A stretch of DNA of 26,635 nt from a virus, in IMG/VR virus record IMGVR_UViG_3300006353_000006, positions 1-26,635 of that record. The stretch is one strand, 5' to 3'. Shown piece after piece: positions 1 through 26,635 of the stretch (within the stretch, counting starts at the first letter, position 1; the number at the start of each line of letters is the position of its first letter). Made by a program: the position numbers and the translations under genes. Below the pieces are notes generated by a model. That model saw only the letters and a list, made by a program, of their open reading frames with translations, was not told the DNA's origin and did not search any database.

Positions 1-182
1 ACCAGCACTTCGTTCAACTGGTCGCGCAGGTGGATCAGGTACGCTGGATCGAGTCGCCCGCTGCGCATGCTCTCGATCAGTTCATTGCGGTCGGCCTCGA
101 CCGACAGGCCGCCGGCGGCCATGCCGAGCATCAGCAGCAGGCGGGCCAGCTCTCGTGATGATCCTGTTGGCGTCGTCGTCAT
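1..182 (-). CDS. Hypothetical protein, 3' part cut by window edge
   Basis: The ATG at 182 overlaps the stop of the upstream gene in an ATGA arrangement, and the frame stays open to base 1, giving 60 residues. The visible part begins MTTTPTGSSREL and contains a hydrophobic stretch (LARLLLMLGMAAGGL) followed by a helical, charged segment ending HLRDQLNEVL. It is the last visible member of the far-left operon. I do not recognise the family. The tight overlap and the absence of stops support a real gene. Confidence 0.6.
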   Translation of the reverse strand, partial: MTTTPTGSSRELARLLLMLGMAAGGLSVEADRNELIESMRSGRLDPAYLIHLRDQLNEVL

Positions 183-415
183 GGTGGCGATCCTTCCCCA
201 CCGCCGGCGCCGAACCCCTGCGCCCAATCGGCGCGAATTTGTCGCGCCATCTGCTCCAGCGCGTCGGGCAGCGAAAGCTGCAGATGCATCGGACCCTGGA
301 GGCTGAAGCCGGTTCCTGCGTTGCCGTTCATCACGAGCAGGAGGACGCCCTGGGCGTTCGTCGTCTCTCGCACGTGCGTGCACATGTCGTCGTATTTCCC
401 GGGTCCGAATGCCAT
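179..415 (-). CDS. Conserved small phage protein of unknown function
   Basis: This 78-residue protein starts MAFGPGKYDD and contains a hydrophobic central strand (GVLLLVMNGNAGTGFS) followed by an amphipathic helix (LPDALEQMARQIRAD) and a glycine-rich tail. It resembles a small protein I have seen repeatedly in siphovirus accessory regions, with no assigned function. The ATG at 415 is the only good start after the upstream stop at 423, and its stop overlaps the next start by four bases. Confidence 0.65.
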   Translation of the reverse strand: MAFGPGKYDDMCTHVRETTNAQGVLLLVMNGNAGTGFSLQGPMHLQLSLPDALEQMARQIRADWAQGFGAGGGEGSPP

Positions 416-422
416 GCTTGTG

Positions 423-716
423 TCACCTTTTCGCTGATGAGGAGTCTTTGGCTTGCTGAATCGCGTTTCGCGTAAGCACCGCGTTGCGCACGCGTTGCAA
501 CTCGACCAGGGTGTCGATCGGGGCAGCAATGAGGGCCTGCTGGCTCGCGACCTGCAGGTGCATCTCGTCATCGAACTGCAGGATCGTCGCGCAGTAGGCG
601 CACACCGTCATATCGCCCGTGCTCGGCTTGTTGCCCTGGCCGGTGTAGTCGGTCGCCGCGCTCAGCTCGGCGTGGCAGCTCGGGCATGGGTGCGCCTGCA
701 TCTGGGTCGTCGTCAC
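423..716 (-). CDS. Small zinc-ribbon-like protein
   Basis: A GTG start at 716 overlaps the preceding stop (GTGA), giving 97 residues. Near the N-terminus a CPSC knuckle and, about 25 residues later, a CAYC knuckle form a probable four-cysteine zinc ribbon. A helical, charged C-terminus ending in lysine/arginine follows. Such proteins may bind nucleic acid or protein, but nothing here shows a specific role. An upstream extension to 920 is open but would overlap two further genes, so the coupled GTG was chosen. Confidence 0.65.
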   Translation of the reverse strand: MTTTQMQAHPCPSCHAELSAATDYTGQGNKPSTGDMTVCAYCATILQFDDEMHLQVASQQALIAAPIDTLVELQRVRNAVLTRNAIQQAKDSSSAKR

Positions 717-949
717 AGCCAGACCTCGACGATGTGTGGCTCGTCTGCCGGCCGGCGCGGGATGCAGTAGAGGCCTCGCTTGCGCATCTCGTCGCGCAGC
801 GATTCGACATCCTTGCTCCAGAAGGCCTCGGGACTCGCCTTCAGGTCGCCCGCGTGAATGTCCCAGCGGCGCAGCACGAAGAAGCCCGGCATGTCGAGCG
901 GACTGTCGTAGAGGGTCCACGTCGAGAGCGGCTTCGCTGCCTCGGTCAT
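713..949 (-). CDS. Hypothetical protein
   Basis: This 78-residue protein begins MTEAAKPLSTWTLYDSP. It is aromatic-rich (WTLYDSPLDMPGFFVLRRWDI) and lacks cysteine pairs or membrane segments. The ATG at 949 overlaps the preceding stop by ATGA, the same coupling used across the operon, so it was preferred to the in-frame ATG at 961. I do not recognise a family. Phage proteins of this size and shape are often conserved among related phages without known function. Confidence 0.6.
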   Translation of the reverse strand: MTEAAKPLSTWTLYDSPLDMPGFFVLRRWDIHAGDLKASPEAFWSKDVESLRDEMRKRGLYCIPRRPADEPHIVEVWL

Positions 950-1185
950 ACCCACACCCATTCCAGCTTGACCCAGTTGACGGCCCGCGGGTCCATCAAG
1001 CGGCGCGCGTGTTCGAGCGCTTCCTCGCGGCGCTGCATGTAGATCGTGTCTTCGCTAGGCGGGCGCGTCAGATCCTGATCGAAGTCGGCCGAGGTGTAGC
1101 CGACCTGGCGGCTGTACTCTGGCATCGGCTCATCGAGCAGGATGCCTGCGGTCACGACGAAGAAGGCCTTTGCGGCGATGGGCAT
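946..1185 (-). CDS. Hypothetical protein
   Basis: This 79-residue protein begins MPIAAKAFFVVTAGILL, a hydrophobic start that could be a buried strand-helix or a weak membrane anchor. It continues with a charged helix (YMQRREEALEHARRLM) and ends VKLEWVWV. It sits 10 bases after the upstream gene. No domain is recognised. The start is the only ATG compatible with the upstream stop. Confidence 0.6.
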   Translation of the reverse strand: MPIAAKAFFVVTAGILLDEPMPEYSRQVGYTSADFDQDLTRPPSEDTIYMQRREEALEHARRLMDPRAVNWVKLEWVWV

Positions 1186-1195
1186 GGGGGCTCCT

Positions 1196-1444
1196 TCAGT
1201 GCTGCTGCCGCGATGCGAGCGGCTCGACGGTCGCCGGCAGGTTCTTCACAAGGTCGCGGTACACGCCGTCGTCGTCCTGCAGCAGCGGCATCGCGCCCGG
1301 AAACACGCCACCGTCGTCACCACGCAGCACGCCGTCAAAACCGAGCATGAGGCTCCGGTTGTTCGGCGACGCGAGCATCACCATCGCGTCGATGGTCTGG
1401 TCGCAATAGGTCAAGCGCACGAACTGGCCGCGGGTGAACTTCAT
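1196..1444 (-). CDS. Conserved hypothetical protein, beta-rich
   Basis: This 82-residue protein starts MKFTRGQFVRLTYCDQ. The pattern (GQFVRLTY, DAMVMLASPNNRSLMLGFDG) suggests a small beta-barrel-like fold, and similar short proteins occur in phages and bacteria without assigned role. The ATG at 1444 overlaps the preceding stop in ATGA. No catalytic motif is visible. Confidence 0.65.
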   Translation of the reverse strand: MKFTRGQFVRLTYCDQTIDAMVMLASPNNRSLMLGFDGVLRGDDGGVFPGAMPLLQDDDGVYRDLVKNLPATVEPLASRQQH

Positions 1445-1734
1445 GGAGCCTCCGGTGGCGCGGCGTCGGTGAGCGCCGGCGCAATCTTGGCTTGGATGCA
1501 CGGCAGGCAATAGAGCGCCCACATGCTGTCGACCGTCGAGCGCACGCCGCACTCTGCGCAGGACGCCTGGACGGTGCTGGCCGCCTGGCGCTCCAGCTCG
1601 TCGATGTACCGCAGCGCGACGCCGAGATCGATGTGGGTGTTCATCCACGCCGGGTTTTCATGCTTCGGCCGCGCGCTCGCGTGCGCTCGGCGAATCTGCT
1701 CGACGCGGGCCTTCAGGTCGGTGGTGGTGCTCAT
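1441..1734 (-). CDS. Small protein with C-terminal CxxC zinc ribbon
   Basis: This 97-residue protein has an N-terminal helix rich in arginine (LKARVEQIRRAHASARP), a middle helix (GVALRYIDELERQAA), then CAEC and, about 18 residues on, CLPC, a probable zinc ribbon. It lies three bases after the upstream stop and overlaps the next gene by four bases. It is one of several four-cysteine proteins in this operon. The function is unknown. Confidence 0.65.
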   Translation of the reverse strand: MSTTTDLKARVEQIRRAHASARPKHENPAWMNTHIDLGVALRYIDELERQAASTVQASCAECGVRSTVDSMWALYCLPCIQAKIAPALTDAAPPEAP

Positions 1735-1737
1735 CGG

Positions 1738-2175
1738 TCAGTGCGCCTGCTCGCGGTCCTCGACGATGGTTCTCTCCATAGCCTCGACCATCATCTGCAG
1801 CATGTACTGGACGATGCGCAGGCTGAAGTAGTCCGCCAGCTGCTGGGTGACGCCGTGCAGGAAGTCGGCGGCCCACGTGACCTTGTCATCGGCGCCCTCC
1901 TGGTGTTCGAGGATGAGGTGTACCGGCTGCATCAGGGCGTCGGCCACTTCGTGCCCATCGGCCGTGCCGGTGACGCCCACGAACGGCACGCCACGCTCGT
2001 CAGCTTCTTCGGCGGACTTCAATATCTCGGCCAGGCTCTCCGGGCTCGTGCTCTCGACCATCGTGCGCAGGTCTTCGATCCACTTTTCGCACTCGCGGTG
2101 GAACGCATCCGGGTTGGCGGCGCCGTCCCAGGCCTTCAGCACGTCGACCAGAAAATCGCGGGGTACTTTGAGCAC
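1738..2175 (-). CDS. Hypothetical acidic, mostly helical protein
   Basis: A GTG at 2175, one base after the stop of the HTH gene, opens a 145-residue acidic protein (MLKVPRDFLVDVLKAWDGA). It is rich in predicted helices and has no cysteine pairs or membrane segments. Its C-terminus (YMLQMMVEAMERTIVEDREQAH) is amphipathic and might mediate oligomerisation. The close coupling to the HTH gene could suggest a partner relationship, but toxin-antitoxin features are not evident. Family not recognised. Confidence 0.6.
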   Translation of the reverse strand: MLKVPRDFLVDVLKAWDGAANPDAFHRECEKWIEDLRTMVESTSPESLAEILKSAEEADERGVPFVGVTGTADGHEVADALMQPVHLILEHQEGADDKVTWAADFLHGVTQQLADYFSLRIVQYMLQMMVEAMERTIVEDREQAH

Positions 2176-2176
2176 G

Positions 2177-2440
2177 TCAGGCCCTTTCGTTCATGGTTCG
2201 GAGCAGCTCGAACTTGACCGCCACGCGGTAGCCGAGCGCTTCGGCAATCGCCTTGACGGTCGTCTCGGTCAGGATTTGATTGCCGCGCTCGATGTTCGTG
2301 ATGCTGGAGCGGCTGACGCCGACGCGCGCCGCCAGCTCTGCCTGCGTCATGTCGCGCCCGCGTCGCAGCGCCTTGATCATCGGGCCGAGGCCGAGGCCCT
2401 CGACCTTTGCCGCCTTCGTTCCTTTGCCTGGCAACGTCAT
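2177..2440 (-). CDS. XRE-family helix-turn-helix regulator
   Basis: This 87-residue protein has a clear XRE HTH: MTQAELAARVGVSRSSITNIERG lies roughly at residues 31-53, with the recognition helix around SRSSITNIER. The N-terminus is lysine/glycine-rich. The C-terminus (TVKAIAEALGYRVAVKFELL) resembles antitoxin-type or small accessory XRE proteins. The ATG at 2440 overlaps the preceding stop (ATGA). It may autoregulate or control a neighbouring gene; no operator for it could be assigned. It is too short for a separate sensor domain. Confidence 0.8.
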   Translation of the reverse strand: MTLPGKGTKAAKVEGLGLGPMIKALRRGRDMTQAELAARVGVSRSSITNIERGNQILTETTVKAIAEALGYRVAVKFELLRTMNERA

Positions 2441-2772
2441 AGCCGCCACCTCTTTCGCATGATCGACGTCGACGGCTCGACGATCTCGGAGAACAGGCCG
2501 CGCAGGACGTCGTAGTCGAGCAGCCGCGTGGCCGCCGCGACGCGCATCGACACGCTGGGCGATCCCACCTTGAGCAGGTAGACCATCGAGCCGACGCACT
2601 GGCTCTCTCGCGCCGGGTCGCCGCGGTGCGCCGTCTTATGGCATATGAACCAGTTTCGGTCGCTCGCGAGTAGCGTCGTCACGATTTCGCCGAGGCGACC
2701 TGGTCGCAGCTCGATCGCGCCGACCTTGCGGAACGGGCAGTTATTGCATGGGCTTTTCAGATCGAAGTTCAC
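2437..2772 (-). CDS. DUF6283-like cysteine protein
   Basis: The GTG at 2772 overlaps the upstream stop (GTGA) and gives 111 residues. The N-terminal motif CNNCPFRK, followed by FICHKT and a further cysteine in SQCVG, matches what I know of DUF6283-type proteins, common in phages and thought to bind metal. The order is CxxC, then CHKT, then QC. The C-terminal half is helical and basic. The biochemical role is unknown. It belongs to the cysteine-rich group in this operon. Confidence 0.65.
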   Translation of the reverse strand: MNFDLKSPCNNCPFRKVGAIELRPGRLGEIVTTLLASDRNWFICHKTAHRGDPARESQCVGSMVYLLKVGSPSVSMRVAAATRLLDYDVLRGLFSEIVEPSTSIMRKRWRL

Positions 2773-3131
2773 GGTTCTCTCGGCGGTCGGGTGACCAACG
2801 ACGACGGCGCGGCTTTGTCTTGCAGGCGCTTGACCTGCGCCCGTAGCCGCTGCTCCTGTTTCTTCAGTTCGTGCAGGCGTTCGTTCAGTTCGCTCACTCG
2901 GCGCTGCACCATCGCGTGGCTCTGCCAGGCCATCTGCAGCGTCTTCGCGTTGTGCAGCAGGAAGCTGAACGGCTCGATCGTTGCGTCGCACTTGCTGCAG
3001 TGGACGGTGCGCTCGTGCTCGTCGAGCATCACCGACTCGTGGGTGCAGTAGGTGCCGTCGCGGCGCGGCGCGATGCCGAGCGGGTTTTCTGGCAGCGGCT
3101 CGACGCCGGGCAGCTTGCGGATGTCGCTCAT
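2769..3131 (-). CDS. Zinc-knuckle plus coiled-coil protein
   Basis: This 120-residue protein has an N-terminal proline-rich segment, a CTH...CSKC cysteine set around residues 29-48, then a long heptad-like helix (VSELNERLHELKKQEQRLRA) reaching near the C-terminus. A dimeric DNA- or protein-binding role is plausible but unproven. The ATG at 3131 overlaps the upstream stop (ATGA), and its own stop overlaps the following GTG. Confidence 0.65.
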   Translation of the reverse strand: MSDIRKLPGVEPLPENPLGIAPRRDGTYCTHESVMLDEHERTVHCSKCDATIEPFSFLLHNAKTLQMAWQSHAMVQRRVSELNERLHELKKQEQRLRAQVKRLQDKAAPSSLVTRPPREP

Positions 3132-3397
3132 TGCTTCGGGCCCGCCATGCCGTGCGCCTCCTGATGCGCGCAGATCAGTGCGAGCTGCCCGAGCAGCGAT
3201 GGCAGATCCTTCGCCGCTTCGGCGAGGATGCCGGTGTCGGGCACGCCGTCGACGCAGATGCCGAGTTTCCCGCCCTCCTGAATCGCGATCAGCACGACCA
3301 TGCACCCGAGGTCGGTGGCCGCTGCGCCGGTGATCGCATCGGTGCGCTTGACCCACTCCGGGTCCGTGGGCAGCTTGTTGAACGGGTCGTCACTCAC
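3128..3397 (-). CDS. Hypothetical protein
   Basis: This 89-residue protein begins MSDDPFNKLPTDPEWVKR. A hydrophobic core (CMVVLIAIQEGGKLGICVDG) is followed by a helical segment (LPSLLGQLALICAHQEAHG). The ATG at 3397 overlaps the preceding stop. No motif is recognised. A soluble alpha/beta fold seems more likely than a membrane protein, since the hydrophobic run is short. Confidence 0.6.
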   Translation of the reverse strand: MSDDPFNKLPTDPEWVKRTDAITGAAATDLGCMVVLIAIQEGGKLGICVDGVPDTGILAEAAKDLPSLLGQLALICAHQEAHGMAGPKQ

Positions 3398-3783
3398 TGT
3401 TTCGTCCAGTCGTCTTTGATCACCGCGAGGAATTCGACCGGCAGCTCGACGTTGCTCGGCGCCGCCGCGAACATCGGGGCGATCTGTATGGGCTTGTAGC
3501 CGGCCAGGCCGCAGCCGATGGGCGTCAACTGAAACGTGAGGTCCGGGCGCGACGCGGCGAACGCGAGGAACGTGTTCACGTGCCGGACGATCACGCCGAG
3601 CGGCAGCGGCGCCAGGCTCCAGCCCTTGGTCGGGATTGCGTACGAGCGGCCCTGCAAGCCTTCACCGCGGCCGAGGATGGCGCCGTGCTTCTTGTAGGCC
3701 GCGAGCGCCGCGCCCTTGCCGTGGCGGCCCGCCAGGTTGCTGCCAAACACGAAGATGCGTCCGTCGCCGAGCGTGATCATCAT
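3394..3783 (-). CDS. Macro-like (A1S_2505-type) ADP-ribose-binding protein
   Basis: This 129-residue protein carries the signature FVFGSNLAGRHGKGAALAA near the N-terminus, then GRSYAIPTKG, and later TPIGCGLAGY, followed by IAPMF. I associate this pattern with the phage macro-domain-like A1S_2505 family, which has a glycine-rich nucleotide-binding loop and an IGCGLAGY loop. Known macro domains bind or hydrolyse ADP-ribose derivatives; the substrate here is not known. The ATG at 3783 overlaps the upstream stop (ATGA); a second ATG follows immediately. A role against NAD-linked host defences is an inference only. Confidence 0.75.
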   Translation of the reverse strand: MMITLGDGRIFVFGSNLAGRHGKGAALAAYKKHGAILGRGEGLQGRSYAIPTKGWSLAPLPLGVIVRHVNTFLAFAASRPDLTFQLTPIGCGLAGYKPIQIAPMFAAAPSNVELPVEFLAVIKDDWTKQ

Positions 3784-4016
3784 TGGCCGTCTCCGGGCTG
3801 CGGCAGGCAGGTGAAGGTCAGCGCGCAGTGCGGGCACGTGTGCACTTCGAGGTTGAAGAAGTCGTCGACCTTGGGCGCGTCCGGGTGATGCCAGCGGTAG
3901 CGATCCTTGTCGACCTGCTGCATCGGCTCGGTTGCGGTGCACGTGCGGTGCGGCAGATGGCCCCATCGCAGTTCCGTCAGTGCGCGCACGATGGTGTTCG
4001 TTTCATCGCGGTTCAT
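3780..4016 (-). CDS. Small protein with CxxC motif
   Basis: This 78-residue protein begins MNRDETNTIVRALTELRWGH. Near the C-terminus it has CPHC, followed by a single cysteine (LTFTCLPQ), so a partial metal-binding knuckle is possible. The aromatic/histidine stretch (RYRWHHPDAP) is unusual. The start overlaps the YkgJ-like gene by 14 bases and the stop overlaps the macro-like gene by four. Function not recognised. Confidence 0.6.
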   Translation of the reverse strand: MNRDETNTIVRALTELRWGHLPHRTCTATEPMQQVDKDRYRWHHPDAPKVDDFFNLEVHTCPHCALTFTCLPQPGDGQ

Positions 4017-4653
4017 CGCGCAGCGCCTCCATCAATCGCTCGGCCATGCTGCCGGCCTGGTAGACCGTCATCGCTGCCGAGTGGACGATCTCGGCCTGGA
4101 CGTCGAAGACGACCGCGACTTCACCGCCCGGGTACTTCGTGGTGTCGCACCGCTCCGGGTCCGACTTCACGAGGTACTTGCGGCACGAGCCTGGCCGGTG
4201 CTCGTAGACGCTGCAGGTCTGGTCGTGTGCCAGGAACACGCAGCGCCGATCCTCCAGCGGCAGCTCCTGCCACGTGTCGGACGTCCTGCCTGCCTGGCGG
4301 GCCAGGCGCGCTGTGTCGATCTCGATGCCGCGCTCGCGCGCCGTGAGCAGCAGCAGCGCTGCCTCGTGCGGGTAGATGTCGACGTGGAGGTGGCAGCATC
4401 CCGCGCAACCGCTGCGGCAGGTGATGTCGGGCCCGTGCTTCGACGTCGCGCGCATGTGCGCCACGTGCTCGTCGATGATCTCGTGAATGGTGAAGGCGAC
4501 GTTCACTGCGGGCCCGCTGCCGCCGATGCGCTCGCACTCGCGGTGCCAGTGCTCGTAGCAGTCCAGCGCCATCGCGCGATCCTTGTCGTTCATCATCTGC
4601 GCCGCGCCCTTGAGCGTCGCGCTGATGTACGAGAGGCCGTCAGTGCGCGCCAT
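4003..4653 (-). CDS. YkgJ-type (UPF0153) cysteine cluster protein
   Basis: This 216-residue protein has the cluster CRSGCAGCCHLHVDIYPHEA near its middle and a second set, CVFLAHDQTCSVYEHRPGSC, about 60 residues on. This is the usual YkgJ/UPF0153 arrangement of CxxxCxxCC then CxxL...CxxYxxRPxxCR, thought to hold zinc or an Fe-S centre. The N-terminus is helical. The family occurs in bacteria and some phages with no settled function. It overlaps neighbours by 14 bases at each end, consistent with translational coupling. Confidence 0.8.
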   Translation of the reverse strand: MARTDGLSYISATLKGAAQMMNDKDRAMALDCYEHWHRECERIGGSGPAVNVAFTIHEIIDEHVAHMRATSKHGPDITCRSGCAGCCHLHVDIYPHEAALLLLTARERGIEIDTARLARQAGRTSDTWQELPLEDRRCVFLAHDQTCSVYEHRPGSCRKYLVKSDPERCDTTKYPGGEVAVVFDVQAEIVHSAAMTVYQAGSMAERLMEALRDEPR

Positions 4654-5215
4654 GCGCGTCGTCCAGGCTGAAGCGGCCGGCCATGATCCCGTTCGTCAGG
4701 AGCGGTTTGAACGTTGCGCGCCGCTCGGCGCCGGCGCCTTCAATCGGGCAAATGCCGAAGATGCTGTGGCCCGGCGTGTGGATCACCACGGAGATCACCT
4801 CGCTTCGCCTCGGGTGATCGGCGAGCGATTCGTGTCCCTCGCACACGGCATCGAGGTCGGGCATCGGCTCGCCCGGCTTTGTCTGGTGCGAGACCATCCA
4901 CATCTCGGTCACGTGCACGATCGCGTGCGGCACGAACGGCGACTTCGCTGTGTGTTGCGCGGGGTCGAGCAGGGCCTTGATCACCTCCATCAGCACGTCC
5001 TTCCTCCGGCCGTTCTTCTGAAACTGATTCACCAGCTCTGGGTCGAGCATCGAGACGTGCTGGATGTGCCCCGGCTGCTCGTCGTCCATCCTCACGATCG
5101 CGATCTGCGGGAAGACCTCGCGGCCTTCGCTGACGATTTCGATCGCGCCCTTCGCGAACACTTCGTAGAGCGTGTTGATGTCGTCCGCGACGAGTTCGCG
5201 TCTGCTGGTGTTCAT
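4640..5215 (-). CDS. Hypothetical protein
   Basis: This 191-residue protein starts MNTSRRELVADDINTLYEVF. The middle has beta-like segments (HAIVHVTEMWMVSHQ, SEVISVVIHTPGHS) alternating with acidic loops. The repeated-strand layout suggests a compact alpha/beta protein. The ATG at 5215 overlaps the previous stop (ATGA). I do not recognise a family; similar proteins probably exist in related phages. Confidence 0.65.
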   Translation of the reverse strand: MNTSRRELVADDINTLYEVFAKGAIEIVSEGREVFPQIAIVRMDDEQPGHIQHVSMLDPELVNQFQKNGRRKDVLMEVIKALLDPAQHTAKSPFVPHAIVHVTEMWMVSHQTKPGEPMPDLDAVCEGHESLADHPRRSEVISVVIHTPGHSIFGICPIEGAGAERRATFKPLLTNGIMAGRFSLDDAHGAH

Positions 5216-5682
5216 GGCTTGGCCTTTCGTGCAAGCTGCGCGGCGAGGTTCGTGCATTCGTTGCGCACGTAGTCGACGGTGCGGTAGACGTCGTGCGCTT
5301 GGTGCGCGGTGAGCGCTTCGAGAAGGTCTGGCGGCATGGTGTCGTAGAGCGCCTGCATTCCAGGCACGAAGTCGAAGGCGTGCCCGCAGTCGAAACCGAA
5401 CCAATGGCCGCGCCGCAAGTCGCGCCCGCGCCTGGCGCGCCCGGAGAACGTGAGCCCGCCATGCGCGTGCAGGCTACGCCACGCTCTGCGCTGCCGGTAG
5501 TCGACGCCGTGCAGCGGATGGTCGCGCGGCACGCGCACGTAGCCGCACAGGACGCCCAGGTGGTTGCGCCGGATCAGGCACTGCAGGCCGGTCGCCTGGT
5601 CGCGCCATGCGACGCGGTTCGGCTCGCCCTCCCAAGGGCGCGGCCCGCCATCGCCTCGCGGCGGGCGTGTGTCCATCAGCAT
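5212..5682 (-). CDS. Conserved phage hypothetical protein
   Basis: This 156-residue protein has aromatic and histidine motifs of a recurrent phage family: TGLQCLIRRN, GVLCGYVRVP, HPLHGVDY, HGGLTFSG and WFGFDCGHAFDF. The two Cys/His-containing segments may bind a metal, but no enzyme class is assigned. The ATG at 5682 lies nine bases after the 435-residue gene, and its stop overlaps the next start. Confidence 0.7.
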   Translation of the reverse strand: MLMDTRPPRGDGGPRPWEGEPNRVAWRDQATGLQCLIRRNHLGVLCGYVRVPRDHPLHGVDYRQRRAWRSLHAHGGLTFSGRARRGRDLRRGHWFGFDCGHAFDFVPGMQALYDTMPPDLLEALTAHQAHDVYRTVDYVRNECTNLAAQLARKAKP

Positions 5683-5691
5683 CGGAGTTCC

Positions 5692-6999
5692 TTAGTGAGA
5701 GGTGCCTGCGGAGCGGTGCAGTTCCTCGATCGCGTGCACCACGTGGGCCGGCGTCGCCTTGATGTAGATCGGCTCGATGCCGATCGCGGTGATGCTGTTC
5801 GATAACGCTCGCGGGATGCGCTGCGTCAGCATGATGCAATGGCGCTCCGGGTCAGGCGTGTAGTTCCGGGCGTCCGGGTTCACGAAGCGCAGATCCGTGC
5901 TGCCGTTGAACGTCGCACGCACTTCGCGCTGCACCTTGTCCTGCAGCACCCCATCGGGGAAGGTGAACACGTCGACCTTGAGCTGCCGCGCGTGCAGCGC
6001 TGGTGCTGCCGGCGTGCTCGGCGCCGCTACCGGCCCGCCCAGCTCGGCCTCGACGATCTTGTGCACCGTCTCGCGCAGGCCGCGCTCGATCATCGCCCCG
6101 ATGTTGGCGGCGGTCGACGCGGCGTGGTCGCTCAGCTTCGCGTAGACGTTGCCGAGGATGATCTCGGTGTGCGTGTGCAGCAGCTTGTCCAGCGCCTGCA
6201 TCACGGTGTCACCGAAGGCCTTAGCCGCGTCTGAGAGCGCGCGTTCGCCGGTGGGCGCTAGGGTAGTGGCCTGAGGGTCGTTCGGTGCCTCTACGGCCGT
6301 TTTTGCGGCTTGCTCTGCCTGGGCCGGGTCGTGCAGTTCCATCGCCCCGATGCGGTCGGCCTCATCGCCGGCCGCCGGCGAGCTGCTCGTGGGCTCGTCG
6401 TCGGGCTTGAAGGGGATGGACTGGACCTGCCAGATCGCTTGCTTGCCTTCGTCGAGCGTGGCCTGCAGTTTGCCGCCGGTCACGCCGGCCTGGATGCTCG
6501 CGATCGGTCGACGCCGGTCGCGCTCCAGCTCGATCTCCTGCGCCTCGATGAACAGGCGCGAGAGCGCGCGGGTGTCGCCCTTCTCTTGCCAGTAGAGGAT
6601 GCGGCGCGCGAGCAGGGCTTTCTCGCGAGTGATCCACCGCTTCGCCCCACCGTCGTCTTTGCCGTAGTCGCGACCGTCGTCCAGCTTCACGCGCGGCGCG
6701 GGCTTCAGCTTCACGAGCGGCTTCTTTCTCGGCTCGGGCGGCGGCGGCGTCAACGCGAGACGTTCCGCTTCGGGCAGCTTGCGCGCCAGGTCGATGTACT
6801 TCTGCGGCGAGCCGTTGTAGGTCAGCTTTCTGATGTCGGGCAGCTCGCGCCGGCGCTCACGCGGTAAGGCCTGGCGCTGCGCGGCGTAGTAGGCTTCGGC
6901 GACGGTCTTGCCCTTGTCGATCAGCGGCAGCGCGCAGACTGCGACCTTGAGGTACTCACTCGGTTGCCATCGCGTGTAGCCTGGTTCACCTGACGACAT
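5692..6999 (-). CDS. First gene of far-left operon, 435-aa protein of unknown function
   Basis: The ATG at 6999 is preceded by a good AGGAG site eight bases away. The N-terminal 70 residues are helical and basic (YLKVAVCALPLIDKGKTVAE). Residues 85-130 are lysine/proline-rich linker, then comes a helical block (ITREKALLARRILYWQEKGD), an Ala/Glu-rich middle, and a C-terminal alpha/beta domain of about 95 residues starting RQLKVDVFTFPDG. The last domain could be a nucleotide- or partner-binding fold, but I cannot name it. It is by far the largest product of the operon and directly follows the promoter at 7034-7061, so it may be its main effector. Confidence 0.75.
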   Translation of the reverse strand: MSSGEPGYTRWQPSEYLKVAVCALPLIDKGKTVAEAYYAAQRQALPRERRRELPDIRKLTYNGSPQKYIDLARKLPEAERLALTPPPPEPRKKPLVKLKPAPRVKLDDGRDYGKDDGGAKRWITREKALLARRILYWQEKGDTRALSRLFIEAQEIELERDRRRPIASIQAGVTGGKLQATLDEGKQAIWQVQSIPFKPDDEPTSSSPAAGDEADRIGAMELHDPAQAEQAAKTAVEAPNDPQATTLAPTGERALSDAAKAFGDTVMQALDKLLHTHTEIILGNVYAKLSDHAASTAANIGAMIERGLRETVHKIVEAELGGPVAAPSTPAAPALHARQLKVDVFTFPDGVLQDKVQREVRATFNGSTDLRFVNPDARNYTPDPERHCIMLTQRIPRALSNSITAIGIEPIYIKATPAHVVHAIEELHRSAGTSH

Positions 7000-7033
7000 C
7001 GTTTCGCTCCTGGGTTGATTGTGTGCGACGCAA

Positions 7034-7061
7034 GTTGTAGCAACGTGTTGCGTCCTGTGAC
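7034..7061 (-). promoter_or_regulatory. Promoter of far-left operon with GCAAC/GTTGC dyad operator
   Basis: Read on the minus strand, GTCACA (7061-7056), a 16-base spacer and TACAAC (7039-7034) with an extended TGC form a plausible sigma70 promoter. The spacer ends in GCAACACGTTGC, with GCAAC/GTTGC arms around two bases. CGTTGCTA at the spacer/-10 junction is shared with the promoters at 17357-17384 and 18114-18141 and has the same 16-base spacing. Control by the same repressor is an inference. The first start codon lies about 35 bases downstream. Confidence 0.5.
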
Positions 7062-7319
7062 GTGGCCGTGGCGGTCAGCCTTCTCTGCATCGCGAGTAGG
7101 TGATCCCTTACGTTCCCGCGATGAGGTGGGAATGTATTGCCAGACGATAGGGGCGCGCAATGCCGTCCCTTGTGTTAGGGATATCGTTGTCCCACCCGTC
7201 CCCACTCCCTGGGGACTTTTCTGGGGACCAGCGCGAGGAATCAGCAGCAATGCACAGGACTCGTTCTCTCACTCTCATGGGCATGGTGCCTGTGGGTGCC
7301 TGTGGATACCTGCGCCGCT

Positions 7320-7346
7320 TGGGTTCGAGTCCCATCAGCCACCCCA
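7320..7346 (+). other. Attachment core: 3' end of tRNA-His
   Basis: The sequence matches the T-arm and acceptor end of a bacterial tRNA-His, with TTCGAGT as T-loop and CAGCCACCCCA as 3' acceptor plus CCA. E. coli tRNA-His ends in TTAGCCACCCCA. No anticodon arm or 5' half is present upstream, so this is only the fragment a phage carries to restore the tRNA on integration. The integrase gene starts its 3' end 130 bases away. Confidence 0.8.
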
Positions 7347-7351
7347 CCTCT

Positions 7352-7372
7352 ACGCCCGGTAAACCCGGGCGT
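7352..7372. terminator. Hairpin after tRNA-His fragment
   Basis: ACGCCCGG (7352-7359) and CCGGGCGT (7365-7372) form an 8-bp stem around TAAAC, followed by TTCTCATT. It probably derives from the terminator of the host tRNA-His gene, in which case the identity shared with the host could extend past the CCA. It could also stop transcription arriving from either side. Confidence 0.5.
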
Positions 7373-7435
7373 TTCTCATTGTCTGGGGACTTTCTGGGGA
7401 CTTTTGGCCCTGGTCGGTCCCCGACGCAATCAAGA

Positions 7436-7455
7436 ACGGCGCCCTGGGGCGCCGT
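7436..7455 (-). terminator. Terminator of the integrase operon
   Basis: ACGGCGCC (7436-7443) and GGCGCCGT (7448-7455) make a perfect 8-bp stem with loop CTGG. On the minus strand it lies 20 bases after the integrase stop and is followed by the T-rich TTCTTGATT, as expected for an intrinsic terminator of the leftward integrase transcript. Confidence 0.65.
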
Positions 7456-7475
7456 CTCTCGGTTCACCGGGGACT

Positions 7476-8669
7476 TCACCCCGCGCGCTTCGGTCGTCCG
7501 GGCGTACTGCCCTTGTCGAGCCAGCTCTCCAGGCCGTCGATCTCGCGCTCGTCCTGGTCCCCGTCGATCCACTTCGTGTAGGTCCGCAGGAACATCTCGA
7601 CGCTGTGGCCGAGCTGGTTCGCGCACCAGCCAGGCGTGCGGCCGGCCATGAGCATCATCGTGGCGTAGGTGTGGCGCATGTTGTTCGGCGGGCGGTACCG
7701 GATGCCCAGCCGCTTGAGGGCCGGCGTCCAGTAGCTTCGCCTGAAGGCCCGTTCTTCGAGCCAGGGCGTGCCGTACCGCGGGTCGAGCCACACGTGTTCG
7801 CCGGCCATGCGGGTGTGCTTCGCCTGCCGGGTCAGCGCGGCCTTCGCGCGGCTGTTGAGTCGGACGTTGCGCGCCTTCGCGGTCTTCGTCTTGCTCTTCT
7901 CAACCCCGCGCACGATCGCCTCGCGCACCGTCATGTAGTCGGACGCGAGGTCGACCGATGGCCAGCGCAGGCCGAAGGCCTCGCTCGTGCGCACGCCGGT
8001 GAAGAAGCGCCATTCGATCAGGTTGGCGATCGGCTCCGGGTAGTGGCTGACGGCGTCCGCGATGATCCGCTCGGCTTCGTCAAGCGTGAACGGGTCCGGG
8101 TCTTCCTGCTGCCACTTCGCGCGTGGCACGCCGTCGACCGGGCTTGTCGTGATGAGGTCGTCGTCGACTGCGAGCGCCATCGCTTCGCGCAGCACCGAGG
8201 TGTAGTTGTTCACCGTCTTGCCGCTCAGCTCGGGCCGCGCCGCGAGCGCGGTGAGGATGTGGCTCTTCTTCAAGGCGCGCAGTGGAAGGTCGCCCAGGAG
8301 CGTGCCGGCCTTGTCGCACGACGCTTCCTTCCAGAACTTCGCGCCGCTGCTGTAGCCGGCGAGAGTCGAGCCCTCCAGGCGCTGCGCGTCGTACCACGTG
8401 TCGAGCTGCGCGCCGACGGTGATCGGGTGGCCGCCGCCGCTGTCGTTGCTGCCGGCCGCGAAGTAGTCGGCCATGCGGAAGGTGCCGTACTTGATCTTGT
8501 CCCTGATCTCCAGGCCCAGCTTGTGCGCGTACTTCACGTTCGCTGGTGTCGGCTTCATCGGCGCGCCGTCGACCATGAGGGTCGGCTTGTGGGCCTTGCC
8601 GTCGAGGATGAACTTGATGCGGATGCTGTTCGGCCGAATCTCGACCCCGCTGCCTGTGCGATTCGCCAT
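7476..8669 (-). CDS. int: Tyrosine-recombinase integrase (DUF3596 arm-binding type)
   Basis: This 397-residue protein catalyses site-specific integration at the tRNA-His attB. The N-terminus (TGSGVEIRPNSIRI, then the tract GTFRMADYF) fits the arm-binding DUF3596 domain, followed by a core-binding domain (about 84-175) and the catalytic domain. Visible catalytic residues are R227 in FTGVRTSE, K265, R332 in MRHT, H355 in LGHS and nucleophile Y364. The usual first histidine of the HxxR box is N329, which I believe occurs in this subfamily. The ATG at 8669 overlaps the preceding stop (TGATG). Its 3' end faces attP. Confidence 0.93.
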   Translation of the reverse strand: MANRTGSGVEIRPNSIRIKFILDGKAHKPTLMVDGAPMKPTPANVKYAHKLGLEIRDKIKYGTFRMADYFAAGSNDSGGGHPITVGAQLDTWYDAQRLEGSTLAGYSSGAKFWKEASCDKAGTLLGDLPLRALKKSHILTALAARPELSGKTVNNYTSVLREAMALAVDDDLITTSPVDGVPRAKWQQEDPDPFTLDEAERIIADAVSHYPEPIANLIEWRFFTGVRTSEAFGLRWPSVDLASDYMTVREAIVRGVEKSKTKTAKARNVRLNSRAKAALTRQAKHTRMAGEHVWLDPRYGTPWLEERAFRRSYWTPALKRLGIRYRPPNNMRHTYATMMLMAGRTPGWCANQLGHSVEMFLRTYTKWIDGDQDEREIDGLESWLDKGSTPGRPKRAG

Positions 8670-9199
8670 CACTTCGTCCCCTTGGGCAGCTTGGCCCTGT
8701 TGAGCACCTTGCGGAACCAATCGGCGCCGCCCAGCGCGTGAAACTTCGCCTTCTGCTCCGGTGTCGCGCGGATCGGCACGACCACCGACTCGACCCCGGG
8801 CTCCAGCGGCTTGCGGCCCTGACCGCGACCGGCACCGCCGCGCCGCTCGAAGTGCTTAGGGTCGAAGGTGCCGCGCGTCGGCGCCTGGGGCGCGGGATGC
8901 TCGGCGAGGGTCTTGCGCAACTGCGCGGCGAGCGCGCGGTACGCGTTGCCGATCGAGGCCGGCATCTGGTCCGGGCCCTGGCCCGCGTGGCGCCCGACGC
9001 TGCCGTTGTACTCGGCGTCGTCGAGCATCGACTCGGCGGTGCTGCGCGGGACGTGGTGCGTGCCGGCGCCGTCCGGCACCAGCGGCCACTCGTCGTCGCC
9101 GCCGAACACACCGCGACCGGCGTACTCGCCGGCGATCGTGGGGGTGATGTGGACCGGCACCAGGCCGGCCCCGTGCTCGTGCTTCTTTCCCGCGTTCAT
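8669..9199 (-). CDS. Phage protein with RHH-like C-terminal domain
   Basis: This 176-residue protein has a poorly ordered N-terminal half and a conserved-looking C-terminus: GAGRGQGRKPL, then SVVVPIRATPEQKAKFHALGG and ADWFRKVLNRAK. This resembles ribbon-helix-helix-type DNA-binding modules seen in phage proteins. It lies directly before the integrase and overlaps it by one base. It might regulate int or assist recombination, but neither can be shown here. Confidence 0.65.
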   Translation of the reverse strand: MNAGKKHEHGAGLVPVHITPTIAGEYAGRGVFGGDDEWPLVPDGAGTHHVPRSTAESMLDDAEYNGSVGRHAGQGPDQMPASIGNAYRALAAQLRKTLAEHPAPQAPTRGTFDPKHFERRGGAGRGQGRKPLEPGVESVVVPIRATPEQKAKFHALGGADWFRKVLNRAKLPKGTK

Positions 9200-9465
9200 G
9201 GTGTCGGCTCCTGCAGCAGCTCGGGACAGAAGGGGGTCAGCACGCGGTCGAGATCCGCGAGCGCGCTCAGCGCATCGGGGCCTCGACCGGCGAAGCAGAC
9301 CTCGCCGTCGATGGGGTCGAACACCGGGTAGTCCAGGCCGGTGCTGCGGTTGACGCCGCGAACCTCGGCGTGCCAGTCGCCCTCGGTGCCATGCAGCGCG
9401 AGGCGCACGGCGTCTCCCTCTTCGGTCAGCTCGGCCAGCGCGTTCAGGATGCGAGTCGTGATCAT
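9196..9465 (-). CDS. Hypothetical protein
   Basis: This 89-residue acidic protein starts MITTRILNALAELTEEGDAV and contains beta-like segments (DAVRLALHG, GDWHAEVRGV, GEVCFAGRG). Its stop overlaps the next start in ATGA, and it lies 11 bases after the preceding gene. No family is recognised. The ATG at 9465 was chosen over the longer open frame, which overlaps a coding gene. Confidence 0.6.
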   Translation of the reverse strand: MITTRILNALAELTEEGDAVRLALHGTEGDWHAEVRGVNRSTGLDYPVFDPIDGEVCFAGRGPDALSALADLDRVLTPFCPELLQEPTP

Positions 9466-9476
9466 GGTGGTCCCCT

Positions 9477-9704
9477 TCAGCCGAAGTACCAGACGTGGCA
9501 CTGGTCCGCTGCGGAGGTGCAGACGTTGCTGATGTGATCGGCGTCGTCCATCAGCGCGCACAGTTCTTCGGCCTTGCGCAGCAGCGCGGCGCAGCGCAGA
9601 CCGACCTCGGTGTCGGCCCCGATGCCGAGCAGGTCGTCGTCGAGCCAATCGTGCCAGCGGGGCGACAGGAGGCTGCCGAGCGTTGTGGTGGTGGCGGCTT
9701 GCAT
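9477..9704 (-). CDS. Small hypothetical protein, first gene of integrase operon
   Basis: This 75-residue protein begins MQAATTTTLGSLLSPRW. It is acidic and helical with scattered cysteines and ends CHVWYFG. The ATG at 9704 is downstream of the promoter-like unit at 9751-9788, and an AAGGA-type site is present; the longer frame to 9788 would run into that unit. It would be the leader gene of the int transcript. Function unknown. Confidence 0.55.
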   Translation of the reverse strand: MQAATTTTLGSLLSPRWHDWLDDDLLGIGADTEVGLRCAALLRKAEELCALMDDADHISNVCTSAADQCHVWYFG

Positions 9705-9750
9705 GGTGCTGGTCCTTTCGGGGGGTTGCCGGGCTTGTTGCCGTGGGATC

Positions 9751-9788
9751 ACTGTATACGAAATCAACGCTGTGTGCGACAGAATCAA
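9751..9788 (-). promoter_or_regulatory. Promoter-like repeat unit A before integrase operon
   Basis: On the minus strand: TTGATT (9788-9783), 15 bases, TTGATT (9767-9762), three bases, then TATACAGT with TATACA at 9758-9753. TATACA is a plausible -10, but no good -35 sits 16-18 bases upstream, so the paired TTGATT repeats may be activator sites. A similar unit occurs at 10014-10053. The unit starts right at the T-tract of the preceding terminator. Confidence 0.5.
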
Positions 9789-9818
9789 AAGAAAAACCGC
9801 CCCGTTTCGGGGGCGGTT
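9787..9818 (-). terminator. Intrinsic terminator after the 44-aa membrane peptide
   Basis: AACCGCCCC (9795-9803) and GGGGCGGTT (9810-9818) form a 9-bp stem. On the minus strand it is followed by TTTTTCTTTTGATT, a good T-tract. It ends transcription of the 44-residue gene and abuts repeat unit A. Confidence 0.75.
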
Positions 9819-9837
9819 GGCGCAGGGTTGGTGCTGG

Positions 9838-9972
9838 TCAGCCGACCATCAACGCGGCGGTAAGCGCCTTGCTGAAGAGTGGGCCGAACGCCTGGGCGAC
9901 GACGTACGTGCAGGCCAGGGCCGAGCCAATGGCGATCGTCAGCTTGACGGCGGTGAAGAGGTGGCGGCGCAT
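9838..9972 (-). CDS. 44-aa single-span membrane peptide
   Basis: A short frame encodes MRRHLFTAVKLTIAIGSALA followed by CTYVVAQAFGPLFSKALTAA. It has a basic start, one hydrophobic segment of about 20-25 residues and a short hydrophobic tail. An AAGGAA ribosome site lies eight bases before the ATG, promoter-like unit B lies upstream and a strong terminator lies downstream, so it is a complete single-gene unit. It could be a small inner-membrane modulator, for example a superinfection or toxin-like peptide; no homology is claimed. Confidence 0.6.
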   Translation of the reverse strand: MRRHLFTAVKLTIAIGSALACTYVVAQAFGPLFSKALTAALMVG

Positions 9973-10013
9973 GCGGGGTTCCTTCGTGGTGGTGACGTTG
10001 TACACAGGGGCCT

Positions 10014-10053
10014 ACTGTATACGGAATCAATGCGTTGTGTAAGACGTAATCAA
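10014..10053 (-). promoter_or_regulatory. Promoter-like repeat unit B before membrane peptide
   Basis: On the minus strand: TTGATT (10053-10048), 17 bases, TTGATT (10030-10025), then CCGTATACAGT reaching 10014. It matches unit A in both hexamers and in the GTATACAGT block, and both spacers contain ACACA. It lies between the excisionase-like gene and the 44-aa gene. A common regulator of both units is inferred. Confidence 0.5.
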
Positions 10054-10070
10054 ACCCCACTTTGGGGGGT
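10054..10070 (-). terminator. Short hairpin at the end of the excisionase-like gene
   Basis: ACCCC (10054-10058) and GGGGT (10066-10070) give a weak 5-bp stem that overlaps the stop codon of the upstream gene; the minus strand continues TTTGATT. Stem length is marginal, so read-through of the long early-left transcript is possible. Confidence 0.4.
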
Positions 10071-10327
10071 CACTTCCCGCCGCGCTCCACCCACGCCTGG
10101 TAGCCCCGGATGCTGATGTAAAGCCGTCCGTCAGGCGCGCGCCGCCACTCGCGGTTCTCGATCCAGACGCCCTCGGCGATCTTGCAGCGGATCGCCTTCT
10201 CTGAAAGCCCGATGCTCCTGGCCGCCTGGCTGATCGTCACGTACGGCGCGAGGGCGACTTCGACCTGGCGCGCGTCGTCGTCGTCGAGCGCGTCTCGCTT
10301 GCTTCTGCTGATCGTGGTCGTCGTCAT
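10070..10327 (-). CDS. Excisionase-like DNA-binding protein
   Basis: This 85-residue protein contains VTISQAARSIGLSEKAIRCK, a winged-HTH/excisionase-type helix pair, then GVWIENREWRRAPDGRLYIS, which matches a phage excisionase-like family I know from Pseudomonas and Burkholderia phages. Such proteins bend attachment-site DNA and direct excision. It is the last gene of the long leftward operon and overlaps the upstream gene by ATGA. A general regulator is the alternative. Confidence 0.7.
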   Translation of the reverse strand: MTTTTISRSKRDALDDDDARQVEVALAPYVTISQAARSIGLSEKAIRCKIAEGVWIENREWRRAPDGRLYISIRGYQAWVERGGK

Positions 10328-10611
10328 GCCATTCCTCCGAAGGCTTCGGCGAAAACGTGAAACACCAGGCCGCCGCCGAGCAGCTGGAAGCTATCGATGT
10401 GCCGGCCGACGTTGCTCCCGAGGTCGTGTCCCGTGCCAGCGATGCGGAAGTGATGGACGACCGGCGGGTTGCCAACGGTCACGCGAGCCCACAGGCGCGG
10501 CTCGCCCTCCTGCACCTGGACGCAGAGCGGCTCGGCGCCCTCGGGCATGGTCACGCTGACCCAATCGCCGATCGGCAGCGGGAACTTGTAGACGCTGATG
10601 GGCGCTTTCAT
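10324..10611 (-). CDS. DUF7352-like small phage protein
   Basis: This 95-residue protein shows the pattern YKFPLPIGDWVSVTMPEGAE, then PRLWARV, HFRIAGTGHDL and GGLVFHVF. I associate this order with the DUF7352 family of phage proteins, whose function is unknown. An AGGA site precedes the ATG at 10611. It overlaps the excisionase-like gene by four bases. The beta-rich composition suggests a small barrel fold. Confidence 0.65.
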   Translation of the reverse strand: MKAPISVYKFPLPIGDWVSVTMPEGAEPLCVQVQEGEPRLWARVTVGNPPVVHHFRIAGTGHDLGSNVGRHIDSFQLLGGGLVFHVFAEAFGGMA

Positions 10612-10618
10612 GGTGGTC

Positions 10619-10846
10619 CTACTCGCGCTCGGCTTTGGGCTTCGTGAAAGGGACGTAGGTGACGACGCGGCGCAGCCCGAGCGCGGCGAGCAGTTTCTCG
10701 CCCGGCTCGCGTGCGCCGGCGAGCACGTCGCACATGTACTGGGGCGAGATGCCGAGCGCGCGCGCTGCGCTCGCCGCGTTCGTTTCCTTCGTCTTCGCGC
10801 GGAGCTGCTCGCGCACGTCGTCGACGCTCAGGGTGGTGGTCTTCAC
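10619..10846 (-). CDS. Small HTH protein
   Basis: A GTG at 10846 overlapping the upstream stop (GTGA) gives 75 residues. The central part (NAASAARALGISPQYMCDVLAG, then AREPGEKLLAALGL) is a helix-turn-helix of the Cro/YdaS-like type. The tail is basic (YVPFTKPKAERE). It could be a second Cro-like or auxiliary regulator in the leftward operon. No specific operator is assigned. Confidence 0.7.
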   Translation of the reverse strand: MKTTTLSVDDVREQLRAKTKETNAASAARALGISPQYMCDVLAGAREPGEKLLAALGLRRVVTYVPFTKPKAERE

Positions 10847-11508
10847 GCCCGCACCTCAGTGGCTTTGGAGACTGCAGCGTCGATGGCCGCGAGCGCGCCA
10901 TCCATCTCGTCGATGTCCGCCTGCCGGTCGACGTCGTCGACGCGGCCCGTCGTCGGGTTCGTGTGCGAGTCGATCAGGACCGACCGCTCCTGCTCGATGA
11001 TCTTGCGCGCCGCGAACGCGACGGCCAGCAGGTCCGGTGCCGCCGAGATCAGCGTCGCGTCGGCCATCTGCCGCGCCTTCGCGTGGCTCATGCCGTTGCG
11101 CGGCGGCGCATCCATCACGTAGATCCCGTCAGCGTTCCTGATGTGAGGCAGGCTGCTCGGGTGCGGCCGATGCACCTGCCACGGGCCTGGTGTGTACGCA
11201 GTGTTCTTCGTCGTCGTCATGGCGTCATCGCTTGAAGGTAGGGGTTCGTCGTCGTCGGCGCGCAGCCAGGCGGTCACTGCCGCGAGCGCCCGATCGGCGG
11301 TATCGACGTGCGGGTCCAGAAGGACGACCCATTCGTCATCGGGGCAGAGGGTCGCGCAGAGGGCGTCGCACTCGTCGCGCAGATCCCGCAACGCGGTCAT
11401 CAATCCGGCGATCACCGCCTCGGGTGGCAGCGGCGGTTTGTGCTCCGGCCAGCGCTTGTGTCCGCACTGGTAGCCGCGTTGATAGGCGCGACGCTCGACG
11501 TCGTTCAT
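10843..11508 (-). CDS. Two-part phage protein, possible in-frame fusion
   Basis: The frame is open for 221 residues. The first about 95 (MNDVERRAYQRGYQCGHKRW through ADRALAAVTAWLRAD) are helical. The second part begins at an internal methionine, MTTTKNTAYTPGPWQVH, and resembles a stand-alone phage protein with NADGIYVMD and LISAAPDLLAVA motifs. No stop or convincing ribosome site separates them, so one fused protein is called. Function unknown. It overlaps neighbours by four bases at both ends. Confidence 0.65.
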   Translation of the reverse strand: MNDVERRAYQRGYQCGHKRWPEHKPPLPPEAVIAGLMTALRDLRDECDALCATLCPDDEWVVLLDPHVDTADRALAAVTAWLRADDDEPLPSSDDAMTTTKNTAYTPGPWQVHRPHPSSLPHIRNADGIYVMDAPPRNGMSHAKARQMADATLISAAPDLLAVAFAARKIIEQERSVLIDSHTNPTTGRVDDVDRQADIDEMDGALAAIDAAVSKATEVRA

Positions 11509-11753
11509 GACATATCGAGCAGATTGACCGTTGAAGTCTGCGCGACACTTTCGACGGTGGTGTCGCGCTTCTTGCCCAAGTGCGCGGTGAATATCTCGCG
11601 CGCGAGCTGGAGCTGCTCAGCCTTCAGGTACTTGCCTGCGATGTTCGCCAGCTCGGCGGCCATCTTGACTTCGGTGCCTCCCGAACGGACGTCGTCGTAG
11701 AGGGCGCTCATGTCGCGCTTGATGTCGTCGAGCGATTTCATCGATGTGCTCAC
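11505..11753 (-). CDS. Conserved small phage protein
   Basis: An 82-residue product from a GTG at 11753 (GTGA overlap); an ATG four codons in is an alternative. The motif DIKRDMSALYDDVRSGGTEV followed by KMAAELANIAGKYLKAEQLQ recurs in many phages and mobile elements. It is predicted to be all-helical and soluble. Function is not known to me. Confidence 0.7.
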   Translation of the reverse strand: MSTSMKSLDDIKRDMSALYDDVRSGGTEVKMAAELANIAGKYLKAEQLQLAREIFTAHLGKKRDTTVESVAQTSTVNLLDMS

Positions 11754-12679
11754 TTCTGCTTTTCCTTTATCAGTCGTTGCAATTTCAGTTGGGCGCGCTT
11801 CGCGTCGATCAACTTTTGCGGGATCAAGTGGTGCGGAATCGGCGACCGCTTGGTGATGACCTTGATGACGTATGCGCGCGCGAGCGTTTCGTTCTCATGT
11901 CGACGGCGCTTAGCTGCACAGCGGCGGTGTGTTTCCAGGTTGCTTGGCGCCGCCTTACGGCACCGGATAGAACAGAAGCGCTGCCAGCAAGCGTGTTTTG
12001 AGGGGCGGAAGTCAGCTCCACACGTTTCGCACACGCACACTCGTTGTCGGGCGAGCGAACGACGAGTTCGGCGGGCCTGTGCCTGTTCTCGGGCCTGTTC
12101 TCGGGCCCGTTCGCGGGCCCGTTCGCGGGCCCGTTCGCGGTCTGGTGCGCGAACGTTGTCGCCGATGCGGCGCAACGCATCCTTCTCCGCGCTCAGACGT
12201 GCTTTGCGTGCAAAGTAACAATCTCGGCTACAGAACTTCCCGATGGCCCCTCCCTGGGACGACGTGGGTCGCACATACATCTTCCGTTCCCGCCAGCATT
12301 CCTGGCAGAGCACCAGCGTGTGCTGGCGTTGCCTCAACGCTGCAGCTACCTTGCAAGCGCGCGCACCGCAAAGGCGCTGGTTCTGCGGAAATCGTGTCAT
12401 GAAGGTCGCCTCGCATTCATCGCAAACCTTCGCGGTCATCGGGGCCCGCATCTCCTTCCAGCGCCGCTGGCTTACTGCGCGTGAGCACTCAGCGCTGCCA
12501 CAGCGTCGCTTGTGAGAAAGATTGGTCGTGAACTCGGTCCCACAGTCCACGCACCGCTTGGTCTTCGGCTGGCTTCGTTGCGGTGGCGAGCAGCGCAGAC
12601 ATCGAATGCGTGGTCTGCCATTCCCGGGGAGCTGTTCAAAGCCTGCCCAGCAGTCGATGCAGTTCAACGTGGCGCCCAT
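11750..12679 (-). CDS. Multi-zinc-ribbon protein with RERA repeat
   Basis: This 309-residue basic protein contains a series of cysteine knuckles: CIDC...CLRC, CVDC...C...C, CDEC...C...C, CQEC...C...C, and CETC...C...C, so about five possible zinc ribbons. Between the fourth and fifth is an Arg/Glu/Ala/Gln repeat encoded by 12-bp tandem DNA repeats. The C-terminus (PQKLIDAKRAQLKLQRLIKE) matches a tail found in many phage proteins of this kind. DNA binding is likely. Its codon and base use appear less GC-biased than its neighbours. It follows the HNH gene directly. Confidence 0.75.
   Translation of the reverse strand: MGATLNCIDCWAGFEQLPGNGRPRIRCLRCSPPQRSQPKTKRCVDCGTEFTTNLSHKRRCGSAECSRAVSQRRWKEMRAPMTAKVCDECEATFMTRFPQNQRLCGARACKVAAALRQRQHTLVLCQECWRERKMYVRPTSSQGGAIGKFCSRDCYFARKARLSAEKDALRRIGDNVRAPDRERARERARERAREQAREQAQARRTRRSLARQRVCVCETCGADFRPSKHACWQRFCSIRCRKAAPSNLETHRRCAAKRRRHENETLARAYVIKVITKRSPIPHHLIPQKLIDAKRAQLKLQRLIKEKQK
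12081..12140. repeat. Five 12-bp tandem repeats within the zinc-ribbon gene
   Basis: Two GCCTGTTCTCGG units followed by three GCCCGTTCGCGG units, end to end. Being a multiple of three, they encode a repeated Arg-Glu-Arg-Ala-like block and can expand or contract without breaking the frame. Confidence 0.9.
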
Positions 12680-13017
12680 CAGAAAAGCTCCCGATCTCCA
12701 GCGCGTGCCTTACGCGTCATGTAGGCGGTCTGCGCGTGGTGTTCGCGGTCGTAGTGCAGGTGGCACCCATTGCACATCGCCTTGACGTGCTCGCGATCCT
12801 CGGGTTCGTGCGTGAGGTGGGCGACCGTCAGGCAGACGATCGAGCCGGTGCCGTAGGCCGGCTTGCCGTGCTGGTTCGTGCATCGGCCCTGGTGCGTGCC
12901 GCGCCCGCATTCGCCCTCGCACTCGCAGCGCCCGCCGGCGCGCTCGAATCGCACGTAGCGACTGAAGGCGGGCCAGTCGGCACCGTAGCGGTTGCGGTTC
13001 TCCGGGCGGATCGGCAT
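12679..13017 (-). CDS. HNH endonuclease
   Basis: This 112-residue protein has CECEGECG near the N-terminus, then AHLTHEPEDREHVKAMCNGC and HLHYDREHH. The H...N-like...H spacing with paired cysteines (CxxC) fits a small phage HNH nuclease with structural zinc. It overlaps the zinc-ribbon gene by one base. Possible roles include recombination or DNA processing; a homing function is not indicated because it is embedded in an operon. Confidence 0.8.
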   Translation of the reverse strand: MPIRPENRNRYGADWPAFSRYVRFERAGGRCECEGECGRGTHQGRCTNQHGKPAYGTGSIVCLTVAHLTHEPEDREHVKAMCNGCHLHYDREHHAQTAYMTRKARAGDRELF

Positions 13018-13018
13018 G

Positions 13019-13255
13019 TCAGCCCTCGGACTTGATGAGCTCGATGAGGTACTTCGCGACCTCGGTTTCGTTCCACGGCCGCATGCGCACGAACATCGAG
13101 TCGTGCGTGACCGGCACCGAGAACGCCGCGCCGCGCCGCTCGCCGACGAGGTAGCCGCAGGTGCTCACCGGCTCGACCCAATGCGCCGACTTCACGTCCG
13201 GGCAGGCCTCGCAGACCTCGCGTTCGATCACGCTCGCCATGAGCTGTGTCTTCAT
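13019..13255 (-). CDS. Hypothetical protein
   Basis: This 78-residue protein begins MKTQLMASVIEREVCEACPD and carries a single CxxC pair and a central cysteine. Beta-like segments follow (GAAFSVPVTHDSMFVRM), with a helical end. The ATG at 13255 overlaps the preceding stop by ATGA, which argues against the longer frame. Family not recognised. Confidence 0.6.
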   Translation of the reverse strand: MKTQLMASVIEREVCEACPDVKSAHWVEPVSTCGYLVGERRGAAFSVPVTHDSMFVRMRPWNETEVAKYLIELIKSEG

Positions 13256-13476
13256 CGTGCGGCTCCGTGCTTGTCCCGCATGTGATCCTGAAAGCCGGCC
13301 AGCTTCACCTTCCGACCGCAGCTCGTGCACTTGAACTTCTGCCCTGGAGGCGCGAGCGTCGACTCGCGCTTGCAGTCGCCGCACTGGCGCGGATGACCTG
13401 GCGCATCGCCGCGGACGTACGAGCCGCACAGCTCGCACAGCGTGCCGTCGAGCATCATTTCGGCGATCTCACCCAT
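13252..13476 (-). CDS. Small double zinc-ribbon protein
   Basis: This 74-residue protein has CELCG, a later CGDC, then CTSCGRKVKLAGFQDHMRDK ending with paired histidines. It therefore contains one four-cysteine ribbon (CELC...CGDC) and a CxxC...HxxxxH element resembling a C2H2 finger. Such proteins are common beside phage recombination genes and probably bind DNA. The start overlaps the upstream gene by eight bases. Confidence 0.7.
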   Translation of the reverse strand: MGEIAEMMLDGTLCELCGSYVRGDAPGHPRQCGDCKRESTLAPPGQKFKCTSCGRKVKLAGFQDHMRDKHGAAR

Positions 13477-14059
13477 GAGCGTCGAGGAACGCGCCGGTCG
13501 CGTCCTTCGCCTTCGGCTTGCTGGTCGCAGGCTTGTCTTCGATGTCCGCCTGGCGGTCGTCGACGTCAGGTCCGTACACCTCGACCTCGATGTCTTGCTT
13601 GATCGTGCTCGTGAGCTGGCCGCGCGTGCGTTCGTCGGCCGCGTTGCTCTTGACTTTGAATTCGACTTCGACGCTCCCGCCTTGCTGGAAGTCGAGCACG
13701 ATGCTGTCCACCTTGCAGTCGCTCACGACGATGTCGGACGCGCCACCGATGCCGTGGTCGATCACCAACTCGAGGCCGGTGTATTCCTTCTCCCAGGGCA
13801 GCGCGCCTGCATCTGGCATGCGCAGGATCGGCATGTCCGATTCCTCGGTGCCTGGCAACTCCGGTTGCTGCGCGGTGCTCTCGCCCGCCATGTAGAACGA
13901 ACCCTTCAGGTGGCCTGAGAGATTCGCGAGCCAGTCGTTGCCGACCACCATCTTCAGCGAGAGGGTCACGCCTGGCGCGATCTCTGGCCCGTGGTGCTCG
14001 CCGCGAATTGCGACCGACGTGACGGTCACCCGGGTCTTGCTTTCGATTTGGAACGGCAT
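13469..14059 (-). CDS. Conserved phage protein of recombination region
   Basis: This 196-residue protein starts MPFQIESKTRVTVTSVAIRG and is beta-rich up to about residue 165, with motifs LSLKMVVGNDWLANL and GGSVEVEFKVKS, then a charged Lys/Asp tail. Proteins of this type sit next to RecE/RecT-like genes in several phages, in a place where a single-strand-binding protein might be expected. I cannot assign OB-fold residues, so SSB activity is only a guess. An AGGAA site precedes the ATG. Confidence 0.65.
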   Translation of the reverse strand: MPFQIESKTRVTVTSVAIRGEHHGPEIAPGVTLSLKMVVGNDWLANLSGHLKGSFYMAGESTAQQPELPGTEESDMPILRMPDAGALPWEKEYTGLELVIDHGIGGASDIVVSDCKVDSIVLDFQQGGSVEVEFKVKSNAADERTRGQLTSTIKQDIEVEVYGPDVDDRQADIEDKPATSKPKAKDATGAFLDAHG

Positions 14060-14170
14060 GGTGTGTTGGTTCCTGGTGCTGGTTGAAAAAGTGGGCGTCT
14101 GATTGCTCAGAGCGGGCCGGCCAAATCACTGAGGGAGGAGGCTCGCACCGGCCCGACGCGCCCGTGAAAC

Positions 14171-14788
14171 TCAGTCGCTGCCGCCGCCTCCACCGCCGCC
14201 GCTATCACCGCCGCTGGAGCTGGAGCCGCTATCGCTGGAGTCGGAGCTGTAGCTCGACGCTGCTGCTGCTGGCGCCGGTGCTTCCCATGTGCTGCTCGCA
14301 CCGGCACCACCGAAGTCGCCACCGCCGCCGCTGACGAACACGTCGGGCTCGGCCTTCGCTTCGACCGCGGCCAGTGCTGGTGGTGCGCTCGCGAGCGGCG
14401 CGGAGTCATACCGCGCGGGCGATTCGGACGGTGCGGGTTCGTCGTCGCGCGTGTCGACCGGGTCTTCGTCGAACACGATCACGACGTCGCCGGCGATCTG
14501 GTGCGTCGTGCCTGGCCGGCAGTTCGCGTGGTACAGCGCGGTCGCCTTGCGGTTGATCGGCTTGCGCGCCTTCGTGGGCCGCATCTCGAAATGCGCCGGG
14601 CCGTGCTGGATCGTCTCGACCTCGTATGCGTGGTCGTCGACCACCATCACCTGCAGCGGGTAGCCGAGGTGATGCAGGTTCACGGTGTCGAGCGACTCCG
14701 CGCCGATCAGCTTGCGGATGTCGTCCATGCTCGGCGACTTGTCGAGCAGCGTCTCGGTGCCGTCTGCTCGGATGATGCGTGGGCTCAT
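14171..14788 (-). CDS. DUF3846-like protein with low-complexity tail
   Basis: This 205-residue protein has an N-terminal domain of about 115 residues (MSPRIIRADGTETLLDKSPS, VMVVDDHAYEVE, NRKATALYHA, GDVVIVFDED) resembling DUF3846-type proteins. A disordered Ala/Pro/Ser region follows, and a final Ser/Asp/Gly run ends SSSSGGDSGGGGGGGSD. The acidic flexible tail could recruit partners, by analogy with SSB tails, but it lacks a terminal DIPF. It overlaps the upstream annealing-protein gene (ATGA). Confidence 0.65.
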   Translation of the reverse strand: MSPRIIRADGTETLLDKSPSMDDIRKLIGAESLDTVNLHHLGYPLQVMVVDDHAYEVETIQHGPAHFEMRPTKARKPINRKATALYHANCRPGTTHQIAGDVVIVFDEDPVDTRDDEPAPSESPARYDSAPLASAPPALAAVEAKAEPDVFVSGGGGDFGGAGASSTWEAPAPAAAASSYSSDSSDSGSSSSGGDSGGGGGGGSD

Positions 14789-15849
14789 GCTTCAGTGCTC
14801 CACTTGCGCTGGTAGACGCCCGCCAGGTCGGCGAGCTGTTCCGGGTCGAGGGTGCTGCCGCGCGCCTCGTCGAGCACCAGGCCGGCAGTCTCGGCGTCGG
14901 TCGCCTTCGTGATCGAGTCGGCGTACTCGGCGTAGGTGCGCGTGGCCGCCGCGCCCTCGTCCGTGGAGGCCTTGCGCGGCGCACGCGCGCGTGTCTGCGT
15001 CGCGGCATCGGGCGTCGGCTTCGCTGCTGCCTTGACCGCATCCAGGCCGCTCACCGCCGGCGCCGGCGGCGGGATGTCGAACCAGTCCTCCGGCGCACTC
15101 ATCTCGTCGCGCAGGCTGACGTACACGCGCTTGAGGGCCACGACCTGCGCCGGCTGGATCGCGTCGAGTCGGCGCTGGATGCGTTTCTCGATCAGCTCGC
15201 GGGTCACGCCGAATTCGGCGAACGCATGCACCATCTTCTGCATCGCTTCGGAGCTGGTGTCGGCGCTGGTCTTCAGCGTGACGCTCGCCTGCTCCATCGC
15301 CATCTCGGTCACGTCGCTCGGGATCATCGCGAGGATGCAGGCGCGCTTGCGGCGCTGCGCCTGGTTCGCGCACAGCTCGTAGATGTCGCGCTCGTCCTTC
15401 AGCGCGTAGCCGCCTTTCTTCGTGTCGCGCCAGTGGCGCACGTAGAAGGTGATCGACTCGCGGTTGGTCGTCTCGTAGTCGACGCAGAAGGCCTCGACCT
15501 CGGACACCCCGACGCCGTCCGGGCCGGTCGTGCGCGAGACCTCGCGCCAGCCGTTGCTCAGGTTGCCCCACTGCTGCGCCATCGCCTGGGCCGAGTGGAT
15601 GCTCGGGCCGATGATGTCGCTGCCGCCGCGCGAGAACTGGTACTGGGCCTTCTCCGCGAGCGTGATGCGTGTGAATGCGTTGCGGATGCGGTCGCACGCG
15701 GCGATCTGGTCGCGCGGGAAGCGCTTGGCCATCGCCGCCATCGCGAGCACTTCGGCGTTCTCTCGCGACTGCTGCGCGCGCGAGCCTGAGCCTTCGGCGA
15801 CTTGGGTGCGCGTCGTCTGCTCAGCAAAGGGGTTCAAGACTTCATTCAT
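14785..15849 (-). CDS. Putative single-strand annealing protein
   Basis: This 354-residue protein starts at the ATG at 15849. The core runs from about residue 30 to 200, with motifs SDIIGPSIHSAQAMAQQWGN, RHWRDTKKGG, ERDIYELCANQAQRRKRACI and LAMIPSDV. This is a conserved phage family usually found beside RecE-like exonucleases; its function as a RecT/ERF-like annealer is inferred from that position. The C-terminal third is a disordered Ala/Lys/Pro linker plus a small helical end domain. It lies 11 bases after the exonuclease gene. Confidence 0.7.
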   Translation of the reverse strand: MNEVLNPFAEQTTRTQVAEGSGSRAQQSRENAEVLAMAAMAKRFPRDQIAACDRIRNAFTRITLAEKAQYQFSRGGSDIIGPSIHSAQAMAQQWGNLSNGWREVSRTTGPDGVGVSEVEAFCVDYETTNRESITFYVRHWRDTKKGGYALKDERDIYELCANQAQRRKRACILAMIPSDVTEMAMEQASVTLKTSADTSSEAMQKMVHAFAEFGVTRELIEKRIQRRLDAIQPAQVVALKRVYVSLRDEMSAPEDWFDIPPPAPAVSGLDAVKAAAKPTPDAATQTRARAPRKASTDEGAAATRTYAEYADSITKATDAETAGLVLDEARGSTLDPEQLADLAGVYQRKWSTEA

Positions 15850-15860
15850 GGCGTTCCGTT

Positions 15861-16772
15861 CTATGGGGTGGTGATCAGTTGGTTCGATGCCTGTTGAATG
15901 CGCTTTTCCACCCATCGCGGCATCACGAGTGGTTCGATGGTGTTGACGTAGCCGGGCCACTGGCCGCGCTGTTCGCACTCGGCGCACAGGTCGAGCAGTT
16001 GATGGACGCGTCGCTCGGCGTCGGAGATCCAGACGTCGGGCAGCATGTAGGCCGCTGCCGCGTGCGGGTAGTCGTGCTCGACGGCGATGAACACGAAGCC
16101 GAGCACCATGTCGCCGCTCGCGCGCTCGTAGCCTTCCGTGTAGTACGCCGCCTGAATGTCGTAGCCCCAGTTGTCCACCGACTTCGCGAAGCCTTCCGGG
16201 TCGGCCCGCTCGCAGGTCTTCAGGTCGAGCAGCGCGACGCCGCGCGCTTCTGTGGTCGGGTTTGTGACCCAATCGGGACGGCACTTGCAATGCAGGCCCG
16301 TCGCTTTGTCGGTCCAGAACGCGGACACCTCGGGCGAGCCGCCGCCGGCGAGCAGCGCGCCGATCTCCGGCAGCGCGCGCACCGATGCGGCCTGGCGCTG
16401 CGCGGTGAGCATCTCTGCGGCTGTGACGACCTCGAAGCCGGGCGGCACCTGCTCAAGCCACGCGCGTCCTTCCTTCGTGCGGCCATCGAGCCCTTCGGGG
16501 CGCACGCGGTAGCGATTGACCAGCTCGTCGGGTTCGAGCAGCGCGCAGTGCGCGAGCGTGCCCCTGCGCATCGACGGCGTCGGCTCGACGATCGGCCGCC
16601 CCGGGTCGAGCGTCTGTCCGTAGAAGTGCAGCGGACTGCGCGCGAGCCGGCGCAGGCCCGTCGAGCCGATCGCGCTCAGCGCGTGGTACTCCGCGTTCGG
16701 CATGCCGTGCACGATCCCGCGTGGCATCGCCGGGCTCGGGCTGCGCAGGGCGTCAAGCAGGACCGCGCTCAT
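15861..16772 (-). CDS. PD-(D/E)xK exonuclease, RecE/DUF3799-like
   Basis: This 303-residue protein carries exonuclease motifs: GTLAHCALLEP (about 71-81), E148 in SPEVSAF, RPD at 165-167, LLDLKTC with D183 and K185, and QAAYY at 207-211. That set fits the RecE C-terminal/DUF3799 nucleases, which resect double-stranded ends to feed an annealing protein. The N-terminal HGMPNAEYHA...STGLRRL pattern is also typical. The ATG at 16772 overlaps the previous stop (ATGA), excluding the longer frame. Confidence 0.85.
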   Translation of the reverse strand: MSAVLLDALRSPSPAMPRGIVHGMPNAEYHALSAIGSTGLRRLARSPLHFYGQTLDPGRPIVEPTPSMRRGTLAHCALLEPDELVNRYRVRPEGLDGRTKEGRAWLEQVPPGFEVVTAAEMLTAQRQAASVRALPEIGALLAGGGSPEVSAFWTDKATGLHCKCRPDWVTNPTTEARGVALLDLKTCERADPEGFAKSVDNWGYDIQAAYYTEGYERASGDMVLGFVFIAVEHDYPHAAAAYMLPDVWISDAERRVHQLLDLCAECEQRGQWPGYVNTIEPLVMPRWVEKRIQQASNQLITTP

Positions 16773-16990
16773 AGCCGCACGCTCGTTGCGATGCCGACCA
16801 TCACGGGGATGCTCGCGGCCAGGATCGCTGCGATCAGCACCAGCGCGAGAAGCCGCCGACGCCGACGCGCGCGACGCACGCTGCGCACGCGCTCGATCGC
16901 GCAGCCGTAGTCGATCTCGCTCTGCGTCGGTGGCCCGCTCGGCGGGATCAGGGTATCGCTCCAGCGACCGCTCATCGAGCGGCCGTTCAT
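16769..16990 (-). CDS. Small single-span membrane protein
   Basis: This 73-residue protein has a soluble N-terminus (MNGRSMSGRWSDTLIPPSGP), a dense arginine block (VRRARRRRR) and a hydrophobic segment of about 20 residues (LLALVLIAAILAASIPVMVG) near the C-terminus. The positive cluster before the span predicts a cytoplasmic N-terminus. Start and stop both overlap neighbours by ATGA. The role is unknown; an early-left membrane protein could act in host interference. Confidence 0.65.
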   Translation of the reverse strand: MNGRSMSGRWSDTLIPPSGPPTQSEIDYGCAIERVRSVRRARRRRRLLALVLIAAILAASIPVMVGIATSVRL

Positions 16991-17292
16991 CGCGCGGCTC
17001 CAAACTCGACGCGCGTCACGTGGTGCGCGAGGCAGGCCCAGGCCTTGTTCGGTGTGCTGTGGCCTAGGCCACCGCCGCAGCCAGCGGCGCAGGTCGCCTC
17101 TAGCCGTTTGCCGTCGATGTAGCAGTCGTAGCGACCGGCTGCATCCTTGCGCACGCACGCGGTCGGCGCGAGCGCAAGCACCAGGGGCTTGATCTTCGGG
17201 TTCGGTACTGGAAGCCTGGACCAGAGGCGACGCTTGTCCGCCTTGTTCTTCGCCAGGGCACGTGAAAGTTCTTCGCTCGTGTTCGTCGCCAT
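16987..17292 (-). CDS. Hypothetical protein, first gene of early-left operon
   Basis: This 101-residue protein has a basic helical N-terminus (SRALAKNKADKRRLWSRL) and a C-terminal part with cysteines (CVRK, YDCY, CAAGCGGG, ACLAHH) that could bind metal. A GGAGG site lies just before the ATG at 17292, and the promoter at 17357-17384 is 65 bases upstream. As the first product it occupies the position of an N- or kil-type early gene, but sequence does not support either. Confidence 0.6.
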   Translation of the reverse strand: MATNTSEELSRALAKNKADKRRLWSRLPVPNPKIKPLVLALAPTACVRKDAAGRYDCYIDGKRLEATCAAGCGGGLGHSTPNKAWACLAHHVTRVEFGAAR

Positions 17293-17356
17293 TGCCTCCG
17301 ACTCCGCTCGTTGTTCGTGGCTTGTTGTGATGACAAGCCGGTGACAGGAGCAGCCA

Positions 17357-17384
17357 AAGTTAGCAACGGATTGCGAGCCGTCAA
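17357..17384 (-). promoter_or_regulatory. Early-left promoter (PL-like) with shared 17-bp element
   Basis: On the minus strand, TTGACG (17384-17379), a 16-base spacer and TAACTT (17362-17357) with an extended TGC make a good sigma70 promoter. The AATCCGTTGCTAACTTT element at 17372-17356 is identical to one in the rightward promoter at 18126-18142, with the same spacing from the -35. It covers the -10 and spacer, where a repressor would block polymerase. Confidence 0.75.
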
Positions 17385-17446
17385 GGATTGTTTTCCGCGT
17401 GCAGGGGCTTCACGAAATCGCTCGATTCTCGATTCGTGTTGGAGTA

Positions 17447-17466
17447 GATGACGCGCGTGCGTCATC
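17447..17466. repeat. Perfect 8-bp inverted repeat
   Basis: GATGACGC (17447-17454) and GCGTCATC (17459-17466) separated by GCGT. It could be an operator or an RNA hairpin in the 3' region of the repressor transcript. No T-tract follows, so an intrinsic terminator is unlikely. Confidence 0.6.
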
Positions 17467-17605
17467 GATGAAGAGGGTTCGCCGGTGGTGGCAACGGAAC
17501 CGGGGCCCCGGTGTCCGCAATGTCCTGAACTTGTCCGCTCGTTGTCCGACTGTCGAGCGGAGTCGATCTGGTCGGTGAAGTCGGTGAAACCGTCAGCCGG
17601 TTCCA

Positions 17606-17639
17606 CCAGTTCCCGCCGGTTCCCGAAATCGGGAACTGG
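17606..17639 (-). terminator. Nested inverted repeats just after the repressor gene
   Basis: CCAGTTCCCG (17606-17615) can pair with CGGGAACTGG (17630-17639), and GTTCCCGA (17619-17626) with TCGGGAAC (17629-17636), giving two alternative hairpins. They lie right after the repressor stop codon. No T-run follows, so this may instead be an operator or a 3'-end stabilising structure. Confidence 0.35.
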
Positions 17640-17642
17640 GCC

Positions 17643-18008
17643 CTAGGCGCGGGTCTTCCTGCGCGTCGTCTTGCGCGGCGCGACGTCTTCGACGCCGGTG
17701 CATCGCTGCTGATACGCGCGCTCGATCGCGTCGTGGAACTGCCGCTGTTCGGGCGTCATGTTGTCGAGCAGCTCCCACGCTTCGACGCCCATCGCCCACG
17801 CCAGCTTGTAGAGGTTCGCGAGCGTGCCCGAGGGCATCGTGTGGCAATCGCGGCTGCTGGAGCGCCGGTTCTCTGGCCGAAGGAAGTTCCCGACTGTTCG
17901 CGGCGACACGCCGCTGGCCTCAGCGAGTGACTCTTGGTTCATGTGGCGAAGTCGCATGTACCAATCAATGTTTGCTGCGATGACATTCAGGAAGGTGTTC
18001 ACGTTCAC
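17643..18008 (-). CDS. XRE-type phage repressor (CI-like), no peptidase domain
   Basis: A GTG at 18008 with GGAGG ten bases upstream gives 121 residues; the GTG at 18044 lacks such a site. An XRE HTH occupies about residues 25-44 (QESLAEASGVSPRTVGNFLR). After a serine/arginine-rich link comes a helical region (ANLYKLAWAMGVEAWELLDN) and a basic end (PRKTTRRKTRA). There is no S24/LexA-type cleavage domain. Its place between the two outward promoters argues for the lysogeny repressor; it probably binds the shared 17-bp element. Confidence 0.75.
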   Translation of the reverse strand: MNVNTFLNVIAANIDWYMRLRHMNQESLAEASGVSPRTVGNFLRPENRRSSSRDCHTMPSGTLANLYKLAWAMGVEAWELLDNMTPEQRQFHDAIERAYQQRCTGVEDVAPRKTTRRKTRA

Positions 18009-18113
18009 GGCGTTGCGTCCTCCAGATTTGCTTCGGCTCGACACGTAATAAATTGCGAGCGAGGCCGAGAGTATGCACCGCCCATGCTGGCGCTAGGGGC
18101 TTGGCGATTTCGC

Positions 18114-18141
18114 TTGCGCACTCGGAATCCGTTGCTAACTT
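18114..18141 (+). promoter_or_regulatory. Early-right promoter (PR-like) with shared 17-bp element
   Basis: TTGCGC (18114-18119), a 16-base spacer and TAACTT (18136-18141) with extended TGC. The 17-bp AATCCGTTGCTAACTTT at 18126-18142 is repeated, inverted, in the leftward promoter. The predicted transcription start, about seven bases after the -10, falls near 18148, next to the ATG at 18150. Confidence 0.7.
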
Positions 18142-18149
18142 TTCCGGCG

Positions 18150-18449
18150 ATGAATACCGCAGTTGACGACGTCGAGATCAGGCGCCTGCTGAACCTGCAC
18201 CGCGGCCAGTGGGGCGCGATCGTGCTGAAGTCGGGCATCAGCCACTCGTGGCTCAGCAAGTTCGTGCGCGAGAAGATCCCGAACCCTGGCCACACCACGC
18301 TGAAGCGCCTGCACATGTGCTTCCGCGAGCTGAAGCTCCCGGTCCCGAACACGCACCGCGTGCGTCAACCGCCGCCGGCCGTGCTCGATTGCGCGAGCGG
18401 CACGGCACCTCCTGTCGACCGTCGATCCCTTCGTCGAAAGCGCGCCTGA
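18150..18449 (+). CDS. Cro-like small HTH protein
   Basis: This 99-residue protein has helices LLNLHRGQWGAIVLKSGISH and SWLSKFVREKIPNPG, the HTH layout of a small phage regulator family, then LKRLHMCFRELKL and a Pro/Arg-rich tail. It is the first rightward gene, divergent from the repressor, which suggests a Cro role. No Shine-Dalgarno site precedes the ATG and the promoter -10 is only eight bases away, so the message may be leaderless. Confidence 0.75.
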   Translation: MNTAVDDVEIRRLLNLHRGQWGAIVLKSGISHSWLSKFVREKIPNPGHTTLKRLHMCFRELKLPVPNTHRVRQPPPAVLDCASGTAPPVDRRSLRRKRA

Positions 18450-18450
18450 C

Positions 18451-18804
18451 ATGGGCGCGCAACAACCTAGCTCGACCGCCGCGGTCGAGAACCGGCCACT
18501 ACCGGATCAGCTCGCGATCGACTTCAACGCGCCGCCGCCACCTCCACCGCAGGACAGGTTCAACGGCAGCGACTACGTGCCGCAGCGCGATGACGTTCGC
18601 CTGCGCGGCCAGCAGCTGCGCGTGTGGGAGCTGATGCGCGACAACCGCTGGCACACGCTGCGCCAGATCGCCGAGGCGACCGGCGACCCGGAGGCTTCGA
18701 TCAGCGCGCAGCTACGCCACTTGCGAAAGCCGCGCTTCGGCGCGTTCGTCATCCAGAAGGAACACCTCGGCAACGGTCTGTACCAGTACCGGCTCGCGCC
18801 ATGA
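18451..18804 (+). CDS. Winged-helix phage protein
   Basis: This 117-residue protein has an N-terminal Pro-rich linker and a C-terminal winged helix (LRVWELMRDNRWHTLRQIAE, SISAQLRHLRKPRFGAFVIQ, GLYQYRL). Proteins of this type precede phage replication genes and probably bind DNA or the replication complex. It begins one base after the Cro-like gene's stop. Confidence 0.75.
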   Translation: MGAQQPSSTAAVENRPLPDQLAIDFNAPPPPPPQDRFNGSDYVPQRDDVRLRGQQLRVWELMRDNRWHTLRQIAEATGDPEASISAQLRHLRKPRFGAFVIQKEHLGNGLYQYRLAP

Positions 18805-18826
18805 CAGCCACACGAAGGGGCCAGTG

Positions 18827-19786
18827 ATGCCTACCCGAATGGTCCGCGAGGGCATCCTGAGCAGCGAGCGCGTCAACGCGCTGGGCGATGAAGCCGAGGT
18901 GTTCTACCGCCGGCTGATGTCGAAGGTCGATGACTATGGGCGCTGCGAAGCGCACACCGCGCTGCTGCTCGCGGCGCTCTACCCGCTGAAGCTGAAGACG
19001 ACGTCCGAAGAGGACATCGAGCGCTTGTTGCACGTGGTTGAACGTGTGCGCCTGATTCGACTTTATGTCGTCGCTGGCAAGCGCTACCTGGAGATCCTGG
19101 ACTTCGGCCAGACGGTCCGCAGCAAGAGCAAGTGCCCCGCGCCGCCGCCGCTCGATGGCGGTGGCAACGGTGCGGCGCCTGCCGCGCCTGCCGTGGATTT
19201 GCCAAGCACGCGCACAGCAGATGCGGAGCAGCCGACAACGGTTGCTGCGCAGATGCTTAGCACGCCACCAGCATCCGTTGTCCTAGGCGTATCCGTATTC
19301 GGAGGCGTATCCGTATCCGAAGGCGAAGACGGGGGCGCTCCGGGCGCGCGCGCACACACGCACGCACGCGAGGGACCGCGGGAAGCCGAACCGAACGCCG
19401 AGGCTCTCGCGTCACCTGCCGGTGCGGTGTGCAAGGCCCTTCGCGGGATCGGCATGGCGCAAGTGAGCCCATCGCACCCGCTGCTGCTGGAGCTACTCGC
19501 TGCCGGCGCGACGAGCGCCGAGTTCGTCGATGCGGCCGAGAGCGCGAAGGACAAGCGCGATCCGTTCGCCTACGTGCTGAGCGTCGTGCGAGGACGGCGC
19601 GACGACGCTGCTGCTGCCGGCAAGCGTCTGCACCGCGGCCCGATGCCGCAGCGCGAGACACCGAGCCAGCGCGAGGCCCGCGAACGCGTCGAAGCGGCTT
19701 CACCGACCCTGGCGGCGCGTCGACGGCGCGCTGCGGGGCTCACCGATGCGGAGGTGGTCGATGTCACTGCCCGACGTCTGGGTTGA
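18827..19786 (+). CDS. Replication initiation protein, O-like
   Basis: This 319-residue protein opens with MPTRMVREGILSSERVNALG and then EVFYRRLMSKVDDYGRCEAH, a conserved N-terminal winged-helix domain (about 1-105) found in phage replisome organisers. A long disordered Ala/Pro/Ser region follows (about 106-205), then a helical C-terminal domain (about 206-319) that would contact the helicase loader. An origin is usually inside or near such genes; no clear iterons were seen. AAGGGG precedes the ATG at 18827. Its end overlaps the P-like gene by 26 bases. Confidence 0.8.
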   Translation: MPTRMVREGILSSERVNALGDEAEVFYRRLMSKVDDYGRCEAHTALLLAALYPLKLKTTSEEDIERLLHVVERVRLIRLYVVAGKRYLEILDFGQTVRSKSKCPAPPPLDGGGNGAAPAAPAVDLPSTRTADAEQPTTVAAQMLSTPPASVVLGVSVFGGVSVSEGEDGGAPGARAHTHAREGPREAEPNAEALASPAGAVCKALRGIGMAQVSPSHPLLLELLAAGATSAEFVDAAESAKDKRDPFAYVLSVVRGRRDDAAAAGKRLHRGPMPQRETPSQREARERVEAASPTLAARRRRAAGLTDAEVVDVTARRLG

Positions 19787-20243
19787 CCGCATCTTCGATC
19801 GGCTCATCGTGGTGTACGGCCAGGCGTTCCTGCGCCGCTGGGATGGGCTCGACCTGGCGGACGTGAAGGCGAACTGGGCCTACGAGCTGCGCGGCTTCGC
19901 GACGTGGCCCGATGGCATCCGGCATGCGCTGGAGAACCTGCCCCCCGATGGCGCGCCACCGACGGTGCTGCAGTTCCGCGCGCTGTGTCTGCGCAAGCCG
20001 CCGGCCCCACCGCCCGCGCTTCCGCTCCCGCCGGCCGATCCGCAGCGAGTCGCCGAGCTGATCGGCGCGATGCCGCGTCCGGCCGAGCGCGACCCGAAGG
20101 CCTGGGCCTGGGGACTGAAGCGGCGCGACGAAGCCAACCCGCGCAGCGTGAGCCCGCTGCAGCGCGCGATGTACCAGGAGGCGCTGCGCAGCGAACTGGC
20201 GGCGGCCGAGCGTCGGCGTCTGCTCGAAAGCGAGGAGGCGTGA
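19761..20243 (+). CDS. Helicase loader, lambda P-like
   Basis: This 160-residue protein begins MSLPDVWVDRIFDRLIVVYG. The pattern FLRRWDGLDLADVKANWAYE, LRGFATWPDGIRHALENLPP and TVLQFRALC is that of lambda P-type proteins, which bring host DnaB helicase to the O-bound origin. The C-terminus is a proline-rich linker followed by a charged helix. GGAGG lies seven bases before the ATG. The O-P gene order supports the call. Confidence 0.8.
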   Translation: MSLPDVWVDRIFDRLIVVYGQAFLRRWDGLDLADVKANWAYELRGFATWPDGIRHALENLPPDGAPPTVLQFRALCLRKPPAPPPALPLPPADPQRVAELIGAMPRPAERDPKAWAWGLKRRDEANPRSVSPLQRAMYQEALRSELAAAERRRLLESEEA

Positions 20244-21013
20244 TGCGGTTCTTCACCGGGCTGCATCAGCCGAGCGACGCGCGCCACTTCGACGCCGCGT
20301 TCATCAGCGTCAACCGCCTGCGCGTGCGCAAGGCGCCGATGCGGGCCGGCGAATGGATCATGGACTCCGGTGCCTTCACCGAGATCAGCACCCACGGCCG
20401 TTATCGCCACGACGTCGCGAGCTACGCGGCCGAGATCCGGCGCTGGGCCACGAACGGCAGCGGTCGTCTGCTCGCGGCGGTCGCGCAGGACTGGATGTGC
20501 GAGCCGTGGATCGTCGCGAAGACGGGCCTGTCGGTCGCCGATCACCAGCGCCTGACGATCGAGCGCTACGACGCGCTGCTCGCGGAGGACACCGCCGGCG
20601 CCTATGTGCTGCCGGTGCTGCAGGGCTACGCGCCCGAGGACTACGTCGTGCACCTGACGATGTACGGCGAGCGCCTGGCGCACGGGCAGTGGGTTGGCGT
20701 GGGCAGCGTCTGCAAGCGCAACGGCTCGCCCGGCCAAGTCGCCGCGGTGCTGCTGGCCATCAAGCGCGTGCGCCCGGACCTGAAGCTACACGGCTTCGGC
20801 CTGAAGACGACGTCGCTCGCCGACCCGCTCGTGCGCTCGATGCTGGACACCGCCGACAGCATGGCGTGGTGCTTCAACGCCTGGCGCAACGGTCGCAACG
20901 GCAACGACTACCGCGAGGCGAAGCGCTGGGCCAGCAACATCACGTCTCGGCCGGTGCAGGGCCTGCTCGACCTGCTGCGCGCGTCGCTGCTGCTGCGCGA
21001 GGTGGCCGCATGA
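20243..21013 (+). CDS. dpdA: DpdA-like 7-deazaguanine DNA transglycosylase
   Basis: This 256-residue TGT-fold protein has MDSGAFTEISTHGRYRHD (D41), AVAQDWMCEP (D83), LPVLQGYAPEDY, GVGSVCKRNG, HGFGLKTTSL and a late TADSMAW (D205). That motif set matches phage DpdA-type proteins, relatives of tRNA-guanine transglycosylase that swap guanine in DNA for a 7-deazaguanine. The zinc-site CxCxxC of bacterial TGT is absent. No preQ0 synthesis genes occur in the window, so the base would come from the host or from genes elsewhere. GGAGG precedes the ATG. Confidence 0.8.
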   Translation: MRFFTGLHQPSDARHFDAAFISVNRLRVRKAPMRAGEWIMDSGAFTEISTHGRYRHDVASYAAEIRRWATNGSGRLLAAVAQDWMCEPWIVAKTGLSVADHQRLTIERYDALLAEDTAGAYVLPVLQGYAPEDYVVHLTMYGERLAHGQWVGVGSVCKRNGSPGQVAAVLLAIKRVRPDLKLHGFGLKTTSLADPLVRSMLDTADSMAWCFNAWRNGRNGNDYREAKRWASNITSRPVQGLLDLLRASLLLREVAA

Positions 21014-21528
21014 TCACGTTCACGATCCTCGGCGAGCCCGCCAGCAAGGCCAACAGCCGCATTCACCGGCCGACGCCGAACGCGCCTGGCGGCGTGATGG
21101 TCATCAAGTCGAAGAAGGCGCTCAACTACGAGCGCGACGCGCTGCGCCAGATCCCGCCCGCCGCCCGCCAGCGCCTCGAAGGCCCGGTGAGCGTGACGCT
21201 TCGCATCTGGTACTCGAGCGAGCGGCCCGACCTCGACGAGTCGGTCGTGCTCGACGTCCTACAGGACCGCTGGGTCAGGGGCAAGCCGATACCCGAGCAG
21301 CACACCGTCGATCGCGAAGGCCGGCACACGATCCGTCCCGCGCAGCCCGGCGAGCGCGTGCTGGTTCAGGCCGGCGTGTACCGCAACGACCGGCAGGTGC
21401 GCGAGAAGCACGTCTTCCACGGCATCGACCGCGCGAACCCGCGCACCGAGGTCGAGATCGTCCCGCTGCAGGCGCAGCAGATCGGCCTGCCCGCCGAAAT
21501 CTTCGACGAAGCGGAGGTGCCGTTTTGA
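21010..21528 (+). CDS. RusA-like Holliday junction resolvase
   Basis: This 172-residue protein starts MITFTILGEPASKANSR. PDLDESVVLDVLQ contains D74, D76 and D82, and GVYRNDRQVREK contains D127, matching the acidic residues of the RusA fold. The Lys that follows the DxD pair in E. coli RusA is Val here, which I believe is seen in other phage relatives. It would resolve branched replication or recombination intermediates before packaging. It overlaps the preceding stop by ATGA. Confidence 0.75.
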   Translation: MITFTILGEPASKANSRIHRPTPNAPGGVMVIKSKKALNYERDALRQIPPAARQRLEGPVSVTLRIWYSSERPDLDESVVLDVLQDRWVRGKPIPEQHTVDREGRHTIRPAQPGERVLVQAGVYRNDRQVREKHVFHGIDRANPRTEVEIVPLQAQQIGLPAEIFDEAEVPF

Positions 21529-22394
21529 ACCCGTTTGCCATCAGCGGGCGGACGGCCATCAGCGTCAGTGGTGGACGCACGAGCGGCTACATGCTGTGGC
21601 GCGTGCTCCAGGCCAACGGTGGCCGCCTGCCACCCGACACGGTCGCGATGTTCGCGAACACTGGCAAAGAGGACGAGGCCACGCTGCGCTTCGTTCGCGC
21701 CATGAGCGAGGCCTGGCAGGTGCCGATCCTGTGGATCGAGTACCGCGCGACCGAGCCTGGGTACGCGCTGGTCGACTTCGACAGCGCGAGCCGGCAAGGC
21801 GAACCGTTCGCGGCGATGATCGAGAAGGAGCGGTTCCTGCCCAGCCCGGTCCAGCGCATTTGCACGTCGCGCTTGAAGGTGCGCGCGATGCACCGCCACT
21901 TCCGCGCACTCGGCTGGTTCGACGACGACGACGGCTGGGATCAAATGGTCGGCATTCGCGCCGACGAGCACCGCCGCGTCGTGAAGGTGCGCAACCGCGC
22001 CTCGCCGGAGACCGCGAAGGAGACGCTCGTCGTGCCGCTGGCCGACGCTGGCGTCGCGATCAGCGATGTGCACGCCTTTTGGCAGGACCAGCCGTTCGGG
22101 CTTGAGCTGCCGACCGATGGAAGGGGACGCACGCTCGCAGGCAACTGCGACTTGTGCTTCCTGAAGCCGGCCGCGCAGATCGTGTCGCTCATCGCCGAGA
22201 GGCCCGAGCGCGCGATCTGGTGGGCCGCGATGGAACGCCACGCCGAGACCGCCTGGTCGGACAAGCGCTCGGAGAACTACGCGCGCTTTCGCAACGACCG
22301 GCCGAGCTACGCCCAGATGGCGACTTTCGTCGACCGGCAGGGTCGCCTGTTCGACGCTGACGAAGACCCGATCGCTTGCTTCTGCGGAGACTGA
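21525..22394 (+). CDS. PP-loop protein of PAPS-reductase family
   Basis: This 289-residue protein begins at a TTG overlapping the RusA stop (TTGA), with GGAGG upstream. The PP-loop SGGRTS is at residues 15-20, followed by ANTGKED, FLPSPVQRICTSRLK (C113), VGIRADEHRR, CDLC at 208-211 and CFC at 285-287. The family includes PAPS reductases and DndC-like ATP pyrophosphatases; the cysteines could hold an Fe-S cluster. The phage substrate is unknown, so calling it sulfate reduction would be unsafe. DNA or tRNA modification is an alternative. Confidence 0.8.
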   Translation: MNPFAISGRTAISVSGGRTSGYMLWRVLQANGGRLPPDTVAMFANTGKEDEATLRFVRAMSEAWQVPILWIEYRATEPGYALVDFDSASRQGEPFAAMIEKERFLPSPVQRICTSRLKVRAMHRHFRALGWFDDDDGWDQMVGIRADEHRRVVKVRNRASPETAKETLVVPLADAGVAISDVHAFWQDQPFGLELPTDGRGRTLAGNCDLCFLKPAAQIVSLIAERPERAIWWAAMERHAETAWSDKRSENYARFRNDRPSYAQMATFVDRQGRLFDADEDPIACFCGD

Positions 22395-22397
22395 CCG

Positions 22398-22619
22398 ATG
22401 AGCGACATCGTCAACCTGAACGTGCAGCTCGCACATGCCTTCGGTCTGCCCAAGCACTGCCGAAAAGCCGTGCTCACGCTCGAATACGGCCAAGCCCCGC
22501 GCTGGGAGCTGGAGGTGTTCGCGCTGCCGACCGTCGACAACCGGACCCTGCGCGACCCGGCCGAGGCCGCGCCCGAGATCCTGCGCATCCCGTTCGTCCT
22601 GCGACTGGCGACGCCATGA
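22398..22619 (+). CDS. Hypothetical protein
   Basis: This 73-residue protein begins MSDIVNLNVQLAHAFGLPKH and is beta-rich (AVLTLEYGQAPRWELEVFAL), ending LRIPFVLRLATP. It starts three bases after the PP-loop gene and overlaps the next gene by ATGA. No family recognised. Confidence 0.6.
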   Translation: MSDIVNLNVQLAHAFGLPKHCRKAVLTLEYGQAPRWELEVFALPTVDNRTLRDPAEAAPEILRIPFVLRLATP

Positions 22620-22861
22620 CCGCATGCCCCGACTGCGTCAGCGCGAGCGAGCGCCTGTGGCACGCCTACACCGCTGGCTGTCGGGTGTGCGAAGCGCGCC
22701 GCATCGCGCGTGGCCCGCTCTGTGCCGAGGCGCGGTCGTGCGGTTTCCTGACCCCGGCGTACATGGCCGAGCTGCGCGCGGTCGCAGGCGATGACTGGCA
22801 ACCGCTGCACGAGCTGGTGCGCCGGTGCGAGGCCACGATGAAGACAACCACCCACCCCTGA
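22616..22861 (+). CDS. Small cysteine-rich protein
   Basis: This 81-residue protein starts MTACPDCVSASERLWHAYTA and has a second knuckle, CRVCEARR, giving a CxxC...CxxC zinc-binding layout close to the N-terminus, with further cysteines in LCAEARSC. A helical segment follows. The ATG overlaps the preceding stop (ATGA). The role is unknown; a compact nucleic-acid-binding zinc protein is possible. Confidence 0.65.
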   Translation: MTACPDCVSASERLWHAYTAGCRVCEARRIARGPLCAEARSCGFLTPAYMAELRAVAGDDWQPLHELVRRCEATMKTTTHP

Positions 22862-22867
22862 ACAACC

Positions 22868-23047
22868 TTGAACCTCGACCTGATCACCTGCCGCGACGGA
22901 TGCAAGCGCACCGTCGATGTCCACGAAGCCGAGCGCGCTGGCTGGACGCTTCTGCCGTCGCAGAACCGTTGGCGCTGCCCGGTGTGCTCACGCGCACTGG
23001 ACCTCGCGAACCGGCGCGCTCCTGAAGCCCTGGAGGGTTCCACGTGA
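22868..23047 (+). CDS. 59-aa zinc-ribbon protein, TTG start
   Basis: An uninterrupted short frame begins TTG-AAC-CTC (MNLDLITCRDGCKRTVDVHE) and ends EGST. Cysteines in CRDGC and CPVC form a zinc-ribbon-like pair with about 30 residues between. Its stop overlaps the next GTG start (GTGA), as throughout the operon. The lack of a clear Shine-Dalgarno site makes the exact start uncertain. Confidence 0.55.
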   Translation: MNLDLITCRDGCKRTVDVHEAERAGWTLLPSQNRWRCPVCSRALDLANRRAPEALEGST

Positions 23048-23331
23048 AGCACACCACCACGATCCACATCGATAGCTTCAGCGGTGCCGTGACGGACCTG
23101 AAGCCTGGCCAGCGCACGTCCGACAACGTGCTCGCGGTGCTCGCGAAGCATCCGCGCGTGAGCACGTGGGACATGAGCGAGTACGCCTGGTTGCGCGCTC
23201 GCATCACTGACCTGTACCAGCGCGGCCTGGTCGTCATCGACCACAGCGAGCCGTTCCCCTGGGTTCGCTACGTGCTGACCGATGCTGGCCGCGCTGCGCT
23301 CCCGAACGGCACATGGGTCCAGGCGGCATGA
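23044..23331 (+). CDS. Small winged-helix-like protein
   Basis: A GTG start gives 95 residues. The part NVLAVLAKHPRVSTWDMSEY, RARITDLYQRGLVV and RYVLTDAGRAAL is arranged as helix-helix-wing, typical of winged-helix DNA-binding proteins. A GGAGG site lies eight bases upstream of the GTG. It may act as a local regulator or bind replication intermediates. It overlaps its neighbours at both ends. Confidence 0.65.
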   Translation: MKHTTTIHIDSFSGAVTDLKPGQRTSDNVLAVLAKHPRVSTWDMSEYAWLRARITDLYQRGLVVIDHSEPFPWVRYVLTDAGRAALPNGTWVQAA

Positions 23332-23930
23332 CGCGGCAGGTCGCGGTCCTGTTCGCCCGCGCCGACAGCGTCTACAAGACGCTGCCTGGTTGCGACGTGT
23401 GGGACATCGACCGCGATGCGCTTCGCTGGCCTGGCGGTGCTCCGATCGTCGCGCACCCACCGTGCCGCGCCTGGTCGCGGATGCAGCAGTTCGCAAAGCC
23501 GCTCCCAGGCGAGCGCGAGCTGGCGGTCTGGGCCGTCGAGCAGGTCCAGCGCTGGGGTGGCGTGCTGGAGCACCCGCAGGGCTCACAGCTCTGGCGCCAC
23601 TGCGGTCTGCCCCTGCCTGGCGTGCGCGGACCGAACGGTGGATGGACGCTCGGCGTCACGCAGCACTGGTGGGGCCATCGGGCGACGAAGCAGACGCTGC
23701 TCTACGTGGTCGGTTGCGAGCCGAGCCAGATCCCGGCGCTGCCCGACCTCGTGCTGGGCGAAGGCACGCACGTGGTCAAGCGGGACACGCGCAACCCTGG
23801 CGTGCACCGGCTGAAGCACTACGTTACGAAGCCCGAACGCGAGCACACGCCGATCGCTTTCGCGAAGTGGCTGGTTGACCTGGCGCGCCGCGTCGACGTT
23901 CGGGAGGTCGAGCCATGCGCAACGATGTGA
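23328..23930 (+). CDS. Cytosine-C5-methyltransferase-related protein
   Basis: This 200-residue protein contains VAHPPCRAWSRM, recalling the PPC(Q)xxS catalytic loop of C5-methyltransferases, then GGVLEHPQGSQLW near where ENV would lie, and GVTQHWWGHRATKQTLLY, similar to the QxRxR-type motif. It lacks an obvious SAM-binding FxGxG motif and is shorter than typical enzymes. A related phage protein family exists with uncertain activity. It could modify cytosine or be an inactive relative. It overlaps the preceding stop (ATGA). Confidence 0.65.
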   Translation: MTRQVAVLFARADSVYKTLPGCDVWDIDRDALRWPGGAPIVAHPPCRAWSRMQQFAKPLPGERELAVWAVEQVQRWGGVLEHPQGSQLWRHCGLPLPGVRGPNGGWTLGVTQHWWGHRATKQTLLYVVGCEPSQIPALPDLVLGEGTHVVKRDTRNPGVHRLKHYVTKPEREHTPIAFAKWLVDLARRVDVREVEPCATM

Positions 23931-24304
23931 TCGACGAGGACTTGATCCTGAACGACCTGTTGAGCCGGTGGCACACCTGGGCCAGCGATGAGCGCACGGC
24001 GCTCGGCTACCCGACCACGGCCGCCGGCGCTGCGCAGTACCGCTGCAGCCGCCAGTACGACGACGCGAACGGCGCGCTCGACCAGGACGTGGAGAACGTG
24101 ATCATGAGCGGCGTCGACGGGTGCATCAACTCGGTGTCCCAGCCCTGGCGCAACGCGCTGTACATCAACGCCCGCAACCTGAGCACCGGCAGCACGGTCT
24201 GGCGCTCGCCGCGTCTGCCGGCCGACGATCTCGCCAGGGCGCTGCTCGTGGCCGATGCCCGCGCGATGCTGGTCGAGCACCTACACGCCCGCGAGCTGAT
24301 GTGA
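23915..24304 (+). CDS. Candidate late regulator in Q position
   Basis: This 129-residue protein has LLSRWHTWASDERTALGYP, then CSRQYDDANGALDQDV and WRNALYINARNLSTG, and a helical end ADARAMLVEHLHARE. The Trp-spaced N-terminus and helical C-terminus loosely recall phage-21-type Q antiterminators, but I see no firm family match. Its place just before a promoter-terminator pair at 24569-24647 is where Q genes sit in lambdoid phages. GGAGG precedes the ATG. Confidence 0.55.
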   Translation: MRNDVIDEDLILNDLLSRWHTWASDERTALGYPTTAAGAAQYRCSRQYDDANGALDQDVENVIMSGVDGCINSVSQPWRNALYINARNLSTGSTVWRSPRLPADDLARALLVADARAMLVEHLHARELM

Positions 24305-24510
24305 ACGTGAGCAGCAAACCCTTCCGCCGCAACGCCGTGAAGCCGGGCGACCGGCTCGTGTTCACAGATGACGAGCGGATCGAGTGCATCTTCAAAGGCC
24401 TAGGCCACGGCGGCTGCGTGATCGCAAGCCTGGTCGCGCCGATCAAGGGCCGGCCGCACGACGTCATCGGTCTGCAGAAGCACTTCCGAATCGCGGGCCC
24501 GCGGTCATAA
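24301..24510 (+). CDS. Hypothetical protein, last gene before late switch
   Basis: A GTG at 24301 overlaps the preceding stop (GTGA) and yields 69 residues: basic, with KPGDRLVFTDDERIECIFKG and CVIASLVAPIKG, suggesting a small beta-barrel, perhaps SH3- or OB-like. No motif is specific. It ends the early-right run; the following 160 bases hold regulatory elements. Confidence 0.6.
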   Translation: MNVSSKPFRRNAVKPGDRLVFTDDERIECIFKGLGHGGCVIASLVAPIKGRPHDVIGLQKHFRIAGPRS

Positions 24511-24568
24511 CCGCCCGCCGCATCCCCAACAATCACACGCCTGGTCACGCGGAAAAGCGCACGCGCGG

Positions 24569-24598
24569 TTGCGGCTCGTGAATTTCGTGTGACACAAT
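24569..24598 (+). promoter_or_regulatory. Candidate late promoter
   Basis: TTGCGG (24569-24574), an 18-base spacer and CACAAT (24593-24598) with an extended TG (TGACACAAT). The match to consensus is moderate. A terminator starts about 16 bases after the -10, which mirrors the pR'/tR' arrangement of lambdoid phages. Confidence 0.5.
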
Positions 24599-24613
24599 CC
24601 CGCCCCAAGCCAA

Positions 24614-24647
24614 GCTCGCCCATACGTTTCGTATCGGCGGGCTTTTT
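24614..24647 (+). terminator. Intrinsic terminator (tR'-like)
   Basis: GCTCGCCCATACG (24614-24626) pairs with CGTATCGGCGGGC (24630-24642) with one mismatch and one G-U, around loop TTT, and TTTTT follows. It would stop transcription before the genes at 24670 unless a Q-like factor allows read-through. Confidence 0.8.
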
Positions 24648-24669
24648 CGTTTCTGATCGGAGCACCCCC

Positions 24670-24966
24670 ATGTCCTACTCGTTCACCGTCCGCGCAAGCA
24701 GCAAGGCCGAGGCCAAGTTCAAAGTCGCCGAGGCGATGGCGAAGGTCGTCGAGCAGCAGCAGTCGCACGTGATCGACCAGAAGCAGGCGATCACGAACGC
24801 CGAGGCGTTCATCGGCCTCCTGGCCGACGACGAGACGAAGGACGTGGTCGTGAACATGCACGGCTCGATCGGCTGGACCGGCCAGCTCGGCGTCGATGCG
24901 GTGATCACCTCGGCCGGCGACGGCATCAGCGCTGCGCTCGCCACCCGGGAAGCTGCCGCCGCCTGA
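24670..24966 (+). CDS. Conserved small phage protein
   Basis: This 98-residue protein starts MSYSFTVRASSKAEAKFKVA. It has an N-terminal beta strand, a long helix (AEAMAKVVEQQQSHVIDQKQ) and a beta segment (KDVVVNMHGSIGWTG), then an Ala-rich end. Similar sequences are recurrent in phages near late genes; no function is known to me. It is the first gene after the terminator, 22 bases from its T-tract. GGAGC precedes the ATG. Confidence 0.7.
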   Translation: MSYSFTVRASSKAEAKFKVAEAMAKVVEQQQSHVIDQKQAITNAEAFIGLLADDETKDVVVNMHGSIGWTGQLGVDAVITSAGDGISAALATREAAAA

Positions 24967-24972
24967 CCCCAC

Positions 24973-25350
24973 ATGGACGCGAACGCAGGCGAGGCCACGC
25001 CGCTGGTCGGCGATGTGCAGCGCCTGAGCGTCGCCCCCGACGACGTCGTGGTGCTGACGCTTCCCGCCGGCCCGGTGTCGGAGGAGCAGCTGGAGCACCT
25101 GCGCGGTCTGCTGCAGGCGGTGTTCCCGCAGAACAAGGTGTTGGTGCTGAGCGCTCCCGCTCGGGTCACCACCATCGCGCGCGAAGACCGGATGGCCTCG
25201 ATCGACGATCGCCTGGCCCAGATGCAGGCAACCCTCGATGCCCTGGTCGACGCCTTGATCGAAGAGGAAGACCCGGAGGACGAGCCCGCCCGGACCCTCG
25301 ATGGAGACCCCTGCGGTGCCGAACGGGACCAATCCCAAGGCCTCAGCTGA
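24973..25350 (+). CDS. Hypothetical acidic protein
   Basis: This 125-residue protein begins MDANAGEATPLVGDVQRLSV. The N-terminal half shows an alpha/beta pattern (DDVVVLTLPAGPVSEEQLEH, NKVLVLSAPARV), and the C-terminal half an acidic helix that may form a coiled coil (LAQMQATLDALVDALIEEED). Its 3' end overlaps the HNH gene by 50 bases in another frame. Function unknown. Confidence 0.6.
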   Translation: MDANAGEATPLVGDVQRLSVAPDDVVVLTLPAGPVSEEQLEHLRGLLQAVFPQNKVLVLSAPARVTTIAREDRMASIDDRLAQMQATLDALVDALIEEEDPEDEPARTLDGDPCGAERDQSQGLS

Positions 25351-25657
25351 CCGCCCGAAGATCGCGCGCCTGGAGCAGCGCATCCGCACGGCTGACCTGT
25401 CGATCGCCGGCTCCGGCAACGCTCCGGTTACCCCTCGCATGCGTGGCCGCAAGCTGCAGGAGCGTCGGGCACGCTGGTTCAACGAGCACCCGCTGTGTGT
25501 GCACTGCGAGCGGCGTGGGTTGGTGCGCCAGGCGACAGAGCTGGACCACATCGTCCCCCTGTTCAAAGGCGGCAGCGACAGCGAGGCGAACCTGCAAGGC
25601 CTGTGCTTCACGTGCCATGCGGTGAAGACGGTTGAGGACATGAAGCCAGGCTTGTAG
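25301..25657 (+). CDS. HNH endonuclease next to packaging genes
   Basis: This 118-residue protein has CVHCERRG, then TELDHIVPLFKGGSDSEANL, and QGLCFTCHAVKT. That is a complete HNH nuclease with two CxxC zinc pairs: H in LDHIVPL, N in EANLQGL, H in CHAVKT. HNH proteins just before terminase genes are needed for cos cleavage in several HK97-like phages; that role is inferred from position. The ATG lies within the preceding gene. Confidence 0.85.
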   Translation: METPAVPNGTNPKASADRPKIARLEQRIRTADLSIAGSGNAPVTPRMRGRKLQERRARWFNEHPLCVHCERRGLVRQATELDHIVPLFKGGSDSEANLQGLCFTCHAVKTVEDMKPGL

Positions 25658-25888
25658 CCCGAGCCTCACAAAGCCTCTACGCGCTCGCATCGCGCGAGTT
25701 GGGGCAACCGCCCGCAGTCTCGAAAACGACGCCACCTGGGGGCCCCTGATGGCCCTGCCGGTCAAGCGCCAGGCCAATGCCGGCGCGGGTTCCGGGGGGC
25801 CTCGGGAAAAATTTAGAACTCGCGAAACGGAAACCGCCCGCGGGGGCATTCGGAGTTTTTTTTCCTACCGACAAAGGGCGCTCAGCGC
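25658..25888. other. 231-bp gene-free region, possible cos/packaging site
   Basis: No ORF is credible here. The region has an AT-rich break (GAAAAATTTAGAACTCG, about 25805-25821), a GC palindrome CCCGCGGG (in CCGCCCGCGGGGGC), and TTTTTTTT at 25857-25864 shortly before the next gene. Lying between an HNH nuclease and the packaging side, it is where a cos site would be expected, but no cleavage point can be fixed from sequence. Confidence 0.35.
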
Positions 25889-26635
25889 ATGGAACAGCAG
25901 CAGCTCGTGGACCGCATCACGATCCGGCGCGTGGCCGATCTGGTGCCGTACGCCGCGAACGCCAGGACGCACTCGTCCGCGCAGGTCGAGCAGATCGCGC
26001 GCTCGATCCGCGAGTTCGGCTTCGTCAACCCGGTGATCGTCGACGCGGACGGCGGGATCATCGCGGGCCACGGTCGCGTGCTGGCGCTGCAGCTGCTCGG
26101 GCGCGCGGAGGTGCCGACGATCGAGGCGCACTGGCTCACGCCGGCGCAGCGCCGGGCCTACGTGCTCGCCGACAACCAGATCGCCCTGAACGCCGGATGG
26201 AACGAGGAGCTGCTCGGGCAGGAGCTGGGCTCGCTGCGCGATCTCGGGTTCGACCTGAGCGTGCTCGGGTTCGCCGACGAGCGGCTGGACTCACTGTTCG
26301 GCGAGCCGCCGGCGGCCGATCCTGACGAAGCGCCGGCGGTGCCAAAAGTGGCCCATTCCAAGCCGGGCGACGTCTGGCAGCTCGGCGAGCACCGCGTGCT
26401 CTGCGGCGACTCGACGAAGGAGGCCGACCTGCAGATCCTGATGGGCGCCGACCTGGCGGACGTGGTCTGGACCGATCCGCCCTACAACGTGGCGTACGAG
26501 GGCGGCACGGGCCTGACGATCGAAAACGACAGCATGGCTGACGACGCGTTCCTCGCGTTCCTCGCGGCGGCCTTTCGCGCGCTGGCGTCGGTCACGCGCA
26601 AGGGCGCGGCGGTCTATGTTGCTCACGCTGACACC
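25889..26635 (+). CDS. ParB-like nuclease/DNA methyltransferase fusion, cut by window edge
   Basis: The frame is open from the ATG at 25889 to the end (249 residues). Residues about 8-110 are a ParB/Srx N domain (NPVIVDADGGIIAGHGR, then RRAYVLADNQIALNAGW). From about 165 a methyltransferase starts: GDVWQLGEHRVLCGDST, then TDPPYNVAYEGG with DPPY at 196-199, the catalytic motif of amino-methyltransferases (N6-adenine or N4-cytosine). The SAM-binding part would lie beyond the edge. Such fusions sit beside phage terminase genes and may protect phage DNA from restriction. Confidence 0.85.
   Translation, partial: MEQQQLVDRITIRRVADLVPYAANARTHSSAQVEQIARSIREFGFVNPVIVDADGGIIAGHGRVLALQLLGRAEVPTIEAHWLTPAQRRAYVLADNQIALNAGWNEELLGQELGSLRDLGFDLSVLGFADERLDSLFGEPPAADPDEAPAVPKVAHSKPGDVWQLGEHRVLCGDSTKEADLQILMGADLADVVWTDPPYNVAYEGGTGLTIENDSMADDAFLAFLAAAFRALASVTRKGAAVYVAHADT

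What the first reader, a model, noticed from the sequence alone, without database searches (positions are those of the whole stretch)
20243..26635. Possible DNA-modification set: DpdA-like, PP-loop, C5-MTase-like and ParB-MTase proteins
Four genes of the rightward region belong to families linked to altered DNA or nucleotide chemistry. The DpdA-like gene has no preQ0 synthesis partner in the window, so host preQ0 or an unseen gene must supply it. The PP-loop protein, with CDLC and CFC cysteine motifs and only RusA between it and DpdA, could act on the same base or install sulfur, a possibly undescribed variant of deazaguanine modification.
Basis: inference. Interest (0 to 1): 0.6.

Follow-up and report, generated by a model that had tools for sequence, protein, structure and literature searches.

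The report
Phage DpdA gene beside NinC-like gene
This piece of a temperate phage carries a real relative of DpdA, an enzyme that swaps guanine in DNA for a modified base to dodge restriction, but the neighbouring PP-loop gene is best read as an ordinary NinC-like phage gene and not as a proven partner in a new sulfur-based DNA modification.

Summary
The window is a 26.6 kb virus fragment from a temperate, lambda-style phage. The gene at 20243-21013 is a genuine DpdA (PF23859, 4e-46; confident AlphaFold model matching tRNA-guanine transglycosylases and the solved DpdA 7ui4). It lacks the usual transglycosylase zinc motif, as do all but one of 198 relatives. RusA (21010-21528), the PP-loop gene (21525-22394) and a ParB-methyltransferase start (25889-end) are confirmed. 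The 'C5-MTase-like' protein is an unassigned family (phrog_12600). No preQ0 genes were found.

DpdA probably uses host preQ0. Relatives' proteobacterial hosts mostly carry QueC (16 of 18), and some relatives instead have a queuosine-precursor transporter (PF02592) directly beside DpdA (15 of 119 loci; 0 of 160 control loci).

The PP-loop protein is NinC/PAPS-reductase-like. A colinear sister phage (L038) keeps it (73% identity) but has two DNA methyltransferases where the window has DpdA. Only 2 of 37 DpdA virus records carry its family; 0 of 46 PP-loop records carry DpdA. However, PAPS-reductase-superfamily genes of several unrelated types lie within 1.1 kb of DpdA in 14 of 152 clusters, against 3 of 160 controls, so a functional link is not excluded.

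Verdict: new member of a known kind; joint sulfur-deazaguanine pathway unproven.

The parts
20243..21013 (+). DpdA (TGT-fold DNA guanine transglycosylase family), 256 aa
   Evidence: PF23859 4e-46, phrog_1279 2e-68; AF2 pLDDT 91.5, Foldseek to TGT and DpdA 7ui4; conserved DSGAF, QDWMCE, VLQG, VGVGSVCKR, LHGFG, ADSMAW; no CxCxxC zinc motif
21010..21528 (+). RusA-like Holliday-junction resolvase, 172 aa
   Evidence: PF05866 3e-7, phrog_140 8e-12
21525..22394 (+). PP-loop protein, PAPS-reductase superfamily, NinC-like, 289 aa, TTG start
   Evidence: phrog_424 8e-40; tblastn hits annotated NinC / PAPS reductase; AF2 pLDDT 90.9, Foldseek to CysH, LarE, GMP synthetase; PADLOC SspD 3e-15; PF01507 below cut-off
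22398..22619 (+). small protein of unknown function, conserved after the PP-loop gene in L038 (58%)
19761..20243 (+). gene upstream of DpdA, overlapping its start codon; also conserved in L038
   Evidence: weak phrog_1524
18827..19786 (+). replication initiation protein (early operon)
   Evidence: phrog_5810 3e-12
   Evidence: phrog_12600 9e-70; no Pfam/PDB hit, hhalign to C5 MTases probability 5%
23915..24304 (+). small protein with a weak, non-significant antiterminator-Q match; conserved in L038 (59%)
   Evidence: PF06530 E 0.027
25889..26635 (+). ParB-like domain plus start of a DNA methyltransferase, cut by the end of the fragment
   Evidence: phrog_498 9e-90; PADLOC MTase_II 8e-69
7476..8669 (-). 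integrase: the phage is temperate
   Evidence: phrog_1 5e-45
15861..16772 (-). exonuclease VIII-like recombination gene (leftward early operon)
   Evidence: phrog_412 2e-79

Best explanation
The region is the rightward early operon of a temperate lambda-style phage. DpdA is a transglycosylase that, after replication, swaps guanines in the phage DNA for a 7-deazaguanine (probably preQ0 or a derivative) drawn from the host's queuosine pathway, as protection against restriction. It sits in an exchangeable DNA-modification slot that a sister phage fills with ordinary methyltransferases. The PP-loop protein is an independent NinC-like ATP-binding protein of the nin-type recombination block next to RusA; its substrate is unknown. 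Shown here: family, fold, operon structure, slot exchange, and the transporter and QueC context. Inferred: activity on DNA, the identity of the base, and protection.
For: DpdA family and fold. Conserved catalytic-type motifs in about 185-196 of 198 relatives. Purifying selection. Slot exchange: L038 is colinear with window 17.6-26.4 kb and has an N6/N4 methyltransferase, a RusA-type gene and a C5 methyltransferase where the window has DpdA and RusA, while keeping the PP-loop gene. Precursor supply: a PF02592 (YhhQ/QPTR-type) gene lies within 33 bp of DpdA in all 15 of 119 DpdA loci that hold one, and in 0 of 160 control loci (p = 3e-5 on clusters). Full-length QueC is in 16 of 18 proteobacterial host genomes of close relatives, including the nearest (Hydrogenophaga, 79% identity); L157's genome and the genome of L176 have the transporter and lack a full-length QueC. 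No QueC above cut-off in 37 DpdA virus records. PP-loop independence. RusA-PP adjacency in 9 of 83 PP-loop loci without DpdA. Lambda NinC is annotated as a PAPS reductase family protein of the non-essential nin region (PMC10695390).
Against: The nearest chemically tested relatives are mycobacteriophage 'singleton' DpdAs; phage Orion of that group had no modified DNA, although its host makes no preQ0 (PMC6884629). The transglycosylase zinc motif is missing, so activity is not assured. The window's host is unknown and no transporter is present in the fragment. PAPS-reductase-superfamily genes near DpdA exceed the pooled controls, so full independence of the two genes is not proven.
Confidence: 0.66

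Rival explanations
1. DpdA and the PP-loop enzyme form one pathway: the PP-loop enzyme adenylates and then thiolates or amidates the 7-deazaguanine, before or after DpdA inserts it, giving a new base.
For: Both in one overlapping operon. PP-loop, PAPS-reductase-type fold with LarE sulfurtransferase among matches and conserved Cys pairs. PAPS-reductase-superfamily gene within 1.1 kb of DpdA in 14 of 152 clusters versus 3 of 160 controls, p=0.005. DpdA in 4 of 80 loci of one PAPS-reductase type, all within about 1.1 kb.
Against: Window's PP-loop family is in only 2 of 37 DpdA records and DpdA in 0 of 46 PP-loop records. Sister phage keeps the PP-loop gene without DpdA. The DpdA-near genes are scattered among several unrelated PAPS-reductase types. 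Similar proximity to ordinary methyltransferases, 3 of 80 (p=0.19).
Confidence: 0.08
2. The PP-loop protein is an SspD/DndC-like ATP pyrophosphatase that supports phosphorothioation or another nucleic-acid sulfur chemistry independent of DpdA.
For: PADLOC SspD E 3e-15 and CysH-like fold with conserved cysteines.
Against: No SspA, SspB, SspC or Dnd partner among the annotated ORFs of the fragment (partners not searched one by one). The PP-loop family occurs widely in nin-type regions without them as far as examined.
Confidence: 0.08
3. The DpdA homologue modifies RNA, or is a catalytically inert moron gene, so virion DNA is unmodified.
For: TGT fold shared with tRNA enzymes; zinc motif absent; Orion DNA unmodified (PMC6884629).
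Against: Best family match is DpdA, not TGT (PF23859; PF01702 not detected); catalytic-type motifs conserved; purifying selection; the gene shares a slot with DNA methyltransferases.
Confidence: 0.15

Closest known systems
Phage 'singleton' DpdA (group 3 of Hutinet et al. 2019, PMC6884629; mycobacteriophage, Rhizobium RHph_TM3_3_3 and Sinorhizobium phiLM21 homologues)
   Same: Same Pfam family, DpdA without preQ0 synthesis genes, 58% identity to the rhizobial phages and about 40% to the mycobacteriophages
   Different: Proteobacterial temperate phages; zinc motif CxCxxC absent in all but one of 198 relatives, the exception being Mycobacterium phage Beezoo gp40; hosts mostly have QueC
Lambda NinC / phrog_424 PAPS-reductase-like phage proteins
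   Same: phrog_424 match, homologues annotated NinC, place beside RusA in a delayed-early block
   Different: Window gene shares a coupled operon with DpdA; direct comparison with lambda NinC not made
SspD / DndC ATP pyrophosphatases
   Same: PADLOC SspD E 3e-15, PAPS-reductase-type fold
   Different: Partner genes of the Ssp or Dnd systems not seen among the annotated ORFs
YhhQ/QPTR (PF02592) queuosine precursor transporters
   Same: Found directly next to DpdA in some relatives
   Different: Absent from the window

Membership tests
DpdA (PF23859) | Curated profile match | tested here: met
   157.8 bits against cut-off 27
DpdA (PF23859) | TGT-type fold | tested here: met
   AF2 pLDDT 91.5; Foldseek to TGT E 3e-7 and DpdA 7ui4 E 3e-6
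DpdA (PF23859) | Catalytic aspartates in conserved motifs | tested here: inconclusive
   DSGAF, QDWMCE and ADSMAW conserved, but not superposed residue by residue on TGT
tRNA-guanine transglycosylase (TGT) proper | Zinc motif CxCxxC and PF01702 match | tested here: not met
   Motif absent in the window and in all but one of 198 relatives; PF01702 finds nothing in the fragment
DpdA (PF23859) | Inserts 7-deazaguanine into DNA | not testable with these tools
   Needs mass spectrometry or an enzyme assay
PAPS reductase proper (CysH) | PF01507 above cut-off and CysH C-terminal ECG.H motif | tested here: not met
   15.2 bits against 22.5; C terminus is CFCGD
NinC-like phage PP-loop proteins | phrog_424 match and SGGRTS PP-loop | tested here: met
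   E 8e-40, motif invariant or nearly so
NinC-like phage PP-loop proteins | Homology to lambda NinC itself | not tested
   Only annotated NinC homologues in Salmonella, Rhizobium and Microcystis phages were hit
SspD/DndC | Profile match together with SspABC or Dnd partners | tested here: inconclusive
   SspD E 3e-15; no partner among annotated ORFs, partners not searched individually
C5 cytosine methyltransferase (23328-23930) | PF00145 match and SAM-binding motif I | tested here: not met
   No Pfam match; hhalign probability 5%
ParB-methyltransferase (phrog_498) | ParB domain fused to N6/N4 methyltransferase | tested here: met
   phrog_498 9e-90; only the start of the methyltransferase is in the fragment

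The most novel reading that the evidence does not exclude
PAPS-reductase-type PP-loop enzymes have been recruited repeatedly next to DpdA to chemically change the inserted 7-deazaguanine (for example nitrile to thioamide) or to replace QueC in making it, giving an undescribed class of DNA bases.
Probability: 0.08. Interest if true: 0.75.

Novelty: new member of a known kind. Interest (0 to 1): 0.33.

Why it matters
DpdA genes without preQ0 synthesis genes are the least understood group of deazaguanine phages. Their modification status was called hard to predict, and the tested Orion had none. This clade is a good test case: its hosts mostly carry QueC and so should make preQ0, some members carry a precursor transporter directly beside DpdA, and the DpdA slot is swapped for ordinary methyltransferases in a sister phage. 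The recurrent PAPS-reductase neighbours are a cheap lead for a possible new base chemistry.

Tried and rejected
PDB sequence searches gave nothing credible for DpdA, the PP-loop protein or the phrog_12600 protein. PF01702 (TGT) does not detect the window's DpdA. A first, narrow co-occurrence test with phrog_424 alone undercounted PAPS-reductase-type neighbours; a broader set of local HMMs corrected this. The idea that one PAPS-reductase type (SAGKDS) is a dedicated DpdA partner was tested in reverse and mostly rejected: 4 of 80 loci have DpdA. The C5-MTase assignment was not supported. The tblastx comparison with the Hydrogenophaga locus L125 was uninformative because of GC-rich noise.

Full report
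What the window is. It is an IMG/VR virus record of 26,635 bases, a fragment. It has a leftward operon with an integrase and an exonuclease VIII-like gene, and a rightward operon starting near 18.1 kb with a replication initiator, DpdA, RusA, a PP-loop gene and, at the right end, a ParB-methyltransferase cut off by the fragment end. This is a temperate, lambda-style layout.

Check of the observation. DpdA, RusA, the PP-loop protein and the ParB-methyltransferase start are all real. The start and stop codons of the gene before DpdA, DpdA, RusA and the PP-loop gene overlap by a few bases, so these genes are probably translated as one coupled set. DpdA and the PP-loop gene are under purifying selection. 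The protein called C5-MTase-like matches only a family of unknown function, phrog_12600. Its PPC, EHP and K.T.LY motifs align in order with C5-MTase motifs IV, VI and VIII, but the comparison is not significant and the SAM-binding motif is missing.

DpdA. The AlphaFold model (mean pLDDT 91.5) matches tRNA-guanine transglycosylases and the solved DpdA 7ui4. Motifs DSGAF, QD.MCE, VLQG, VG.GS.CKR, LHGFG and ADSMAW are kept in 185-196 of 198 collected relatives, while the zinc motif CxCxxC is absent from all but one, Mycobacterium phage Beezoo gp40. Close relatives lie in phages and prophages of Burkholderiales, Rhizobiales, Sphingomonas and others, the nearest in a bacterial genome being a Hydrogenophaga MAG at 79%. 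In isolated phages the family is the 'singleton' DpdA group, mostly mycobacteriophages. Published chemistry for that group: phage Orion had no 7-deazaguanine, as expected since its host makes no preQ0 (PMC6884629).

Where the precursor would come from. QueD and PF02592 are absent from the fragment and no QueC was among the annotated ORFs; none of 37 DpdA virus records has a QueC above its cut-off. Full-length QueC is present in 16 of 18 proteobacterial genomes holding close relatives, but in only 4 of 16 actinobacterial ones. In 15 of 119 DpdA loci a PF02592 gene, the YhhQ/QPTR family of queuosine precursor transporters (PMC11130926; PMC5372724, listed), lies within 33 bp of DpdA. None of 160 control loci anchored on ParB-methyltransferases or an N6/N4 methyltransferase has one. 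On clusters of DpdA at 95% identity the contrast is 14 of 152 against 0 of 160, p = 3e-5. Hutinet et al. had already remarked that some phages encode YhhQ homologues. This supports salvage or host supply of the precursor.

The PP-loop protein. It matches phrog_424 (E 8e-40), its phage homologues are annotated NinC or PAPS reductase, and its model matches CysH, LarE and GMP synthetase. It falls below the Pfam PAPS-reductase cut-off and lacks the CysH C-terminal motif (own knowledge of that motif; sequence). PADLOC's SspD profile gives 3e-15. In phages without DpdA it is often directly beside RusA (9 of 83 loci). In lambda, ninC is a non-essential nin-region gene annotated as a PAPS reductase family protein (PMC10695390).

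Are the two linked? The most direct test is L038, a colinear sister phage: it keeps the genes flanking this region and the PP-loop gene (73%), but instead of DpdA and RusA it has an N6/N4 methyltransferase, a RusA-type gene and a C5 methyltransferase. For the PP-loop family itself, 2 of 37 DpdA virus records carry it and 0 of 46 PP-loop records carry DpdA, with four positive controls found. A wider search with HMMs for several PAPS-reductase types changed the picture somewhat: such a gene lies within 1.1 kb of DpdA in 14 of 152 clusters, against 3 of 160 pooled control loci (p = 0.005) and 3 of 80 methyltransferase-anchored loci (p = 0.19). These neighbours belong to several unrelated types; those of the window's own type have closer relatives without DpdA. 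The most promising type, SAGKDS, has DpdA in 4 of 80 loci, all within about 1.1 kb. The loci are not phylogenetically independent, the control loci were not clustered, and the controls are few. The HMMs were partly built from genes seen beside DpdA, which favours finding them there. The fair statement is that PAPS-reductase-type genes cluster with DNA-modification genes in phage early regions, with at most a modest extra link to DpdA.

Conclusion. The DpdA is a new member of a known kind; its activity on DNA is likely but not shown. The joint sulfur-deazaguanine pathway is an open, low-probability idea that the proposed deletion and mass-spectrometry tests would settle.

Noticed in passing
L018-L021, L034-L037, L042, L137, L157, L168, L176, L202, L204: A PF02592 queuosine-precursor-transporter-type gene lies within 33 bp of DpdA in every DpdA locus that has one, upstream in some and downstream in others.
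   Followed up: yes
L038:3178-5526: Colinear sister phage has an N6/N4 methyltransferase, a RusA-type gene and a C5 methyltransferase in the place of the window's DpdA and RusA.
   Followed up: yes
L153-L162, L197 (Phenylobacterium/Caulobacteraceae): Conserved island with DpdA and, in most copies where enough flank is held, PAPS-reductase-type genes (two in several), with RadC-like and GcrA-like genes; may be a host-borne DpdA system.
   Followed up: partly
   Followed up: partly
window 20243-21013 and 197 relatives: The transglycosylase zinc motif is missing from nearly the whole DpdA clade collected here but present in Mycobacterium phage Beezoo gp40.
   Followed up: partly
window 9322-9390: ARAGORN reports a tRNA-like hit with an undefined two-base anticodon; likely a false positive.
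   Followed up: no
L041:6162-6176: GenBank annotates an attL attachment site inside the DpdA gene of Rhizobium phage RHph_TM3_3_3.
   Followed up: no
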